Assembly (NCBI GenBank): GCA_022226935.1
Contig: CP092081.1
Span: 528,540 to 592,539, forward strand
Reading direction: 5' to 3'
Length of the DNA: 64,000 nt
Source of the DNA: Nitrospira sp.
GTDB lineage: Bacteria; Nitrospirota; Nitrospiria; Nitrospirales; Nitrospiraceae
Shown: positions 1-64,000 of the stretch, piece by piece
How the letters are laid out: each line of letters opens with the position of its first letter
Position numbering within the stretch: position 1 is the first letter of the stretch
Notes under the pieces: generated by a model
Seen by the model: the letters and a program-made list of their open reading frames with translations, nothing else
What the model was told of the DNA's origin: nothing
Databases searched by the model: none
Position numbers and translations under genes: made by a program

Positions 1-108
1 TTCGTCGTGGGGATCATCGTGTGTGGCATTCGCGTGACCAGGCACGTCGTCAACCGCTATCGTATGCGACTGGAAGCCGCCGCCCGCCATTCGGTTCTGA
101 CTCATTGA
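1..108 (+). CDS. C-terminal end of a membrane protein (partial)
   Basis: An open frame enters from the left edge and ends at a TGA at 106-108. The 35 visible residues start with a hydrophobic stretch (FVVGIIVCGIRV) and continue into a basic tail (RHVVNRYRMRLEAAARH). This looks like the last transmembrane helix and cytoplasmic tail of an inner-membrane protein. It ends 25 bases before ppdK on the same strand and may be co-transcribed with it. No family can be assigned from this fragment. Confidence 0.45.
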   Translation, partial: FVVGIIVCGIRVTRHVVNRYRMRLEAAARHSVLTH

Positions 109-133
109 CCTCATAGCAGAAGGAGAGCGTCGC

Positions 134-2989
134 GTGGCCAAGAAATACGTCTATTACTTTGGAGATGGAAAAGCCGAAGGCACCGGCAACATGAAGGAAC
201 TGCTCGGCGGCAAAGGCGCCGGTCTGGCCGAGATGACCAATCTCAAAGTGTCCGTGCCTCCCGGGTTTACGATCTCCACCGAGGCCTGCGTCGAATATTA
301 CAAGCGCGGCAAAGCCTATCCTCCCGGCATGATGGAGGAGGCGCTGGTGGCGCTCAAGAAGATCGAGCGGTCGATGAAGGCCGGGTTCGGCGATCCCGAC
401 AGCCCCTTGCTGGTCTCCGTCCGTTCCGGCGCGCGCGCCTCCATGCCCGGCATGATGGATACCGTGCTGAACGTGGGATTGACCACCAAAACCGTGCACG
501 GCTTGGCGCTCAAGACCAAGAACGAACGGTTTGCGCAGGACAGTTACCGCCGCTTCATCGGCATGTTCGGCAGCATCGTCATGGGCATCAATCGCGAGCA
601 TTTCGAGGACATTCTCAAACATAAAAAGCGCGATCTCGGGGTCACGCAGGATACGCATCTCGATGCGAAGGCGCTCAAGGAACTCGTCGTCAGTTTCAAG
701 GAACTCGTCAAAGAGGAAACCAAACGCGATTTTCCGGATGACCCGCTCGAACAATTGCGTATGGCGATCAATGCGGTGTTCTCTTCCTGGTACGGCGCCC
801 GGGCCGTGACCTATCGGCGCCTCTACAACATTCCCGAAACCTGGGGCACGGCGGTGAACGTGGTCGCCATGGTGTTCGGCAACATGGGCGAGACCAGCGG
901 CACCGGCGTGGCCTTCACGCGCGATCCGGCCACCGGGCAACGGCAATTCTTCGGCGAATGTTTGACGAACGCGCAGGGAGAGGATGTCGTCGCCGGCATT
1001 CGGACTCCGCTGCCGGTCAACCAGCTCGAAAAGTTCATGCCGCAGGCCTATAAAGATTTGGAGACGACTTATAAGAAACTGGAGCGGCACTATCGCGACA
1101 TGCTCGACTTGGAGTTCACCATCCAGGAGGGCAAGTTGTACATGTTGCAGACTCGCGTCGGGAAGCGGACCGGTGTGGCCGCGGTGCGGATCGCGGTCGA
1201 CATGGTGAAGGAAGGGCTCATTTCCAAGAAAGAAGCCTTGCAGCGGATCGGCCCGGACCAGCTGGCACAGTATCTCTATCCGATTTTCGATGCGAAGGAA
1301 GAATCGCACTGCACGCCGCTCGGCAAGGGATTGCCAGCCGGTCCCGGCGCCGCCGCCGGAAAAATCGCGTTGACGGCCGACCGGGCGGTGGAGATGCAAG
1401 GCGCCGGCAACCGCGTCGTGCTGGTCCGGCAGGAAACCAGCCCTGATGACATCCATGGCATGAATGCCGCGCTGGGCTTTCTGACTGCCCGCGGCGGCAT
1501 GACGTCCCATGCGGCCGTTGTCGCCCGGCAGATGGGCAAAGTCTGTGTGGCCGGTTGTGAAGCCATCGAGGTGGTGGACAATCAAACGGTACGGATCGGG
1601 ACGCAAACCTTCCGTGAGGGCGACTACCTGTCCGTCAACGGGTCGACCGGTAATGTGTACGGCGGCGATATTCCCGTCGTGGAGTCCGAAGTCATTCAGG
1701 TCTTGCAGGGGAAAATGGAAGCCTCGGCCTCGGAGAAATATCAGTTGTTCGAATCCGTGTTGAAGTGGGCCGACGGGGTGCGCAAGCTCAAGGTCCGGGC
1801 GAATGCCGATGTGCCCGATCAAGCCCGTATTGCGCGGAGCTTCGGCGCCGAAGGTATCGGCCTCTGCCGCACGGAACATATGTTCTTCGCCGAGGATCGC
1901 ATTCACATCATGCAGAAGATGATTCTCGCCCGGAAGCGCGAAGAGCGGGAGATGTATCTGGATCAGCTGCTGCCCTTGCAGAAGCAGGACTTCCTGGGCC
2001 TGTACCGTGAGATGAAAGGGTTCCCCGTCACGATCCGCTTGCTCGATCCGCCCCTGCACGAGTTTCTGCCGAAGCGCGAGGACCTCATGGTCGAAATCGC
2101 CCAGCTCGAACTCACCAGCGGGTCGCAGACGGTGCTCGAAGAGAAGAAGCGGCTCTTGACCCGGGTTGAAGAACTGCATGAATTCAATCCCATGCTCGGT
2201 CTGCGCGGGTGCCGCCTCGGCATTACGATGCCGGAAATCACCAAGATGCAGGCGCGCGCCATCATCGAAGCGGCTTGTGAACTGGCCAAGGAAGGCACCA
2301 AGATCGTGCCGGAGATCATGATTCCGTTGGTCGGCATGGTCTCGGAAATGAAAGCGCAGAAAGATCTTGTCCGAGAAGTGGCGGCGGAGACGATGAAGCG
2401 GTACGGCGTCAAGTTGTCGTACCTGGTCGGCACCATGATCGAGTTGCCGCGCGCGGCCGTGACGGCCGACGGCATCGCGGGAGAAGCCGAGTTTTTCTCG
2501 TTCGGCACCAACGATCTGACTCAGACGACGTTCGGCTTTTCTCGCGACGACGCGGCGAAGTTCATCGATTTCTACAAAACCGCCAATATTCTGGAAAGCG
2601 ATCCGTTTGCGGTGTTGGACCGCGAAGGTGTCGGCTCGCTCATGCGGACGGCCATCACCGGTGGACGCAAGACCCGTCCGACCATCAAGTTGGGAATTTG
2701 CGGTGAACATGGAGGCGATCCCAGTTCCGTGGAGTTCTGCCACCAATTGGGATTAGATTACGTGAGCTGCTCTCCCTATCGAGTCGGGATTGCGCGATTG
2801 GCTGCAGCGCAAGCGGCCTTGGCGGAGGCCGAGAAGGAAAAGCCCAAGCCGAAGCCGGTGAAGAGCAAACCGAAGGCTGCAAAGCCGAGGACCGTCAAGT
2901 CTGCGAAGAAAGCCGCGAAACCGGCCCAGGCAAAGAAGCGACCGGCTGCGAAACGCGTGATGCGCCGCTCCAAGCGTACGGCTCGGTGA
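134..2989 (+). CDS. ppdK: pyruvate, phosphate dikinase
   Basis: PPDK reversibly converts pyruvate, ATP and phosphate to PEP, AMP and pyrophosphate in the cytosol. In autotrophs with the reductive TCA cycle it makes PEP for gluconeogenesis. The 951 residues show the ATP-grasp part (about 1-350), the swivelling phosphohistidine domain with GGMTSHAAVVAR (His459), and the PEP/pyruvate barrel with FGTNDLTQTTFGFSRDD and ICGEHGGDP (catalytic Cys856). The GTG start at 134 follows an AGGAGAG at about 120. The enzyme domain ends near residue 893. After it comes a Lys/Ala/Pro/Arg-rich tail of about 55 residues, which typical PPDKs of about 880 residues lack. The stop overlaps the ribD start in GTGA. The long antisense frame under this gene is a codon-bias shadow. 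Confidence 0.97.
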   Translation: MAKKYVYYFGDGKAEGTGNMKELLGGKGAGLAEMTNLKVSVPPGFTISTEACVEYYKRGKAYPPGMMEEALVALKKIERSMKAGFGDPDSPLLVSVRSGARASMPGMMDTVLNVGLTTKTVHGLALKTKNERFAQDSYRRFIGMFGSIVMGINREHFEDILKHKKRDLGVTQDTHLDAKALKELVVSFKELVKEETKRDFPDDPLEQLRMAINAVFSSWYGARAVTYRRLYNIPETWGTAVNVVAMVFGNMGETSGTGVAFTRDPATGQRQFFGECLTNAQGEDVVAGIRTPLPVNQLEKFMPQAYKDLETTYKKLERHYRDMLDLEFTIQEGKLYMLQTRVGKRTGVAAVRIAVDMVKEGLISKKEALQRIGPDQLAQYLYPIFDAKEESHCTPLGKGLPAGPGAAAGKIALTADRAVEMQGAGNRVVLVRQETSPDDIHGMNAALGFLTARGGMTSHAAVVARQMGKVCVAGCEAIEVVDNQTVRIGTQTFREGDYLSVNGSTGNVYGGDIPVVESEVIQVLQGKMEASASEKYQLFESVLKWADGVRKLKVRANADVPDQARIARSFGAEGIGLCRTEHMFFAEDRIHIMQKMILARKREEREMYLDQLLPLQKQDFLGLYREMKGFPVTIRLLDPPLHEFLPKREDLMVEIAQLELTSGSQTVLEEKKRLLTRVEELHEFNPMLGLRGCRLGITMPEITKMQARAIIEAACELAKEGTKIVPEIMIPLVGMVSEMKAQKDLVREVAAETMKRYGVKLSYLVGTMIELPRAAVTADGIAGEAEFFSFGTNDLTQTTFGFSRDDAAKFIDFYKTANILESDPFAVLDREGVGSLMRTAITGGRKTRPTIKLGICGEHGGDPSSVEFCHQLGLDYVSCSPYRVGIARLAAAQAALAEAEKEKPKPKPVKSKPKAAKPRTVKSAKKAAKPAQAKKRPAAKRVMRRSKRTAR

Positions 2990-4113
2990 ACTCATCGTCC
3001 CGCGATCGTGAAGTGATGGCTCTGGCTCTTCGCCTCGCCGCGAAGGGCCGGGGTCAGACCAGTCCCAATCCCATGGTCGGCGCGGTGGTCATGAACCGCG
3101 GAGAGATCGTCGGACAGGGCTCTCACCGTAAAGTCGGCGGCCCTCACGCCGAAGTGATCGCCTTAAGTCAGGCCGGTTCACGCGCCAAAGGTGGTACTCT
3201 CTACGTCACCCTCGAACCCTGCAGTCATCTCAAAAAACGTACGCCTCCTTGTGTCCCGCTGGTCATCACGTCCGGTGTGCGCCGGGTTGTCGTGGCCATG
3301 GTGGACCCCAACCCTCAGGTGAGGGGCAGAGGCGTAGCCCAACTCAAACGGGCAGGCATTCAGGTCGACGTCGGGTGCCTCGAAGCAGAGGCGCAACAAC
3401 TCAATGAGACCTATGTCCACTGGGTGCAGACCGGCAGGCCCTTTACCATTCTGAAAGCCGGCATGACGTTGGATGGACAGATCGCGACCGCCGACGGCGA
3501 ATCCCAATGGATCACCGATGACGCGGCGCGCATGCAGGCCCATCGGCTGCGCGCCGACGTCGATGCCGTGCTGGTCGGCATCGGCACGGTGCTGCGCGAT
3601 GATCCGCAACTCACCGCCAGAACAGGTGGTGATCCCGTTCGCCTCGACCCGCGGCAACCGCTCCGGGTGGTGGTCGATAGCCGACTACGTATTCCACTGC
3701 GGGCAGCCGTGCTACAACGGCAGGAGGAAGCCCATACTGTGGTTGCCACAACGCGTGCAGCCTCAGTAAAAAAAATCGAGCGCATGCAAGGTCGCGGCAT
3801 CGATGTCTTGGTGTTGCCCAATGCCAGCGGGCACGTCAATCTGACGGCGTTATGGACGAGGCTTGGACAGCTCGGCGTCACGAGCCTGTTAGTCGAAGGC
3901 GGAAGTGATCTCAATGCGGCTGTGCTTCGAGCAGGATTGCCGCAGCGGTTGATGTGTTTTGTCGCCCCGCTGCTGCTGGGGGGGCAGGATGCGAAGGGGT
4001 TGTTGGGCGGTCGGTCGCCGCGCCGCCTGCGCGAGGCCGTGCCACTCAAGAATCTCCGCATGGAGCCGGTCGGGCGTGATATGCTGATCCAGGCTGATTT
4101 CCCGACTCGATAG
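2986..4113 (+). CDS. ribD: bifunctional pyrimidine deaminase/reductase of riboflavin synthesis
   Basis: RibD deaminates the GTP-derived diaminopyrimidine and then reduces its ribosyl side chain with NADPH, the second and third steps of riboflavin synthesis. The N-terminal deaminase half has TSPNPMVGAVV and the zinc site HAE (His54, Glu56) with Cys79 and Cys89 in LEPCSHLKKRTPPC. The reductase half begins near residue 150 (KAGMTLDGQIAT). Its 375 residues match the family. The GTG start overlaps the ppdK stop by 4 bases, so translation is probably coupled. Riboflavin synthase lies about 3.5 kb downstream on the same strand, so the pathway genes are near each other but not in a compact operon. 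I see no FMN riboswitch. Confidence 0.96.
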   Translation: MNSSSRDREVMALALRLAAKGRGQTSPNPMVGAVVMNRGEIVGQGSHRKVGGPHAEVIALSQAGSRAKGGTLYVTLEPCSHLKKRTPPCVPLVITSGVRRVVVAMVDPNPQVRGRGVAQLKRAGIQVDVGCLEAEAQQLNETYVHWVQTGRPFTILKAGMTLDGQIATADGESQWITDDAARMQAHRLRADVDAVLVGIGTVLRDDPQLTARTGGDPVRLDPRQPLRVVVDSRLRIPLRAAVLQRQEEAHTVVATTRAASVKKIERMQGRGIDVLVLPNASGHVNLTALWTRLGQLGVTSLLVEGGSDLNAAVLRAGLPQRLMCFVAPLLLGGQDAKGLLGGRSPRRLREAVPLKNLRMEPVGRDMLIQADFPTR

Positions 4114-4120
4114 GAGCATC

Positions 4121-5452
4121 GTGCGATCATCTCTCCGCCCTACCCATTGGGTTCATCTACGCCGCTCCGGTCTACTCCTTCTGCCTCTCGTCTGCATGTG
4201 GATGGCGCTGCTGTCGGTCTCTTTACCCTCTGCGGCCGAAGATGCATCCTCGACGGATCTTGCTGCGCAGATCTGGCAATACCTCACAACTCAGGATAGC
4301 GAGCAGGCTAACTCGACGCTGACGTCAATCGTGCAGCGCCCTGATGCGACGCTTCAGGCCGTGCAAGAGATCCTGCGCAAGGGCCAGCCCCATGGCCTTC
4401 AGCCTGTCGGGGTGTTGGCGGATGAACAGGTCGTGGTTCGTGACCGACCGTATCGTGTGAGTCTGTCCATTCCTCAGAGTTACGAGCCGACCAAAGACTA
4501 TGCGCTGGTGGTATGTCTCCATGGCGCGGGTTTCACCGGTGAAGCCTACTTGGACCGGTGGAAGTCGCGCTTAGGGGAACAATATATCCTGGCCTGTCCA
4601 ACCTATCCCGCGGGTGCCTGGTTTACCAGGCGGGCCGAAGATCTCGTGCTCGCGACAGTGCAGCTCGTACGGGAACGGTATCGTATCGATCCCAACCGGA
4701 TTTTTCTCAGTGGGATGTCCAATGGCGGAATCGGCGCTTGGCTGATCGGCATGCATCACGCGCCCCTGTTTGCGGGGCTTGCGCCGATGGCCAGCGGCAT
4801 CGACGATGTCTTATTCCCGTTTCTGGAAAATCTTCGCACGACGCCGGTCTACATCATTCATGGCTCGCAAGACCAAGTCATGCCCGTGGAACTAAGTCGA
4901 AAACTGGCCGGGGAGCTGAAGAGCCTGGATTATCCCTTCGTCTATCGCGAGCATGACCGTACCCATGCCATGGCCGGTGGCCATTTCTTCCCGCGTGAAG
5001 AGTTGCCCGATCTGGTGATGTGGTTCGATCACCAGCACCGGACGCCCGTCCCGAAGACTGTGACTGTGGTGCGTGATGCGAGCCATTTCTTGCCGTTCGG
5101 GTGGGTGCGGATCGATGCGACCGACCAGATCGCCTCGTTTTCTGAAGATCTGATCGACAAGCGCGATGACAGCATCCGCCAGCGGACATACGCCAGGCTG
5201 ACCGCGCAGGTGACCGGTCCGAATCGGATCAATGTCCGGACCGACCGGGTGCGGCAGTATACGTTGTATCTGAACGGCGACCTCGTCGATCTGTCCAAAC
5301 CGGTTGTCATCACCACGGACGGGCAGCCGTCATTCGAAGGCCTTCTCCAATCACACGTCGATACGTTGTTACGGCAGGCTCGCCTCAGGCACGATCCAGC
5401 GCAGCTCTTTCCCGCTCAAGTGACTCTGACCGTGCCTCAGCGGGCTTCATGA
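4121..5452 (+). CDS. exported alpha/beta-hydrolase (esterase-like)
   Basis: This 443-residue protein starts with GTG behind AGGAG at 4112. Its long N-terminal export signal has the core GLLLLPLVCMWMALLSVSL and a likely cut after PSAA. The hydrolase core has the oxyanion region VVCLHGAGFTGEAY, the nucleophile elbow SGMSNGGIGAW (Ser200), a late IIHGSQDQVMP loop that fits the acid, and THAMAGGHFF that fits the catalytic His. This resembles the feruloyl/acetyl-xylan esterase and PHB-depolymerase group. About 140 C-terminal residues form an extra domain I do not recognise. The substrate is unknown. Its stop overlaps the next start in ATGA, so the two are probably co-translated. Confidence 0.8.
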   Translation: MRSSLRPTHWVHLRRSGLLLLPLVCMWMALLSVSLPSAAEDASSTDLAAQIWQYLTTQDSEQANSTLTSIVQRPDATLQAVQEILRKGQPHGLQPVGVLADEQVVVRDRPYRVSLSIPQSYEPTKDYALVVCLHGAGFTGEAYLDRWKSRLGEQYILACPTYPAGAWFTRRAEDLVLATVQLVRERYRIDPNRIFLSGMSNGGIGAWLIGMHHAPLFAGLAPMASGIDDVLFPFLENLRTTPVYIIHGSQDQVMPVELSRKLAGELKSLDYPFVYREHDRTHAMAGGHFFPREELPDLVMWFDHQHRTPVPKTVTVVRDASHFLPFGWVRIDATDQIASFSEDLIDKRDDSIRQRTYARLTAQVTGPNRINVRTDRVRQYTLYLNGDLVDLSKPVVITTDGQPSFEGLLQSHVDTLLRQARLRHDPAQLFPAQVTLTVPQRAS

Positions 5453-6258
5453 CCGGGTGCGGGCAGATCGTGCGACGAATCGGCCCGATGGCCGCTGTGC
5501 TCACCGCCGCCTTGGCCCTTTCTGATTCTTCCGGTCAGGCTGAATCCGATCGCTGCTCCCTGCCGTCGCAGCATGTGGGCATGGTCTTCCCTCTCGATCA
5601 CGTAGACGCGGCTTGGACCTGCCGGCTTGAACCGATCATTGCGCATTACACCACGGCCAATAAGGTCGGACCGATCCGCACCCCGCTGCCGGAATCTGTC
5701 TATCTGTACCTGTTGGAGCATCCGGTCATGGCCGCGGCCCTGGTCAATCGCCTCGATCTCGGGTTGTACAAAGCCGAGTTGCGCGGTCCCGAGAAATTTT
5801 GGGCGACGGACGGTGAAGGCACAGAAGGTATCGTACATCCGCTGTATCAGGATCGGAGCACGCGGATTTACTACATCGAAGGAACGCATGATGGACGGTT
5901 TTTGCCCCGCGTCAGCGGCAAGGCCTTGGTGTTGTTCAAATTGCAGCCGGTGAAAGACGGGCAGGGGCTCGATTCGATGGACAATACGATGGTGGCCTAC
6001 CTGCGGCTCGATAACCGCTTGTATTCCGGATTGCTCTCGATGCTGCGCCCGCTCATCGGCAATGTAGTCACTCGTCAGGTCGTGAAGGCGTTTGAGGCTG
6101 CCCGTCGTTTGGCCGGCGTCATGCGCAACCATCCGGATCACGTGCTCTTTGAGGCGACGGACCCGCCCGGCCTACCGGACGAGCAGGTTGCCTTTCTGAA
6201 AGCCGCCCTCGCGGAGTTGCATAATCCTGGGCAGAAATCGGGCTCCGCTCTTCCATGA
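5449..6258 (+). CDS. exported protein of unknown function
   Basis: This 269-residue protein overlaps the upstream esterase by 4 bases (ATGA). The N-terminus looks like a signal peptide (MAAVLTAALALSDSSGQA), so it should be periplasmic or outer-membrane associated. The mature part contains LYLLEHPVMAAALVNRLDLGLY, GTEGIVHPLYQDRSTRIYY and a central DNTMVAYLRLDNRLYSG. I recognise no catalytic motif or domain. The translational coupling suggests that it works with the esterase. Confidence 0.7.
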   Translation: MTGCGQIVRRIGPMAAVLTAALALSDSSGQAESDRCSLPSQHVGMVFPLDHVDAAWTCRLEPIIAHYTTANKVGPIRTPLPESVYLYLLEHPVMAAALVNRLDLGLYKAELRGPEKFWATDGEGTEGIVHPLYQDRSTRIYYIEGTHDGRFLPRVSGKALVLFKLQPVKDGQGLDSMDNTMVAYLRLDNRLYSGLLSMLRPLIGNVVTRQVVKAFEAARRLAGVMRNHPDHVLFEATDPPGLPDEQVAFLKAALAELHNPGQKSGSALP

Positions 6259-6262
6259 GATC

Positions 6263-7441
6263 GTGATGACCACTTCCCGTAGCTTCTTCTACCTCTGTAC
6301 CCTCGGCGTGTTTTGTTTCATCAGTTATAACCTCGTCCGCATGCCGGTCTTATCTCTCTTCGCGGAATCGCTTGGCGCCGGGCCGGAGCGGATCGGGCTG
6401 ATTGTCTCGGTGTCGACGATTACCGGGGTGCTGCTGAAACTGCCGTCTGGCGCCCTGTCCGACATCTATGGGCGGAAGATGCTGCTCCGTATCGGAGTGG
6501 TGGCCTTCGGGCTGCCGCCGTTCATCTATCCATTCATTTCAGACCTCAATGCGCTGACGGCGTTGCGATTTGTCCACGGCCTGGCGACGGCCATCTTCGC
6601 GCCGAGCGCTTTGGCCACCGTGGCGGATCTGTACAAAGAGCGGCGGGGGGCGGCGATGGGTACCTATACGGCCTGCACCCAGTCCGGTTCCCTGCTGGGC
6701 CCGTTTCTCGGAGGCTGGTTGGCCCATGCGGTAGGGTTTCCAACGGCATTTGTGACGGCCGGAGTCTTCGGCTGCATCGCCATCCTCATCTTCTTCAGCC
6801 TCCACTTGGACGAGCCGCCACCGCGCGTACGCGAGAAGGGGCTGGCTCCGGTGATTACGGAGATGGGAAAAGGGTTTCTCGCAGTCGCCCGGAACCGGAA
6901 AGTGTTGATCACCAGTTCCACCGATGCGGCCAAGATGATCGCCAATGGCGCGCTCATGGCGTTTCTGCCGCTCTATGGCCTGTCGGTCGGCCTGAACGCC
7001 GGTGAAGTGGGTCTGATGTTCAGCGTGCAGGCGGTGACGTCCTTTTTGTCCAAGCCGGTGATGGGGCGAATCTCGGATCGCGTGGGACGGCAGCCGCTGA
7101 TCGTGCTCGGTTTGGTTATTTGTGCGGCGACATTCATCAGCATCCCCCACGTCGGATCATTTGCGGTGCTGCTGGCGCTGTCTTCCGGCTTCGGGTTCGG
7201 AGAAGCCGTGGTGTCGTCATCCTCTGCCGCGCTGGTGGCCGATAGTTCGGAGTTCAAACGGCTAGGGGCGGGAATGGGGATGCAAGGAACGGTAATGGAT
7301 ATCGGGCATGCCAGCGGCCCGCTCCTGGCCGGGTTTTTGATCGCCCACGCCAGCTACCAGGGGGCCTTCGCCGTGATCGCCGGCATCCAAATTCTTGCTG
7401 CCGTCGCGTTCTGGACTACGATGAGAACTCTCTCGCGGTAG
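6263..7441 (+). CDS. MFS transporter
   Basis: This is a 392-residue inner-membrane major facilitator with about 12 hydrophobic helices. The loop 2-3 signature GALSDIYGRKMLLRIG and its pseudo-repeat MGRISDRVGRQPLIVLG in the second half are both present. The profile is that of a proton-driven drug or metabolite exporter; the substrate cannot be read from sequence. The start is GTG 6263 or ATG 6266, 4 to 7 bases after the preceding stop, with only a weak ribosome-binding site. The gene is co-oriented with its upstream neighbours. Confidence 0.88.
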   Translation: MMTTSRSFFYLCTLGVFCFISYNLVRMPVLSLFAESLGAGPERIGLIVSVSTITGVLLKLPSGALSDIYGRKMLLRIGVVAFGLPPFIYPFISDLNALTALRFVHGLATAIFAPSALATVADLYKERRGAAMGTYTACTQSGSLLGPFLGGWLAHAVGFPTAFVTAGVFGCIAILIFFSLHLDEPPPRVREKGLAPVITEMGKGFLAVARNRKVLITSSTDAAKMIANGALMAFLPLYGLSVGLNAGEVGLMFSVQAVTSFLSKPVMGRISDRVGRQPLIVLGLVICAATFISIPHVGSFAVLLALSSGFGFGEAVVSSSSAALVADSSEFKRLGAGMGMQGTVMDIGHASGPLLAGFLIAHASYQGAFAVIAGIQILAAVAFWTTMRTLSR

Positions 7442-7449
7442 TGTATAAT
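7421..7449 (+). promoter_or_regulatory. putative sigma-70 promoter for the small peptide and ribE
   Basis: A perfect -10 hexamer TATAAT lies at 7444-7449. A 4/6 match to the -35 hexamer, ATGAGA, lies 17 bases upstream at 7421-7426. It straddles the stop codon of the MFS gene. The expected transcript start near 7456 would give a leader of about 45 bases before the ATG at 7501. Confidence 0.45.
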
Positions 7450-7500
7450 GCCGCCGTTTTCGTGCGAGGGCAGCCACTTTTTCAAAGGAAGCGGAGCAGG

Positions 7501-7608
7501 ATGGACACGGATTTTATCGACACGCTGCAGCGCGGGATTACCATCGTGGGCGGGATTGGATTGCTCGGGTTTTGTCTCTATCTCTTGAAGACGCACAAGG
7601 GGGCGTAA
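7501..7608 (+). CDS. 35-residue single-helix membrane peptide
   Basis: A short frame starts with ATG at 7501 behind the purine-rich AAAGGAAGCGGAGCAGG. It encodes a short acidic start (MDTDFIDTLQRG), one hydrophobic helix (ITIVGGIGLLGFCLYLL) and a basic end (KTHKGA). By the positive-inside rule the C-terminus should face the cytoplasm. It stops 3 bases before the ribE ATG and sits under its own good -10 box, which supports real expression. I know no family for it. It could be a membrane-bound regulator or a partner of a neighbour. Confidence 0.6.
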   Translation: MDTDFIDTLQRGITIVGGIGLLGFCLYLLKTHKGA

Positions 7609-7611
7609 GCC

Positions 7612-8268
7612 ATGTTCAGCGGCATCGTGGAAGAGATGGGCGCGGTGTCCATCCTGAACAAAGGGTTGGCCGGCACCAGGCTCACCATTATGGCCTCGAC
7701 GATCATGACCGACTTGGCGATCGGCGCCAGCGTGAGTGTGAACGGTGCCTGTCTGACAGCCGTCACCAGGACCGATCACGATTTCTCTGTGGATGTTTCG
7801 CCGGAAACCCTTGCCGTCACCACCCTCGGCCATCTCACCACCGGCTCACCCGTCAATTTGGAACGAGCCATGAAATTGAACGAACGGATCGGGGGACACA
7901 TGGTGTCCGGTCATGTCGACGGGATCGGCGCCCTTCGCAGCCGGCATCAGGATGGCAATGCGCTGGTGTTGGAAATTGAAGCGCCCAAAGACATTCTGCG
8001 CCTTTGCGTCCAGAAGGGCTCGATTACGGTGGACGGCATCAGTTTGACCATCAACGAGGTGACCGAGCGCTCATTCCTTGTGGCGATCATTCCCCATACG
8101 GCGACGGTCACGACGCTCGGCCTGAAACAGGTAGGCGACAAGGTCAACCTCGAGTCTGATCTGATTGGTAAGTACGTCGAACGGCTTCTGCAGGAACGAG
8201 GGCTTCTCCCGCCAAAACCTACGCCGGTCATCGATGTGGAGTATCTCAAAAAACGAGGGCTGATCTGA
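7612..8268 (+). CDS. ribE: riboflavin synthase, alpha chain
   Basis: Riboflavin synthase dismutates two 6,7-dimethyl-8-ribityllumazines into riboflavin and the pyrimidine precursor. The 218 residues contain the expected tandem lumazine-binding barrels. The first starts with the invariant MFSGIVEEMG and contains SVSVNGACLTAV. The second contains GGHMVSGHVDGIG and GSITVDGISLTIN. The end (VEYLKKRGLI) is short and typical. The start is fixed by the MFSGI motif. It follows the 35-residue membrane peptide by 3 bases and may be translated with it. Confidence 0.96.
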   Translation: MFSGIVEEMGAVSILNKGLAGTRLTIMASTIMTDLAIGASVSVNGACLTAVTRTDHDFSVDVSPETLAVTTLGHLTTGSPVNLERAMKLNERIGGHMVSGHVDGIGALRSRHQDGNALVLEIEAPKDILRLCVQKGSITVDGISLTINEVTERSFLVAIIPHTATVTTLGLKQVGDKVNLESDLIGKYVERLLQERGLLPPKPTPVIDVEYLKKRGLI

Positions 8269-8389
8269 CCCTGCCGGCTCAGTCTCTGCGTAAGCCAGTC
8301 CGATTTCAACGGCGAAGCGAGGTCTTGCCGGAAAGGCGGTCGGGCTCCACTATGCGTGGGTCAGTTTTTCGACAAGGAAGATGAGGAGT

Positions 8390-10177
8390 ATGCAAGTGGA
8401 GACGATTCCTGTCTTGCTGGCTGCAAAAATTCGTTCGGCGCTGGATAACGAGACGATTCCGGTTCATGTCGTTCCGTCGGCGGATCGGCGGTTTGGCGAC
8501 TATCAAACCACCGTGGCGATGCAAGTGGCCAAACAACGGGGCGTCAATCCTCGGACGTTGGCTCAGGAGATCACGTCCCGAATCGATATGGCGCCGATGG
8601 GACCCCCGCCGGAGATTGCCGGGGCCGGCTTCATCAATTTTCGGCTCGACCCTCACTGGCTGGCCGCCAGAACCGCCGCCTTGGCGGCGGATGCACGATT
8701 GGGTTGTCCGCCGATTCTCCGCCGGACGCTCGTGGTGGATTTTTCTTCCCCGAACGTCGCCAAGTCCATGCATGTCGGGCACATTCGTTCGACGATTCTG
8801 GGCGATTGCATTTGCCGAATCGGCCGCTTCCTGGGGCATCGCGTCATCGCGGACAACCATATCGGCGATTGGGGCACCCAGTTCGGGATCTTGCTGGTCG
8901 GTTGGAACACGTTGCTGAACCGAGAGGCCTTGGCGAAGGAGCCGATCGCCGAGTTGGAGCGTCTGTATAAAACCGTGAGCGCGCAATGTGATCCCGACAA
9001 ACCCGGTTACGACCCTGGGCTGCGCGCGCAGGCCAAGCAGGAACTCGTGAAATTGCAGGCCGGTGACTCGAAAAACCTGGCGAGTTGGCGCGAGATGATC
9101 CGCCTGTCGCAGATCCAATTCGACGAGGTGTATGCCCGCTTGGGAGTCCGGTTCGATCACATGTATGGAGAATCGTTTTATAATCCTGCGCTGAAAGGCG
9201 TGGTCGAAGATCTGTTGCAAAAAGGGGTGGCCCGAGAGAGCGAGGGGGCGGTCTGTGTCTTCAGCGACCATACGGTCCCTGAAAAAGACGATCCTTTTTT
9301 GATTCAGCGCGACGGGCAATGGGTCGACGTGCCGGCCATTGTCCAGAAAGCCGACGGGGCCGCCAATTACATGACGACGGATCTGGCGACGTTGGATTAT
9401 CGCCTGCGCGAGTTTTCGCCAGACGACATCGTATATGTGACGGACGGACGGCAACAGCAGCACTTCCGTCAACTGTTCGCCGTTTTTCGCCGCTGGCGTC
9501 CGGAGGCCGCCGCGCGAGTCACCTTGAGCCATGTCTGGTTCGGCAGCATTCTAGGAGAGGACAACAAGCCCTTCAAAACCCGCAGCGGAGACACGGTCAA
9601 ATTGGCCGATCTGCTGGACGAAGCGGTCGAACGGGCCGAGCGCCTCATCGCCGAGCGAAATCCCGAACTGGACCCCGCCGAACGCGCGGCCACCGCCCGC
9701 ATCATCGGCCTCGGCGCCGTGAAATATGCCGATTTGTCGCCCAACCGGCAGGGCGACTACGTGTTCAACTGGGACAAGATGCTGAGTTTCCAGGGCAACA
9801 CCGCGCCCTACCTACAATACAGTTATGTGCGGATCCAAAGTATCTTCCGGAAATCCGCGGAGGGTGGGCGACCGGTAGCGGCGCCGGCCGCCGATAGCCC
9901 GTTGACGTTGACCGAGGAGGCGGAGATTCTATTGGCCAAACGGTTGAATCAATTCGGCGAAATCTTGCCTCAGGTGATCGTCGACTACAAGCCCAATATC
10001 TTGGCGACCTACCTGTTCGATCTGGCCGGCTGCTTCCACAATTTTTTCGAATCTTGCCCCGTGCTCAAATCCGAAGAGCCGATACGGTCGTCGCGCCTTG
10101 CGCTCTGCCACGTCACAGGGCGCATGTTGCGTGAGGGACTGGCGATGTTGGGAATCGAAGTCCCGGAGCGGATGTAA
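8390..10177 (+). CDS. argS: arginyl-tRNA synthetase
   Basis: ArgRS charges tRNA-Arg. The class I HIGH motif appears as SSPNVAKSMHVGHIRSTILGD. The canonical KMSK is replaced by the FKTRSGDTVKLADLLDEA region, as in many ArgRSs. The DALR anticodon-binding domain is at the C-terminus (APYLQYSYVRIQSIFRK, ending in LAMLGIEVPERM). I prefer ATG 8390 (595 residues), because AAGGAAG at 8374-8380 is then 9 bases upstream. An in-frame ATG at 8381 would touch that site and would be too close. It is probably the last gene of the rightward run and converges with the gene at 10216. Confidence 0.96.
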   Translation: MQVETIPVLLAAKIRSALDNETIPVHVVPSADRRFGDYQTTVAMQVAKQRGVNPRTLAQEITSRIDMAPMGPPPEIAGAGFINFRLDPHWLAARTAALAADARLGCPPILRRTLVVDFSSPNVAKSMHVGHIRSTILGDCICRIGRFLGHRVIADNHIGDWGTQFGILLVGWNTLLNREALAKEPIAELERLYKTVSAQCDPDKPGYDPGLRAQAKQELVKLQAGDSKNLASWREMIRLSQIQFDEVYARLGVRFDHMYGESFYNPALKGVVEDLLQKGVARESEGAVCVFSDHTVPEKDDPFLIQRDGQWVDVPAIVQKADGAANYMTTDLATLDYRLREFSPDDIVYVTDGRQQQHFRQLFAVFRRWRPEAAARVTLSHVWFGSILGEDNKPFKTRSGDTVKLADLLDEAVERAERLIAERNPELDPAERAATARIIGLGAVKYADLSPNRQGDYVFNWDKMLSFQGNTAPYLQYSYVRIQSIFRKSAEGGRPVAAPAADSPLTLTEEAEILLAKRLNQFGEILPQVIVDYKPNILATYLFDLAGCFHNFFESCPVLKSEEPIRSSRLALCHVTGRMLREGLAMLGIEVPERM

Positions 10178-10215
10178 GCTGCCGGATCGTCTGTCCGATC
10201 TGATGCTCCGGCGTC

Positions 10216-10734
10216 TTACTTCACCAGAAAGGCCTTTGAATCCTCACCGGAAGCGGTGGTGACGGTCATCATGGCCATGCCTTTGCGTCTGTTTTTGGGT
10301 ACGGTTGCGGTGATTTGAGTATCGCTGACGAAGGTGAATGCCGCGGGATAGCCGGGGCCGAACGACAATGATCGCAGGCAGGCGGCCGGACCGAACCCCT
10401 TGCCCGAGATCGTCACCGTCTCGCCAGGTTTGCCTTCGTCCGGCCGCACCGATTGTACTACCGGCGCTTCGCCGAAACAGGCCTGCGCCTGGGCTGCGGT
10501 TTCTGCCGACGTGTACTTGGGAGCCTGGCCTTTGGCGGCAGCCGACGACTTCGCCTTCTGACTTCCGCTCTTCGCGGTCGCCTTTTTTTCAGGAGTCTTT
10601 TTTGTTGCCGGTGCGGCCTGTTCAGCCGGCTTCTTGGTGTCCTCGGCGGCCACGGCGGGGATAACCCCTCCCAGCAGCACAAATCCCATCACCGTCGACC
10701 ACACAATACTCTGCTTCTCGCTTTGCCTCCGCAT
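10216..10734 (-). CDS. exported IPT/TIG-domain protein
   Basis: I place the start at 10734 because a perfect TTGGAGG lies 6 bases upstream; a longer open frame exists but has no such site. The 172 residues begin with a signal peptide (VMGFVLLGGVIPAVAAE). A Lys/Ala/Pro-rich linker (about 30-75) follows, then a C-terminal immunoglobulin-like IPT/TIG fold: VQSVRPDEGKPGETVTISGKGFG and ITATVPKNRRKGMAMMTVTT. The protein is likely periplasmic or surface attached. It follows acs on the same strand after 46 bases and may be co-transcribed. Function unknown. Confidence 0.72.
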   Translation of the reverse strand: MRRQSEKQSIVWSTVMGFVLLGGVIPAVAAEDTKKPAEQAAPATKKTPEKKATAKSGSQKAKSSAAAKGQAPKYTSAETAAQAQACFGEAPVVQSVRPDEGKPGETVTISGKGFGPAACLRSLSFGPGYPAAFTFVSDTQITATVPKNRRKGMAMMTVTTASGEDSKAFLVK

Positions 10735-10780
10735 GACCGGCCTCCAATAAAAATGATGCATTGACTGAAGACGCATCGTT

Positions 10781-12670
10781 TCAATCTTCAATCGTCGAAA
10801 TATCGCCCACGTCCTGTCCCAACTCCTTCGCTTTGAGGACTCGCCGCATGATTTTTCCGGAACGTGTTTTTGGCAACGATGACACAATATCAATTTCCTG
10901 CGGCACGGCGATTTTCCCCAGTTCCTTCAGCACGTGGTCTTTGAGTGACTGCACCAGCTCCTTCGAGTCCTGGTAGCCCTGCTTCAGAATGACAAAGGCT
11001 TTGATTGCTTCTCCGGCGGTCCGGTGTGGCTTGCCGATCACGGCGGCTTCGGCCACCGCCTCGTGACTCACCAAGGCGCTTTCGACTTCCGCCGTCCCGA
11101 TGCGGTTACCCGCCACTTTGATCACATCGTCGGCGCGGCCCATGAACCACATGTAGCCGTCCTGGTCTTTGCGGCAGACGTCGCCCGCCGTATAACAATT
11201 GGGAATGGTGTTCCAGTAGACCTTGTATCGATCCGGGTCCTTATAAATGGTGCGCATCATTGAGGGCCAGGGTTTCTTGATCACGGCAAAGCCGCCGGCA
11301 TTACTCGGCAGACTGTTTCCTTCCTTATCCACCACGTCGGCTTCAATGCCGAGAAACGGCCTCGTGGCCGAACCGGGCTTGAGCGGGACTGACGGGAGTG
11401 GCGTGACCAGGATCGCGCCGGTTTCCGTTTGCCACCAAGTGTCCATGATGGGTTTGTCGCTGCCGGTCACGCGGTAGAACCATTCCCAGGCTTCGGGATT
11501 GATGGGTTCGCCGACGCTGCCGAGGATGCGCAATGTGGACAGGTCATATTTCTTAGGCCAGTCTTCGCCATACTTCATCAACAGCCGGACGGCCGTGGGG
11601 GTGGTGTAGAAGATGGAAACGCCATATCGTGAGATGAGATCCCACCAGCGGCCGGGGTTGGGGTAATCGGGTTTGCCCTCGGCCATGAGGATCGTCGCGC
11701 CGTTCAACAGCGGGCCATACACGATGTAACTGTGCCCAGTCACCCAGCCCGGGTCGGCCACGCAGAAATAGACGTCGTCCTCTTTGAGGTCGAACACATA
11801 TTTTGTGGTGATGTAGGTGCCGACCATATAGCCGCCATGGACGTGGACGACACCTTTCGGTTTGCCCGTAGTCCCTGACGTGTAGAGGATGTAGAGCGGC
11901 GTTTCGGCATCAAGCGGCTCTGCGGCACAGACAGCGCTCTGCTCCTTGAGCCAATCGGCCCAATCGATTTCTTTCGGCGCAGTGAGCGCAACGCTGAGAG
12001 CGTCTCGGCGCACCACGATGACTTTTTCCACGGAGGGGCAGGATTGCACGGCCGCATCGACTACAGGTTTGAGGGGAATTGTTTTTCCGCGGTCGTAGCC
12101 GACGTCAGCGGTGATGACTAGCCGCGCTTCCGCATCCTGAATGCGGCTTGCAAGGGCCGGCGCACTAAACCCGGAATACACGACGCTATGAATGATGCCG
12201 AGGCGGGCGCAGGCTAGCATGGCCACGACCTGCTCGGGAATCTTCGGCAGATAAATCGTGACGCGATCGCCCTTGTTCAAGCCAAGCGCCTTGAGGGCGT
12301 TGGCGCAACGGTTGACCTGACGCAGCAGCTCCCCATAGGTGAAGATGCGTTCTTCACCGTTCTCGCCCACCCAGATGATGGCCACTTTATTGCGGCGCCA
12401 GCTGTTCGCATGGCGATCGAGACAATTGTAGGCAATATTACAGGTCGCGCCGACGAACCATTTTGCCCAGGGGTAGTTCCACTCGAGGACCCGGCTCCAT
12501 GGCGAGAACCAATCCAGCTCCTTGGCCACCCCGCCCCAAAACGCTTCCGGATCGGCGATCGAAGCTTTGTATGCCTGATCATAATCCTGAATATGAGCGG
12601 CCGCCTTGGTTTTGGCGGTCGGCTGAATGACACGTCCTTCTTTCAATAGCGTATCGATTTTCTCGCTCAT
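10781..12670 (-). CDS. acs: acetyl-CoA synthetase (AMP-forming)
   Basis: The enzyme activates acetate to acetyl-CoA through acetyl-AMP. The 629 residues contain the adenylate-forming P-loop YTSGTTGKPKGVVHVHGG, the WWQTETG motif, and the C-terminal hinge with PKTRSGKIMRR, whose lysine is the usual site of regulatory acetylation. I place the start at ATG 12670 (MSEKIDTLL), with GGAGG 11 bases upstream. A GTG 18 bases further up is also in frame, but it would overlap that site. It would allow use of acetate as carbon or recycling of internal acetate. Confidence 0.96.
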   Translation of the reverse strand: MSEKIDTLLKEGRVIQPTAKTKAAAHIQDYDQAYKASIADPEAFWGGVAKELDWFSPWSRVLEWNYPWAKWFVGATCNIAYNCLDRHANSWRRNKVAIIWVGENGEERIFTYGELLRQVNRCANALKALGLNKGDRVTIYLPKIPEQVVAMLACARLGIIHSVVYSGFSAPALASRIQDAEARLVITADVGYDRGKTIPLKPVVDAAVQSCPSVEKVIVVRRDALSVALTAPKEIDWADWLKEQSAVCAAEPLDAETPLYILYTSGTTGKPKGVVHVHGGYMVGTYITTKYVFDLKEDDVYFCVADPGWVTGHSYIVYGPLLNGATILMAEGKPDYPNPGRWWDLISRYGVSIFYTTPTAVRLLMKYGEDWPKKYDLSTLRILGSVGEPINPEAWEWFYRVTGSDKPIMDTWWQTETGAILVTPLPSVPLKPGSATRPFLGIEADVVDKEGNSLPSNAGGFAVIKKPWPSMMRTIYKDPDRYKVYWNTIPNCYTAGDVCRKDQDGYMWFMGRADDVIKVAGNRIGTAEVESALVSHEAVAEAAVIGKPHRTAGEAIKAFVILKQGYQDSKELVQSLKDHVLKELGKIAVPQEIDIVSSLPKTRSGKIMRRVLKAKELGQDVGDISTIED

Positions 12671-12730
12671 GAGTAGCCATACCTCCACAAAGCGCGGCCC
12701 TGTCCGGTGCGCGGTTCAATCTCTACGGCA

Positions 12731-12883
12731 TTATGCGGATGGGGCGGAGGAACTGCAACCCTTGCACTGCTGTGAGCCGTCGCTCGCGAGCAGCGAATGG
12801 CCGCAGGGGGCAAGCGCTGGCGCCGAGTGCCTTTCTTGACAGTCGGGACGGAGCGAGGGTAGGCTGAGTCGGTTGCCTTTCAC
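12731..12883 (-). CDS. possible 50-residue zinc-ribbon peptide
   Basis: A GTG at 12883 with an AGGA about 8 bases upstream opens a 50-residue frame ending at 12731, 60 bases ahead of acs on the same strand. The peptide carries CQERHSAPALAPCGH followed by QQCKGC, a spacing of Cys/His pairs that could bind one zinc ion. No other known feature fills this stretch. It may be a small regulator co-transcribed with acs, or a chance frame in GC-rich DNA. Support is only the start signal and the Cys pattern. Confidence 0.28.
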   Translation of the reverse strand: MKGNRLSLPSLRPDCQERHSAPALAPCGHSLLASDGSQQCKGCSSSAPSA

Positions 12884-12898
12884 TGGATCATCCTGCTG

Positions 12899-14278
12899 AT
12901 GCGTTCGCCGAGCTCTCTCAGTTTCCCCCGGATGATCGCCTGCCTCGCCGCCTTGTGCGTCGCCGGAATGTCCACTGATCACGCCGTTGCCCAGGTCGGG
13001 AAGCCGGAGGGGCTGTACTACAAATCATGGGCCGTCGTTGTCGGCGTCGAGAATTATCTCGTCGCGCCGAAGGTCCCGGGAGCGCTCGAAAGCTCGCACG
13101 CGGTGGCTGAGGCGTTGCGAGGGCTCGGGTTCGATGAGGTCATTGAAATCCAGGACAAGGAGGCGGCCTCTAAACGTCTGCTTCACATCCTCAATGACTA
13201 CCTGCCGCGGAAAGTGGGTCGGCAGGACCGCATCGTCTTCTTTTTCGCCGGCCATGCCGGGGTGATGCAGGATTCTCAATCCAAGGATTCGGGCTTTGTG
13301 GTGCCGTGGGACGCGCAGCTGAGCAATCCCGCCAAAGCCATTACCCTGGATCAGCTCAAGGAGTTCAGCCGGCGGTCGGCCTCCAAACATATCCTGATGG
13401 TGTTCGATGCCAACCTGCGTGGCTGGGACGTGACGGCGCCGCAGCCCCTCTCGCTGGAAGGGCGGTTGTCGCCGGAAGATGACACCGAGAAGCGATCGGT
13501 GCAAGTACTCACGGCAGCCGAAAAGGAAGAATCAGTTAGTCGTGCGGCGGGGCAGAGCGCGTTCGTGACGGCGTTGGTAGCCGGGCTGAAGGGTGCGGCA
13601 GACCTGAATAAAAACGGTTGGATCATGGCCAGTGAACTCGCGGCCCAGGTGAAGCAGGACGTGGAGCGTGAGACCAAGGGCGCGCAACATCCGCAGTTCC
13701 TTCAACTCGAGGGGGACGGCGACGTCATTCTCGTCGAAGGGCGGAAGGACATGTTTTCGGTCGGCAAGGAACCGAGCACCGAAGCAGACCGGATAAAGGA
13801 AGCCCGGGTTCAATATGAACAGGCATTCGCGTTATTGCAGCAGCAGAAGTCGGCCGAAGAAGCGCTGGAGCGGCTTAATCGCGCCATCACTTACGATCCG
13901 TCTTTCGGTGACGCGTATGTGTTGAAGAGTTATATCCGCCTGGAGGTGTTGCCCAACCTCGAGGAATCATTGGCGGCGGCGCAGGCCGCGGTGCAGCATG
14001 CGCCCCAGAATCCGGACTCCCACTACTCATTGGCGCTGGCCCTCGAAAAGAAAGGCCAGCACCAAGAGGCGGAGCGGGCGATGCTGCAGGCATTGGCCGT
14101 GAATCCGACCTATACCGATGTCTATTTTTCGCTGGGCACCCTGTACGCCGACCACTTGAATGAGCCGCTGAAGTCGATCGACGCCTTTCGCCGATATTTG
14201 GAATTAGGCGGCCAGAGCGAGCGCGCCACCCGCGCCGTTCAGGGTGATCGTGCTCCCGGTGAGAGACCCGCTCCCTAG
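12899..14278 (+). CDS. caspase-fold protein with TPR repeats, catalytic Cys missing
   Basis: This 459-residue protein begins with a signal-like segment (MIACLAALCVAGMSTDHAVAQ). A caspase-like (peptidase C14) fold follows: KSWAVVVGVENY, HAVAEALRGLGFDEV, RIVFFFAGHAG (His119 of the dyad) and VVPWDAQL. Where active members have the cysteine in a DACFSG-type motif, this one reads VFDANLRGW, with Asn172 in the Cys position. It should therefore be proteolytically inactive and act as a binding module. The C-terminal half (about 300-440) contains at least three TPR-like helical pairs (DAYVLKSYIRLE, DSHYSLALALEKKGQHQEAE, DVYFSLGTLYADH), suited to protein-protein contacts in the periplasm. Confidence 0.85.
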   Translation: MRSPSSLSFPRMIACLAALCVAGMSTDHAVAQVGKPEGLYYKSWAVVVGVENYLVAPKVPGALESSHAVAEALRGLGFDEVIEIQDKEAASKRLLHILNDYLPRKVGRQDRIVFFFAGHAGVMQDSQSKDSGFVVPWDAQLSNPAKAITLDQLKEFSRRSASKHILMVFDANLRGWDVTAPQPLSLEGRLSPEDDTEKRSVQVLTAAEKEESVSRAAGQSAFVTALVAGLKGAADLNKNGWIMASELAAQVKQDVERETKGAQHPQFLQLEGDGDVILVEGRKDMFSVGKEPSTEADRIKEARVQYEQAFALLQQQKSAEEALERLNRAITYDPSFGDAYVLKSYIRLEVLPNLEESLAAAQAAVQHAPQNPDSHYSLALALEKKGQHQEAERAMLQALAVNPTYTDVYFSLGTLYADHLNEPLKSIDAFRRYLELGGQSERATRAVQGDRAPGERPAP

Positions 14279-14365
14279 CAGCACCACCTGGAACATCGTC
14301 AGACTCTATTGAGTGTTTTGCGCCGTGAGAGAACGTGCTGCGACGTAGTGGCTCTCATTCTACGG

Positions 14366-14536
14366 CTAGTCCTTACCGCCACCCTTCAGATATCCCAGTC
14401 CGATCTTCAACGCTCGGCGCGTGATCTCGGGCCAACGCACTTGGGGATATTCCGCCAGCACGGCGGCCGCCTTCGGATCCTGAATATCGAGTTGAACGAC
14501 CCGAATGATGCCGTCTTCAATCTGAACGTCAGCCAT
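14366..14536 (-). CDS. small conserved-looking protein of 56 residues
   Basis: An ATG at 14536 has a textbook AAGGAGA 8 bases upstream. It opens a 56-residue frame: MADVQIEDGIIRVVQLD, then DPKAAAVLAEYPQVRWPEITRRALKIG, ending GYLKGGGKD. It contains no cysteines and no signal. The N-terminal alternation suggests beta strands followed by a helix, somewhat like a ribbon or antitoxin-type fold, but I cannot name a family. It stands alone, facing away from the lipoprotein operon. Confidence 0.6.
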   Translation of the reverse strand: MADVQIEDGIIRVVQLDIQDPKAAAVLAEYPQVRWPEITRRALKIGLGYLKGGGKD

Positions 14537-14616
14537 TGGTTTCATCTCCTTCGCGCATGCTACGTAAAAATGTTTCCCTTGCGGGTGCGGACGTCAACCG
14601 CCAGACCGGTTCCGCG

Positions 14617-14645
14617 TTGACAGCCTTGGGGGTGCATGTTAGCAT
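14617..14645 (+). promoter_or_regulatory. sigma-70 promoter of the lipoprotein operon
   Basis: A consensus -35 TTGACA at 14617-14622 is followed after exactly 17 bases by TAGCAT at 14640-14645, a 4/6 match to the -10 box. It points right toward the LPP20-like gene at 14772. The expected transcript start near 14652 leaves a leader of about 120 bases. This is the best promoter match that I found in the window. Confidence 0.65.
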
Positions 14646-14771
14646 AAAAACTCGTTTTTTCGCGCCATTGTGTCTCGTCACCCAGTGAACCACACACGTC
14701 GATCTTCCATCATCTTGCCGCATACAACCGAGCCATCGGATCTCACAGGTGCCACACCAAGGAGGAATCGT

Positions 14772-15338
14772 ATGAGCAGAGTAGAGGGGGCTTTCTCGAA
14801 GTTCACCGGAAGCGCGTTGATGCTGGTACTCCTCATCGGGCTGACGGCCTGCGGTGGTCCCCCGAACTGGGTCAAAAAAGGATCCGGCGCCTTCAATGAA
14901 AAAAGCGACAAATCCTTCTATGGTGTCGGCTCGGTGGTGGGCGTGCGGAACGAACCGTTAGCCTGGGATACGGCGGAGAATCGCAGCCGCGCGGAAATCG
15001 CCAAGACCTTTGAAACGTACACCGCGTATTTGATGCGCGATTATGCGGCCTCCACGACGGCCGGTGATTTTTCTCGCAACAGTGAAGAGCAGAACATCGA
15101 GCGGGCCGTGAAAACGTTCTCCGCGGTGACGCTGAACGGCGTCAAGCCCATGGACCGGTATAAGGATGAGAAGTCCGGCACCTATTACGTCCTCACCAAG
15201 CTCAGCCTTGAAGACATGAAGAATAATCTGGAGCAAGCCAAAGAACTCAATAGCCAGGTCCGTGACTTCGTGCGCAAGAATGCCGACCGGTTGTTCGATC
15301 GTCTGGAGAAAGAAGAAGACAAGCGGGCGACCAAATAA
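14772..15338 (+). CDS. LPP20-like outer-membrane lipoprotein
   Basis: The ATG at 14772 follows AAGGAGGAATCGT and gives 188 residues. The signal peptide ends in the lipobox LTAC (LVLLIGLTACGGPPNWVKKG). The PNWV motif right after the lipidated cysteine, then FYGVGSVVG and a run of short helices and strands (AEIAKTFETYTAYLM), is the LPP20 family pattern. In that family the Ala-rich DTAENRSRAEIAK segment helps oligomer formation. It is the first gene of a four-gene envelope cluster and probably sits on the inner face of the outer membrane. Confidence 0.8.
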   Translation: MSRVEGAFSKFTGSALMLVLLIGLTACGGPPNWVKKGSGAFNEKSDKSFYGVGSVVGVRNEPLAWDTAENRSRAEIAKTFETYTAYLMRDYAASTTAGDFSRNSEEQNIERAVKTFSAVTLNGVKPMDRYKDEKSGTYYVLTKLSLEDMKNNLEQAKELNSQVRDFVRKNADRLFDRLEKEEDKRATK

Positions 15339-15377
15339 TCGAGGCGTGATCCGGGTTTGTGGCCGGGAGGAGTGAGC

Positions 15378-16007
15378 ATGATCGAACGGGGGGAGCGTTC
15401 AGTGTTGCGAGCATGTGTCGTGGGGCTGCTGGTGGGCTGTGCCGCTGCGGTCAGCGGGTGCGGCCACGAGACCAAGGTGACGCGGGTCGATACGGGGACG
15501 GTCACTGACCTCAGCGGGCGTTGGAACGATACGGACTCCCAAATGGTGGCCGAGGCGATGGTGAAGGAAGCCCTCGCGAATCCCTGGCTCGGCAACTTCA
15601 CGAAGGGCAAGAATCGCCAGCCCGTGGTGATCGTCGGAACGGTGCTCAATAAGAGCCATGAGCATATCAACGTGCAGACGTTCGTGAACGATCTGGAGCG
15701 AGAGTTGACCAATTCGCAGAAAGTCACGTTCGTCGCCGCCAAGGGTGAACGAGATGAGGTGCGGGAGGAACGCCGCGAACAGGCTGTGCATGCCCGAGAA
15801 GATACGCAAAAAGCGCCGGGCAAGGAAATCGGCGCGGATTATATGATGCGTGGCAGCATTGCCACCATTCTTGACGAGCAGGACGGGGCCAAAGCGGTCT
15901 TCTATCAGATCGATCTGGAAATGGTCGACCTGGAAAACAATGTGAAGTCCTGGTTCGGCCAGAAAAAGATCAAGAAAGTCATCGAAAAGAAACGCACGAT
16001 TTTTTAG
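15378..16007 (+). CDS. LpoB-like lipoprotein (penicillin-binding-protein activator family)
   Basis: The ATG at 15378 lies behind GGGAGGAG; the 209-residue product has the lipobox VSGC after GLLVGCAAA. The mature domain matches the LpoB/COG3417 fold: TGTVTDLSGRWNDTDSQMVAEAMVKE near the N-terminus, RQPVVIVGTVLNKSHEHINVQTF, and GADYMMRGSIATI before a strand IDLEMVDLENN. In E. coli LpoB crosses the periplasm to activate PBP1b. The same role here is likely by family but unproven. A strong hairpin follows 38 bases after the stop. Confidence 0.82.
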   Translation: MIERGERSVLRACVVGLLVGCAAAVSGCGHETKVTRVDTGTVTDLSGRWNDTDSQMVAEAMVKEALANPWLGNFTKGKNRQPVVIVGTVLNKSHEHINVQTFVNDLERELTNSQKVTFVAAKGERDEVREERREQAVHAREDTQKAPGKEIGADYMMRGSIATILDEQDGAKAVFYQIDLEMVDLENNVKSWFGQKKIKKVIEKKRTIF

Positions 16008-16021
16008 CCAGACGTATTCAG

Positions 16022-17518
16022 TTGAGACCCCACCTCCCATCGACCACGGCCTCCCCTCGGGGAGGCCGTTTCATTTCTTGGCCTTCAGTTTCGCTGATCT
16101 GTTGGGGCCTGATGTGGGTGTTGTCCGGCTGCGGGTTGTCCTCCAACCACTATCTCCTCATCGATCAAAGCCTGGCGGCACACGATGCTCGACGGGCGGA
16201 TGCCATCATGGCGCAGGCGGAGTCCGAATATGGACCGCGCAATCGTCTGCTCTACAGTATGGACCGGGGAATGACGCTGCACCTCGCCGGCGAGTACATG
16301 CAGAGCAATGTGCAGCTTGAATCGGCGGCGCAGGAAGTCGAACGCCTCTACACGAGGACGATCAGGACGGAGACCGCGGCCTTCCTGACCAACGACAATG
16401 TATTGCCCTATGAAGGCGATCCCTACGAACATGTGATGATCAACATCATCAAAGCGCTGAATTACGCCGCGATGGGGCAACTGATGGAAGCCGTTGTCGA
16501 GGCTCGGCAGATCGATCATCGGCTGAACGTCTTGTCCGATACCGCCAAGGAAAAGGACGGCTACCGCGAAGATGCCTTTGCCCGTTATCTGACGGGCGTG
16601 TTGTACGAGGCGACCGGCGATCTGAATAACGCCTTCATCGCCTATCGGAAGGCCTATGACATTTACGACGCGACGAAGATGTGGGCGCGGACGCCCATGC
16701 CGCCGATGCTCCGCGCGGATTTACTGAGGACGACCGATGCGCTGCATATGACGACCGAGTTCGAGGAATACAAGCGCCTGTTTCCTGACACGCATTGGAT
16801 GCCTCGCGCCGACCAGCAGAATCTCGCCCAGGTTGTCGTGATCGGCTATAATGGCCGCGCGCCGCGCAAGGAAGACGCGTTTCTCGACATTCCTATCAGT
16901 CTGAGCGCGCTGCAACTGGTCCTGCTGAATCGCGGCGTCATCCATGCGTCCAATCGCCAGGAGCGTCGGGTGGCGGACAGTGTGTTGTACGGCTTGAATG
17001 GACGACTCGTGCGGGTCGCTTTGCCTAAACTGATTCTGCAGAAAACGCAGGTGGTGCATGAGACGGTCACCTTGGTTCCTCGCGGAGGAGAGCCGATTTC
17101 TGCGACATCCGAGCTAGTCTACAATGGCACCGCGCTGGCTGAGCGGTCTCTCTCTGATCGCCTCCCTGGAATCACCACCAAGGCCCTCGCCAGAGCGGCC
17201 GTGAAATTTGCCGCGGCCGAAGCTGCCACACGCGGATCGCAGCATGCGGTGAATAAAGGCGACGCGCCGTGGGTGGGGTTGCTCGTGGGACTCCTCGCGC
17301 ATGGGCTGGCCGTGGCGTCGGAATCCGCCGACACCAGAAGTTGGCGTACCTTGCCGGATGAGATTCAAATCTCCCGCCTGTGGGTGCCGCCCGGCGAATA
17401 TGAAAGCCGGATTCAAGCCATGGTTCGAGGCAATGGAATGCCGCAGGTCGACGCGCCGCGTCCTCTCGTTCTGCGGGCCGGACAAACGCTCTTCGTGATC
17501 GAACGAGTGATGTTATGA
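16022..17518 (+). CDS. COG3014-like envelope lipoprotein
   Basis: This is an envelope protein of about 498 residues. A lipobox-like LSGC follows the hydrophobic SVSLICWGLMWV, so a lipoprotein is expected. TPR-like helical repeats run through residues 40-230 (RNRLLYSMDRGMTLHLAGEY, EDAFARYLTGVLYEATGDLNNAF). A later beta-rich domain includes a hydrophobic GLLVGLLAHGLAVAS. COG3014 proteins commonly neighbour LpoB. The start is uncertain: TTG 16022 gives a complete lipoprotein signal but puts the perfect hairpin 16046-16069 inside the coding region, and ATG 16112 leaves only six residues before the Cys. The stop overlaps the next start in ATGA. Confidence 0.72.
   Translation: MRPHLPSTTASPRGGRFISWPSVSLICWGLMWVLSGCGLSSNHYLLIDQSLAAHDARRADAIMAQAESEYGPRNRLLYSMDRGMTLHLAGEYMQSNVQLESAAQEVERLYTRTIRTETAAFLTNDNVLPYEGDPYEHVMINIIKALNYAAMGQLMEAVVEARQIDHRLNVLSDTAKEKDGYREDAFARYLTGVLYEATGDLNNAFIAYRKAYDIYDATKMWARTPMPPMLRADLLRTTDALHMTTEFEEYKRLFPDTHWMPRADQQNLAQVVVIGYNGRAPRKEDAFLDIPISLSALQLVLLNRGVIHASNRQERRVADSVLYGLNGRLVRVALPKLILQKTQVVHETVTLVPRGGEPISATSELVYNGTALAERSLSDRLPGITTKALARAAVKFAAAEAATRGSQHAVNKGDAPWVGLLVGLLAHGLAVASESADTRSWRTLPDEIQISRLWVPPGEYESRIQAMVRGNGMPQVDAPRPLVLRAGQTLFVIERVML
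16046..16079 (+). terminator. perfect 11-bp hairpin followed by a T-rich tail
   Basis: ACGGCCTCCCC at 16046-16056 pairs perfectly with GGGGAGGCCGT at 16059-16069 and is followed by TTCATTTCTT. In form it is an intrinsic terminator for the LpoB-like gene, or an attenuator inside the operon. It lies within the 5' end of the COG3014-like frame if that gene starts at the TTG. Confidence 0.65.
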
Positions 17519-18651
17519 AGGCAGTCAGAGCCATGGCCTTGGGTCGAGGTACGCGAATCAGCCTAGTAGCTCTGGTCCTGCTGCTGTGCGCCGGGTGCGG
17601 GTGGGGCGGCGGGTCATCCCGTCCGACCTGGATCGATGGCGGCAGCACCCAATTTCCTTCCACGCAGTACCTCGTGGGCGTCGGCCAGGCCGATTCGCGC
17701 CCGCAGGCGACTGAACAGGCCTATGCGGCGGTGTCACGTATTTTTAAAGCTGAAATTACCGCGCAGGCCAAGGACTGGGAATCATACCTGGTCGTTGAAT
17801 CCCGCGGGCAGACGAACACGCAACGCAAGCTGATCCTGGACAATGTCACGCGGGTGACGACGGATAAGGTGCTGGAAAATGTCCAGATCCTCGATACCTG
17901 GTTTGACCAAAAGGCGCGACAGTACTATGCTCTGGCAGGCATGAACCGGGCGCAAGCCGAATCGGCGATGCTGGAACGTCTGGCCGACCTCGATCGGTCG
18001 ATTCAGACGGAGGTCACGGAAGCGCACCAGGCCCAGGACAAGCTGGCACACGTGCGGAATCTGAAGCGAGCCGCCAAGAATCTGGTCCTCCGCGAAGCCT
18101 ACAACACCGACCTGCGTACGATCCGGTCGAACGGGCAGGGGCATCCCGCCGCCTATCGCGTGGCCGAATTGACCGCTGAATTGGAACAGTATCTCGCGGC
18201 GAATTTGGGCGTGGCCGTGGACGTCTCGGGTGAGCAGGCGGAGCCGCTCGAGCGGGCGCTCATCGAAGGTCTTGCACAGGAAGGGTTCTCCGTTGTCGGC
18301 CATGGCCCCGGATCGGCGTCGGCGGAATTGCTGATCACTGGAACCGTGCGGATGTGGCCGATCGAAGTGCCTGATCCGCAGTTTCGCTATGTGCGGTGGT
18401 GTACGGATGCGGTGATCGAAGAAATGTCGACTCACCGTGTGATCGGTGCGGTATCGAAAGGCGGAAAAGAAGGGCATGTGACGGAACGCGAGGCTGCCGC
18501 CAAGGCCGTTCGTGTCATGCAGCAGGAGTTTTCATCAGACCTGGCCCATGCGGTGGCCGCGCATATCTACGGAGAGAGGGAGTTATCGGTGTCATCCTCT
18601 GCGCCGTCTGGTTGTCCGAAAGAGGCGGGTCAACCGCCGCTCAGTCGTTAA
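17515..18651 (+). CDS. LPP20-family lipoprotein with C-terminal LpoB/FlgO-like part
   Basis: The ATG overlaps the preceding stop by 4 bases; the product has 378 residues. The signal peptide LVALVLLLCAGC carries a clear lipobox. Residues 36-150 are LPP20-like: RPTWIDGG, YLVGVGQADSRPQATEQAYAAVSRIF, and TWFDQKARQYYALAGMNRAQAE. A helical linker follows, then a C-terminal part (about 230-360) with LIEGLAQEGFSVVG and AELLITGTVRMWPIEV that recalls the FlgO/LpoB mixed alpha-beta fold. It is the last gene of the envelope cluster and probably faces the periplasm from the outer membrane. Confidence 0.78.
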   Translation: MKAVRAMALGRGTRISLVALVLLLCAGCGWGGGSSRPTWIDGGSTQFPSTQYLVGVGQADSRPQATEQAYAAVSRIFKAEITAQAKDWESYLVVESRGQTNTQRKLILDNVTRVTTDKVLENVQILDTWFDQKARQYYALAGMNRAQAESAMLERLADLDRSIQTEVTEAHQAQDKLAHVRNLKRAAKNLVLREAYNTDLRTIRSNGQGHPAAYRVAELTAELEQYLAANLGVAVDVSGEQAEPLERALIEGLAQEGFSVVGHGPGSASAELLITGTVRMWPIEVPDPQFRYVRWCTDAVIEEMSTHRVIGAVSKGGKEGHVTEREAAAKAVRVMQQEFSSDLAHAVAAHIYGERELSVSSSAPSGCPKEAGQPPLSR

Positions 18652-18686
18652 CGGCTGCGAATTCACCCTAGGAGAGAGGAGAGGGA

Positions 18687-18932
18687 ATGGGAAAGATAGG
18701 GACCCGGAAGGCGGGAGAGGCCGGCGGCGGACGCCGGATGTCCAGCCAGGCGATGAAAAAACATCTGCGTGAACGGCTCACTGCCGATACGCAGCAGGTG
18801 CTGAAGAGCGACATCGTGAGCATCTTCCGCAAACAAGGCTACTATGAAGAATTGCCGCTGGATGAGCTGCAGGATCGCCTCTCCAAGCTCCAGTCGCCGT
18901 TGGCCGACAGTCTCTTGAAGGGGAGGGTCTAG
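18687..18932 (+). CDS. putative antitoxin partner of the PIN protein
   Basis: This is an 81-residue basic protein with AGGAGAGAGGAGAGGG directly upstream. It has a disordered start (KAGEAGGGRRMSS), a helical middle (MKKHLRERLTADTQQVLKSDIVSIFRKQ) and an acidic end (PLDELQDRLSKLQSP). It stops one base before the PIN-domain gene, the usual antitoxin-toxin order. I recognise no AbrB, RHH or Phd fold, so the antitoxin role rests on position and size only. An internal ATG at 18738 is an alternative start. Confidence 0.55.
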   Translation: MGKIGTRKAGEAGGGRRMSSQAMKKHLRERLTADTQQVLKSDIVSIFRKQGYYEELPLDELQDRLSKLQSPLADSLLKGRV

Positions 18933-18933
18933 G

Positions 18934-19377
18934 ATGCCCTATTACTATTTTGATTCCACGGCGCTGGTCAAACGCTACAGCATGGAGCGAGGGACGCGTA
19001 TCGTCAACAAACTCATGGTGAAGCGTGGGAAGGTCGCGATTCTGCCCATGTGGAGTGTGACGGATTTTTATTCGGCCTTGTCTGTTCGCTCACAGCAGGG
19101 AGAAATCACCCGCGACGATTGTTATTCGGTCTTGTACAAGTTCGAGATGGAAGCCTCGCAAGGGCTCTTTCAGTTTATCTCACCGACAATGGAGACCTAT
19201 CTGGCCGCGAAGGAGTTAATTTTGGACTATCCGGCCCTGCGCTCGCCGCAGCTCCTGCATCTCGCCTTGGCCCTGGAGTTGAAGCCGCTCAGGTTGACAG
19301 TCGTCAGCGCAGACAAACAGCTGCTGGCCGCCTGCCGTCCTGCCGGGTTGCATATCATTAATCCCGAAGACGACTAG
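18934..19377 (+). CDS. PIN-domain protein, VapC-like
   Basis: This is a 147-residue PIN-fold protein, likely a toxin ribonuclease. The first strand YYYFDSTALVKRY supplies Asp7. VTDFYSAL gives Asp44 where an acidic residue is expected. VVSADKQL gives Asp127. The third metal-binding position, usually Asp before the HLA motif, reads RSPQLLHLA with Gln106, so catalysis may be weakened or use a different ligand. The ATG is one base after the stop of the small upstream gene and uses GGAGGGTCT inside it, so the pair is translationally coupled. Confidence 0.75.
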   Translation: MPYYYFDSTALVKRYSMERGTRIVNKLMVKRGKVAILPMWSVTDFYSALSVRSQQGEITRDDCYSVLYKFEMEASQGLFQFISPTMETYLAAKELILDYPALRSPQLLHLALALELKPLRLTVVSADKQLLAACRPAGLHIINPEDD

Positions 19378-19385
19378 TGGATGCA

Positions 19386-19434
19386 GGATGCGGAAACAGC
19401 CCGCCGGCGGCGTTCTCGCATCGCTCAGAGGCTC
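19386..19434 (-). repeat. intergenic repeat, copy A
   Basis: Read on the minus strand, this 49-base core matches the core at 19647-19695 at 38 of 49 positions, in opposite orientation. Shared blocks are GAGCC, CTGAGCGA, GCGAG, ACG, GGCGG and TTTC. It starts 9 bases after the stop of the PIN gene. The GC-rich body and T-rich end suggest a folded RNA or terminator-like element. I see no protein-coding role. Confidence 0.6.
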
Positions 19435-19646
19435 AACGTACCGCACATGGGAAAAGAGCTTGTCTTGGCAAGCTCGGGGCGGGCGGGTAAGAACACTGTG
19501 GCCTCGCCTCCTCGTATTGCTGCGGCCTTGCCGGACGAGCTGTTTGCGCATCCTGCGGACATACAGTCGGTCGACGTGTCTGGTGAGTGAAAACTGGAAT
19601 CCGCCGCCGGTGAAAAATGACTGACCCGCAGGGTACTCGGGAGGTC

Positions 19647-19695
19647 GAGCCGCTGAGCGACGCGAGGACGAAGCTGGCGGCCTTTTTCAACGTCC
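19647..19695 (+). repeat. intergenic repeat, copy B
   Basis: This is the plus-strand copy of the element at 19386-19434 (38/49 identical, inverted, 212 bases apart). It ends GGCGGCCTTTTTC, like an intrinsic terminator read rightward. It abuts the 3' end of the leftward gene that stops at 19698. With the spacer, the pair occupies the whole gap 19378-19697, in which I see no supported gene. Confidence 0.6.
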
Positions 19696-19697
19696 AG

Positions 19698-20240
19698 CTA
19701 GCTGGGGCAGCGAAACTCGCTGTGCATCGACGACAGCACAATGGCCCAATCCTCTGTCGTTTGGCGGATGACGGGCAGTCGAGGGGAGGCCGTATTCGAT
19801 TTGTCTGCTGGCTCCGATGCCGCGAAGGTATCCTGGGCGTGCTGCAGTTCAAGCTGGGCCAGCTGGAGGCTGCCGCACACGCCGGCTGAGGCGGGAAGTT
19901 CCCCACCGGCTCGCCGGAAAAGCGCCAGCCCGCGATAGCCATGTTCCTGTGATCGATACAGGTGTTCGGTGGCTTTGAACGCCTGCCGCAACGCCGGTTC
20001 CGTCTGACGTTTCCGGAGTTGGGCCGCCATCAATGCCGCGCGGCCCATATTCATGGCCGCGCCTTCCGCATCATCATTCCCCATCGCCTCTTCTGCCTTG
20101 GCCCTGAGCCGGTCGAGCTCCGCCTCATCGCCGACCACCTGAGCCTGTCCCATTCCGGTAGCGGCCATCAGCATGGATAATGCGAGAACCGATGCGCCGG
20201 CCAAACGTCCGCACTGGCCGATGCACAGGCTATTACTCAC
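19698..20240 (-). CDS. exported helical protein of unknown function
   Basis: I choose the GTG at 20240, which overlaps the TGA of the upstream HEAT-repeat gene in GTGA; an ATG at 20279 is further back. The 180 residues begin with a signal peptide (ASVLALSMLMAATGMGQAQ). A helix-rich domain follows with DEAELDRLRAKAEEAMGND and GAAMNMGRAALMAAQLRKRQ, then SLQLAQLELQHAQDTF. The helical pairs recall TPR-like repeats or a DUF4398-type periplasmic protein. Coupling to the HEAT-repeat gene suggests joint function. Confidence 0.65.
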   Translation of the reverse strand: MSNSLCIGQCGRLAGASVLALSMLMAATGMGQAQVVGDEAELDRLRAKAEEAMGNDDAEGAAMNMGRAALMAAQLRKRQTEPALRQAFKATEHLYRSQEHGYRGLALFRRAGGELPASAGVCGSLQLAQLELQHAQDTFAASEPADKSNTASPRLPVIRQTTEDWAIVLSSMHSEFRCPS

Positions 20241-21313
20241 TGTACGTGTTCCCAGGTATCGATTTGCTTGATGCTCCAATTGACGGCTTCCTTCAATTTG
20301 ACGAGATTCGGGTCGGCATCGTTTTCATGGACATGGTACAGCGATTTCTGAAGCGCAAAGAGCGGCTCATAGGCCCGCATATCCGGCAATTTCCCGAGCG
20401 CCCAGGCGACCTCGGTTTTCACGGCCACGTCCTCGGTGTTGAGCGTTTCGAGTAGAGGATCGACGATGGTGAAGTCCCCATGCAAGGCGCCGACGATTCC
20501 CAGCGCCTTTGCCGCGGGGGCTCGTAAATCCGGAGCGCCGTTTTTCATCGTTTTGATGAGGACGGGAATCGTATCTTTCTGGCCGATATTGCCGAGGGCC
20601 AGCGCGGAGGCTTTCGCGATGCTCCGATCCGGGCCATTGAGTCCGTCCAGCAAGCGTGGAATGGCTTTCACCGAGAAGAGGTCGCCGAACAAGGCCACGA
20701 GTTTGACCTTGCGGGCCACCGGCGTTTTGGGGTCATCGTAAAGCCGGAACAGGCGTGCTTCTTGTCCCCATTCAGCCGTGATGAGGGCGGGAAAATCGTA
20801 CTCTTCGAGGCGGGCCTGTAACTTGGCCATGGCAAAGGTCGTGGGATCGCCGGCCTTTGCAAGCGTCGCCGCAGCCTGGACATCATCGAAGTCTGTACGG
20901 ACCTCCTTGCGCCAAGCCATTTTTTTGCCGTTGAGCAGATAGCCGAGCTGGCAGGCCGGTCCTTTCCAAATACGAGATGGCGCATCAGGAAGATCGGCGT
21001 CGCTCCCCATCGTGGTCGTGCCTTCCCAGGTCTTTTTCTGCTCGCACTTGATCTTCAACTCGACATCATGCGGCTGCGCCGGGTCCGTCACCGGAGTATA
21101 GCCGAATTCCTTCATGCGATTGACCACGACCTCGACGAGGGGGCTGGCATCAACCACGCCCTTGTCCGACAGGGCCAGGACCGTGATCAACACCCGGTCG
21201 ATGCGTTCCATCTGGCTCTTTTGCTCGGCGGTCAGGGCCTCCCGGCGGGCCCAGCTTGGATCGCCGAACAGCAGGAGAACTCCCAGGATGACAAGCGAAA
21301 GGATGCATCTCAT
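20237..21313 (-). CDS. exported HEAT-repeat protein
   Basis: This 358-residue protein begins with a signal peptide (LSLVILGVLLLFGDPSWA). Residues about 25-180 form an alpha/beta domain (VEVVVNRMKEFGYTPVTD). From about 205 onward come HEAT repeats: FSVKAIPRLLDGLNGPD, IAKASALALGNIGQKDTIPVLI, LRAPAAKALGIVG, VAVKTEVAWALGKLPD. Such repeats form a scaffold for protein contacts, here in the periplasm. It is the first gene of a two-gene unit and faces away from proC. Confidence 0.78.
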   Translation of the reverse strand: MRCILSLVILGVLLLFGDPSWARREALTAEQKSQMERIDRVLITVLALSDKGVVDASPLVEVVVNRMKEFGYTPVTDPAQPHDVELKIKCEQKKTWEGTTTMGSDADLPDAPSRIWKGPACQLGYLLNGKKMAWRKEVRTDFDDVQAAATLAKAGDPTTFAMAKLQARLEEYDFPALITAEWGQEARLFRLYDDPKTPVARKVKLVALFGDLFSVKAIPRLLDGLNGPDRSIAKASALALGNIGQKDTIPVLIKTMKNGAPDLRAPAAKALGIVGALHGDFTIVDPLLETLNTEDVAVKTEVAWALGKLPDMRAYEPLFALQKSLYHVHENDADPNLVKLKEAVNWSIKQIDTWEHVQ

Positions 21314-21392
21314 GTCGGCTCCGTTCTGCTCAAAATGACGATGATGGCATACTGACCATCACTCTATAGCAACCCCTTCCAGCGGTTGCAAG

Positions 21393-21422
21393 TTGCGCCG
21401 GCTTGAACGGCCTCCGTATAAT
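21393..21422 (+). promoter_or_regulatory. promoter giving a leaderless proC transcript
   Basis: A perfect TATAAT at 21417-21422 is followed by six bases (CGCGCC) and then the proC ATG. A weak -35, TTGCGC, lies 18 bases upstream at 21393-21398. The predicted transcript start falls on or next to the A of the ATG. No ribosome-binding site precedes the gene. Confidence 0.55.
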
Positions 21423-21428
21423 CGCGCC

Positions 21429-22259
21429 ATGTTGACCGGACGGCAGATCGGCTTTGTCGGCGGCGGTAATATGGCTGAGGCGTTGATGGCCGGCCTGCTG
21501 CGGAATGGCCTGACTACGCCGGATCGTCTCGCCGTCAGCGACCCGCTCGCCTCGCGACGCGAATTTTTGAGCCGCACATTCGGCGTGGCCGTGACGGCCG
21601 ACAATCAGGCGGCGGTTCGAGGGGCGGACATCGTGGTGCTTTGCGTCGAACCGCAGGTGCTCGATGAGGTGCTGAGAGAACTCGCACCTGCACTTGCGTC
21701 GCATCCGCTCATCATCTCAGTGGCTGCCGGTTATCCCTTGTCTCGCATGCGGCATCATTTGCTTACCGCGACCAGGCTGATCCGTGCCATGCCGAATACG
21801 CCATCTACGATCGGCGAGGGTGTGACGGCGATGAGTCTTGCACTCGACATGTCGTCCGAGGATCGAGAGACCGCTCGGCAGTTGTTTGAATCGGTTGGCA
21901 TAGCCGTCGTAGTGGAGGAACGACTGTTGGACGCCGTGACCGGCTTGAGTGGAAGCGGTCCGGCCTACGTGTTCGCCATGATCGAGGCGCTGGCCGACGG
22001 CGGGGTCTTGGCTGGTCTGCCGCGATCCACCGCGCAACTGTTGGCGGCGCACACGGTGGCCGGCGCGGCCGGCATGGTGTTGGAACAAGGCGAGCATCCG
22101 GCCGTATTGAAGGACCGCGTAGCCTCGCCTGGCGGGACCACCATTTCCGGATTGAATCAATTGGAACGAGGCAAGCTGCGGGCCACCTTAATGTCGGCCG
22201 TCGAAGCTGCCACGCAACGATCACAGGAATTGGGAAAGACCGAGCACCATCATCTCTAA
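21429..22259 (+). CDS. proC: pyrroline-5-carboxylate reductase
   Basis: ProC reduces pyrroline-5-carboxylate to proline with NAD(P)H. The 276 residues start with the Rossmann motif IGFVGGGNMAEALMAGLL. They contain the substrate-site segment RAMPNTPSTIGEG and the C-terminal family signature AGLPRSTAQLLAAHTVAGAA followed by KDRVASPGGTTISGLNQLE. The ATG at 21429 gives a normal N-terminus directly before the Rossmann strand. An in-frame upstream extension to 21393 would overlap the promoter. Initiation is probably leaderless. The gene is followed after 15 bases by a small gene. Confidence 0.96.
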   Translation: MLTGRQIGFVGGGNMAEALMAGLLRNGLTTPDRLAVSDPLASRREFLSRTFGVAVTADNQAAVRGADIVVLCVEPQVLDEVLRELAPALASHPLIISVAAGYPLSRMRHHLLTATRLIRAMPNTPSTIGEGVTAMSLALDMSSEDRETARQLFESVGIAVVVEERLLDAVTGLSGSGPAYVFAMIEALADGGVLAGLPRSTAQLLAAHTVAGAAGMVLEQGEHPAVLKDRVASPGGTTISGLNQLERGKLRATLMSAVEAATQRSQELGKTEHHHL

Positions 22260-22274
22260 CAAGGAGCGTGTCTC

Positions 22275-22469
22275 GTGCAATATTGGGTGAAAGTCGTGTT
22301 TGCTGATAATCAGGAGCTGCTCGTGAAGGATGCCATTCGTCATACCATCAGCGAAGACATGGAAGTGCTGGAAGTGGACTCGGCCAAGGAAGTCATCATT
22401 GTCCCGATGAAACAAATTAAGTACATCGCCTGCGATGCGACGGTATTCGCGCAGAAGGGGAAGAGGTAA
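22275..22469 (+). CDS. 64-residue protein of unknown function following proC
   Basis: A GTG at 22275 is preceded by AAGGAG with 8-base spacing. The acidic 64-residue product reads as alternating strands and one helix: WVKVVFADNQELLVKDAIRH, MEVLEVDSAKEVIIVPMKQI, then IKYIACDATVFAQKG. It has no signal or membrane segment, so it should be cytosolic. The pattern looks like a compact beta-barrel domain, but I cannot assign it. It is likely co-transcribed with proC. Confidence 0.68.
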   Translation: MQYWVKVVFADNQELLVKDAIRHTISEDMEVLEVDSAKEVIIVPMKQIKYIACDATVFAQKGKR

Positions 22470-22959
22470 GATTCGTCCTTTTCCCTGGCCGTGCTGGATG
22501 TGCGTGTATCATCATCGACAGCTTGGACGGATCGCTCAATGTAATGTCCGTGACCGGTATTTAACCAACTAGCTTCAGGAGATGGCTTCGCACCTCAAGT
22601 AGGAAGGTCTCGTCACTATTCTCAGCTTGGGCCAACATGGTCTCATGGGTCAGGTTAAGCCTCCCTTGAACCTGAGTGAACTCGCTGCGAGTTCCGCCCA
22701 CAGTACGCTTGTGACTCCTCGTATCCCAAGAAGTCTATCTCCCCGGTTCGAACCGCTACAACGTTTACAACCTTGGTCCGGTGAGGTCCGTTCGACGGAT
22801 GTGTTCCCTGCCGGATTTTGATAGTCGCACGAGCTCCGTCTGTCACACTAGGTCGCCTTGGGTTCATTGATGCCTTGACCAGGGACATCCCCAGTCTCTG
22901 CCCCTCTGATTTCCTTGTACTTGTACGGTGTGGCCCATTTCTCTTAGAAAGGAGACTCC
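22470..22959 (+). other. 490-base gap without a supported gene
   Basis: No frame here has a start signal together with protein-like content. The only structure I noticed is the 12-base palindrome CGGTTCGAACCG at 22744-22755. It resembles a tRNA T-loop, but no matching stems surround it. The short purine-rich AAAGGAG at the end belongs to the next gene. The stretch may be decayed sequence or hold an unrecognised RNA. Confidence 0.5.
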
Positions 22960-23127
22960 ATGCCCAACATACTCCTGGTCATTCTCATCTTGTTGCTGGT
23001 GGGTGCGCTGCCCACGTGGCCTTACAGTAGCGGGTGGGGCTATTACCCTTCAGGTGGACTGGGGCTTCTCCTGTTGATCGTTCTCATCCTTGCGTTAAGC
23101 GGAAGACGAGGTGCCTTGAGAAGTTAG
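22960..23127 (+). CDS. DUF3309-like small membrane protein
   Basis: An ATG at 22960 follows AAAGGAGACTCC. The 55-residue product is two hydrophobic helices (LLVILILLLVGALPTW and GGLGLLLLIVLILALSG) joined by PYSSGWGYYPS, with a basic end. The LPTWPYS and WGY-PSGG signature is characteristic of DUF3309. These are inner-membrane peptides of unknown role, often found near stress genes. Confidence 0.8.
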   Translation: MPNILLVILILLLVGALPTWPYSSGWGYYPSGGLGLLLLIVLILALSGRRGALRS

Positions 23128-23291
23128 ATGAGGGGGCGCGTGGTTTCTGTCGCCTATGGGAACAGGAGGAGTGCCAGGTGATGTTCTTCAGGTGACTACC
23201 AGCACCGTTGGAATCCATGGCCGGGCTCCTCCTCATTCGCGGAGCCCGCTGCGCAGTGGTACGATCACGTTGGAGGAGGACTGCATCAATT

Positions 23292-25427
23292 ATGATAGAA
23301 GTGCTTGAAGGGCGTCCCACGCCACGGGGTGCCACGTGGGACGGACAGGGGACCAATTTCAGTCTGTTTTCCGCCCACGCGACGAAAGTGGAGTTGTGCC
23401 TCTTCGACTCGACGGGAGAAAAAGAAATCGATCGCGTGTCGCTGCCTGAATACACGGATCAGATCTGGCATGGGTATCTGCCTGGAATTCATCCGGGGAC
23501 ACCCTATGGTTATCGTGTCCATGGTCCCTATGAACCTGAAGCGGGGCATCGCTTTAATCCCAACAAGCTGCTGCTCGATCCCTATGCCTATGCTCATATG
23601 GGGGAGCTGCAGTGGAACCCGGCATTGTTCGGTTATCAGATGGAGTCCGGTGATGATCTGACGTTTGATGAACGTGACAGTGCGCCATTTATGCCAAAGT
23701 GCACGGTGGTCGACCAAAACTTCGATTGGTCGGGACCTCGGGATCGGAAAGCCATCCCGTGGGACGATACCGTCATCTACGAAATGCACGTGCGGGGTTT
23801 CACGAAGCTTCACCCGGCGGTGCCGCCCGCGCTCCAAGGGACCTATGAAGGGCTGGCGACCAAAGATGTGCTGGCGTACCTGCAATCGTTGGGAGTCACC
23901 TCCATCGAGCTGCTCCCGATCCATACCTTCGTCAATGACAGTCATCTATTGGAAAAAGGGCTGACCAATTATTGGGGCTATAACAGCATTGGATTTTTTG
24001 CGCCGGATCCGCGGTATGCGGCCAATCGGCCTGAGAGCGTTCGAGAATGCAAAGAAATGATTGCCCGCTTCCACGATGCGGGCTTCGAAGTGATTCTAGA
24101 TGTAGTCTACAACCACACTGCGGAAGGCAATGAACTTGGTCCGACACTATCCTTCAAGGGCATCGACAATGCCAGCTATTATCGTCTCCAGCCCGAGCAG
24201 CAACGTTATTACATCAACGATACGGGGACCGGGAACACCCTGAATCTGAGCCATCCGCGGGTCATTCAGTTAGTGACCGATAGTTTGCGGTATGCCGTCC
24301 AACAGATGCACGTGGACGGGTTCCGCTTCGACCTTGGAACAGTGCTCGCCCGTGAGCCGAATGGGTTCGACAATCGAAGCGGATTCTTGAAGGTGTGCAG
24401 TCAGGACCCCTTGCTCGCCACAGTGAAGCTGATTGCCGAGCCCTGGGATTGTGGCCCGGGTGGGTATCAAGTTGGAGGATTTCCTCCGGGATGGGCCGAG
24501 TGGAACGATAAGTTTCGGGATGATGTGCGCGATTTTTGGCGCGGCGAACTGGCTGCCACAACTCTCGCGGATCGACTGTGCGCGTCTGCATCGGTCTTTC
24601 ATCATCAAGGCAGGCGGCCCTGGTCTTGCGTCAACTTCGTCACGGCACACGACGGCTTTACGCTGCATGATGTGGTGGCGTTTAATGAAAAGCACAACGA
24701 GGCGAATGGGGAGGACAACCAGGACGGCTCCTCCAACAATCGCTCGTGGAATTGCGGCGCGGAAGGGCCGACGGAAGATACCGCGATCAACGCGTTGCGT
24801 GACCGCCAGATGCGCAATCTGATGGGGACCTTGCTGCTCTCGCAAGGGACACCGATGCTGTTGGCAGGCGATGAATTTGCACGCACTCAACGGGGCAACA
24901 ACAACGCGTATTGTCAGGACAATGAGATCAGTTGGGTGGATTGGACGCTGCTCGACACACGATCATCCCTCTTTCAATTCGTTAAACAGCTGATCGCGTT
25001 CCGTCACCACTATCCCATATTACGACGCAATCTGTTTTTGACAGGACTGCTTGCCGAGGATTCCGGTGTTCGGGATGTGACGTGGATCAATGCTAATGGC
25101 GGGCCGATGGAAGAACATCATTGGACCGATACGACGATCCATTGTTTTGGCATGCTCCTGGATGGGCGGGCGCCGACAACCGGGCGTCGACAGCCAGGGA
25201 AGGACGTCACGGTGCTCGTCCTCATCAATGGGCACCATGAGCCTGTTCAGTTTACCCTGCCTCCATGTGTCGGTGCCTCCGAATGGACTCTGTTGCTTGA
25301 TACCAATCTGCCGGAACGCCCTCAGGACCAAACCTTTAAGGTGGGCGCGCAGTACCTGCTCACAGATCGTTCACTGGTGTTATTGGTGTTGGGGGCTAAG
25401 CGGGCGGCTGACATCATTCCCACCTAG
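23292..25427 (+). CDS. glgX: glycogen debranching enzyme GlgX
   Basis: GlgX hydrolyses alpha-1,6 branches of glycogen limit dextrins in the cytosol. The 711 residues carry an N-terminal carbohydrate-binding beta domain (PRGATWDGQGTNFSLFSAHA). The GH13 barrel has DVVYNHTAEGNE, GFRFDLGTVLARE (nucleophile Asp347), AEPWDCGPGGYQVGGFP (acid Glu383) and VTAHDGFTLHD. ATG 23292 fits the conserved N-terminus and has GGAGGAGG about 12 bases upstream. An 8-bp hairpin at 23222-23248 lies in the leader. No other glycogen genes are in the window. Confidence 0.95.
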   Translation: MIEVLEGRPTPRGATWDGQGTNFSLFSAHATKVELCLFDSTGEKEIDRVSLPEYTDQIWHGYLPGIHPGTPYGYRVHGPYEPEAGHRFNPNKLLLDPYAYAHMGELQWNPALFGYQMESGDDLTFDERDSAPFMPKCTVVDQNFDWSGPRDRKAIPWDDTVIYEMHVRGFTKLHPAVPPALQGTYEGLATKDVLAYLQSLGVTSIELLPIHTFVNDSHLLEKGLTNYWGYNSIGFFAPDPRYAANRPESVRECKEMIARFHDAGFEVILDVVYNHTAEGNELGPTLSFKGIDNASYYRLQPEQQRYYINDTGTGNTLNLSHPRVIQLVTDSLRYAVQQMHVDGFRFDLGTVLAREPNGFDNRSGFLKVCSQDPLLATVKLIAEPWDCGPGGYQVGGFPPGWAEWNDKFRDDVRDFWRGELAATTLADRLCASASVFHHQGRRPWSCVNFVTAHDGFTLHDVVAFNEKHNEANGEDNQDGSSNNRSWNCGAEGPTEDTAINALRDRQMRNLMGTLLLSQGTPMLLAGDEFARTQRGNNNAYCQDNEISWVDWTLLDTRSSLFQFVKQLIAFRHHYPILRRNLFLTGLLAEDSGVRDVTWINANGGPMEEHHWTDTTIHCFGMLLDGRAPTTGRRQPGKDVTVLVLINGHHEPVQFTLPPCVGASEWTLLLDTNLPERPQDQTFKVGAQYLLTDRSLVLLVLGAKRAADIIPT

Positions 25428-25499
25428 TCGCCGATCAGAAGGCTGATTCGATCGGTAGTTCTTCTGTGGACCAACTGTTCTATGAAGTTCTGAACTTCC

Positions 25500-26732
25500 T
25501 TACACCCGGTCTCCGACTGGATCCCAGTCGTGGTCTCGCTCGACGGCGCCGATCAGCCGTTCGAATACATCAGGGATGGCGCCGGTGACCCGGCTCCAGT
25601 TGGAGATCATCGGCACGCCGAGGGGGTCTTCCAGAAACGCCTCGGTGGCGATCTTCATGCCTTTGAGGAAGACCTCGACGGCCATCCGTTCGGCATGCCG
25701 GTCGAACTGTAAGCTGTTGATGGCGGCATCGTTCTGGTAGCGCGTGATGGCTTCCTGCGCCGACTGTAAGTAGGTCGCGCGCAAGGTTTTGAGCACACCC
25801 TCCGACAACACCACCCCTTCGCTGGCGAGGTTCCGGAACAGCGATTTGGTGATGTCCACACACATTTTCTGCAGTCCCTGTTCGGCATTGTCCGCCGACA
25901 ATCCCTGGTGCTTGTGCTCATAGGCATCGGCGATATCGGCCTGGCAAATCCGCCGGAGCGCGCAATTACGATAGATTTCCGACAATACGCCGACTTCCAA
26001 TCCCCAATCGCCGGGCACTCGGTTGATCCAGGCCAAGTCGCGCACCATGGCGAACTCGCCCGCCAGCGGGTAACGGAAACTGTCCAGGAAGGTGAGCAGC
26101 GGGTGAGCGCCGGCCACCTGCTGCAGGCTGCGAATCAGCGGGGTGAAATACAGGCGCGTGACGCGGCCGTGCAGACGATTGGTGACCCGGCTGTAGTAGC
26201 CCTTGCAGAATTCGTAACCGAGATTGGTGTTGACGATCGGATAGCAGAGTCTCGCGAGGTATTCGCGGTTGTAGCTCAGAATGTCGCAGTCGTGCAGCGC
26301 AATGACGTTGCTTTCTCCGCGGGCCAGGACATACCCGAAGGCCATCCAACATCCCCGGCCTTTGCCCTGCAATCCGGTGTCGAGTTCGGCTTGCGCCAGC
26401 AATTTCAGGATGTCCTGAATACCGGCGCCGTCGTTCCAGACGATCCGCACTCGTTGCGGCAGCACGGAAAAAAATTGTTTGGCCAGCCGGAATTCCAGCG
26501 CCGAGGCGCGATCCAGCGAGATGACGATCTCGTTGACGTACCGGATGTCTTTCAGCACCTGGACGATATGTTTCAGCGCAGGATTTTCCAGCTCGGAATA
26601 AAGCGAGGGGAGGACAAGAGCGATCGGGTTGGAGGCCGCGTGCCGCTCCAACTCCTTTTCCAGTTGCTCAAGGTTGGAGTCGCCGAGGCGGTGCAACACG
26701 GTCACGAGACCATTCTGATGAAAGTCCGACAT
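25500..26732 (-). CDS. GpgS-like glycosyltransferase (GT81 type)
   Basis: The ATG at 26732 has GGAGGG immediately upstream and gives 410 residues. A GT-A fold is visible: IALVLPSLYSELENPALKHI, NEIVISLDRA, then GKGRGCWMAFGYVLARGE and the metal-binding motif ALHDCDI. Later GEFAMVRDLAWINRVPGDWGLEVG matches the acceptor-side region of glucosyl-3-phosphoglycerate synthases. These transfer glucose to 3-phosphoglycerate in making the compatible solute glucosylglycerate. A related mannosyl enzyme cannot be excluded. The gene converges with glgX. Confidence 0.75.
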   Translation of the reverse strand: MSDFHQNGLVTVLHRLGDSNLEQLEKELERHAASNPIALVLPSLYSELENPALKHIVQVLKDIRYVNEIVISLDRASALEFRLAKQFFSVLPQRVRIVWNDGAGIQDILKLLAQAELDTGLQGKGRGCWMAFGYVLARGESNVIALHDCDILSYNREYLARLCYPIVNTNLGYEFCKGYYSRVTNRLHGRVTRLYFTPLIRSLQQVAGAHPLLTFLDSFRYPLAGEFAMVRDLAWINRVPGDWGLEVGVLSEIYRNCALRRICQADIADAYEHKHQGLSADNAEQGLQKMCVDITKSLFRNLASEGVVLSEGVLKTLRATYLQSAQEAITRYQNDAAINSLQFDRHAERMAVEVFLKGMKIATEAFLEDPLGVPMISNWSRVTGAIPDVFERLIGAVERDHDWDPVGDRV

Positions 26733-26862
26733 GATCCCTCCAGTGCAGGGTGGCGCGAGGGTGGCTGTTTTCGTTAATGCCCGGTGCGGTAGGGGCCGCA
26801 TCCATCACTGGAGGCTGACACCAACCGTCCGAGCGGGTGAATGTGCTGAGAGGAGATCGCTG

Positions 26863-28164
26863 TTATTGCGCCGGAGGCATGGCCTTGCTCGTCACGACCG
26901 ACTTCACGATCTTGGCTCGTTTCACAGACTCCAGAAATCGGTCCGGAGGCTCAGGATTGGGCAGATTCACTTCGACGGAATACCAGCCCGACTTCATCGG
27001 CCCTTTCTTGATGCCGTTGAGTTCCTGCACCAGATCCTCAATGCTTTTTTCCGTGGTGCCGTCCTGGAAGGCAACCCAGAACATGAAGGCCTGACGATCT
27101 GCCTCGCGAAGATTATCCGACACCGCGACCGCGGTCGGGGCAGGGGTCTCCTTCGGCGGCTCGTTCTTTGCCACGACTGCGGGTTTGGACGATGCATTGG
27201 CTTTGGCGACTTCGAGCGAGGTCAGGGCCAGACGTGCATGCAATTCTCGATTGCGGCTTTCCAGCAACGCAACCTGTTTGACCAGGGTTTCATTGACCGA
27301 CTTCACCGCCTGGAGATCCTGCCGAACGAGTTCGCGGTCGGCTTCGACCGCACTCGCGGCCACGCGCATGCCGGTTTGCACTTCCTGCGCGACATCGGTT
27401 TTCACGGTCTTGAGATCTTCCTGTACGGCGACAACTTGGGCATTGAGGCGTTGTTGCGTATGGGCGACGGTATCGATGAGGGTATTCAATTGCGCAATGC
27501 GATCCTGCTCGGTGCGTGAGACCGCCGTGGCTGCCGCTTGCGATTCGACCAGCTGCGCCAGCTGCCGGTGGACCTGATCGATCTGGTCTTGGGTCGATTG
27601 CCGGGCGGCCAATTCTTCTTCCAGCTGATGCGCACGATCTTCTGAGCCTATCCAAACCGGAATCCGTTCAGCCAACAGCGCGACGACTCCGACGGCCAGC
27701 ACGACTTGCGCGAAGGCTGTCGTCATGGACCACACCGGGCTGGCCTGCGTTGAAGCGACGGCAGCGCCGGCCGGCAAACCGATGGCTGTTGCCAGCTGAG
27801 ACCACCACCCGGGGGCGACCTCGTACTGCACCCGCAGCGAACCGCCGTCGAAATGGTTTTGCACATGGAGGGTGAGGCTGCCTTTGCCGACCGGCACACG
27901 CACGCTCTTCTGGCCGGCTTCGGGCGCCACACAGCCGCCGATCAGCGCGCCCGACTCGCTCCGCAGTTCGAGGTGTTGAATGCTGCGCTCGCGGGCCGTA
28001 TAGGCGAAGGAGGGATCGGTCTGCGCACAATTCAACGTGCCGATGCGCTCGTGATTGACCAAGACCTGGAGAAACCCAGGGCGTTCTTCCGCCGCGCGGC
28101 GCGGCTGGTCATCCAGCGCGTCAAGCAGATGTGCGCGATAGTCGTTGAGCTCTGGTGTTTCCAT
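26863..28164 (-). CDS. coiled-coil membrane protein, possible anti-sigma partner
   Basis: ATG 28164 follows GGGGAGG with 8-base spacing; the product has 433 residues. The N-terminal part of about 150 residues should be cytoplasmic and is rich in strands (GSLTLHVQNHFDGGSLRVQYEV). One transmembrane helix follows (TTAFAQVVLAVGVVALLAER). A long coiled coil (about 185-320, many Gln and Glu) lies outside. The end is a SPOR-like or folded domain (WYSVEVNLPNPEPPDRFLE). It overlaps the upstream sigma-like gene by 44 bases, the arrangement of sigma/anti-sigma pairs. No zinc-binding anti-sigma motif is present. Confidence 0.7.
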   Translation of the reverse strand: METPELNDYRAHLLDALDDQPRRAAEERPGFLQVLVNHERIGTLNCAQTDPSFAYTARERSIQHLELRSESGALIGGCVAPEAGQKSVRVPVGKGSLTLHVQNHFDGGSLRVQYEVAPGWWSQLATAIGLPAGAAVASTQASPVWSMTTAFAQVVLAVGVVALLAERIPVWIGSEDRAHQLEEELAARQSTQDQIDQVHRQLAQLVESQAAATAVSRTEQDRIAQLNTLIDTVAHTQQRLNAQVVAVQEDLKTVKTDVAQEVQTGMRVAASAVEADRELVRQDLQAVKSVNETLVKQVALLESRNRELHARLALTSLEVAKANASSKPAVVAKNEPPKETPAPTAVAVSDNLREADRQAFMFWVAFQDGTTEKSIEDLVQELNGIKKGPMKSGWYSVEVNLPNPEPPDRFLESVKRAKIVKSVVTSKAMPPAQ

Positions 28165-29083
28165 GGTGCCGTCCTCCCCGATCGCCTCCAAAGAGCGCCA
28201 AGACGCCTCCCTTTTTCAGCGGATGTATATGGAGATTGACTTGCGGCTTCAACCCGTTGCTGACCTCGGCGTGCCGGCGATCTGCGACTTCCAGAAAACA
28301 ATCGCGGCAAAACGCCAGATGCCAAACGCGGTAGTCGTGGCCGTAGTCATCGTGAAAAAGTTGCCCCCACTTTTGTTCCGACAAGCAGGGATAATGTTCC
28401 GGTTCGCTTTTTCGATAATGCGACTGCAAGACGGGCATCAGCCGATCCACTTCGTTATTGAGGTGGTCGGGCCTGGTGCGCAATTCCTGCTCCAGGATTT
28501 CAATTTCCGAGCCGCTCAGCCCGGTTTCGTTCATCGTGCGTTGCCATCCCGATTGGCGCCACCGCTCGAAGTTCTTATAGACGCGCTGGCTTTCCGCCTG
28601 TCCAAAACCCAGGAGCTTCACCACATGCGCCTGACTGAACCCGTAAAAGTGGTAAAACAGCGCGATCAGCGCATCGCGGCTGACGACGGCGCGGGAAGCT
28701 AGCCCATCGAGAAAGCGCCCCACCGGGGTCAGCAACTCCTTGTGGTAGCACAAGGGATCCGGCTGGCTGAAGGATTTCGCGATCAGGCTGTCTAACAGAA
28801 AAAACGGCCTGCAGGGCACTTCGGTGCGGCCGAAGACGACAAAACGCTCCACCAATTCATACCCCCAGCGAAGCGCCAGTTTTTCGTGAGTGATATCGTC
28901 GCCCCATTGATTCGTTTCTCGGAGGAAGCGCTTGGTCTGACTGGTGGCACGATCCAACAGTTCCGGCAGCGACTTCGTGACCAGCTCATCGAACTCCCGC
29001 TCGGTAGTCACGACATTGTTGAGTCGCGCAGAAACAGGTTGACCGTCGCGCATCGTCCTTCCGTCCGGCATCTTAGGAGACAT
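28121..29083 (-). CDS. protein with sigma-region-4-like helix-turn-helix
   Basis: This protein has about 320 residues; start ATG 29083 is chosen for length and has only a weak upstream site. Its middle reads DALIALFYHFYGFSQAHVVKLL followed by GFGQAESQRVYKNFERWR. This has the rhythm of region 4 of ECF sigma factors: a helix-turn-helix with GxS near the turn and a basic recognition helix. The segment before it (ELLDRATSQTKRFLRETN) could be a divergent region 2. The C-terminal part includes CRDCFLEVADRRH. A transcription role is inferred. Its 3' end overlaps the membrane coiled-coil gene. Confidence 0.6.
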   Translation of the reverse strand: MSPKMPDGRTMRDGQPVSARLNNVVTTEREFDELVTKSLPELLDRATSQTKRFLRETNQWGDDITHEKLALRWGYELVERFVVFGRTEVPCRPFFLLDSLIAKSFSQPDPLCYHKELLTPVGRFLDGLASRAVVSRDALIALFYHFYGFSQAHVVKLLGFGQAESQRVYKNFERWRQSGWQRTMNETGLSGSEIEILEQELRTRPDHLNNEVDRLMPVLQSHYRKSEPEHYPCLSEQKWGQLFHDDYGHDYRVWHLAFCRDCFLEVADRRHAEVSNGLKPQVNLHIHPLKKGGVLALFGGDRGGRHHGNTRAQRLSRTSA

Positions 29084-29272
29084 AGTGGCGAATTCCCCAG
29101 CAAATGACAATTCGACAAGTCCGCTCCTAGGAGACCACATTTGTCCATGAAGGGTCAATGGGGCAGGAGGGCTATCCCCGCATTGTATCAGGGTGAAACA
29201 GGTCTGGAGGTAGGTGGAAATCGGTGGCGTTCTCCAAGCGGGGACGCGGCGACTTCGATAGGTGACCCATCC

Positions 29273-30925
29273 CTACGGACGGTCGGTGGAGAGGCGCTTG
29301 GCCAGCCGTCTGGCGAGACGCATCATGGCCGGAGAACGGTCGGACGGATCGAGTAAGACGTTGATGACATAGGGCTGGCTGGGATCGGCCAATGCCTTGG
29401 CCAATGTTTCGACGAATTCACCGTGAGTGGCGACGCGCGAGCCCTGACCCCCGCCGATGAGGTCGCAGATCCGTTCGTACCGCCATTCGTGAATGTCGTT
29501 AAACGGCCCTTCCAGGATCTCGCGTTCAGTGGAATAGCCGTGATTATTCAGGACGATCACCACCGGCGCCTGCCGGTATCGCACGGCGGTGGAGAGTTCC
29601 GACCCGGTCATCTGAAACGCCCCGTCTCCCACCAGGACGATGGGCCGTAAGGACGGGTCGGCAAACGAGGCCCCCACGGCCGCCGGAACGGCGAAGCCCA
29701 TCGACGTATAGTAGGCCGGTGACAAAAACTCGAAACGCCGGTGGACGTGCAGATCGACCGAGGCAAAGAGCGATTCGCCGACATCGGCGATGACCAGCGT
29801 TTTCTCCTGCAGCACCGTATCGAGATGGCGGAAGACGCCGTGCAGGCTGACCGACGCTTCGGCCGGAGGCATCGGCTCTTCGGGAACGCGCGGCGCAGGC
29901 AGCTGCGGCTTGGGAAAGGAGGGCAGCGGCGCATTGGCGAGTGCTTTGACGAAATCCTCGAAGCGGATGGAATCGTATCGATGGTGCTTGATGGCGACCC
30001 GATCCGCAGTGGCGTGGATGGTATGGCCGTCGGAAAACAGGGCGCTGCGGGCGTCCAGATCCTCCACGTCCGACAGGATCGACCCGAGGATGAGCAAGCA
30101 ATCCGTTTGGTTCACGAATTCCTTCACCTCGTCACGGGCGACTAATCCGCTGTAAACACCGACGTAGAGCGGATGGTCTTCACGGATGATGGATTTCCCG
30201 AGGAGCGTGGAGGCGATCGGCACGTTCAACCGTTCGACGAGTTTCGTCAACTCGTCGTGGAGCCCGAAGCGACCCACTTCAGCGCCGGCTAAGATCACCG
30301 GGCGTTTGGCCGACTCCAACATGGCGCGCACCTCGGCTACAGCTTCACTCAAGGCGGCCTTGTCGGTCGGTTCATCTAAGGTGCTCGTTTTATGCGAGGT
30401 GTATGCCAGCGGCACATGCACCATGTCGCGAGGGATCTCGAGATAGATGGGGCGCCGATAGCGCAGCAAGGCGGCGAACGCGCGATCCATTTCACGCTCC
30501 GCCGTCAGCGGATCTTCCAGGCTGACCGCCGCCACCGTCATTTTTTCAAAGACCTCGCGCTGGGTCGAGAACTCGCGGACCATGTGGTGGAGATAAGGGT
30601 TGCGGGCGCGCTCCGACAGTCCGGGCGATCCGGTCAGTAACACGACGGGTGATCGTTCCGCGTAGGCGCAGGCAATGGCATTGACTGTGTTGAGTCCCCC
30701 GACACAATAGGTGACGCAGAGGGCCCCGATGCCGTTGATCCGCGCATAGGCGTCGGCGGCGAAACCGGCGCAGTCTTCCCGCGTGGTGGCCACGTGTTGA
30801 ATCGGCGAGGACTCCATCAATTTATAGAGGCCCAGCACATAGTCGCCGGGAATGCCGAACATATGGCGCACGCCGAGGCGATGAAGCCGATCCAAAACTG
30901 CCGTGCCGATCGTGTGTGTCGTCAT
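29273..30925 (-). CDS. thiamine-diphosphate 2-oxo acid decarboxylase (pyruvate/indolepyruvate type)
   Basis: This is a 550-residue ThDP enzyme of the decarboxylase branch. It has the activating Glu50 in TTREDCAGFAADAYAR, the paired His113-His114 in YLHHMVREF, and the ThDP/magnesium motif GDGAFQMTGSE through VIVLNNHGYSTE. The HH pair and the NNHGY-TERE context are typical of pyruvate and indolepyruvate decarboxylases, which make aldehydes from 2-oxo acids. The exact substrate cannot be read. The ATG at 30925 has only a distant GGAG. It is divergent from the methyltransferase at 31127. Confidence 0.88.
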   Translation of the reverse strand: MTTHTIGTAVLDRLHRLGVRHMFGIPGDYVLGLYKLMESSPIQHVATTREDCAGFAADAYARINGIGALCVTYCVGGLNTVNAIACAYAERSPVVLLTGSPGLSERARNPYLHHMVREFSTQREVFEKMTVAAVSLEDPLTAEREMDRAFAALLRYRRPIYLEIPRDMVHVPLAYTSHKTSTLDEPTDKAALSEAVAEVRAMLESAKRPVILAGAEVGRFGLHDELTKLVERLNVPIASTLLGKSIIREDHPLYVGVYSGLVARDEVKEFVNQTDCLLILGSILSDVEDLDARSALFSDGHTIHATADRVAIKHHRYDSIRFEDFVKALANAPLPSFPKPQLPAPRVPEEPMPPAEASVSLHGVFRHLDTVLQEKTLVIADVGESLFASVDLHVHRRFEFLSPAYYTSMGFAVPAAVGASFADPSLRPIVLVGDGAFQMTGSELSTAVRYRQAPVVIVLNNHGYSTEREILEGPFNDIHEWRYERICDLIGGGQGSRVATHGEFVETLAKALADPSQPYVINVLLDPSDRSPAMMRLARRLAKRLSTDRP

Positions 30926-31126
30926 AAAGTGTGGCCGCTCCGTTAGCAGGTGACGGGTCGCTGCCCGTTCTTCTCGCAGCAAACCATAGGTGCCGGGGAA
31001 GGTCAAGCGCGCAAACAATCGCGGCGCCCGGTTGCTTCACGGCGTGATTTCAGGCACCCTCGTGAGCCATTTGCACCGCATCGCCAACATGCCATTGATC
31101 ACCTGCACCCTGGATAGATCACCACC

Positions 31127-32323
31127 ATGACACAACTCCTGACCGGTTCCACCGCGAGAGTCCGCCTGACCGCCGAGCGAGCAGGGCCTCGTTACTACGG
31201 CCATCTCTGGGTGTTCGACAACAATGTGGCCGAGGTCCTCGGCACTCCGGCGGCGGGAGATCTCGTCGATGTGTACACGCATCAGAAGCGGTTTTTCGGA
31301 CGCGGCCTGTTCAATCCCCATTCCAAAATCCGCATTCGCCTCCTGACCTTTCACGAGGAGCCGATCGACGAGGCGTTTTTTGCCGGACGACTTCGTGCTG
31401 CCGCGGCGCTTCGGCGTACTGTCACCCCTCATGCGGATGCCTGTCGTCTGGTCCATGGCGAGAGTGACCTGTTGCCGGGACTGGTGGTGGATCGGTTCGC
31501 CGATGTGGCGGTCATGCAGGCCCTCGGCTATGGCATGGATCAGCGGAAGGAGCTCTTAGGTGACCTGCTGGTGCAGGAAGCGGGAGTGAAGACCGTCTAC
31601 CTGCGCAACGATGCGAAAAGCCGGACGCTGGAGGGGCTGCCGTTATCGAAAGGATTTCTACGCGGCGAAGGTCTGACGACGGTGCAGATCCACGAGGGCA
31701 AGGCCAGGTTTACGGTGGACATTGCGGAAGGCCAAAAAACCGGATGGTTCTGCGATCAACGGGAGAACCGGCTGGCGGCGGCGATCTATGCCAAAGAGAA
31801 ACGCGTCTTGGAAGCGTTTTGTCATACGGGCGCTTTTGGTGTGCAGGCGGCCTTGGCGGGGGCGCAATCGGTCGAAGGCCTGGATGTCAGCGCCGCGGCG
31901 GTGGCCTTGGCGGAGGAGCATGCGCAGCAGAACCACGTCGCGTCCATCTGCCGCTATCGCCAGGCCGATGCGTTCGATGAACTGCGGGTGCTTGAACGGA
32001 ACCAGGAACGGTATGATCTGGTAATACTCGATCCGCCGGCCTTTGCCCGGAGCAAGAAGGCCTTGCCACATGCGCTGGCCGGATATAAAGACGTCAATCT
32101 GCGGGGCCTGCGCCTTCTTCAGCCGGGAGGCGTGCTGGTGAGTTGTTCCTGCTCGCAGCCGGTGAGCGATGACGATTTCTGGATGATGCTCAAGTCGGCG
32201 GCGCGGGATGCCGGTCGCCAGATCCGTTTGCTTGAACAGCGCGGGCAGGGACCGGATCATCCTGTGCTCGCTGGTATGCCGGAAACGCGCTATCTGAAAT
32301 GTTTCATCGTGCAGGTCTTCTGA
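31127..32323 (+). CDS. rlmI: RlmI-type 23S rRNA cytosine-5 methyltransferase
   Basis: The 398 residues contain an N-terminal PUA-like domain (GHLWVFDNNVAEVLG, GDLVDVYTHQ), a middle EEHEA-like domain (HGESDLLPGLVVDRF), and a class I SAM-methyltransferase domain. The SAM site is RVLEAFCHTGAFGVQAALAG and the catalytic segment LVILDPPAFARSKKAL. RlmI methylates a cytosine in 23S rRNA. SCSCSQPVSDDDF near the end supplies the family cysteines. No ribosome-binding site precedes the ATG. It is followed after 4 bases by the OPT transporter. Confidence 0.9.
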   Translation: MTQLLTGSTARVRLTAERAGPRYYGHLWVFDNNVAEVLGTPAAGDLVDVYTHQKRFFGRGLFNPHSKIRIRLLTFHEEPIDEAFFAGRLRAAAALRRTVTPHADACRLVHGESDLLPGLVVDRFADVAVMQALGYGMDQRKELLGDLLVQEAGVKTVYLRNDAKSRTLEGLPLSKGFLRGEGLTTVQIHEGKARFTVDIAEGQKTGWFCDQRENRLAAAIYAKEKRVLEAFCHTGAFGVQAALAGAQSVEGLDVSAAAVALAEEHAQQNHVASICRYRQADAFDELRVLERNQERYDLVILDPPAFARSKKALPHALAGYKDVNLRGLRLLQPGGVLVSCSCSQPVSDDDFWMMLKSAARDAGRQIRLLEQRGQGPDHPVLAGMPETRYLKCFIVQVF

Positions 32324-32327
32324 GGCG

Positions 32328-34337
32328 ATGATGCGCGAGCCTGATGAGCCGGCAGAGCCTATAGATGCGCCGCTGGTGCCAGCCTCCGTGTCGCTGCCGG
32401 AGATCACGCCCAAGGCCGTTGTGCTCTCGATCCTGCTGGCCGCCGTCTTGGCGGGCGCCAATGCCTACCTGGGACTCTTTGCGGGAATGACCGTTTCCGC
32501 TTCGATTCCCGCCGCCGTCGTGTCGATGGCGGTGCTGCGCCTGTTTCGCCGGTCCAATATTCTGGAAAACAATATCGTGCAAACTGCCGCCTCCTCGGGT
32601 GAAGCGTTGGCGGCGGGAGTGATTTTCACGATTCCAGGATTGGTCCTGATCGGCTATTGGACGAGCTTCGACTATTGGCAAACCTTCACCGTGTCCTTGG
32701 TCGGCGGCGTGCTGGGGGTATTGTTCACGATACCTTTGCGCCGCGCCTTGATCATTCATGGGCGCCTGCGTTTTCCTGAGGGAGTCGCTACAGCTGAAGT
32801 GCTGAAGATCGGCGCGTCATCGGGTGGCAATGCCGGTCGCCGGGTTCGGCTGTTATTAGGCGCGTCGGCCTTGGGCGGTGGGTTGAAGTTTGCCGAGAGC
32901 GGGTTGAAACTTTGGAGCGAATCGCTGGAGGGAGCGCTTGAGTTTGGCCGTATGACTTTCTACGGGGGACTCAATCTTTCGCCGGCGCTCGTCGCGGTCG
33001 GGTATATCATCGGTCTCAACACGGCGCTGGTGGTTTTTCTGGGTGGGGCGATCGGGTGGCTGGTGCTCCTGCCGTTGTACCAGGCGATTGTGGGGGCGCC
33101 GGCCGGCGCGACTGGTGTGGCGGCAGCCAAGATTGTCTGGAGCGGGCAGATTCGCTACATCGGCATCGGCGCCATGCTGGTGGGCGGAGTCTGGACGCTG
33201 ATTCAGGTGCGAGGGCCGATCCTGCATAGCCTCCGGCAGTTGGTAGCGCTTTATGCTGCCCGTCGTGAGGAAGGGGCCGGGTCGAAGCTATTGCGTACTG
33301 AGCGTGATGCGGATGTGGTCTGGCTGATCGTTCTGATGGTGGCTTCGCTGATTCCCATGCTGATCCTGTACCGCCATTTGCTGGATCACAACATAGTAGC
33401 TGGCGCAGGATTAACCCTGCTGATGGTGGTGACGGCGTTTCTCTTCTCCGCCGTAGCCGGGTACATGGCTGGGCTAGTCGGGAGTTCGAGTAACCCGGTG
33501 TCGGGTGTGACGATCGCCACGATCATGCTGGCGGCGCTGCTTCTACTAGGTATCCTGGGGCGGGAACATCCGGCCGGTCCGGCGGCTGCCCTGCTGGTAG
33601 GGGCCGTCGTCTGCTGTGCCGCAGCCATGGGCGGCGACAATCTGCAAGACTTGAAAACCGGACACTTGGTCGGCGCGACGCCTTGGAAGCAGCAGGTGAT
33701 GCAGATCATCGGGGTGGCGACCGGTGCGGTGGTGATCGTGCCGGTGCTGTTGTTGCTGCAGGCGAAATACGGAATCGGGGTGGCGACCGCCACACATCCC
33801 CATCCGTTGAGTGCTCCCCAGGCGACTCTGATGGCCAATCTTGCCAAGGGAGTGTTTGGCGGGTCATTGCCCTGGCATTTGGTCGGCATCGGGATGGCGC
33901 TCGGTGTGGTGATTATCGGAGTGGACCAGCGGCAGGTACGACATCAGGCTCAGCTCCGTTTCCCCGTATTGGCCGTGGCGCTTGGTATGTACTTGCCGCT
34001 GAAATTGTCGGCCGCGATTTTGTTCGGCGGTTTGCTGGCCGAGTATGTACGGAGGAGTAGACCGGCTTCTGAGACCTCGACAGACGATCAGGGGCTCCTT
34101 TGTGCTGCCGGACTTGTGACGGGTGAAGCCATGGTCGGTATCCTGTTGGCGCTTCCGATTGCATTAAGCTCTTTTTGGCCGTCGTTGGTGGGAGATCCGT
34201 TCCAGTTGTTCGCCGATCCGCCGTTAGGCGGGTGGCCCGGGCTTGTCGCGCTGTCGCTGGTCGGTCTGTTCTTGGTGCGGGCCGCTCAAATCAAAGGACG
34301 TGCCGAGAATGTTCACGCGACCCATAGCGGAACATGA
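32328..34337 (+). CDS. OPT-family oligopeptide/metal-chelate transporter
   Basis: This 669-residue inner-membrane protein has about 15 hydrophobic helices. It starts with an acidic cytoplasmic N-terminus, followed by AVLAGANAYLGLFAGMTVSASIPAAV. The family signatures NIVQTAASSGEALAAGVIFTIPG, SSSNPVSGVTIATIM and GGDNLQDLKTGHLVGATPWKQQ are clear. OPT proteins import small peptides or metal complexes with protons. The ATG pair at 32328/32331 follows rlmI by 4 bases, so the two are probably one transcript. It converges with the XRE regulator. Confidence 0.93.
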   Translation: MMREPDEPAEPIDAPLVPASVSLPEITPKAVVLSILLAAVLAGANAYLGLFAGMTVSASIPAAVVSMAVLRLFRRSNILENNIVQTAASSGEALAAGVIFTIPGLVLIGYWTSFDYWQTFTVSLVGGVLGVLFTIPLRRALIIHGRLRFPEGVATAEVLKIGASSGGNAGRRVRLLLGASALGGGLKFAESGLKLWSESLEGALEFGRMTFYGGLNLSPALVAVGYIIGLNTALVVFLGGAIGWLVLLPLYQAIVGAPAGATGVAAAKIVWSGQIRYIGIGAMLVGGVWTLIQVRGPILHSLRQLVALYAARREEGAGSKLLRTERDADVVWLIVLMVASLIPMLILYRHLLDHNIVAGAGLTLLMVVTAFLFSAVAGYMAGLVGSSSNPVSGVTIATIMLAALLLLGILGREHPAGPAAALLVGAVVCCAAAMGGDNLQDLKTGHLVGATPWKQQVMQIIGVATGAVVIVPVLLLLQAKYGIGVATATHPHPLSAPQATLMANLAKGVFGGSLPWHLVGIGMALGVVIIGVDQRQVRHQAQLRFPVLAVALGMYLPLKLSAAILFGGLLAEYVRRSRPASETSTDDQGLLCAAGLVTGEAMVGILLALPIALSSFWPSLVGDPFQLFADPPLGGWPGLVALSLVGLFLVRAAQIKGRAENVHATHSGT

Positions 34338-34355
34338 TGTGATGGGGAGCGGGAG

Positions 34356-34826
34356 CTAATCGCTGGGTGGTTCAAAGTGTCCTGGCGGACGGGATTGCCA
34401 AGGGACTGTGGCCTGTTTCGATTGTTTTACCAGGCTTCGCAGGCTGACTTCAGCGGCCCGGAGAAGTTTCGGGTCCCCGCTTTGCATGAGTGCAGTGAGA
34501 AGCACGAACAGCGTTCGATCATGCCCGGCTGCCAGGAGCAGCCTTTCAAGCACAGGGTCTGCTCCGGTGAGTGTAGAGAGAGGAGCCGGGTTCTCATCGT
34601 CGTCTTTGCAGAGGAGGTCGAGTTCCGTCGGATGAATGAACAGCCAGGGGAGGGGAATTTTCAGCGCATCGGCCAAGGCTTCCAGCGTCGAGGCATGGGG
34701 ATCAAGCTGTTCAGACTCCAACGACTCTAAAAGATCTGGTGCAATTCCGGCTCGTTGCGCAAAGGCCTGCTCCGAACATTTCTGAGATACTCGCCAAGCG
34801 CGAACCAGGGTTCCGATGTGTGGCAT
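34356..34826 (-). CDS. XRE-type helix-turn-helix regulator
   Basis: This cytosolic DNA-binding protein has 156 residues when started at ATG 34826. The Cro/C1 helix-turn-helix lies at 5-60: LVRAWRVSQKCSEQAFAQRAG then LLESLESEQLDPHASTLEALADAL and KIPLPWLF. The C-terminal half is helical (DRTLFVLLTALMQSG) and could mediate dimerisation or ligand binding. An upstream ATG at 34838 overlaps the -10 box, so 34826, seven bases downstream of it, is preferred and suggests a leaderless message. Targets are unknown. Confidence 0.85.
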   Translation of the reverse strand: MPHIGTLVRAWRVSQKCSEQAFAQRAGIAPDLLESLESEQLDPHASTLEALADALKIPLPWLFIHPTELDLLCKDDDENPAPLSTLTGADPVLERLLLAAGHDRTLFVLLTALMQSGDPKLLRAAEVSLRSLVKQSKQATVPWQSRPPGHFEPPSD

Positions 34827-34833
34827 GGCGCCG

Positions 34834-34863
34834 ATCATACTGCATCCCTTTTCGACACTGCAA
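34834..34863 (-). promoter_or_regulatory. promoter giving a leaderless XRE-regulator transcript
   Basis: On the minus strand TTGCAG (34863-34858) is followed after 18 bases by TATGAT (34839-34834), a 5/6 match to the -10 box. The ATG at 34826 begins 7 bases later, where transcription should start. There is no ribosome-binding site at normal spacing. Confidence 0.5.
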
Positions 34864-35000
34864 TGTCACTTTTCCTGACGTGGTTCGATACTTGTCTGCA
34901 ACATCAATACGTTACGCTCCATTCTCCTAGGTAGAACAAAGGCATACAAATCGGGTAGAATGAGGTGTCTTATTGAATCCCCAGCGAGGAGGATCAGCCG

Positions 35001-35342
35001 ATGTTAGGAACCGACATTCGCGGCATTATGGCCGAAGAGGAAGAAGTCCAGCGGCGGCAAGAGGCCTTGCAGTCGCTGATGTCGATGCGCGAGAGGCTGT
35101 TGCGTGAATCCTTGGAAGCGCGGATCAAGCGGGCACGTGGAACGGGAGACTGGACCAACCTGTCGCCTGCCGAATGTGCCAGTATTTACAAAGAGGAACG
35201 CGTGCACCTCCGGGCTCAACTGGAACGATTGAAGGCCGAGCGGGATCGCACGCGCGGCAAACTGTCGGCTCTCAAGCGGGCGAAGGTGCGCGCGCAACGT
35301 ATCCGTGCCGCGGAAGCCGCTTCCGGTAAAAAACGCAAATAG
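35001..35342 (+). CDS. small basic coiled-coil protein
   Basis: This is a 113-residue cytosolic protein with GAGGAGGATC upstream. It is almost wholly helical and charged: MAEEEEVQRRQEALQSLMSM, LRESLEARIKRARG, then LRAQLERLKAERDRTRGK and a basic end (KKRK). A loop DWTNLSPAECASIYKEE breaks the helix. It looks like a coiled-coil dimer with a basic tail that could bind nucleic acid. No family recognised. A strong hairpin follows the stop. Confidence 0.72.
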   Translation: MLGTDIRGIMAEEEEVQRRQEALQSLMSMRERLLRESLEARIKRARGTGDWTNLSPAECASIYKEERVHLRAQLERLKAERDRTRGKLSALKRAKVRAQRIRAAEAASGKKRK

Positions 35343-35350
35343 CTAGATAG

Positions 35351-35383
35351 CGGGGAGGCGGTGCCATTCGGCACCCCTCCTCG
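35351..35383 (+). terminator. strong hairpin between the coiled-coil gene and trmH
   Basis: GGTGCC at 35360-35365 pairs with GGCACC at 35370-35375 across the loop ATTC. With one bulged C the stem extends outward through CGGGGAGG and CCTCCTCG to 35351 and 35383. No long T-run follows, so it may be a Rho-dependent end, a stability element, or a control on the next gene, whose GTG lies 2 bases downstream. Confidence 0.45.
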
Positions 35384-35385
35384 CA

Positions 35386-36231
35386 GTGCCGTTGACCTTC
35401 AGGTACCTGTTGACCTTCTCATCTCGCACCGTCTCTCGCAACTTTCTCTCCCATATCAGGGATGTCGCTAAGACGAAGCGTACGCGCGACCGGGAACGGG
35501 TCTTTGTGCTCGAAGGCACAAAACCGATCCTGGAATTGGTGCGGTCGGCCCCTCGCCAGATCGTGTGTCTCGTCGTGGCGCCCACGTTTCTCGACCGCCA
35601 GTCGCCGGAAGTCGTGCAAGAGATTGTCGACAGCGGTTGCACCGTCCATACGTGCCCTGAGCATCAGTTGGCTCAATTGTCCGACGTCGAAACCTCGAGC
35701 GGCGCCCTCGCCATCGTGCATCAACCAACCTGGGATCAGGCCGCCATTCTCGCGCGGCCCAGAGTCTTCGGTCTGTACGGAGACATGCTGCAAGACCCGG
35801 CCAATATCGGGACGATTATTCGGACCGCGGCGGGCCTTGATGTGAGTGCCCTATGGATGGCGCCCCATTCAGTCGATGTGTTCAATCCGAAAGTCGTGCG
35901 GGCCACGGCTGGCACGCTGTTTCAACTCCCGATATTTTCTCACACCACTCTTGAGAACCTGCTGGCTTTGGGTTGCACGATTCTGGCCGCCGATGTCGGA
36001 CCTGGCGACGGCAGTGTTCCCATTCGATCGATTCAGTCCATCCCCGCTCGCACCATCGTGGCGATCGGCAGTGAAAGTCGGGGCCTGTCGGACGCGGTCC
36101 TTGACGCCGCCACGGTGCGCTTGACAATTCCATTGAAATCAGGGGTCGAATCCCTCAATGCCGCGACCGCTGCTGCCATTGCCCTGTTTCATCTGTCAGG
36201 ATTGCCGGTCGAGCACAACGTCGCTCATTAG
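35386..36231 (+). CDS. TrmH/SpoU-family RNA 2'-O-methyltransferase
   Basis: The product has about 281 residues. An N-terminal substrate-binding domain (RERVFVLEGTKPILELVRSA) resembles the L30e-like domain of RlmB/TsnR types. It is followed by the SPOUT knot with YGDMLQDPANIGTIIRTAAG, TIVAIGSESRGLS and IPLKSGVESLNAATAAAIALF. These motifs bind SAM and form the dimer active site. The RNA target, tRNA or rRNA, cannot be told. The GTG start is uncertain because it directly follows the hairpin and lacks a ribosome-binding site. Confidence 0.88.
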   Translation: MPLTFRYLLTFSSRTVSRNFLSHIRDVAKTKRTRDRERVFVLEGTKPILELVRSAPRQIVCLVVAPTFLDRQSPEVVQEIVDSGCTVHTCPEHQLAQLSDVETSSGALAIVHQPTWDQAAILARPRVFGLYGDMLQDPANIGTIIRTAAGLDVSALWMAPHSVDVFNPKVVRATAGTLFQLPIFSHTTLENLLALGCTILAADVGPGDGSVPIRSIQSIPARTIVAIGSESRGLSDAVLDAATVRLTIPLKSGVESLNAATAAAIALFHLSGLPVEHNVAH

Positions 36232-36352
36232 GCGCGCTCCGCTTCCAAGACTTCTCGGCCCCCTCGTCCCTGTCGCCGTTGATGGTGATGAAATCCTCCA
36301 GCATGGCTTTCAAGGCATATCGTTCCTGCTCGATTTCCGTCTGGGGCCGCAT
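36155..36352 (-). CDS. possible small protein antisense to the trmH end (weak)
   Basis: A minus-strand frame with protein-like composition (MRPQTEIEQERYALKAMLED, then ITINGDRDEGAEKSW) fills the gap between trmH and radA. It runs from ATG 36352 into the 3' end of trmH, where it becomes an ordinary shadow frame. No ribosome-binding site is seen. The same frame continues upstream with KETEEKKEGWRPPIPVFYRLG, so a longer version is possible. The acidic helical stretch makes pure chance less certain, but I regard it as weak. Confidence 0.22.
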   Translation of the reverse strand: MRPQTEIEQERYALKAMLEDFITINGDRDEGAEKSWKRSAPNERRCARPAILTDETGQWQQRSRH

Positions 36353-36457
36353 GCCCAACCGATAAAAGACCGGAATCGGAGGGCGCCATCCTTCCTTTTT
36401 CTCTTCTGTTTCCTTTACGATGCCAGTACACAGTTCTGGAATCTGGGGCGAAACTGA

Positions 36458-37819
36458 ATGAAGGCGAAGACCACGTTTCATTGTCAGGCCTGCGGCCATC
36501 AGGCGCCGCGCTGGCTTGGACGCTGCCCGGACTGCGGCGGCTGGAACACGCTTAAAGAAGAGCGTCTGCCGGCCGCTCCGAAAGGTCGCCAGGGTATGCC
36601 AGCCACGGCGATGGCGGTGGCCACTGCCATCTCTGACATTGAAATCGTGGGCGAACCGCGGCAGAGCACGGGAATGGGCGAATTCGATCGCGTCCTGGGC
36701 GGCGGCGTGGTGCCCGGTTCTGTCATGTTGATCGGGGGTGATCCCGGTATTGGGAAAACAACCTTGTTGTTGCAAGCTTTGCCGCTGCTGGCGGAAGCGG
36801 GCGAACAGGTCTTGTATGTCTCCGGCGAGGAGTCTCCCCGGCAGATCAAGATGCGGGGTGAACGGCTTGGCATCGGCGGCAAGCATCTGCTCATTCTCGG
36901 AGAGACATCCCTCGAACAAATTCTCAAAGCCATTCAAGAGATCAAGCCGGCGGCGGTTGTCGTGGATTCGATTCAGACGGTCTATACCGAGCAATTGACA
37001 TCGGCGCCGGGCAGTATCAGCCAGGTGCAGGAAGTGGCCGGCCAGCTGATGTGGTTTGCGAAGCGCAATAATGTGCCCGTGTTCATCATCGGACATGTCA
37101 CGAAGGAAGGCGCGATTGCGGGCCCACGCTTGCTGGAACATATCGTCGATACGGTGCTGTACTTCGAAGGCGACAAGAGCCACAGTTTCCGGATCTTGCG
37201 GGCGGTGAAAAACCGGTTCGGGTCGACGAATGAAATCGGGGTGTTCGAAATGAAGGACGGCGGGCTCGAGGAAGTCAGCAACCCGTCCGAACTCTTTCTC
37301 GCCGAACGGCCGCAGCACAGTACCGGCTCCGTGGTGGTGTCCAGTCTCGAGGGAACGCGCCCGATTCTCGTGGAGCTTCAGGCGCTGGTCTCGGGAACGA
37401 ATTATCCGATGCCCAAGCGGATGGCGAACGGGGTGGAGCCGAATCGCTTGTCATTGCTGCTGGCCGTGATGGAAAAACGTTTGGGTATGCACCTCTCGGG
37501 GCAGGACGTCTACGTCAATGTGGTCGGCGGAATCCATATCGATGAACCGGCTATCGATTTAGGCATTGTCGCCGCCGTGACGTCGAGTTTGCGCGAGAGT
37601 CCGATTGATTTCACAACGTTGGTAATGGGCGAAGTCGGCTTGGGGGGCGAAGTCCGGGCGATCAGCCAGGCCGAGTTGCGAATTCGCGAGGCGGCGAAGA
37701 TGGGCTTCAAGCGCTGCCTCTTGCCTGAGCGTAATGTGGCGAAACTCGATCCGGTCGATGGGATTGAATTGATCGGCATTCGTGAGGTTGGAGACGCGCT
37801 GGATGTGGTGCTGGCGTGA
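36458..37819 (+). CDS. radA: DNA repair ATPase RadA (Sms)
   Basis: RadA is a RecA-like helicase that extends recombination intermediates. The 453 residues begin with a four-Cys zinc finger (Cys9, 12, 23, 26; HCQACGHQAPRWLGRCPDCGG). Then come Walker A GGDPGIGKTT (Lys100), the RadA-specific KNRFGSTNEIG, and a C-terminal Lon-like domain (MANGVEPNRLSLLLAVMEKR, GGIHIDEPAIDLGIVAA). Length and domain order are normal. It heads a four-gene unit in which the next gene starts inside its stop codon. Confidence 0.96.
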   Translation: MKAKTTFHCQACGHQAPRWLGRCPDCGGWNTLKEERLPAAPKGRQGMPATAMAVATAISDIEIVGEPRQSTGMGEFDRVLGGGVVPGSVMLIGGDPGIGKTTLLLQALPLLAEAGEQVLYVSGEESPRQIKMRGERLGIGGKHLLILGETSLEQILKAIQEIKPAAVVVDSIQTVYTEQLTSAPGSISQVQEVAGQLMWFAKRNNVPVFIIGHVTKEGAIAGPRLLEHIVDTVLYFEGDKSHSFRILRAVKNRFGSTNEIGVFEMKDGGLEEVSNPSELFLAERPQHSTGSVVVSSLEGTRPILVELQALVSGTNYPMPKRMANGVEPNRLSLLLAVMEKRLGMHLSGQDVYVNVVGGIHIDEPAIDLGIVAAVTSSLRESPIDFTTLVMGEVGLGGEVRAISQAELRIREAAKMGFKRCLLPERNVAKLDPVDGIELIGIREVGDALDVVLA

Positions 37820-38685
37820 AAATCATGGATCATAAAAACGCACACGCGAACCAAACGCGTCAATTACTGAATGTCCTCCTGCTCTGCGTCTTCACGCTCT
37901 CCGGCTGCACCCTGTTTGGCACGAAGGATACCACCCCACTGAAAGAGGCGACGGCGGAACAATTGACCGCCCTCCTACAGGAGCAGGCGGGAGAAGTGCG
38001 TACCATCAAAGGCCTCTTCAGCGCCAAGATTACGGGCGGCATCCTTCCGATCGGCCAACGCGTTCAGGGTACGGTGTTTTATCAACGCCCGAATGCCATC
38101 CGATTGCGCGGGTTTTCGGCGGTGGGAAGTGAAATATTCGAGTTTGTGCAACTGGAAGACCAATTCAAACTGAGGCTGCCGACAATGGGGCGTGAAGTGA
38201 CCGGTCGATCTTCTGAAGCCGATCAGCTGGGGCAGCTCACCCGTCCATTTCAGTTGAGTGTCTGGGCCATGAGCGGCGTGACGGGAACGCAGGCTGTCGG
38301 GTCACAGGAACAGGTTCGATTGTCGGAGGATGGCGCTCGGTACCGGTTGGATGTGCTGACGGCGCCAGGGCCATCCGGCGCGGCTCCGTACGTGAGCCGG
38401 CGGATCTGGTTTGACCGCCGGAATTTGCTGGTGGTGCAGGAAGAACGGCTGACACCCGCCGGCGAAATTGAAGCGACGATGCAGTTCGACGATTATCGGG
38501 CGGTCGGTCCGTTACCGCCGGCGACTCTGGCTTCTAATGGACAGTCGCCTGAGCCCGCCACCCGCATCATGCGTCCTTTTACCATTCGCATGACCGATGG
38601 GCAGGGATCCGGAAGCCTGCAGGTGACGTTTCATGAATTGGTTCCGAATGAGCCGATCAAGCCGGGTGAACTGGGGCGTGTATGA
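37816..38685 (+). CDS. DUF4292/LolB-like outer-membrane lipoprotein
   Basis: The GTG at 37816 overlaps the radA stop (GTGA); ATG 37825 is an alternative. The 289 residues have a lipobox LSGC after LLLCVFTL. The mature part has the beta-strand rhythm of the LolA/LolB fold: GLFSAKITGGILPIGQRVQG, FYQRPNAIRLRGFSAVGSEIFEF, RRIWFDRRNLLVVQEERL, EATMQFDDYRAVG. LolB-type proteins receive lipoproteins or other lipids at the outer membrane. A lipid-binding role is inferred from fold only. Confidence 0.8.
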   Translation: MKIMDHKNAHANQTRQLLNVLLLCVFTLSGCTLFGTKDTTPLKEATAEQLTALLQEQAGEVRTIKGLFSAKITGGILPIGQRVQGTVFYQRPNAIRLRGFSAVGSEIFEFVQLEDQFKLRLPTMGREVTGRSSEADQLGQLTRPFQLSVWAMSGVTGTQAVGSQEQVRLSEDGARYRLDVLTAPGPSGAAPYVSRRIWFDRRNLLVVQEERLTPAGEIEATMQFDDYRAVGPLPPATLASNGQSPEPATRIMRPFTIRMTDGQGSGSLQVTFHELVPNEPIKPGELGRV

Positions 38686-39506
38686 AGACGCCGTCGGATC
38701 GAAACCTCCTGGCAATCGACACCGCGACGGCCTGGCAGAGCGTGGCCTTGCTGCGAGGCGAGAAGGTGCTGGCTCTGGTCGAGCAGGATGCCGAGGGCTC
38801 GCACGCGCGTTCGTTACTGGGCGCCATTGATCGTGTGTTGCGCGAGGGGAACATCACGCTGAAGGAACTTCAGGGCTTGGCGGTGTCGATCGGACCCGGT
38901 TCTTTTACCGGTCTCCGGGTCGGGCTCGCGACCATGTTGGGGTTCCGCGCAGTGCTGGGGCTTCCGATTGCACCGGTCCCCACGTTGGAAGCCATGGCCT
39001 GGAACCTGCGTGACGCGAACGGGCTTTTGGTGCCCGTCCTGAAAAGCCGGCACAACGAAGTGTATTGGGCTGCCTATGAGTGGCTGCCGGAATCGGCCTT
39101 ACGCACCCTCATCGCGGAGCAGGTTGGACCGCCGAGTTCGGTGGCTCGAGTCTCACAACTGGCCAAAGCCTGCACAGTGTTTGGTGATGGATGGCAGGCC
39201 TATGGGAATGATATCAGGGACGCCATCGAGGCCGTCGGCGGGCACGTACGGGAAGCCAACCAGGAGGCGCATCGTCCTTCGGCAGTCAGTGTGGGACTGA
39301 CCGGCCGACAGCGTCTGGACGGAGGACAAATTGCGGAACAGGAATTGGTTCCTCGCTATGTTCAACGTACGGAAGCGGAAGTAAAATTCGATGACCAACA
39401 AGGTCTCTCAGCGCTTGAGCGACGGCGCCAGCGAGTGGCCACGAAGCTGACGCAGCGTCGAGGGCGAGCGATTCCTAAAGGCAGCGATATTCGACGCAGG
39501 ACGTAG
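38682..39506 (+). CDS. tsaB: TsaB, tRNA threonylcarbamoyladenosine synthesis
   Basis: TsaB pairs with TsaD and TsaE to place t6A on ANN-decoding tRNAs. The ASKHA-fold start LLAIDTATAWQSVALL and the family core LKELQGLAVSIGPGSFTGLRVGLAT are clear. The 274 residues are longer than most TsaB proteins, with a basic C-terminal tail (RRRQRVATKLTQRRGR). The ATG overlaps the upstream stop by 4 bases. rimI follows after 26 bases, a classic pairing. Confidence 0.93.
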   Translation: MKTPSDRNLLAIDTATAWQSVALLRGEKVLALVEQDAEGSHARSLLGAIDRVLREGNITLKELQGLAVSIGPGSFTGLRVGLATMLGFRAVLGLPIAPVPTLEAMAWNLRDANGLLVPVLKSRHNEVYWAAYEWLPESALRTLIAEQVGPPSSVARVSQLAKACTVFGDGWQAYGNDIRDAIEAVGGHVREANQEAHRPSAVSVGLTGRQRLDGGQIAEQELVPRYVQRTEAEVKFDDQQGLSALERRRQRVATKLTQRRGRAIPKGSDIRRRT

Positions 39507-39532
39507 TAAGCAGCAGGAGCGTGTTCTCTGAG

Positions 39533-40039
39533 ATGACATCCACTTCCGTCGTGGTTGAACCCGCGACACCAGCCGTTCTTGATGAGGTGCTTGCCATTGA
39601 ACAGGCTTGCTTCTCAGCCCCCTGGACGCGCAAAATGTTGGCAGCCGAACTCTCCGGCAACCAGTTTGCGAACTTTTTGATCGCAAAGTGTCCTGACCCC
39701 CTGTCTGGATCCTTTGCGGTGGTTGGGTATTTTTGTTTTTGGGTCGTGTTTGAGGAAGTCCGGTTGATGAACCTGGCGGTGTTGGGACCGTTTCGGCGGC
39801 AAGGCGTGGCGACGAAGTTGGTGTGCACGGCCCTGCAAACGGGCCTGGAACGTGGTGCATCCAGGGCCATGCTGGAAGTGCGGGAATCGAATCTCGAGGC
39901 CCAGACGCTCTATCGCCGGCTCGGCTTTCGTCAAACCGCCAAACGATCACGGTATTATAATCATCCCGAGGAAGATGCGGTGCTGATGGAAATGGCGCCG
40001 CTGCAGGTGAGTGAGTTGGGTAGGCAGCCTGGAGCGTGA
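39533..40039 (+). CDS. rimI: ribosomal-protein-alanine N-acetyltransferase RimI
   Basis: This is a 168-residue GNAT acetyltransferase. The acetyl-CoA-binding motif A is LGPFRRQGVATKLVCTAL. It is preceded by the strand EEVRLMNLAVL and followed by the RimI hallmark ARAMLEVRESNLEAQTLYRRLGF and RYYNHPEEDAVLM. ATG 39533 is preferred; GTG 39521 is in frame and close to AGGAG. RimI acetylates the N-terminal Ala of ribosomal protein S18. It is the last gene of the radA-tsaB unit. Confidence 0.92.
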   Translation: MTSTSVVVEPATPAVLDEVLAIEQACFSAPWTRKMLAAELSGNQFANFLIAKCPDPLSGSFAVVGYFCFWVVFEEVRLMNLAVLGPFRRQGVATKLVCTALQTGLERGASRAMLEVRESNLEAQTLYRRLGFRQTAKRSRYYNHPEEDAVLMEMAPLQVSELGRQPGA

Positions 40040-40103
40040 GCTCGGGGAGCCGGGTAACGCGATAGTCATCCACGAACGTGTGTAGTCAACCAGGAGGTGC
40101 GAC

Positions 40104-40319
40104 ATGCAGACGGAGACGGCGATCACTGAGCGGTTACGGCAATCCAACACAGAATTCCGCGCGCTGGAAGAATCTCACCATCGCCTCGACGAGAAGCTGG
40201 CCGATTTACAACGACGGCATGTGCTGACGCCGGCGGAAGAAGTGCTGAAGAAACAGCTGCAGAAAGAAAAACTGGCCACAAAGGATAAGATTGCCGAACT
40301 CATTCGATCCTCGCGGTAA
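40104..40319 (+). CDS. DUF465/YdcH-like small helical protein
   Basis: This 71-residue cytosolic protein has an ideal AGGAGGTGCGAC before its ATG. Two helices form a hairpin: FRALEESHHRLDEKLADLQRR and TPAEEVLKKQLQKEKLATKDKIAEL. The HHRLDEK and KKQLQKEKLATKDKI pattern is that of DUF465 (YdcH). The function of the family is not known. Confidence 0.86.
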   Translation: MQTETAITERLRQSNTEFRALEESHHRLDEKLADLQRRHVLTPAEEVLKKQLQKEKLATKDKIAELIRSSR

Positions 40320-40409
40320 CGAGGGTCGGTAGGGGGTTCCGCGCCGGTCTCTTCTCGCGGACGGATAGGAGCGGGGAGACGGAGCGCCAGGCATCGGTTC
40401 GGACCGGAC

Positions 40410-41180
40410 ATGCTCGCACCACTGGCCGCCCACATACAGTCGCTCAAAAAGCGGCTGCTGATCATCGCGGTCACCTTGGGGGTCGCGTTCGCGTCGGCGT
40501 TTGCCTATTCGACGGAGATGGTCGCCTGGCTCAATCGTCCATTCCCCAATCAGCTGGTGTTTTACGGACCGACCGAAGCCCTGTTCGCCTCTATCAAGGT
40601 GTCGTTTCTGGCGGGCATCATTCTCAGCCTGCCGATCGTGTTTTACCAATTCTGGAAGTTCATCGAACCAGCGCTGCTCCCGAAGGAGCAGCGCTGGGCG
40701 ATTCCGATTTTCCTGCTGGCCGCGCTCCTGTTCGCGCTCGGCCTGGTCTTTTGCAATCTTGTCATCCTGCCGCTGGTCATCGACTTTTTCGTCAGCTTCG
40801 GGATGGACCGCGACATTACGCCCGCGCTCGGCGTCGGCACATATATCGATTTCAACGTCAAATTCCTGCTGATCTTCGGATGTGCGTTTGAACTGCCCCT
40901 GGTGCTGACCATGTTGTCCCGCGTGGGCGTGGTCTCGGCAGCGGTGTTGGCCCACTATCGCAAACATGCGATCATGGCGGCCTTGATCATTTCAGCTATC
41001 GTCACGCCGGATGCCACGTTGTTCACCATGTTGCTGATGGCGGTCCCCCTCATGGTACTCTATGAGATCGGGATCATCGGCGCGAAGATCTTCGGGCGGT
41101 CCTCGGGACCGGCGCCCGACATGAATTTGCCCCTCGACCCTGATATACCCATCGGTACCGCCGGTCATCGCGTTCGATGA
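40410..41180 (+). CDS. tatC: Sec-independent translocase subunit TatC
   Basis: TatC binds twin-arginine signal peptides and, with TatA/B, exports folded proteins. The 256 residues have six helices and the family blocks FYGPTEALFASIKVSF, LSLPIVFYQFWKFIEPALLPKE, FGCAFELPL and IISAIVTPDATLFTML. The glutamates in the first periplasm-proximal loop (PKEQRW) and FELP are kept. The N-terminal HLxELRxRL motif reads HIQSLKKRL, so the conserved Glu is Ser11. No tatA or tatB lies nearby. No ribosome-binding site is evident before the ATG. Confidence 0.93.
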   Translation: MLAPLAAHIQSLKKRLLIIAVTLGVAFASAFAYSTEMVAWLNRPFPNQLVFYGPTEALFASIKVSFLAGIILSLPIVFYQFWKFIEPALLPKEQRWAIPIFLLAALLFALGLVFCNLVILPLVIDFFVSFGMDRDITPALGVGTYIDFNVKFLLIFGCAFELPLVLTMLSRVGVVSAAVLAHYRKHAIMAALIISAIVTPDATLFTMLLMAVPLMVLYEIGIIGAKIFGRSSGPAPDMNLPLDPDIPIGTAGHRVR

Positions 41181-41214
41181 CCCGGCGTTCACAATTTTGA
41201 AGGGTGATCATCGT

Positions 41215-42288
41215 ATGCTGCGTCACATGTTGGTGTTGACGGCGCTGACGGTCGGCAGTCTCCAGGGGATTGTGCATGCCGAAGCCGTGCCGGTCGCAAA
41301 CGAGGGCGGGCCGCTGAAACTGGAGCAAAGCCATCCCGGACAGGATCCTTCGGCGGCTGCCGATATCGGCAACACGAGTATTCAGGCGTTGGCATCAGGG
41401 GCCGGCGGTGTGATCTATGCCGGATCATTCGGCATGGGTATTTTTCGAAGCAGCGACCGGGGCGGCACCTGGATGTCGGCCAACGAGGGACTCACCGATC
41501 CTTTCGTGCTCTGTCTCACCACCGGCAAAGATGGCGCCATCTATGCCGGCACATTTCGCGGCGGGGTGTTTCGCTCCCGCGATGCCGGCAAAACCTGGCA
41601 GCCGATCAACAAGGGACTGAAACGTCTGGAAATCAAAGCCCTGATGATGGATGCCAAGGGACTGTATGCAGGGACCGGCGACGGCGTATATGTGTTACCG
41701 GCGGCGCAGGATCAATGGAAAGTCGTGACCACCGGCCTGGATGAAATTCTCGTCCACGCGCTGGCCAGGACGGATGACGGCACGCTGTACGCCGGCACCT
41801 CCGGCAAGGGCGTGCATAGTTATAAAGAACGCACGCCCGGATGGACGCGCCTGCGACAGGGCCTCAAAGATCATGAGGGCTTGGTGGAGAATTTTATCCG
41901 CGTGCTGGCGGTCGATAAGGAGCAAGGCGTATATGCAGGCACGTTCGACGGCGGGGTCTTCCGCAGCGGCGACGGGGGCAAAACGTGGTTGCCGATCAGC
42001 CGCGCCTTACCGAACGACTCCATCCGCGGTTTGATCAGCAATGAGCGCGGCGTGTATGTTGCGACGGGACGGGGGATTTTCAAGACCATCGATAAGGGAC
42101 GGCAATGGATGCCGTTGAACAAAGGCCTGAGCAATCTATCGGTACAAGTGTTGATCGAGGGTGAGAAGGGCGGGTTCTATGCCGGAACCAGTTCCGGGGT
42201 GTTTCGCAGCGACGACGACGGCCTGACCTGGACAGCAGTCAGCCAGGGATTGGAAGGGGAGAGCGTCGCGCCCTTCAAGTTTAACTGA
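41215..42288 (+). CDS. exported BNR/Ycf48-like beta-propeller protein
   Basis: The ATG at 41215 (357 residues) follows GAAGGGTG. A signal peptide (LTVGSLQGIVHAEA) leads into repeated propeller blades with the BNR/sialidase Asp-box pattern: FRSSDRGGTWMSANEGL, FRSRDAGKTWQPINKGL, FRSGDGGKTWLPISRAL, FKTIDKGRQWMPLNKGL, FRSDDDGLTWTAVSQGL, each preceded by YAGT or YAGS. It should be a periplasmic propeller that scaffolds protein assembly, or binds sugars. No sialidase catalytic set is visible. Confidence 0.85.
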   Translation: MLRHMLVLTALTVGSLQGIVHAEAVPVANEGGPLKLEQSHPGQDPSAAADIGNTSIQALASGAGGVIYAGSFGMGIFRSSDRGGTWMSANEGLTDPFVLCLTTGKDGAIYAGTFRGGVFRSRDAGKTWQPINKGLKRLEIKALMMDAKGLYAGTGDGVYVLPAAQDQWKVVTTGLDEILVHALARTDDGTLYAGTSGKGVHSYKERTPGWTRLRQGLKDHEGLVENFIRVLAVDKEQGVYAGTFDGGVFRSGDGGKTWLPISRALPNDSIRGLISNERGVYVATGRGIFKTIDKGRQWMPLNKGLSNLSVQVLIEGEKGGFYAGTSSGVFRSDDDGLTWTAVSQGLEGESVAPFKFN

Positions 42289-42305
42289 GTAGGAAAGGAT
42301 ACGAG

Positions 42306-42803
42306 ATGACCGCACAAACCGCGACGATTACTGTGACATCCAAGAACGAGCCTTGGGGCGAGATCGTGCTGCGTTTTTTCCCCGATGTGGCGCCGAATCA
42401 TGTGAAGAATTTCACGGACCTGGCGAAGAAAGGGTTTTACAACGGCACCACCTTTCATCGGGTGATTCCCGGGTTCATGATTCAGGGCGGCGATCCCAAC
42501 AGCAAGAACCCGGATCGTGCGTCGCATGGGATGGGTGGACCCGGCCACAACGTGAAGGCGGAGTTCAACAGCAAGCCGCATAAGCGGGGGACTTTGTCCA
42601 TGGCGCGCGCCAATGATCCGGACAGCGCCGGTTCGCAATTCTTCATCTGCGTGAACGACGCCAATTTCCTGGATTGGCAATATACGGTATTCGGGGAAGT
42701 GCAAAGTGGGCTCGACGTGGTCGACAAAGTGGTCGGGGCTAAGCGCGACGGACGGGATAACCCGCTGGAGCGTGTGGAAATGACCGTGACGATCACGGAG
42801 TGA
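42306..42803 (+). CDS. cyclophilin-type peptidyl-prolyl isomerase
   Basis: This is a 165-residue cyclophilin without a signal peptide, so cytosolic. The active-site core FHRVIPGFMIQGGDPNSKN, the RGTLSMARANDPDSAGSQFFI segment and FLDWQYTVFGEV are all present. It starts behind AGGAAAGGATACGAG, 17 bases after the propeller gene, and catalyses proline isomerisation in protein folding. Confidence 0.95.
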   Translation: MTAQTATITVTSKNEPWGEIVLRFFPDVAPNHVKNFTDLAKKGFYNGTTFHRVIPGFMIQGGDPNSKNPDRASHGMGGPGHNVKAEFNSKPHKRGTLSMARANDPDSAGSQFFICVNDANFLDWQYTVFGEVQSGLDVVDKVVGAKRDGRDNPLERVEMTVTITE

Positions 42804-42815
42804 GGGGTGGAAGGC

Positions 42816-42863
42816 GTGAAACGTAAGACGTGAGACAAAAACGTCAAACGCAAGACATTCAAG
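42816..42863 (+). repeat. degenerate 7-base-period repeat
   Basis: Between the cyclophilin and the next gene the sequence steps in units of about seven bases: GTGAAAC, GTAAGAC, GTGAGAC, a six-base AAAAAC, GTCAAAC, GCAAGAC, ATTCAAG. The consensus is GTNARAC. The same unit recurs in reverse orientation at 42904-42929 inside the following frame. Confidence 0.6.
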
Positions 42864-43586
42864 GTGAAGAGGGAACATCTAAAAAGAAAAGGGCGGTTCA
42901 GCCGACGTTTCGCGTCTCACGTTTCACGGATCATGGCGCTTGCCGCAGCGGTGTTCGCCGCTGCTGGCTGCGCCATTCCCCAGGTCCCGTCGCGGACCGT
43001 CTACGAAGATCCCGTCAATTTCGTCCGGTTGGAGTTGGATGCCAATGTGTTGCCGGAGTGGCCGCCGGGGCATTTCACGCATCCGGCCCGGTTTTCTCAG
43101 GAGCAGGTCAGGCGGGTGTTGATGGGGCTCACGGTTCAAGAGCACCGGACGATGGTCCAGCGCTGGATCGGTGATGACTCTCGACGGTTGCCCATGTTCC
43201 GCGATGCGGAGATCATGATCCTCGTGCCCCAGCTCGTCGAGGCATTGCGGTTGGCGCGGGAAAATGAACGGGTGACCTACTACCTCAGCCAACCGCAGAC
43301 GTCGGTGAAGCGGACGATTACGTCGGGAGGCCTGTATATCCGGGGCACCGAACTGCATTTCATTTTGGGGAATTGGCAGACGCTGTACGGCATTCCGGCC
43401 TACGGAATGATTTACGATCGACGGTACCCGATGAACCCCATTATCTCCAAAGGGTTCGATCTCTTCTTCGACCTTGACCAGGCCCTGGTGCATCAAACGA
43501 CGAGCATCTGGGACGGGCTGCTCGCCAATACCAAAGACGAATTGGTCATCGATCTCGCGATTGTTTTTCCCGGCCAGAGCATCTGA
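42864..43586 (+). CDS. lipoprotein of unknown function
   Basis: From GTG 42864 the product has 240 residues: a strongly basic N-terminus (KRKGRFSRRFASHVSRI), a short hydrophobic core and a lipobox-like AAGC. The mature part includes VNFVRLELDANVLPEWPPGH, SQEQVRRVLMGLTVQEHRTM and LHFILGNWQTLYGIPAYGMI. No known domain. Residues 14-22 are encoded by reverse copies of the 7-base repeat, so the 5' end may have been reshaped by it. ATG 42933 is the alternative start, but it leaves only 12 residues before the Cys. Confidence 0.65.
   Translation: MKREHLKRKGRFSRRFASHVSRIMALAAAVFAAAGCAIPQVPSRTVYEDPVNFVRLELDANVLPEWPPGHFTHPARFSQEQVRRVLMGLTVQEHRTMVQRWIGDDSRRLPMFRDAEIMILVPQLVEALRLARENERVTYYLSQPQTSVKRTITSGGLYIRGTELHFILGNWQTLYGIPAYGMIYDRRYPMNPIISKGFDLFFDLDQALVHQTTSIWDGLLANTKDELVIDLAIVFPGQSI
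42904..42929 (-). repeat. reverse copy of the 7-base-period repeat
   Basis: On the minus strand this reads GTGAAAC, GTGAGAC, GCGAAAC, GTC, in the same register as the units at 42816-42863. The two blocks form an inverted pair spanning the start of the lipoprotein gene. Confidence 0.55.
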
Positions 43587-43723
43587 TCGTTCCGTCGTTC
43601 ATGACAAAGTGTCTCGCGAATCTAGGGAATCACGGTGCCGTGACTCCTCGCGCTTATCCAGCAGGACTTGCGCTTCTGCGAATGCGATGCATCATGCGGC
43701 GTGCGTCCACGCTCCACGGGTCT

Positions 43724-45163
43724 TTAGTACGCCGCTGCGGGCGGTCCTTCCACCTGGTTCGTGGCCTCAGGCGGGCGGGAAGACGTCGAGGCGCGGCTCA
43801 TCAGAAGGATGCGGCCTGTGTCGTCGCCTTGCGAGGTATAGGCCAGCGTGACTTCTGCGATCTTATAGTCATATTGTGTATCTGCCAATCGCGTTTGGGC
43901 CGCTGTGAGCGCCACCTCCGATTGTGTCACTTCTACGACCGTGCCCAACCCGAGCTTGTAGCGCTGTTTTGAGAGCTGTAAGGCTTCCTGCGCGGTCTTC
44001 ACCTGTTCTTCCGCCAGGGTGATCTGTTGCGCGAAGGTGAGGGTGTCGAGGTAGGCATTGGTCACCTGCTGCGTCAACGCCTGCTCGATATTGCTGGTTG
44101 CAGCGGAGGCGGCCTGTCGATTGGCATTCGCTTCCACCACCTGGTTCTCGATCAGGAAGCCGGTGAACAGCGGCATGGAGACCATGGCGCCGGCCATCCA
44201 CCATCCCCCGGTCTGCTGGTTCTGCCGTGGATCAAACGGATCGAACGTGCCGCCGCTGGCGATCGCCGACACCGTCGGCAGATATTGGCGTTTGGTTGCC
44301 GTGAGTCGCGCATCGGCGGAGGCCGTCTGCTCCTTCGCCCGTTTCACTTCCGGATGCGAGAGGCTTTCGGTGATCAGGGTCTCCAGCGTTTTCTGCGGAC
44401 GAACGGCGACGGAGATGTCTTCGAGGACATAGTCGTCCGCTCCGGCGATGCCCATGGTGCGGTTCAAGTCGGCAAAACTGGCCTTGAGATCGTTGCGGCT
44501 CCGCACCAGCAGGGATTGGGCATTGACCAACTCGACGCGGGCAAGGTCAAAGTCGAGCTTGGATTTGAGTTGCTGGCGATAGAGCGTTTCAATCTGGCCG
44601 GCGATGATTCCCCGCTCGCGAACCGTCTCTTCGGCAATCTGCACCAGCCGATTCCGCTTCAAACTATTCAAATATGCGCGCTGGACATACAGCAGCACCA
44701 GGGCGCGTCTCGCGTTCACATCCTGTCCTTGAGCGCGTTCGGCAAGCTTATTCGACTCGACCAGATTGCTGGTATAGCCGAAATCGTAGAGACGTTGGTT
44801 GGCGATCACACCGCCCGTAAAGGTCGTTTGATTTTCGCGCAGCAATCCGCCGCCGATCAGGAAACGCGGATTACTGATGCCGGCGCCGGCCACGGTGTTG
44901 GCGTTCGCATAGACCTGGGGGTAGTACAGGGAGCGTGCCTGTTCCGTGCGGGCTTCCGAGGCCTTCAAATTTGCCTGGCCTTCGATCAGCATCGGATGGT
45001 TCTTCACGGCAATGTCCACGGCTTGCTGCACGCCGAGAAAACTGCCGCGGGACAACGCCACCGGTTGGTCCGCATCGGCAGCATGGGTGGCGGGGGCTGC
45101 CGCGGCCGCTAGCGCCAGGGCGGCCAGCATGAGGGATGTCCTGCGTGGCATTAGATGTGTCAT
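43724..45163 (-). CDS. TolC-family outer-membrane efflux channel
   Basis: This is a 479-residue TolC-type protein. A signal peptide (ALALAAAAAPATHAAD) is followed by two internally similar helical-barrel halves. The first has NHPMLIEGQANLKASEARTE and YLNSLKRNRLVQIAEETV. The second has HPEVKRAKEQTASADARLTA and TLAEEQVKTAQEALQLSKQRYKLGLGTVVEV. It forms the outer-membrane exit duct for the pump genes upstream. Its ATG overlaps the adaptor stop by 4 bases. Confidence 0.93.
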   Translation of the reverse strand: MTHLMPRRTSLMLAALALAAAAAPATHAADADQPVALSRGSFLGVQQAVDIAVKNHPMLIEGQANLKASEARTEQARSLYYPQVYANANTVAGAGISNPRFLIGGGLLRENQTTFTGGVIANQRLYDFGYTSNLVESNKLAERAQGQDVNARRALVLLYVQRAYLNSLKRNRLVQIAEETVRERGIIAGQIETLYRQQLKSKLDFDLARVELVNAQSLLVRSRNDLKASFADLNRTMGIAGADDYVLEDISVAVRPQKTLETLITESLSHPEVKRAKEQTASADARLTATKRQYLPTVSAIASGGTFDPFDPRQNQQTGGWWMAGAMVSMPLFTGFLIENQVVEANANRQAASAATSNIEQALTQQVTNAYLDTLTFAQQITLAEEQVKTAQEALQLSKQRYKLGLGTVVEVTQSEVALTAAQTRLADTQYDYKIAEVTLAYTSQGDDTGRILLMSRASTSSRPPEATNQVEGPPAAAY

Positions 45164-46464
45164 GGGCGATCTCCCTGCGCCTGTGCCGTTCCGTTCGGTT
45201 TGGGCGCGGCGGTCGGCGGCGGAGGAGTGCCGCCCGGCGCGCGCCGTTCAAATTTCTGTTGGGACAATTTGGCGTCCGGCAGGTTGAAGGGGGAGACGGC
45301 GACCGGCATCCCTTCGAGCAGACGACGTTTGCCCACCGCCACCACTTCTTCGTCGCCTCGCAACCCGGAGGTGATCTCGATCCACCGGCCGTCGCTGATG
45401 CCGGTCTGTACCGCCACTGGTTTGGCCTTGCCGTCTTCGACGATGAAGAGAGATTTTCCCTTGGGCGTGCTGGTCACGGCCTGCGGAGGAACCACGAGGG
45501 CCTGCGGAATGTCACGCAAGCCGAGTGTGACCTCCGCGAAGGTGCCGGGACGGAGCGCATGGTCCTGATTGGGTAAATCGATTTCGACCAGCAGACTGCG
45601 CGTGGCCGGATCGAGCGCCATGGTGGAGCGGGTCACGAAGCCGGTAAACGAGCGAGACGGCAGTTCGGTGACCTTGACGGTCGCCTGGGTCTTTCCCGGC
45701 ACGATCCAGGGGCTGTCGTCTTGCGGCACGTTGGCATAGATGCGCACCGTGTTCAGATCCATGATCGTAAAGAGGGGAATCGCGCTGGTCGCTGAGGAGG
45801 TGGCGATTTGAATCAAGGCACCGGGGTCCGCGAATCGCGCGGTCACGATGCCATCATAGGGCGCGCGAACTTTGGTGTAATCGCGCATGACGACGCGTTG
45901 TTCCATCAGGTGCCTGGCTCCCTGATACGCGGCCTCCGCCACGTCTACGTCCTGTTTGGCGATGACGTCCGGCGATTCCTTCCATACTTTGGCCAGCCGC
46001 TCGTAGGTCAACTTTTTGATTTTGAAATCCGACACCGCTTGCTGGTACTGCTCTTCGACTTCCGGCGCATCGATGATCGCGACGATATCATTCCTCTTCA
46101 CCGCATCGCCCTTGTCCGGTCCGATCCATTTGAGATAGCCGGACACTTTGGCATACAGCGTGGTCTGATAGAGGGGAGACACATTCGCGGGCAGCTTGAC
46201 CGTATACACCAGGTCGCGCCGACTTGGCGTCGTCACCTGCACATCCACCGGGGCACTGTCGGGCACCGCCACGGTTTCGTCGGGCGGCTGTGGCGGAGTG
46301 GGAGCTGCGGGGGAGGCAGGGGGAATCGGATGGCCGACGTCATGGATCTCTCGCCAATAGAGAAGTCCGCCGGTGACGAGCGTCAGCACGATGGCGATGG
46401 CGATCCAGCGGATGTTCCGGCGCGTGGCCCTGACGGGGCGAGGAGTCGTTGACGGTTCGTCCAT
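45160..46464 (-). CDS. RND efflux periplasmic adaptor
   Basis: This membrane-fusion protein of 434 residues links the inner-membrane pump to TolC. It has one N-terminal helix (IAIAIVLTLVTGGLLYW) and a Pro-rich stretch. The lipoyl/barrel halves are NVSPLYQTTLYAKVSGYLKWI and MRDYTKVRAPYDGIVTARFADPGALI, with a helical hairpin between (EEQYQQAVSDFKIKKLTYERL). The C-terminal membrane-proximal domain has FIVEDGKAKPVAVQTGISDG. The start overlaps the pump stop in TAATG. Confidence 0.93.
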   Translation of the reverse strand: MDEPSTTPRPVRATRRNIRWIAIAIVLTLVTGGLLYWREIHDVGHPIPPASPAAPTPPQPPDETVAVPDSAPVDVQVTTPSRRDLVYTVKLPANVSPLYQTTLYAKVSGYLKWIGPDKGDAVKRNDIVAIIDAPEVEEQYQQAVSDFKIKKLTYERLAKVWKESPDVIAKQDVDVAEAAYQGARHLMEQRVVMRDYTKVRAPYDGIVTARFADPGALIQIATSSATSAIPLFTIMDLNTVRIYANVPQDDSPWIVPGKTQATVKVTELPSRSFTGFVTRSTMALDPATRSLLVEIDLPNQDHALRPGTFAEVTLGLRDIPQALVVPPQAVTSTPKGKSLFIVEDGKAKPVAVQTGISDGRWIEITSGLRGDEEVVAVGKRRLLEGMPVAVSPFNLPDAKLSQQKFERRAPGGTPPPPTAAPKPNGTAQAQGDRP

Positions 46465-49400
46465 TAAATGTCCTCCGAAGTCGCGGGAGCGGTGGTGGAG
46501 ACCGGCGCACGTTCTCGACGAATCAACACGAGGCTGTGCATCACGGGCACGACCAGCAGCGTCATGATCGTGCTGACAGCCAAGCCGCCGACTACCGCGC
46601 GGGCCAAGGGCACCATCGTCTCGTTGCCTTCGCCGAATCCAAGCGCCAGTGGCAACAGGCCGAGGATCGTGGCAAGCGCCGTCATGAGAATCGGCCGAAT
46701 GCGCCGCCGGCCGGCTTCCAACACGGCATGCGCCGCGGTCGACCCGTTGCGCACCATGCGGTTGGCGAAATCGACGAGCAGAATGCTGTTCGATACCACG
46801 ATACCCATCATCATGAGTGTGCCGATCATGGATTCCACGTTGACCGACGTGTTGGTCAAGTGCAGGGTCAACACGGTGCCGATCCAGCCGAGCGGCACAG
46901 CCACTAGAATGATCAGCGGATCGATAAAGGAACGAAACAGCGCGACCATGACCAGATAAATCAATACCACGGCTAAGGGGAGGGCCAGGGCAAAGTTCTG
47001 AATCGCGCCGCGCATGTTGGCCACTTCGCCGCGCAGCTGCACGGACACGTCCTTCGGCAGCGGGATGCCCGCCAGCACCTGCTCGATGTCTTTTGCGACA
47101 TGGCCGAGGTCGTTGCCGACAGGCGTGACGAGCACATTGATCAAACGCGAGAGGTCATAGTGGTCCACCGAATCGGGGCCGGTCTTGAATTTGAGCTGAG
47201 CCACATCGCGAAGCATGACGGGCGGTCCTCGCCGGTCGTCGCTCGATGCGTAATAGCCGCTGGTGATTTCCATCTGCCGTCCGGCGAACGGGGTGTTCTG
47301 CAACGCGAGCGTGGACCCCTGCATGCCGCCTCCGGTGAGGGTTGAGGTGGGCAGGAGGGGGGTGCGCGCGCCGATGATGGGAATGTTCAGCAGATCTTCC
47401 GTCGTGGTCAGCGATTGTTCCGGATACTGGGCCAGCAGGAAATACCCGTTGGCGGTTTTCGGGTCGAGCCAGTAGTTGGGCGAGAGAGCCAGATTCGAAC
47501 TGATGCCCGTGATGACGTCCACGACGACGCGGTTCTGGTTGATGCCGTAATAGGCGGCTTTGGTCCGATCCACATCGATATGCAATTCGGGGTAACTCTT
47601 GCCTTGCTTGATCCGCACATCGACGGTGTTGGGCACTTGGGCGACCTGCTGCTGAATCTGCTCCGCCACCGGCCGGATCACGTCGAGGCTCGGACCCTTC
47701 ACTTGAATGTCGATCGGAGCTTTCAACCCGAAATTCAACACGTCGCTGATGATACCGCCGGTCTGGAAGGCGATCTCCACGCCGGGCAGCGACGTCTTGA
47801 GTCTGCTGCGGAGCTGCGCGATATAGTCCTCGGTGCGGCCTTCGTGTCCCGTGATGAGATTGACGAGCACGAACGCGGTGTGGTTGCCGGTATTCGGCGC
47901 GAAGCGCGCGGCATCGCCGAAATAGAGCCCGGTGTTGGAGATCACTTCTTCCAGATCCGCTTTGGGGATCGTCTCATGCACCAACTGTTCGATCTGCCCG
48001 ACGATGGCCGTGGTCTTTTCGATCCGTGACCCTTCCGGCGCCGTGACGAGCATCGTGAAGTTGCCTGCGTCGACTTTGGGGAAGAACTCAGTGTGCAAGC
48101 GAGGAATCAATAAGGCGCCGGTGGCGATCAATGCCAGCGTCGCCATCCCGATCACCAGCGGCTTGAAGCGGAGGCCGCCCTTCAGCAGCGGTTCATAGAC
48201 CGCAAGCACATAGCGGAACCATCCCTCGTCGGCCGAGGCCTTATGTTCGGCAGACTTGCCATGTCCGGTCTGGTAGAGCCAGGCCAGCACCACCGGCGTG
48301 ACCGACATGGACACGACATAATCGGCCAGCATGGCAAAGGCGACCGTCATCGCCAGGGGCACGAAGAGGTACTTGATGATGCCGGTAAAAAACATGATGG
48401 GCAAATACACGATCAGGATGCAGATGGTGGCGACGAGAATCGGGAGTGTCAGCTCCATCGCGCTGTCTTCTGCCGCCGAGCGCCCGTCTTTGCCCATTTC
48501 CAGGTGCCGATGCAGGTTTTCCTGCACGACGATGTTGTTGTCGAGCAGGGTGCCGATGACGAGGGCCAACCCGCCCAGCGTCATGATGTTCACGCTTTGG
48601 CCGGTGAGATAGAGGGAGACCAGTGCGACCGTGAGCGAGAGCGGAATAGCCAGCCCGACTACCAAGGCCGCCTTCACGCTGGCGAGGAAAATGAAAATCA
48701 TCAATCCGGCCAGGCCGGCGCCCAGTAATCCTTCCTTCTGTAGGTTGGCAATGGACTGCCGGATATACAGCGATTGATCGTAGAGAAACTTCACGGCAGT
48801 ATCGGTGGGAATTTCCGTAAGCTTGGAGAGTTTCGCGCGGATACCGTCGGTGACTTCCAGCGTATTCGCGCCTTCCTGCCTGGTGATGGGAATATAGGTT
48901 GCTTCGCGGCCGTTCACGCGCACGATCGACGTTTGCACGGCGGCGCTGTCGGCGGCCGTGCCGATATCGCGGATCAGCACCGGTGTGCCGTTGACTACCT
49001 TAATCGGGAGTTCGTTGATCTTGTCCACCACATCGATGAGGCTGTTGGAGTAGACGAAATAGTCGAGGTCGCCGAGTTTCACGTTGCCCGCGGGAATTAT
49101 TGCATTCTGCGCGTTGAGGGCATTGACGACATCAGAAGGCGAAATGCCGCGCGCGAGCAACCGCTGCTGATCGAGGAACACGGTGATCTGCCGGACTTTC
49201 CCGCCCAAAGGAGGGCCGAATGAGATACCTGGAATGCTGGCAATCTGCCCGCGCACGGTGAAGTAGGCCAGGTCGCGAATTTCTTTGGCGCCGAGCGAAT
49301 CGCTGGAAACAGACAGGTACCCGACCGGCAGACTCGAAACACCGAATTTGAAGACGGACGGTGGATACACGCCGGGCGGAAGTGTGCGGATGACGCTATA

Positions 49401-49733
49401 GGCCAGGCTGGTGAGCTCCGATTGTGCTGCGTCGATGCCATAGTCTGGTTGAAAGAAGACTTTGATGTAGCTCATCCCGGCGAGCGATTGGGATTCAATA
49501 TGCTCGACGTAGCTGGCTTCCACGAATCGCTGTTCGAGCCGAAAACTGATCGCGCCTTCCATTTCGCTGGGACTCAAACCGCGATAAAACGTCGTGACGA
49601 GGATCGAGGGCAGCTTGATCTCGGGGAAAATGTCCACGCGCATTTTCTGGTACGACACGCCGCCCAAAATCAGGGCGATCATGCACAACGCGAAGACGGC
49701 GTACGGATTTTTCAGCGCGGCACGGGTCAGCAT
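46464..49733 (-). CDS. RND-family efflux pump
   Basis: This is a 1089-residue inner-membrane proton-driven exporter with the usual duplicated layout: helix 1, a large periplasmic loop, helices 2-6, then the same again. Family motifs include SEMEGAISFRLEQRF and PLSLTVALVSLYLTG. The helix-4 ion site reads VIGTLLDNNIVVQEN (Asp398, Asn399) and helix 10 reads GIVVSNSILLVDFANR (Ser981). AcrB has two Asp and a Lys at these places, so the relay differs. The substrate is unknown; the HAE-type sequence suggests organic compounds rather than metal ions. Confidence 0.93.
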   Translation of the reverse strand: MLTRAALKNPYAVFALCMIALILGGVSYQKMRVDIFPEIKLPSILVTTFYRGLSPSEMEGAISFRLEQRFVEASYVEHIESQSLAGMSYIKVFFQPDYGIDAAQSELTSLAYSVIRTLPPGVYPPSVFKFGVSSLPVGYLSVSSDSLGAKEIRDLAYFTVRGQIASIPGISFGPPLGGKVRQITVFLDQQRLLARGISPSDVVNALNAQNAIIPAGNVKLGDLDYFVYSNSLIDVVDKINELPIKVVNGTPVLIRDIGTAADSAAVQTSIVRVNGREATYIPITRQEGANTLEVTDGIRAKLSKLTEIPTDTAVKFLYDQSLYIRQSIANLQKEGLLGAGLAGLMIFIFLASVKAALVVGLAIPLSLTVALVSLYLTGQSVNIMTLGGLALVIGTLLDNNIVVQENLHRHLEMGKDGRSAAEDSAMELTLPILVATICILIVYLPIMFFTGIIKYLFVPLAMTVAFAMLADYVVSMSVTPVVLAWLYQTGHGKSAEHKASADEGWFRYVLAVYEPLLKGGLRFKPLVIGMATLALIATGALLIPRLHTEFFPKVDAGNFTMLVTAPEGSRIEKTTAIVGQIEQLVHETIPKADLEEVISNTGLYFGDAARFAPNTGNHTAFVLVNLITGHEGRTEDYIAQLRSRLKTSLPGVEIAFQTGGIISDVLNFGLKAPIDIQVKGPSLDVIRPVAEQIQQQVAQVPNTVDVRIKQGKSYPELHIDVDRTKAAYYGINQNRVVVDVITGISSNLALSPNYWLDPKTANGYFLLAQYPEQSLTTTEDLLNIPIIGARTPLLPTSTLTGGGMQGSTLALQNTPFAGRQMEITSGYYASSDDRRGPPVMLRDVAQLKFKTGPDSVDHYDLSRLINVLVTPVGNDLGHVAKDIEQVLAGIPLPKDVSVQLRGEVANMRGAIQNFALALPLAVVLIYLVMVALFRSFIDPLIILVAVPLGWIGTVLTLHLTNTSVNVESMIGTLMMMGIVVSNSILLVDFANRMVRNGSTAAHAVLEAGRRRIRPILMTALATILGLLPLALGFGEGNETMVPLARAVVGGLAVSTIMTLLVVPVMHSLVLIRRERAPVSTTAPATSEDI

Positions 49734-50155
49734 GGGGCGGCCATACGTTGGGTGCAGTTATGTTCCAACCAGAACTTCCAGATGTGCAGGGAGAGAGTGA
49801 CGAGATCATCAAACTGTCCCGGCTTGACGACATACCCATTGGCTCCTGCGTCGTAGCACGCACGAACGTCCATGGCATCGTCTGAGCTGGTCAGGATGAC
49901 GACCGGAATGTGCGCCACGCGCGCCTCCTCCTTGATCTGCTTCAACACCGCCACGCCTCGTTCGCCTCGTAATTTGAGGTCGAGCAGAATTAAGGCCGGC
50001 TCGTCGGTGTGCCCATGTGCATTTAGATATGCCATGGCCGCTTGGCCCCCTTCCACAATATCGAGGCGGCCCGTATAGCCGGAGTGGGTGAGGGCCTGGC
50101 GAAACAATTCGCATTCGCCGGGGCTGTCGTCGATGAGCAGGATTGAGGCCGACAT
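49727..50155 (-). CDS. single-domain response regulator
   Basis: This is a 142-residue CheY-like receiver without an output domain. The acidic pocket is ILLIDDSP, the phosphorylation site LILLDLKLRGE (Asp59), with the switch Thr89 (VVILTSS) and Lys111 (YVVKPGQF). The RGE and CYDAGANGYVVKP pattern is that of the Rcp1 type that partners phytochrome-like or hybrid kinases. It overlaps the pump start by 7 bases, so it heads the efflux operon. No kinase is in the window. Confidence 0.9.
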   Translation of the reverse strand: MSASILLIDDSPGECELFRQALTHSGYTGRLDIVEGGQAAMAYLNAHGHTDEPALILLDLKLRGERGVAVLKQIKEEARVAHIPVVILTSSDDAMDVRACYDAGANGYVVKPGQFDDLVTLSLHIWKFWLEHNCTQRMAAPC

Positions 50156-50314
50156 GTCGTACCTGGTTCAGGAAAACTACGCGATGATAAAGCAGGGGTT
50201 GTGCCGAATCGCTCCGCGCGATAGGCAAAGATAAACATACCCATAGAAACAGTGCGTTAGATCGGACAACTCATTCGATGAACGAAGAGCGACGGGGGAG
50301 GCCGAGGGGAAACC

Positions 50315-50351
50315 CTGGAGAAACTCCTCAGTGCCGCTGGAGTTTCTCCAG
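50315..50351. other. perfect 13-bp inverted repeat
   Basis: CTGGAGAAACTCC at 50315-50327 is matched exactly by GGAGTTTCTCCAG at 50339-50351 with an 11-base loop. It lies between the CZB-like gene and the response regulator, both leftward. No T-run follows in either direction, so it may be a Rho-dependent end, a processing site or an operator. Confidence 0.5.
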
Positions 50352-50368
50352 AGTCGTGCGCCGCCACT

Positions 50369-50743
50369 TCAGGCGGCTTTTGTCATCGTCTTTTTCCCCT
50401 CCGCCATTTGGGCCGTAAGTTTGGCTGAGGCAGCGGTGTCATCGCCTTTCAGCCCGATTGAGGTTTCAGCGCCGGTTTTGTCCCCCGCCTGCACCTTGGT
50501 GACGACCGTTGCCGCAACCTTGTGGAAGGCCTTGCGCAGTTCAAGGATCTCTTTGTAGCGAGAATCGGTGGAGACTGGAGTGCCGGCCAGGCTGTAAAGC
50601 CACGTGCCAAATTCGCATCGGTTATCCACACCGACCTCGGTCGGGATCAGCGCCAACGTGCCGTCGATATCCTGTCGCAGCTTCACCTTCCACGCTCCAT
50701 ACGTGCCGATCGCCTTGTCGATCTGTTCGATGATGTTGGACAT
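50369..50743 (-). CDS. degenerate CZB-domain protein
   Basis: This 124-residue cytosolic protein resembles the chemoreceptor zinc-binding (CZB) domain as a free-standing unit. The core C-x2-G-x-W motif is kept (NRCEFGTWLY, Cys43), as is the last ligand in LELRKAFHKVA (His74). The first His, normally three residues before the Trp of helix 1, is Tyr15 (TYGAWKVKL), and the third is Arg70. Two of four metal ligands are therefore missing. A Lys/Ala-rich tail ends the protein. Confidence 0.75.
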   Translation of the reverse strand: MSNIIEQIDKAIGTYGAWKVKLRQDIDGTLALIPTEVGVDNRCEFGTWLYSLAGTPVSTDSRYKEILELRKAFHKVAATVVTKVQAGDKTGAETSIGLKGDDTAASAKLTAQMAEGKKTMTKAA

Positions 50744-51012
50744 GAGACCTTCTCAACAGAAGACAGGGTTCCTCTCACTATGTCAGAGGGCAAAGAGTGA
50801 ATCTTGAGACGAAATATCCGCCCTGCCCTTCGGTGCGTTTGAGTGATTGCCGATTGGACAAATCTGAGACACCGGCCGGGTATTTGTCGATCGGCCTCCA
50901 GGGCCTTTCCTAGGCTGATAGTCAAGTCGGAATGGCTAGCATAGTTCCAGACGATGAGAGGGGCTCTCACCATTCCATCCCGCCTTCATGAACTTCAGGA
51001 GGATTCGCCATC

Positions 51013-52275
51013 ATGTCGGAAGATCATTCGGCCTCGGACTCAAGTCGCGGCTGGCATCTTATCAGCACCAGAGATTTTGGTCTGTTGTGGTGGGGGCAAA
51101 CGACATCTCAGATCGGTGAGGGGCTCAACAAGGTTGCATTGTTGTGGTTTGTCTACGAGTTGACCGGGTCGGCCATGAAGATGACCATGGTCGGTCTCCT
51201 GCAGACCATTCCGCCGCTGGTCTTAGGTCCGCTTGTCGGCGTCTATCTGGATCGGATGCCCAAGAAGCCTGTCATGGTGTGGGTCGATCTTCTTCGCGCG
51301 TTGCTCACCTTACTCATCCCCACGTTATACGCGCTGGACAGGCTGTCGATTACAGGACTCTACGGCCTTATTTTCCTCACGTCGGTTGTCTCCACCGTCT
51401 TCGGTCCTGCTCTCGTGTCTGCGGTGCCGTTATTGGTGCGGCCCACCGAACTCATGTCGGCGAATGCACTCATTCAAGGCACCAATAATATCGGGATGCT
51501 GCTCGGCCCGGCGATCAGCGGCATGATGATCGCTCTCATCAACGCGGAAAACGTGCTGTTCGTCAATTCCGCCACGTTTCTGATCTCAGCCCTGTGCCTC
51601 ATGCCGATTCATTTCGCTCCATCGCCTGTCAGGGCCACCGAGCATTCGGCGTCCGTGTGGCAGGAACTCAAGATGGGATTTCGATTCATCTTCGGCCAGC
51701 AATCGATGGTCCTCACGCTGGTGATCATTTCGTCGCTCTACAACCTCGGGGTGAGCGCCTTCGTGTTTATTTTGCCCGTCTATGCCAAGGAGTTTCTCCA
51801 GGTTGGCCCGGTGCAATTGGGCTGGTTGTGGTCGGCCTTGGGTGTCGGGATGTTAGCGGCCTCCACGTGGTTGGCGTGGAAAAAACAGAGTGATATACAA
51901 GGGCGACTACGCATCGTCGTGAGTGGCATGACAATCGGCGGGCTGGCGGTGTGCAGTTTGAGTCTGCTCGAAACGCCCCTGATCGCGGCGGGGATCGTCA
52001 TCATCGTGGGAGGCAGCACGGCGGTCCTGAATCCGATCATCTGGGCGCTCCTGCAGGAAGTGACGCCGGAACATTTGATCGGTCGCGTGGTGACCACCTT
52101 CAGCGTAGGCTCCATGGCTTCGGCGATGGCGGGGATGACGGGCTTCGGGTGGGTCGCTGAGGCGATCGGGCCGGCTGCGAGTCTGATAGGCCTCGGTTTG
52201 GTCCTGTTGCTCACAGCGGCCGTCGCGGTGCCTTGCGCTCGCAGAGCCTGTCCCATCCCTGCCGCGCAGGGGTGA
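51013..52275 (+). CDS. MFS exporter (EntS-like), copy 1
   Basis: This is a 420-residue, 12-helix transporter behind CAGGAGGATTCGCC. The start FGLLWWGQTTSQIGEGLNKVALLWFVY and the loop VYLDRMPKKPVMVWVDLLRA are typical of the MFS_3/EntS-like group, which exports siderophores, macrolides or other drugs. The domain FGPALVSAVPLLV and RVVTTFSVGSMASAMAG complete the pattern. The next gene is a clear paralogue, so the two arose by tandem duplication. Confidence 0.9.
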   Translation: MSEDHSASDSSRGWHLISTRDFGLLWWGQTTSQIGEGLNKVALLWFVYELTGSAMKMTMVGLLQTIPPLVLGPLVGVYLDRMPKKPVMVWVDLLRALLTLLIPTLYALDRLSITGLYGLIFLTSVVSTVFGPALVSAVPLLVRPTELMSANALIQGTNNIGMLLGPAISGMMIALINAENVLFVNSATFLISALCLMPIHFAPSPVRATEHSASVWQELKMGFRFIFGQQSMVLTLVIISSLYNLGVSAFVFILPVYAKEFLQVGPVQLGWLWSALGVGMLAASTWLAWKKQSDIQGRLRIVVSGMTIGGLAVCSLSLLETPLIAAGIVIIVGGSTAVLNPIIWALLQEVTPEHLIGRVVTTFSVGSMASAMAGMTGFGWVAEAIGPAASLIGLGLVLLLTAAVAVPCARRACPIPAAQG

Positions 52276-52362
52276 GCGTGATCGTCGCGAATCTAAGGAC
52301 AATGCGTGGGACAATTCATTGCGCCATCTCTTTCCGCTGATTCCTCTTCCAAGGCAAACGTT

Positions 52363-52368
52363 TATACT
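52363..52368 (+). promoter_or_regulatory. -10 box giving a leaderless start for the second MFS gene
   Basis: TATACT (5/6 to consensus) at 52363-52368 is followed by six bases (GTCGAT) and the ATG at 52375. This is the same geometry as at proC. No ribosome-binding site precedes that ATG. The -35 region is poor, so the call rests on the -10 box and its spacing. Confidence 0.4.
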
Positions 52369-52374
52369 GTCGAT

Positions 52375-53601
52375 ATGGTTCACGCCCGCCGGTGGCTGCT
52401 GACACGCGATTTCAGTCTCATGTGGTGGAGCCAGGTGTTGTCCCAGGTTGCTGAAGGTATCAGCAAGCTGGCGCTGCTCTGGTTCGTCTATGCGGTAACC
52501 GGATCGCCGCTCAAGACGACCGCCATCGGGCTTCTGCAGACGCTGCCGCCGATCCTCTTCGGCCCATTCATCGGCGTCATCGTCGATCGGTTTCCCAAAA
52601 AAGCCATTCTGATCGCGAGCGATGCGGCCAGAGGACTATTGATTGGCCTGATTCCCTGCCTGGTGTCGATCGAACATTTCACGGTCGAATCTCTCTACAT
52701 CCTCACATTCCTGTTTGGCATAGCCACTGCCGTGTTTGTGCCGACCCTGTCATCCGCTGTTCCCTTCATGGTGGCCCGTCCGCAGTTCACGGCGGCGAAT
52801 GCGCTGCTGCAAAGCACGACGAGTCTGGGCATCATCATCGGGCCGGCTGTCAGCGGAATCGGTATCGCGTTCTCGGGATCGCAGGATGTGCTCTGCCTGA
52901 ATGCGCTGACCTATTTCGCGTCAGCCGCCTGCCTATTGCCGATCCGGCTGCGAGTGGTGGAGCAGGCGTCCGATGACAGCGCGGGCTGGAGACCGTTCTT
53001 CCGCCATCTCCTCGAAGGCCTACGGTATGCCTTTCTGACGCATCGCACGTTGCTGATCCTGATCGTCCTCGCCTCCGTCTACACGTTCGGCAGCGGCGCA
53101 TTCACGACACTGTTTCCTGTGTTTGGGCGGCAACTGCTCGGTCTCGGCCCGGTCGAGGTCGGCTATCTCTGGTCCTGGTTGGGAGTGGGATTACTTCTCT
53201 CATCGATTGGTCTGATCCGGCTGAGCGCCTGGAACCTTCGTAAGCGGCTCTTGGCGATTGCGGTGTCCTGCGCGCTCGCTGGTCTGGCCGTGACCGGCCT
53301 GACGTGGACCGATAGCATCGGCCTAGCGTCGGCCTATGTGGTCTGCATTGGCATTGGCCTGGGCACATGGACGCCGATCGCCTGGGGCATCATTCAAGAA
53401 GTGGCTCCGCCCGGAATGGTCGGTCGGGTGATGGCCGTGTACACGGCCATGGCCACCGCCACCTCCATGCTAGGCATGAGCGCTTTCGGCTGGGTGGCGG
53501 AATCGTTCGGCTCCAGCGCCAGCGTCATGGGAATCGGCGGAGTGATGGGTGTGCTGGCCTGGGGCAGCGCCTGGTTCGGCGGAAAAGTGGGAAGGGGATA
53601 G
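52375..53601 (+). CDS. MFS exporter (EntS-like), copy 2
   Basis: From ATG 52375 the product has 408 residues; an in-frame GTG at 52306 would add 23 polar residues not matched in the paralogue. FSLMWWSQVLSQVAEG, LALLWFVYAVTGSPLKTTAIG and IVDRFPKKAILIASDAARG align with the first copy almost without gaps. Both carry the same MFS_3 architecture. The two differ enough to suggest separate substrates or a heteromeric exporter. It is 99 bases from the first copy with an apparent promoter of its own. Confidence 0.87.
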   Translation: MVHARRWLLTRDFSLMWWSQVLSQVAEGISKLALLWFVYAVTGSPLKTTAIGLLQTLPPILFGPFIGVIVDRFPKKAILIASDAARGLLIGLIPCLVSIEHFTVESLYILTFLFGIATAVFVPTLSSAVPFMVARPQFTAANALLQSTTSLGIIIGPAVSGIGIAFSGSQDVLCLNALTYFASAACLLPIRLRVVEQASDDSAGWRPFFRHLLEGLRYAFLTHRTLLILIVLASVYTFGSGAFTTLFPVFGRQLLGLGPVEVGYLWSWLGVGLLLSSIGLIRLSAWNLRKRLLAIAVSCALAGLAVTGLTWTDSIGLASAYVVCIGIGLGTWTPIAWGIIQEVAPPGMVGRVMAVYTAMATATSMLGMSAFGWVAESFGSSASVMGIGGVMGVLAWGSAWFGGKVGRG

Positions 53602-53943
53602 GTGAAGAAGCTGTCGCATAATAACCCAGCCGCTGCGTCTTGGCACTCCGACAATGTTTTGTCGAAGAGAGGGAGACTAGTATGACCGGTGCATCAAACC
53701 ATCAGACATCTCCGCCGTAGCGACTCAACGTAGTTCCAGCTTACCCCGCCCATCGTACCTGCGCTCGTCCGAAAGCACATCAATAAGTAACCCCACGAAA
53801 TGTGGGTGAAAAATGATGGTATTTCAATGGCTGGTAGGGCCGTTCGGACGTATTGCGCATACGTAGTCTATGGGATTACAACGTGCCTCCAATCAAAACG
53901 CTCCGACATCCAATCGCACGGATGAGTTCAGAGCAGGAGGCAG
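53602..53943 (+). other. 342-base upstream region of the hydrolase/lipoprotein operon
   Basis: No supported gene lies here; a 12-codon frame with an upstream GGGAGA is the only candidate. I see the hairpin CCCAC-GAAAT-GTGGG near 53793-53807. The inverted repeat ACGTAT-TGCGC-ATACGT lies at 53848-53864, about 80 bases before the first gene, and could be an operator. Base composition is more AT-rich than in the preceding genes. Confidence 0.5.
53848..53864. promoter_or_regulatory. operator-like inverted repeat
   Basis: Six-base arms ACGTAT and ATACGT flank TGCGC. The 17-base spacing between outer ends fits a dimeric helix-turn-helix regulator. It lies about 80 bases upstream of the first gene of the operon. 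Confidence 0.3.
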
Positions 53944-54597
53944 ATGTTCAAGCACCCCCCAGTGATCTCACTTTTGATGGTGCTTGTCACCGTGAGCAGC
54001 GCCGGTTGCAACTCTCTTCCTCAGAACATTGCCCTGGGCGCCGCGATCACCACGGCGGTCGGAGCTGTAATTCCCGGACATGACATCGAGCAAGTGTATT
54101 ACTTGGGGTCGTTCGATCCGCACGAGCAAGTGCCGCCCGCTCTCTACCGCGTACGTGTTCGCGGGCAGGCCAGCATCATTAGCTGGATGCGGTTCGGCTC
54201 AGGGTGGGTGCCGGCAGAACTGATCGATTCTCTGGGAAGCTCAGTAGAAATCAACAAGGCGGACGGAAAGATCCAGTTCACACATGAGGACAGCAAGAGT
54301 CTGGCGAAGCTGGCAATTGGCCGCCGCTTAATGCAATTCGGGCCGGAAGGATTTCGCGAAGTGCCTAAAGAGCATCGCTTGGTCATCGTCATGGGGTCCG
54401 ACCCGGAAAACTTTTTTGCCGCCATGGACGAAGCTCTGGACGCCGTGAGTCAAGGCAAAGCTGATCAAGACAACCGTGCACTGAACGGCCTGCTGTTTGA
54501 AGCTCTGACTATTGTGAAGGCGGAAAAGCAGGTCATCGAGGCTCAGTTGGAGTCGGCGAGGGAGCAGTTCCCCGAGACCGAGAGGAGTGGCCTATGA
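53944..54597 (+). CDS. lipoprotein of unknown function, first gene of the operon
   Basis: This is a 217-residue lipoprotein: ISLLMVLVTVSSAGC is a complete signal with lipobox. A Gly/Ala-rich hydrophobic patch follows (NIALGAAITTAVGAVIPGHD), then a strand-rich middle (YRVRVRGQASIISWMRFGSGWVPAE) and a helical end (LNGLLFEALTIVKAEKQVIEAQ). AGCAGGAGGCAG precedes the ATG. The stop overlaps the next start in ATGA. Not recognised as a known family; probably an envelope component. Confidence 0.7.
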   Translation: MFKHPPVISLLMVLVTVSSAGCNSLPQNIALGAAITTAVGAVIPGHDIEQVYYLGSFDPHEQVPPALYRVRVRGQASIISWMRFGSGWVPAELIDSLGSSVEINKADGKIQFTHEDSKSLAKLAIGRRLMQFGPEGFREVPKEHRLVIVMGSDPENFFAAMDEALDAVSQGKADQDNRALNGLLFEALTIVKAEKQVIEAQLESAREQFPETERSGL

Positions 54598-57500
54598 AGT
54601 CCTCGATCACCATCGAGACCAAAACCTGGGCGGCAACTGTACTCCTGGGCGCTCTCCTCAGCGGTTGTGCTGTTCTGACCGTCGATGTGGATGTCTACAA
54701 AGGCGCCTTGGTCAATGAAGAGCATGTGCAGTTGCACCAGTTAGTGGCGCTCACGACGGCGGCCCAGCCGATGTTAGTGCATCTTCGAGACAACCTTGAG
54801 TGGCCTAATACGGAGGGCAAACCTCCGAAAGGTGCTACCACGTATCCCGGCAACTATGAGGGGCAATGCGAAGGGAAGATATGGAATGGAAGTTGGTATG
54901 AGACGGGACATGTCAAGACACCGGAGGATTGGGTATCGGAAGCATCGAAGCCTTGGTGGAACGCATTTTGGGAGACATTGAAAGAAGGCCTCATAAACCC
55001 TCTGTGCCGACCACATTTCAAGAATCCTTATGCGCGCGCAGTGAACAACGTTTTGCGTCTTTACGACGACCTTGCCGATTCTGATCTAAGCCCCCATGCA
55101 CGGAAACTGAGGCAAGCGGTAGAACAATTGCGGGCAGCCACGTCTGATCCTAAAAAGGATCAGGCCATCTATGTTGACCTTGCGTCGGGGTTCAAACCGG
55201 ATACGGTTCTCACGCAAGAGGGGCTGATGAATCTGAAACAAGGCTACCGTGAACTATTGGTGTCCTCCTCCGGGAGCGAACCCAGCAGAAAGGTCGGCCC
55301 GTTGATGGACGCCCTCAAAGAGCTGAGGAACAAACAGGAACCCGTTAAAGCCCGCAACAAATTGGAAGACGAGCTAGTGTCCGTCTGGAAAAACAGGGAT
55401 ACTTATCAGGAGAAAGACAAAATCTACGATCGGCGTCTACCGTTCAGAGCTGTGTGGAAGTTTCTTGGCGGAGGAGTGGCCGATACGTTTCTTGCCGAAG
55501 TGACTCGGGAATTATGCCCGCCAGGTCGTAACGGCGACAGGACCTGCGACGCGCTCTTGAAACGCACGCAACAGCTTGCCGATGAGTACTGGAAGTCGAG
55601 AAAGGCCGTCCGAGACATTTGGCTGGAGAGCCTAGGTTTGTTGATCGATGGCGATCGATTACAGCGCGCCAATTCAAAAGTGTATGACGATCTGAAGAAC
55701 AAAGTGATCAGGCTGGTTGTTGAGGTGACTAATGTCCGGCATATCGCATCGGCATTGGATCGGCTCGATCGTGATGGACAGTGTTCGCTCCTGAGGAATC
55801 CACTGAGTCTCGGCTTATTTTGCGAGGTTGGCAAGGATAGTCAGCCGATCTGGAGCGAAAATAATGTGAATAATCAGGTTGGCTATTTTGAGGAAGTCTT
55901 GCGGCGCAATCTTTCCAGCGCACCGGCAGATACGGCCCATTTCCTTCTATACCTCGACGGCCTAGAAAGCACTGCTGCCCCGAAAACCGGCATCGCGAAT
56001 GTATTGGTTGAAGCTGTCAACAAAGTGAGCCCCCAACGCCTGGTGAGACTAGGGCTTAATCGAAGCTTTATTGAGGATCGTAAGTTGGAAGGGTCGCCGG
56101 AGCTCTTCGAATTTGTAGACGATGTAAGTCGAAAGGTAGCCCAGGGCTTTGAGCGAGGCCGGCTGCCGGATGGATTGCACACGCTCACAGAAGCGTTCTT
56201 GAAATCACACAATGGCAATACAGGCACGAGCGATTCGCATGAAGAAAAAATTCTCCTCGATGCCTTGGTGGAATTCGCGCAAAAACTACTGTTCCTAGCG
56301 AACCATGAAGGCCTATCTTCCCCGCCAGGAACGTCTGGCCTCATTCTGGGAGGCGCCGAGAAAATCAATCGCGGATTATTCGGCGACTCGCTCACAGACG
56401 CGGGGTTGTACGGCCTCTTTGGGTCAGGATTAGCTGAAAGTCGAAAACAACAATATGTCCGAGTCTTGCAGGCAGTCGGCAATTCCATTTTATTTTCGGC
56501 CAATGAGCTGCGGGAGCGGGAGCGGTATAAGGAGCAGAGTAAAGATAAGGTTCGAGCGGAAATTGCCGCCGTGCAGGCGGTGTATTCGCCGGACCCGCAG
56601 AAGATCCTTGACGATCTTATCCGCGGGCTTCGAAGGGAACAGGTCATCGCTCAGAATCAGCTAGCTGAGGCCACGGCTCGGAAAGCGGTGATCGACGGAC
56701 AAATGACCGATTTGCACTCCCTTAAGCAAAAATATTCCACTGAACAGGCGAAGGCCGAACTCGATCGGCAGAATTATCTGATGAAGCAAGGTCCGCTGAA
56801 AGCCGCTCATGATCTGTTGACGCAGAAGATGATCGAGAAGATCAAGGCTCAGTGGACGGCGAGGGGAAAAGACACGGTCGCCGATCCTGCCAAATTTTTG
56901 ACCGGTCCGGACGGGATAGAACAGGAGCTGACCACCATCCGGCAGGCGCTGGATGGTATTCCCACCCCTGAAGAGGCTCGCAATCTTGATGAAGGCGTCA
57001 AGTATGTGAAGTCTTCCGAAGCCAAGGCGGCATTTGAAGCTTATTGCACGATCAACCGACAGACGTCGCTCAAACGATCCGAGTTGTTAGATGCGTTTGC
57101 TGCGCATATGCGTGAATTGGAAGCCGCACGGGCGGCGCGCGTGACGCAGTACGAGAAAGGCATAAAGGAGAAAGAGCAGGCGGTCCGCGAAGTACAGGAC
57201 AAGATTACCCAGATGGACGCGGAATCTAGGCGGCTGGCGTCCGTCATCGCATCGCTTCCGAACACCCACGTTCAGTTAAACACGGCAGCGACGGTTATCG
57301 AAGCTTTACAGGCTGAGGTCCTGAAAGAAGTTGCGCAGCATGATCGCTTCGTTTCGCCCGACGCGTTATATCTTTTGCTCGCCACTAATATGAAGCGCAA
57401 AGAAGATGCTGAGGCTGATGCGAGCAAGAAGCAACCATATCAAGTCGCTCTAGTTGTCTTGTCGCGTCGTACGCCGCCGCCCGGCCTCCCTCCGCTGAAT

Positions 57501-58625
57501 CCCACAGACTACAAAAGTCCTCTCACCGTCATGGACGATGTGATTGCATTGCTGCGCCATCGGCAGATGATGGCGGTGGACCGATTTGGAAGAGGCTCTG
57601 ACGAAGACAAGAAAGCGACTGAAGCCTTGGAAAATGCCTATCAGCATCGAGCCGGGATGGTCTATATCCGACCGTCGTCGGCATATCTCCGGACGAGTTT
57701 TCCTTCTACTTCATTGCAGGACGATCCCAACTTAGCTTGGGACAACATGCTGCTCAAGCAGGGCATCAGGAACCTGCCCTTCTCCTCGCAGTTGCGGGAT
57801 ATTCTGGACCCCTCGGTGGAACGAGATCGTATCCTGACCGCCGAGCTGGATAAGCAATATTGGCAAAACATCAATCGTGTGCGCGTTTCGGGAGCCGGCC
57901 GTACCAACCAGGCTCTCGTCAAAGACGACGTGGGCAATTGGTATGTGAAGCAGTACTACGGCGACACGGAAAAAATCGTCAAGTCGGCTAAGCACTTGGC
58001 TCTGTACAGTTTGGGAACCAAGCTGCCCATCGATCTTTCTCGGGAGTTGCAGAAGGCCTCCGCAACGAAGGAGGAGTCCAAGAAGACTGAGGCAGAGAAA
58101 GAAGCTGAGCTGCCGCCCCTCCAGCAGGTGTTTGGGAAGCACAAGGCGGCGTACCAGGCGCACATCGCTGAGACGGCAACGCGGCTTGTTACATTGCATG
58201 GGAGGGACAATGAAAAGACCCTGCATGCAAAAATCGCTACTGCGTGGAAGGGTGACGGCGAGCCCTCGACGGATGCAGATCTCATGAAGGCGCTCTCAGT
58301 GGCGTTGGAAGAAGAAGTCGCACGGTGGGATGCAACCCTCGATCCGTTGAAGGAGGCTTCAGATCAGGATCGGGGCCTTGCCATTACCAAAGATCTTCGA
58401 GCGCTGGCCAAACTGGAAAAACAGTTGTCGGCGCGGATACAAAAGATCGAGAAACCGGAGGCGCTGAAGACCAAAGCCGCCAAGGAAGTCCACAGAGTTG
58501 TGGGACATGAACTGATCGATCTGCTGAAAAGCCACAAGCAGGCGTTGGACCGCTATGAGCAGGCCGTTCTATTTATCGCCGATGCTGCCAATCCGAAAGG
58601 CCCAAAGCAGGAGCAGGGGAAGTGA
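54594..58625 (+). CDS. giant coiled-coil lipoprotein (1343 residues)
   Basis: The ATG overlaps the preceding stop by 4 bases. The signal LLGALLSGCAVL is a clear lipobox, so this very large protein should be anchored to a membrane facing the periplasm or cell surface. Residues about 30-600 are mostly helical. Residues 640-910 are long coiled coils (EQVIAQNQLAEATARKAV, EKGIKEKEQAVREVQDKITQ). A folded segment near 1090 contains QALVKDDVGNWYVKQYYGDTE. A charged helical end follows (TKAAKEVHRVVGHELIDLLK). I recognise no catalytic domain. Codon and base composition are more AT-rich than in upstream genes. Confidence 0.8.
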   Translation: MKSSITIETKTWAATVLLGALLSGCAVLTVDVDVYKGALVNEEHVQLHQLVALTTAAQPMLVHLRDNLEWPNTEGKPPKGATTYPGNYEGQCEGKIWNGSWYETGHVKTPEDWVSEASKPWWNAFWETLKEGLINPLCRPHFKNPYARAVNNVLRLYDDLADSDLSPHARKLRQAVEQLRAATSDPKKDQAIYVDLASGFKPDTVLTQEGLMNLKQGYRELLVSSSGSEPSRKVGPLMDALKELRNKQEPVKARNKLEDELVSVWKNRDTYQEKDKIYDRRLPFRAVWKFLGGGVADTFLAEVTRELCPPGRNGDRTCDALLKRTQQLADEYWKSRKAVRDIWLESLGLLIDGDRLQRANSKVYDDLKNKVIRLVVEVTNVRHIASALDRLDRDGQCSLLRNPLSLGLFCEVGKDSQPIWSENNVNNQVGYFEEVLRRNLSSAPADTAHFLLYLDGLESTAAPKTGIANVLVEAVNKVSPQRLVRLGLNRSFIEDRKLEGSPELFEFVDDVSRKVAQGFERGRLPDGLHTLTEAFLKSHNGNTGTSDSHEEKILLDALVEFAQKLLFLANHEGLSSPPGTSGLILGGAEKINRGLFGDSLTDAGLYGLFGSGLAESRKQQYVRVLQAVGNSILFSANELRERERYKEQSKDKVRAEIAAVQAVYSPDPQKILDDLIRGLRREQVIAQNQLAEATARKAVIDGQMTDLHSLKQKYSTEQAKAELDRQNYLMKQGPLKAAHDLLTQKMIEKIKAQWTARGKDTVADPAKFLTGPDGIEQELTTIRQALDGIPTPEEARNLDEGVKYVKSSEAKAAFEAYCTINRQTSLKRSELLDAFAAHMRELEAARAARVTQYEKGIKEKEQAVREVQDKITQMDAESRRLASVIASLPNTHVQLNTAATVIEALQAEVLKEVAQHDRFVSPDALYLLLATNMKRKEDAEADASKKQPYQVALVVLSRRTPPPGLPPLNPTDYKSPLTVMDDVIALLRHRQMMAVDRFGRGSDEDKKATEALENAYQHRAGMVYIRPSSAYLRTSFPSTSLQDDPNLAWDNMLLKQGIRNLPFSSQLRDILDPSVERDRILTAELDKQYWQNINRVRVSGAGRTNQALVKDDVGNWYVKQYYGDTEKIVKSAKHLALYSLGTKLPIDLSRELQKASATKEESKKTEAEKEAELPPLQQVFGKHKAAYQAHIAETATRLVTLHGRDNEKTLHAKIATAWKGDGEPSTDADLMKALSVALEEEVARWDATLDPLKEASDQDRGLAITKDLRALAKLEKQLSARIQKIEKPEALKTKAAKEVHRVVGHELIDLLKSHKQALDRYEQAVLFIADAANPKGPKQEQGK

Positions 58626-58671
58626 AACCAGTCGTAAAGCGCAGAGGAGAGGCGAACAGCCAGAACAAATT

Positions 58672-59502
58672 ATGGGTATTGATTCAGGAACTTTAGGCAC
58701 GGCAGCGCTTGCCATCGGGGCGCTCGGCACGGCTTCGTACGGTGTTGTCGATGGACTCAAGTTGGTCTCATGGATTGATCTGGCCGGGTTCGAGCGCATC
58801 TTTGCGGTGGGAGGCAAGGAGGGGGGACGGCGATTCTTTCCGACGCACAGGGCCACCCTCGATCCATTCCTGCCTGCATTGAGAATTGCCTATGGGAGTG
58901 ACGTCATGGAGTTACTCCGCGCTCAATATCGAGCAAGCCGTGCAAGTGGCGACCTACTTCGAACATTGCGGCAGGGGGTGCGGATCGGATTTGGGATGAT
59001 GGCGGTGGAAGACATCACGTCGGTGGCGGTTAAGCTGGGAATCAAGCAGCAGGTTGCTGCACTCGCGGCGGAAGCGATCGACCGTGCCCGTCGGCAGCGG
59101 GCGGACGCTTCCCCAAGTGAACAGTCCAGATCTCTGGATGAGCCAGGGTCTCTTTCAGAACCGGCTATGACTGATGAACAGCGGTCCGCGATGGCTCGTC
59201 TGGAGACTATGATCGATGCCCGCATCGATGCCGCCCTGGCTTTGGCCGACAGACAATATGTGACCCAGACAAAGTTGCTGGCCATGTTGGTTTCGCTGGC
59301 CATCTCATTTCTGGTTGGCTGGTTCATTGGAATGGAGGGTGATTGTGTCCCCGCGGATACTTTGGCCACGTGCGCGGCCAAAGTGCCGGCCAAATGGACC
59401 TGGTGTCTCATCGTTGGCCTTGCCGCCGTGCCTCTTGCCCCGGTCGCGAAGGATCTTTCTACTGCCCTCCAGGAAGCCGCGAAGGCGTTGAAAGCGCGAT
59501 GA
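58672..59502 (+). CDS. membrane protein of unknown function
   Basis: From ATG 58672 the product has 276 residues; no good ribosome-binding site is at normal spacing, so the start is provisional. A short hydrophobic N-terminal helix (TAALAIGALGTASYGVVDG) is followed by a soluble domain with LRAQYRASRASGDLLRTLRQ. Two C-terminal helices come next (LLAMLVSLAISFLVGWFIG and WTWCLIVGLAAVPLAPVA). A helical charged linker (MARLETMIDARIDAALA) precedes the last pair. The stop overlaps the next gene in ATGA. Confidence 0.68.
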   Translation: MGIDSGTLGTAALAIGALGTASYGVVDGLKLVSWIDLAGFERIFAVGGKEGGRRFFPTHRATLDPFLPALRIAYGSDVMELLRAQYRASRASGDLLRTLRQGVRIGFGMMAVEDITSVAVKLGIKQQVAALAAEAIDRARRQRADASPSEQSRSLDEPGSLSEPAMTDEQRSAMARLETMIDARIDAALALADRQYVTQTKLLAMLVSLAISFLVGWFIGMEGDCVPADTLATCAAKVPAKWTWCLIVGLAAVPLAPVAKDLSTALQEAAKALKAR

Positions 59503-60392
59503 ACGCGTTTGTCCTCAGCTTGCGCGACCAAAGATTTGGCGGGGCTGTCACTTCAGGCGTGCTCTACAAGGCTCTGCCGTATTGGGATGTGTGGTGGAAT
59601 GATCGCTTGCCTGATTTTGAACTGCTGACTCGTGGACAACGTCTTACGGTGCTTCTGCACGGCTATAACAACGGCCTTGAGGAGGGGCGTGAGAAGCTGG
59701 TGCGGTTCATCGACTTCTTGGAACAGAAGGGTTCAATGGATCTGATGCTGGCGGTCCTTTGGCCTGGGGACTCCTGGGCTGGCGCGGTCAGCTATCCCTC
59801 GGAAAGTCGCGATGCCGACGACAGTGCCGATAACCTGCTGACTTGGCTTGTGCTCCATGTGCATGAGAGTGCCCGTGTGGCGTTTGTCGGCCACAGCCTC
59901 GGGTGCCGCGTCGTCATGCGCGCGGCCCAACGCATGGCGCGAGACGTTTCGGTTAAGAAGCCGATCTTGGATCGCATCTGTTTGATGGCGGCGGCAATTG
60001 ATAGCGATTCGTTGGGCAGGAACGAGCCAACCTCTTATCGCGACGCCGCAACGCAGGCCGACCGGATTGCGGTTCTGTCTTCACAGGAAGATAGGGTTTT
60101 GCAGGTGGCTTATCGGCTGGGTGACTCGGTCCAATCCTGGTGGCCGTTTTCAGGAGAGCGTTCCGTGCGGGCGCTGGGCCGGTATGGTCCAGAAGGGTGT
60201 TCTCCCGAGGTATTAGCTAAGATCGAATCACACATGGCAAGTCCTGGTCGAGGGATCGGCCACAGTGACTATTTGCCGAAATATCCTCTATCTGTGCCAC
60301 CACAGAATCAGACGACGGCGGACAGCGAGCAGTTCGTGTTCGAGTTCTTGAGTCGCCTCCAGAATCCAAACTGGCCGGCGGAAAGACCCTGA
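59499..60392 (+). CDS. cytosolic alpha/beta-hydrolase (DUF900-like)
   Basis: The product has 297 residues, without signal or membrane helix. The oxyanion strand LTVLLHGYNNGLEEGREKLV and the nucleophile elbow VAFVGHSLGCRVVMRAA resemble DUF900-type hydrolases, which also begin with an HGYNN motif. IGHSDYLPKYP near the end could hold the catalytic His. The WPGDSW segment between strands is also typical. The substrate, a lipid or peptide ester, is unknown. It is coupled to the membrane protein before it by a 4-base overlap. Confidence 0.8.
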   Translation: MNAFVLSLRDQRFGGAVTSGVLYKALPYWDVWWNDRLPDFELLTRGQRLTVLLHGYNNGLEEGREKLVRFIDFLEQKGSMDLMLAVLWPGDSWAGAVSYPSESRDADDSADNLLTWLVLHVHESARVAFVGHSLGCRVVMRAAQRMARDVSVKKPILDRICLMAAAIDSDSLGRNEPTSYRDAATQADRIAVLSSQEDRVLQVAYRLGDSVQSWWPFSGERSVRALGRYGPEGCSPEVLAKIESHMASPGRGIGHSDYLPKYPLSVPPQNQTTADSEQFVFEFLSRLQNPNWPAERP

Positions 60393-60400
60393 AGATAAGG

Positions 60401-61390
60401 GTGCTGTGGTTGTTTCCTATAGACCGTTTCCAGAAGAAAATTCTCGCAGTTAGTCTAGCCGTGTCGCTGGCATCTTGTGCGACGGTGGAGTCATTGGTCT
60501 GCCTGCCTCACGGCGAGGATGTCCCGTTCGATATCCAGATGAACAAGCTGGAAGCATGCATTAAAAGCGACAAGAAAGACATGAACGACAACGATGATTT
60601 TGAAGCGGGTTCGGTTAAGCATCCTGTTTATTGTTTCCCAGGCGACCGAAGTAAGCCGCCTGTGCTGTTGCTGCATGAGTTGCCTGGCTTATCCGGGAAG
60701 ACGTTGGCTTATGCGAAGGAACTGTCAGAGGACTTCACGGTGTATGTGCCGCTCTTGTTCGGAGAGCCGAACATGCACTCGGCTCTCTGGGGCTCTACCG
60801 CATTTTGGTTGAATGGGGAGTGGTGGGGACTGGAAAGCGGATCGAGTGACATCCTAGGATGGCTTCGTGCAGTCGTATCAGAGATTGAGCGGGTGCATCC
60901 GCAGCACCACATCGGCGTAATCGGCAACTGTTTGACGGGCTCGCTGCCCTTGGCGCTGCTCAGTAATCCAAAAACCCCCTCCGCCCCCCCTAGAATCCAT
61001 GCCGTCGTCTTGGCCCAACCTACGTTGCCCCTGACGATATTCGACAACAGGGAGAAGGTCAGAAGTTCCCTGGGCATTTCACAGGACGAGGTTAAGGCGG
61101 CAGAACAGAGCTCCGCAAGGATCTTCTACCTGCGGTTTGAACAAGATTGCATCTCAAAACCCGAAAAACGGTGGAAGGTTTGGGATATCTTTACGAAACA
61201 CAGCACCGTTCCTGATCGTGTGATCCCACGTCAAATTCCGAAAGACCAACACCCGGTCGACGAGGCACATAGCACCTTGATTGGGGAATGGAGCGAGACA
61301 GAGTCGGGCCGCGCTTCACGAAATGCACGCCAGGACGTCCGACGATTTCTTCTGGACCCGACGACATTCAAGATAGCGGGCGAACAATAG
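60401..61390 (+). CDS. dienelactone-hydrolase-like lipoprotein
   Basis: The GTG at 60401 gives 329 residues, 8 bases after the preceding stop. A signal with lipobox LASC (VSLAVSLASC) anchors it. The hydrolase core has PPVLLLHELPGLSGKT and the elbow IGVIGNCLTGSLPLAL, with Cys177 as nucleophile instead of Ser, as in dienelactone hydrolases. HELPG likewise matches that family. HPVDEAHSTLIGEW could supply the His. A lipid-anchored member of this mostly cytosolic family is unusual. Confidence 0.78.
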   Translation: MLWLFPIDRFQKKILAVSLAVSLASCATVESLVCLPHGEDVPFDIQMNKLEACIKSDKKDMNDNDDFEAGSVKHPVYCFPGDRSKPPVLLLHELPGLSGKTLAYAKELSEDFTVYVPLLFGEPNMHSALWGSTAFWLNGEWWGLESGSSDILGWLRAVVSEIERVHPQHHIGVIGNCLTGSLPLALLSNPKTPSAPPRIHAVVLAQPTLPLTIFDNREKVRSSLGISQDEVKAAEQSSARIFYLRFEQDCISKPEKRWKVWDIFTKHSTVPDRVIPRQIPKDQHPVDEAHSTLIGEWSETESGRASRNARQDVRRFLLDPTTFKIAGEQ

Positions 61391-61407
61391 CCGTGACGGA
61401 GTGAATC

Positions 61408-61824
61408 GTGATGCACGAGCATTCAATGCAGGATTCGTCCGTAGAGCCGACTCCGCAATGGTATAGGCGAAAGGGTTGGCGATTTGGAAGTATGTATCTC
61501 CATGTGACCGCTTCAATCGTTCACGTGGCAATCTGTGTGGCTCCCTTAGGGGCCGCTCTTTTCCAGGTGGAAGAGCTATTGAAGTGGTCGAAAGGTCATC
61601 CCTGGGTTGTTCTCTGGTGGATTTCAATTGTCGCGCTGGGATACCCGGCCTGGGCGTGGTTCGAAACTCTCGTCTTTGAAAAGTGGGTAAGAAATCTGCC
61701 GGTGGCTCAGCGGAAGATCGAGCGAGCCCATTACCGGCTTCACGCCGGCATGGCTAAAAACTTCTGGCAGGCAGTCATGCACATGTATGCCATCGCGAGT
61801 CTCATCGGAATTGCGCTGAAGTAG
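61408..61824 (+). CDS. small membrane protein
   Basis: This is a 138-residue protein starting with GTG 61408 or ATG 61411, 17 bases after the hydrolase. Helices are SMYLHVTASIVHVAICVAPL, WVVLWWISIVALGYPAWAWF and a shorter MHMYAIASLIGIAL at the C-terminus. The loop WVRNLPVAQRKIERAHYRLH is basic and should face the cytoplasm. No family recognised. It is probably a membrane partner of the neighbouring hydrolases. Confidence 0.65.
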   Translation: MMHEHSMQDSSVEPTPQWYRRKGWRFGSMYLHVTASIVHVAICVAPLGAALFQVEELLKWSKGHPWVVLWWISIVALGYPAWAWFETLVFEKWVRNLPVAQRKIERAHYRLHAGMAKNFWQAVMHMYAIASLIGIALK

Positions 61825-61894
61825 TTAGTTATGTATGGGCCGGTGAATGAATAGCTGCACTCGGGCGTCCATCACATAGGAAGAGGCTTCTGAT

Positions 61895-64000
61895 ATGTCC
61901 GACGATAACGGTTCATCTCGTCCTCGCCACTACATCGTCGTCGTGCATGGCATCGGCGAGCAGCGGCACAATGAAACCACGGTGGAGGTGGTCAACCGGT
62001 TTGCCACTGCACGTGCGAAGGAAAAGCCTGGTTCTCCTTATGCGGCGCTGTTGCCTGGAAGTCTGTCGTCGCTTTCGATTCGCCGGAAGGGTGGAGGGCA
62101 AGGTTGGTCCGAGTTCGAAGGGATTCCTATCAATCCCGACAATGAGTCGAAACCCTTTGACGGCACTCGCGCGACCACCACATTAGGGAAGAACTTTCGT
62201 TTTGTTGATATGCGATGGGCGGACATCCTGCAGTCTCACCATGGGGTGTATGGGTCAAGTACCAAGCAATGGACCGCCTCTCTCCTCGCCCGTCTTCAGC
62301 CGCCGTTCACCAAAGCCGAGGTATCGGAGCCATGGGTCATGCCCCTGTTGAAGGAAATGAAGGAAACTCTGTTGCCCGTCCAAGACTTGCTGAAGTGGCA
62401 TGTCCCTGCGATCGAAAAAACTGTTTTCCGCGATGTCATTGGCGACATCCACTTATATGGTGACTATACACGCACGCGCGGACAAGCGGTGCGCCGTTTC
62501 CATGCGCAGTTGGATCAGATTCATCTGCGCGACTACATTGAATGGTGTCGCTTTGAGCGAACGTGCAGGGATGAACCCTATGTGCCGCCCGTGTATACCA
62601 TCGTTGCCCACAGCCTGGGATCGGTGTTGAGCTTCGATGCCCTTGTGTACGCGTTTGCGAAAGACAGCATTCGAGAAGGGAGCGATCGGCATGAGAGTGG
62701 ATCGCTTCCCTTTCCCGGCTATACAGAGCAAGAAGAGTCCGAACACGAATCCTGGTTGGGCTTGCTTTCAGACCTCAGTAAACCGCCTCGTGATACGACT
62801 CTCCCTCACCCGCATGAGAACTGGGCGACCTTGAGCGCTTGTTATGCTCAGTTTCGTAAAAGGCACGGCATACGGTCCCCGACAACGGATGCGCCCAGGG
62901 CCGGCGACCTGCCTCTCTTGCTCTGGCGGGATCACGTCAAACATTTCATCACGCTCGGCTCGCCTATCGACAAGTTTTGTGTTTTGTGGCACCACAATTA
63001 TCGGCATATGGGGCCAATGTATTATTCGGCCAAGGATGCGTGGTGCAAGGGGTGGCTGGATGATTCGATCACACATCGTATCACCCACTACAATGTGTGT
63101 GACGAGCAGGACCCCGTCGGCCATCATCTTGATGTGGCACGTAACTGTTCTGCATACAACAAGGTGTTTCGGACCGACATTCGGGCGACTTATCGCGATG
63201 TCGTGTTCCGGCGTTATGCTGTGCCTGGCCTTGCGCATGTTCAATACTGGAAAGATCAAGACCTCTTCGATCGATTGATTCGCGAGGTGATAGACGAGCA
63301 GCCAGCGCCCCAAGCCGATGGCACGAGATCCAAAACCCAATCCCACTTAGGCCAATTAGTTGAGAAGCAGTTCTTCGACGTTTCCGGGGTCTATGACATG
63401 GCATTGGTCTGGGCCTATGCCAGGATTCCCCTCATCGCATCGGTCACGACGGGTTTGCTGCTGAGTTATGGCTGGATCGGATGGCATTATTGGGGTTTTT
63501 CCCCCTCCTGTGCCTTGGCGCTGCTTGGGGCAATCCTGCTCTGGATTTGTCCCAAACCTATTGAGGCGTATCGCAAGGAAGTGAAGACAGAACATGTCGC
63601 GAGAGAACACAAGTTGACGAAGCGATTGCTACCGTGGAAGCTCCATCGAGGAATCCTTGCCAATGTGGTGGCAGGAGCAGTGGAATGGCGCCGTATCCTC
63701 CTATCACTTAATGACCATCCGAACTCAGCCACCCAAAAAGCTGTGGCAGAAAAGAATGAGATCCGATTGTCATTAGAGACGGCCGGCAACTTTAATCGGG
63801 TGTTTCGTCTAAGAATTATCGGTGGCGCTGCAGTATTTCTCCTCGCCTCGGGTGTGGTTTGGTGCTGCCACGAGTATCTTAGTGCGGCGGCTGACTATGC
63901 GGCAAGGCCGCCGGCGTGGTATGTCGCGATCTTGACTCTGATGACAGTTTCCGCTGTGTACCTTATTACTATGGCATATGTCAGATATATTTTTGCGTGT
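61895..64000 (+). CDS. membrane-anchored alpha/beta-hydrolase (runs off the window)
   Basis: An ATG at 61895, behind GGAAGAGGC, opens a frame with no stop through the window end, so at least 702 residues. The N-terminus RHYIVVVHGIGEQRHNETT supplies the oxyanion loop, and IVAHSLGSVLSFDAL supplies nucleophile Ser240. FITLGSPIDKFCVLW and CDEQDPVGHH follow, and AVPGLAHVQYW may hold the His. Membrane helices lie at about 508-545 (a pair), 641-660 and 675-702. HGIG-type hydrolases fused to C-terminal membrane helices are rare and poorly described. Confidence 0.8.
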   Translation, partial: MSDDNGSSRPRHYIVVVHGIGEQRHNETTVEVVNRFATARAKEKPGSPYAALLPGSLSSLSIRRKGGGQGWSEFEGIPINPDNESKPFDGTRATTTLGKNFRFVDMRWADILQSHHGVYGSSTKQWTASLLARLQPPFTKAEVSEPWVMPLLKEMKETLLPVQDLLKWHVPAIEKTVFRDVIGDIHLYGDYTRTRGQAVRRFHAQLDQIHLRDYIEWCRFERTCRDEPYVPPVYTIVAHSLGSVLSFDALVYAFAKDSIREGSDRHESGSLPFPGYTEQEESEHESWLGLLSDLSKPPRDTTLPHPHENWATLSACYAQFRKRHGIRSPTTDAPRAGDLPLLLWRDHVKHFITLGSPIDKFCVLWHHNYRHMGPMYYSAKDAWCKGWLDDSITHRITHYNVCDEQDPVGHHLDVARNCSAYNKVFRTDIRATYRDVVFRRYAVPGLAHVQYWKDQDLFDRLIREVIDEQPAPQADGTRSKTQSHLGQLVEKQFFDVSGVYDMALVWAYARIPLIASVTTGLLLSYGWIGWHYWGFSPSCALALLGAILLWICPKPIEAYRKEVKTEHVAREHKLTKRLLPWKLHRGILANVVAGAVEWRRILLSLNDHPNSATQKAVAEKNEIRLSLETAGNFNRVFRLRIIGGAAVFLLASGVVWCCHEYLSAAADYAARPPAWYVAILTLMTVSAVYLITMAYVRYIFAC

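Follow-up and report, generated by a model that had tools for sequence, protein, structure and literature searches.

Lipase effector/immunity pairs of the type VI secretion system (T6SS) combine lipase-type enzymes (Tle) with immunity proteins (Tli) that are outer-membrane lipoproteins (PMC13133936). YbbAP-TesA couples an envelope membrane complex to a lipid hydrolase (PMC12646458), and DUF900 is a protein family of unknown function (PMC11878206). Here, we describe a unit of seven genes, g1 to g7, from a Nitrospira genome (single contig, 4.23 Mb), located at the end of the window, that is, the whole stretch of 64,000 nucleotides that was analysed (C1:528540-592539). The original prediction held that no named system fits this set, and profile searches against Pfam, NCBIfam and PADLOC likewise gave none for the whole of it; the literature, as far as it was covered, yielded no description of the seven genes together.

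All seven genes run in the same direction, from 53944 to ~64114, with g7 crossing the window end. Neighbouring genes overlap by ATGA at 54594 (g1/g2) and 59499 (g3/g4), and the remaining gaps are 46 (58626-58671), 8 (60393-60400), 17 (61391-61407) and 70 bases (61825-61894), in exact agreement with the prediction of seven co-directional open reading frames. The lower GC content than upstream, which had been read by eye, was borne out by measurement, with 54.5% across g1-g7 versus 59.2% in window positions 1-53943, where individual 10-kb blocks vary between 58.3 and 60.1%; the count of 28 G/C in 60 bases at 55681-55740 is also exact. Promoter and terminator scans detected sites no more numerous than in shuffled sequences, so the reading of g1-g7 as one transcript rests on spacing. 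No tRNA boundary was present in the window and no integrase was seen adjoining g1-g7.

The first two genes, g1 (53944-54597, forward strand, 217 aa) and g2 (54594-58625, forward strand, 1343 aa), encode lipoproteins with the lipoboxes SAGC22 and LSGC25, respectively, and are the core partners of the unit. The g1 product displays a beta-rich domain followed by a long C-terminal helix, and that of g2 is mostly helical, with the N-motif VDVDVYKG and a C-terminal beta module, NINRVRVSG..KDDxGNWYVK. Neither protein has a describing match in Pfam, NCBIfam, PADLOC or PDB, and a PDB profile search with both returned no relevant match. AF2 models of g1 (pLDDT 71) and of an 812-aa g2 homologue (pLDDT 68; mostly helical, with a single three-stranded sheet) are of middling confidence, a quality that cannot demonstrate a new fold; fold searches with these models found nothing at E<=0.001. 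The top VIA-align matches of the g1 model (Z up to 5) fell mainly on the single long helix.

Searching 84,980 species genomes with a g2 profile recovered 30 loci, distributed over Nitrospirota, Nitrospinota, Planctomycetota, Verrucomicrobiota, Alpha- and Gammaproteobacteria, Rokubacteria and Desulfobacterales, and in nearly all of them g1 lies directly upstream of g2, often with an ATGA overlap. Every tested genome with g2 also carried g1 (18/18), and the g1 alignment (A4) comprises 20 members from 5 phyla. Most of the distant genomes hold g1-g2 without an adjoining hydrolase, and such lone pairs sit in unremarkable chromosomal surroundings in alphaproteobacteria, planctomycetes, Verrucomicrobia and gamma symbionts. 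These observations show that g1-g2 is an obligate, widespread and previously undescribed pair and that it forms a unit independent of the hydrolases; since it mostly lacks a hydrolase in distant genomes, a function of the core pair itself must exist. The two proteins define two widespread, co-travelling families that are absent from Pfam, NCBIfam and PADLOC.

The frequency of g1 was 12/246 genomes in the phylum, and 7/61 in the order of G281, 2/198 in the class of G276 and 4/77 in the phylum of G285, where the figures for the groups of G281, G276 and G285 take in genomes in which g1 was already known; some of the genomes counted are fragmented, and several neighbourhoods stop at contig edges. 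No g1 copies were found in viral contigs or plasmids. Because the g1 and g2 trees are weakly supported across phyla, we do not claim inter-phylum transfer. Elsewhere in the family, three loci (L033, L071 and L072) have genes for a patatin and for a membrane protein after g1-g2, and at L054 the pair is followed by an HGIG hydrolase. The patatin gene adjoining g1-g2 at L072:5794-7517 (G151) is broken by two transposase-like open reading frames.

Divergent, shorter relatives, g1' (258-427 aa) and g2' (462-585 aa), are again paired. Alignment with hhalign linked g1 to g1' at 99% (E 4.6e-18) and g2 to g2' at 96% (E 2.2e-9, over 51 columns). At the hotspot described below, g1'-g2' is found together with a membrane protein and a patatin. 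In several Nitrospiraceae, the same two small genes precede both g1-g2 and g1'-g2', suggesting that the two small genes and the lipoprotein pair formed an older four-gene unit; on the strength of these shared genes, the lipoprotein pair looks old and the hydrolases would have joined it later. The small genes encode ~103-153 and 159-165 aa (L022:6393-9936, L034:8297-13048 and L072:7711-13488). DUF1353 proteins, a family known chiefly in phages, are encoded downstream of the lipoprotein-pair cassettes at L026, L027, L029 and L038, in Nitrospira and one Verrucomicrobia genome.

Three of the remaining genes encode putative hydrolases. The 297-aa product of g4 (59499-60392, forward) matched the alpha/beta hydrolase family DUF900 in Pfam (PF05990, E=1.4e-13) with 51.3 bits versus a gathering cut-off of 20.5, and it carries a GHSLG nucleophile elbow, with S133, D198 and H255 invariant in the orthologue alignment A7. 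The 329-aa lipoprotein-type product of g5 (60401-61390, forward) carries a Cys nucleophile in the motif GNCLTG, and C177, D249 and H290 are invariant in 7 orthologues (alignment A6). It had no Pfam match at E<=1; tblastn matched it at 23-32% similarity to 20 plasmid records, with a lowest E of 3e-13, and many of these are annotated as dienelactone hydrolase. Relatives of g5 adjoin DUF900 or HGVG hydrolases at L117 and L118, and the latter locus (L118:5509-12256, G228) also encodes two lipoproteins, one with a metallo-beta-lactamase fold and one of 644 aa, beside the g5 relative and the HGVG hydrolase. The 739-aa product of g7 (61895-64000 in the window, continuing to ~64114, forward) combines HGIG and AHSLG motifs with C-terminal hydrophobic membrane helices; S240 and H448 are invariant, as are both D403 and D406, either of which is a candidate acid. 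No g7 was found in phages, and PDB searches with g5 and g7 produced nothing useful. A distant g7 relative on the Caballeronia grimmiae plasmid p1 (L120:8911-10920) has been labelled an MFS transporter, which is probably a misnaming on account of its membrane helices.

The other two genes encode membrane proteins. The g3 product (58672-59502, forward, 276 aa) is an inner-membrane-type protein with C-terminal hydrophobic helices, seen with the g1-g7 unit only, and the g6 product (61408-61824, forward, 138 aa) has hydrophobic helices and a weak DUF898 similarity under the cut-off. No confident model in Pfam, NCBIfam or PADLOC was obtained for g1, g2, g3, g5, g6 or g7. The motifs originally claimed for the hydrolases, GHSLG/DUF900 in g4, the Cys nucleophile in g5 and HGIG with C-terminal helices in g7, were all recovered, and the sequence features support the view that all three hydrolases belong to one superfamily and are catalytically intact. 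Their proposed placement in three compartments, lipid-anchored or cytosolic, is a prediction read from signal-peptide/lipobox and hydropathy patterns.

The order of g1-g7 is kept in five other Nitrospira genomes (G025, G026, G019, G017 and G007), although the 20 kb examined in G017 did not include a g7, and G004 contains a decayed copy (locus L021) in which g2 and g7 are in pieces and g3-g5 are intact. Values of dN/dS between 0.08 and 0.32 across all seven genes denote purifying selection, and together with the recurring order they set the unit apart from a chance grouping. Synonymous sites have diverged unevenly along the unit (pS 0.18-0.47 in g3-g4 versus 0.55-0.69 in most g2 and g7 pairs), which suggests, at the sequence level, that parts of the unit were swapped between lineages by mosaic exchange; codon bias may be an alternative source of this unevenness. 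As a set, g3-g7 was seen in Nitrospira loci only. The comparison of gene neighbourhoods upheld the conserved order within Nitrospira and, in distant genomes, found g1-g2 alone to be widespread, and it gave no support to the notion of seven genes forming a single indivisible system kept across distant genomes: only g1-g2 travel widely, and the hydrolases make up a cargo that is exchanged at a hotspot in Nitrospira.

This hotspot has an MFS gene on one side and a TPR/periplasmic block on the other. Two MFS transporter genes lie on its left side, the first of which (51013-52275, forward) adjoins the unit in other genomes too, and the second (52306-53601, forward) anchors the hotspot, being present in 26/29 genus genomes with variable content after it. 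The seven-gene unit occupies the site in G000, G025, G026, G019 and G017. In G018 and G022 the occupant is g1'-g2'-membrane protein-patatin-DUF1353, as is probably the case in G014, whose copy is divided between contigs. G024 has only g7 there. G015 carries a Tle1-like lipase (PF09994, E=8.6e-73) with membrane helices together with one papain-like/hydrolase protein and one membrane protein, G027 carries a membrane protein plus a papain-like/hydrolase protein, and G005 has a PGAP1/DUF676-like hydrolase. Six genomes (G021, G010, G012, G023, G020 and G008) have the site without a cassette, and in G007 and G004 the unit is located away from it. The G015 cassette (L127:1687-7259, in a genome without a VipB match) has the helices of its Tle1-like lipase at the C-terminus, a 653-aa papain-like protease bearing a VGHSAG hydrolase-like part, and a membrane protein of 312 aa. 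Each occupied hotspot read to its end contained at least one hydrolase. Such enzymes make up one or two per cent of genes, and, judged on this general base rate, six different cassettes each with a hydrolase are far from chance. Collectively, these observations show that g1-g7 is one cassette of a variable site at which the hydrolase type is exchanged. Nitrite-oxidising bacteria exchange lipase-type cassettes at one chromosomal site, and the occupied, swapped and empty hotspots provide a ready comparison series.

Judged from its genes, the unit is probably an envelope-lipid or conflict system, and the envelope-remodelling, lipid-modifying or defence role raised in the original prediction is possible. 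The best explanation overall, which we hold tentatively and with somewhat less than even confidence, is that the lipoproteins would form an outer-membrane scaffold for esterases or lipases associated with the membrane, which would act on lipids of the envelope during conflict or stress. The conserved gene order, the purifying selection, the invariant catalytic residues, the recurrent pairing of g1 with g2 and of g1' with g2', and the other lipase-type occupants of the hotspot count in its favour. The g1 and g2 proteins, being lipid-anchored without Asp at +2, are probably attached to the periplasmic face of the outer membrane, from which the mostly helical g2 would extend towards the inner one; g3, g6 and g7 are predicted to reside in the inner membrane, g5 to be lipid-anchored in the envelope and g4 to be cytosolic. 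At the envelope, the three hydrolases would most likely cleave ester linkages in lipids or in other acyl substrates, and g1-g2 may serve them as scaffold, sensor or brake. Because hotspot cargo is swapped in sister genomes, the set is patchy and its GC is low, a role in conflict or stress (phage, competitor or membrane damage) appears more likely than one in housekeeping metabolism. Counting against this explanation are the lone g1-g2 pairs, the absence of PADLOC matches and of viral or plasmid copies, the lack of a tRNA boundary in the window or an adjoining integrase, and structure models of middling confidence that matched no fold. A bolder and rather unlikely proposal is that g1-g2 is the chassis of a modular envelope defence or competition system, patchy across phyla, controlling interchangeable membrane-attacking lipases, which would be the alpha/beta hydrolase trio, a patatin or an HGIG hydrolase. 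If g1-g2 do control hydrolases, they would represent a new way of coupling the outer membrane to lipid-cutting enzymes.

A role in envelope maintenance, with g1-g2 as a housekeeping outer-membrane assembly or tether and the Nitrospira esterases recycling or remodelling lipids in growth or stress and having no part in conflict, is somewhat unlikely and deserves the most serious hearing among the rivals. The lone pairs in ordinary chromosomal settings of several groups, the strong purifying selection and the spread of the hydrolases over three compartments would all be expected of it, whereas the patchiness of g1, with 12/246 in the phylum and 2/198 in the class of G276, a hotspot that is empty in close relatives and a hydrolase type that is swapped, not conserved, speak against it. 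The hotspot also bears on two explanations of low probability. The genes may merely have accumulated at a shared insertion site and not work together, as the retention of g7 alone in G024 and the occurrence of g5 relatives elsewhere would allow; however, the order repeated in five further genomes, the presence of the unit at another site in G007 (and, decayed, in G004) and the conserved g1-g2 overlap make this improbable. Similarly, the two MFS genes directly upstream of g1, together with the commonness of dienelactone-hydrolase-like and alpha/beta hydrolases in catabolism, are compatible with a catabolic cassette in which hydrolases degrade an imported ester substrate and lipoproteins bind it. 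Yet the MFS genes remain where the cassette is missing, the swapped cassettes carry a patatin or a Tle1-like lipase with membrane helices, and the unit has no oxidoreductase or regulator, which leaves this proposal highly doubtful.

The Tle1-like protein at the G015 hotspot makes T6SS lipase effector/immunity pairs the nearest thought. By analogy with Tle-Tli, the hydrolases would be antibacterial lipase toxins and g1/g2 their outer-membrane lipoprotein immunity, and, apart from the Tle1-like catalytic domain itself, both the lipoprotein nature of Tli proteins (PMC13133936) and the recurrence of hydrolases near lipoproteins argue for such an arrangement. However, the sheath gene (VipB/PF05943) is absent from the complete source genome, making T6SS delivery unlikely, and also from G015, G017, G018, G019, G022 and G026. 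In addition, g7 has membrane helices and a secretion signal was not seen, g2 family members at 800-1600 aa are very large for immunity proteins, and g1-g2 usually occurs without a lipase. We consequently regard a T6SS-type role as a poor prospect and return to the scaffold explanation as the preferred one.

In comparison with described systems, the unit resembles Tle/Tli pairs in joining lipase-type enzymes to outer-membrane lipoproteins and departs from them in the membrane helices of its hydrolases, its giant lipoprotein and a source genome without a sheath gene; no Tle family match was obtained for g4, g5 or g7, the only Tle1-like protein being that of L127 in G015. Neither the seven proteins nor ten relatives of theirs credibly matched a PADLOC model. 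YbbAP-TesA (PMC12646458) is based on an ABC transporter, and such components are absent from g1-g7. At L026, L027, L029 and L033, patatin-like phospholipases (PF01734) accompany related lipoprotein pairs in place of the alpha/beta hydrolases, whereas the g1-g7 unit has none. The g5 protein shares with the dienelactone hydrolase family its Cys nucleophile, conserved Asp and His and 23-32% similarity, but differs in its lipoprotein signal and in belonging to a lipoprotein/membrane unit and not to an aromatic catabolic operon. For DUF900, no described case of an operon with a lipoprotein pair was found, and the likeness lies in g4 itself, through its GHSLG elbow and a score above the gathering cut-off. 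We therefore assign g4 to DUF900 and describe g5 as dienelactone-hydrolase-like; the whole unit is left unclassed.
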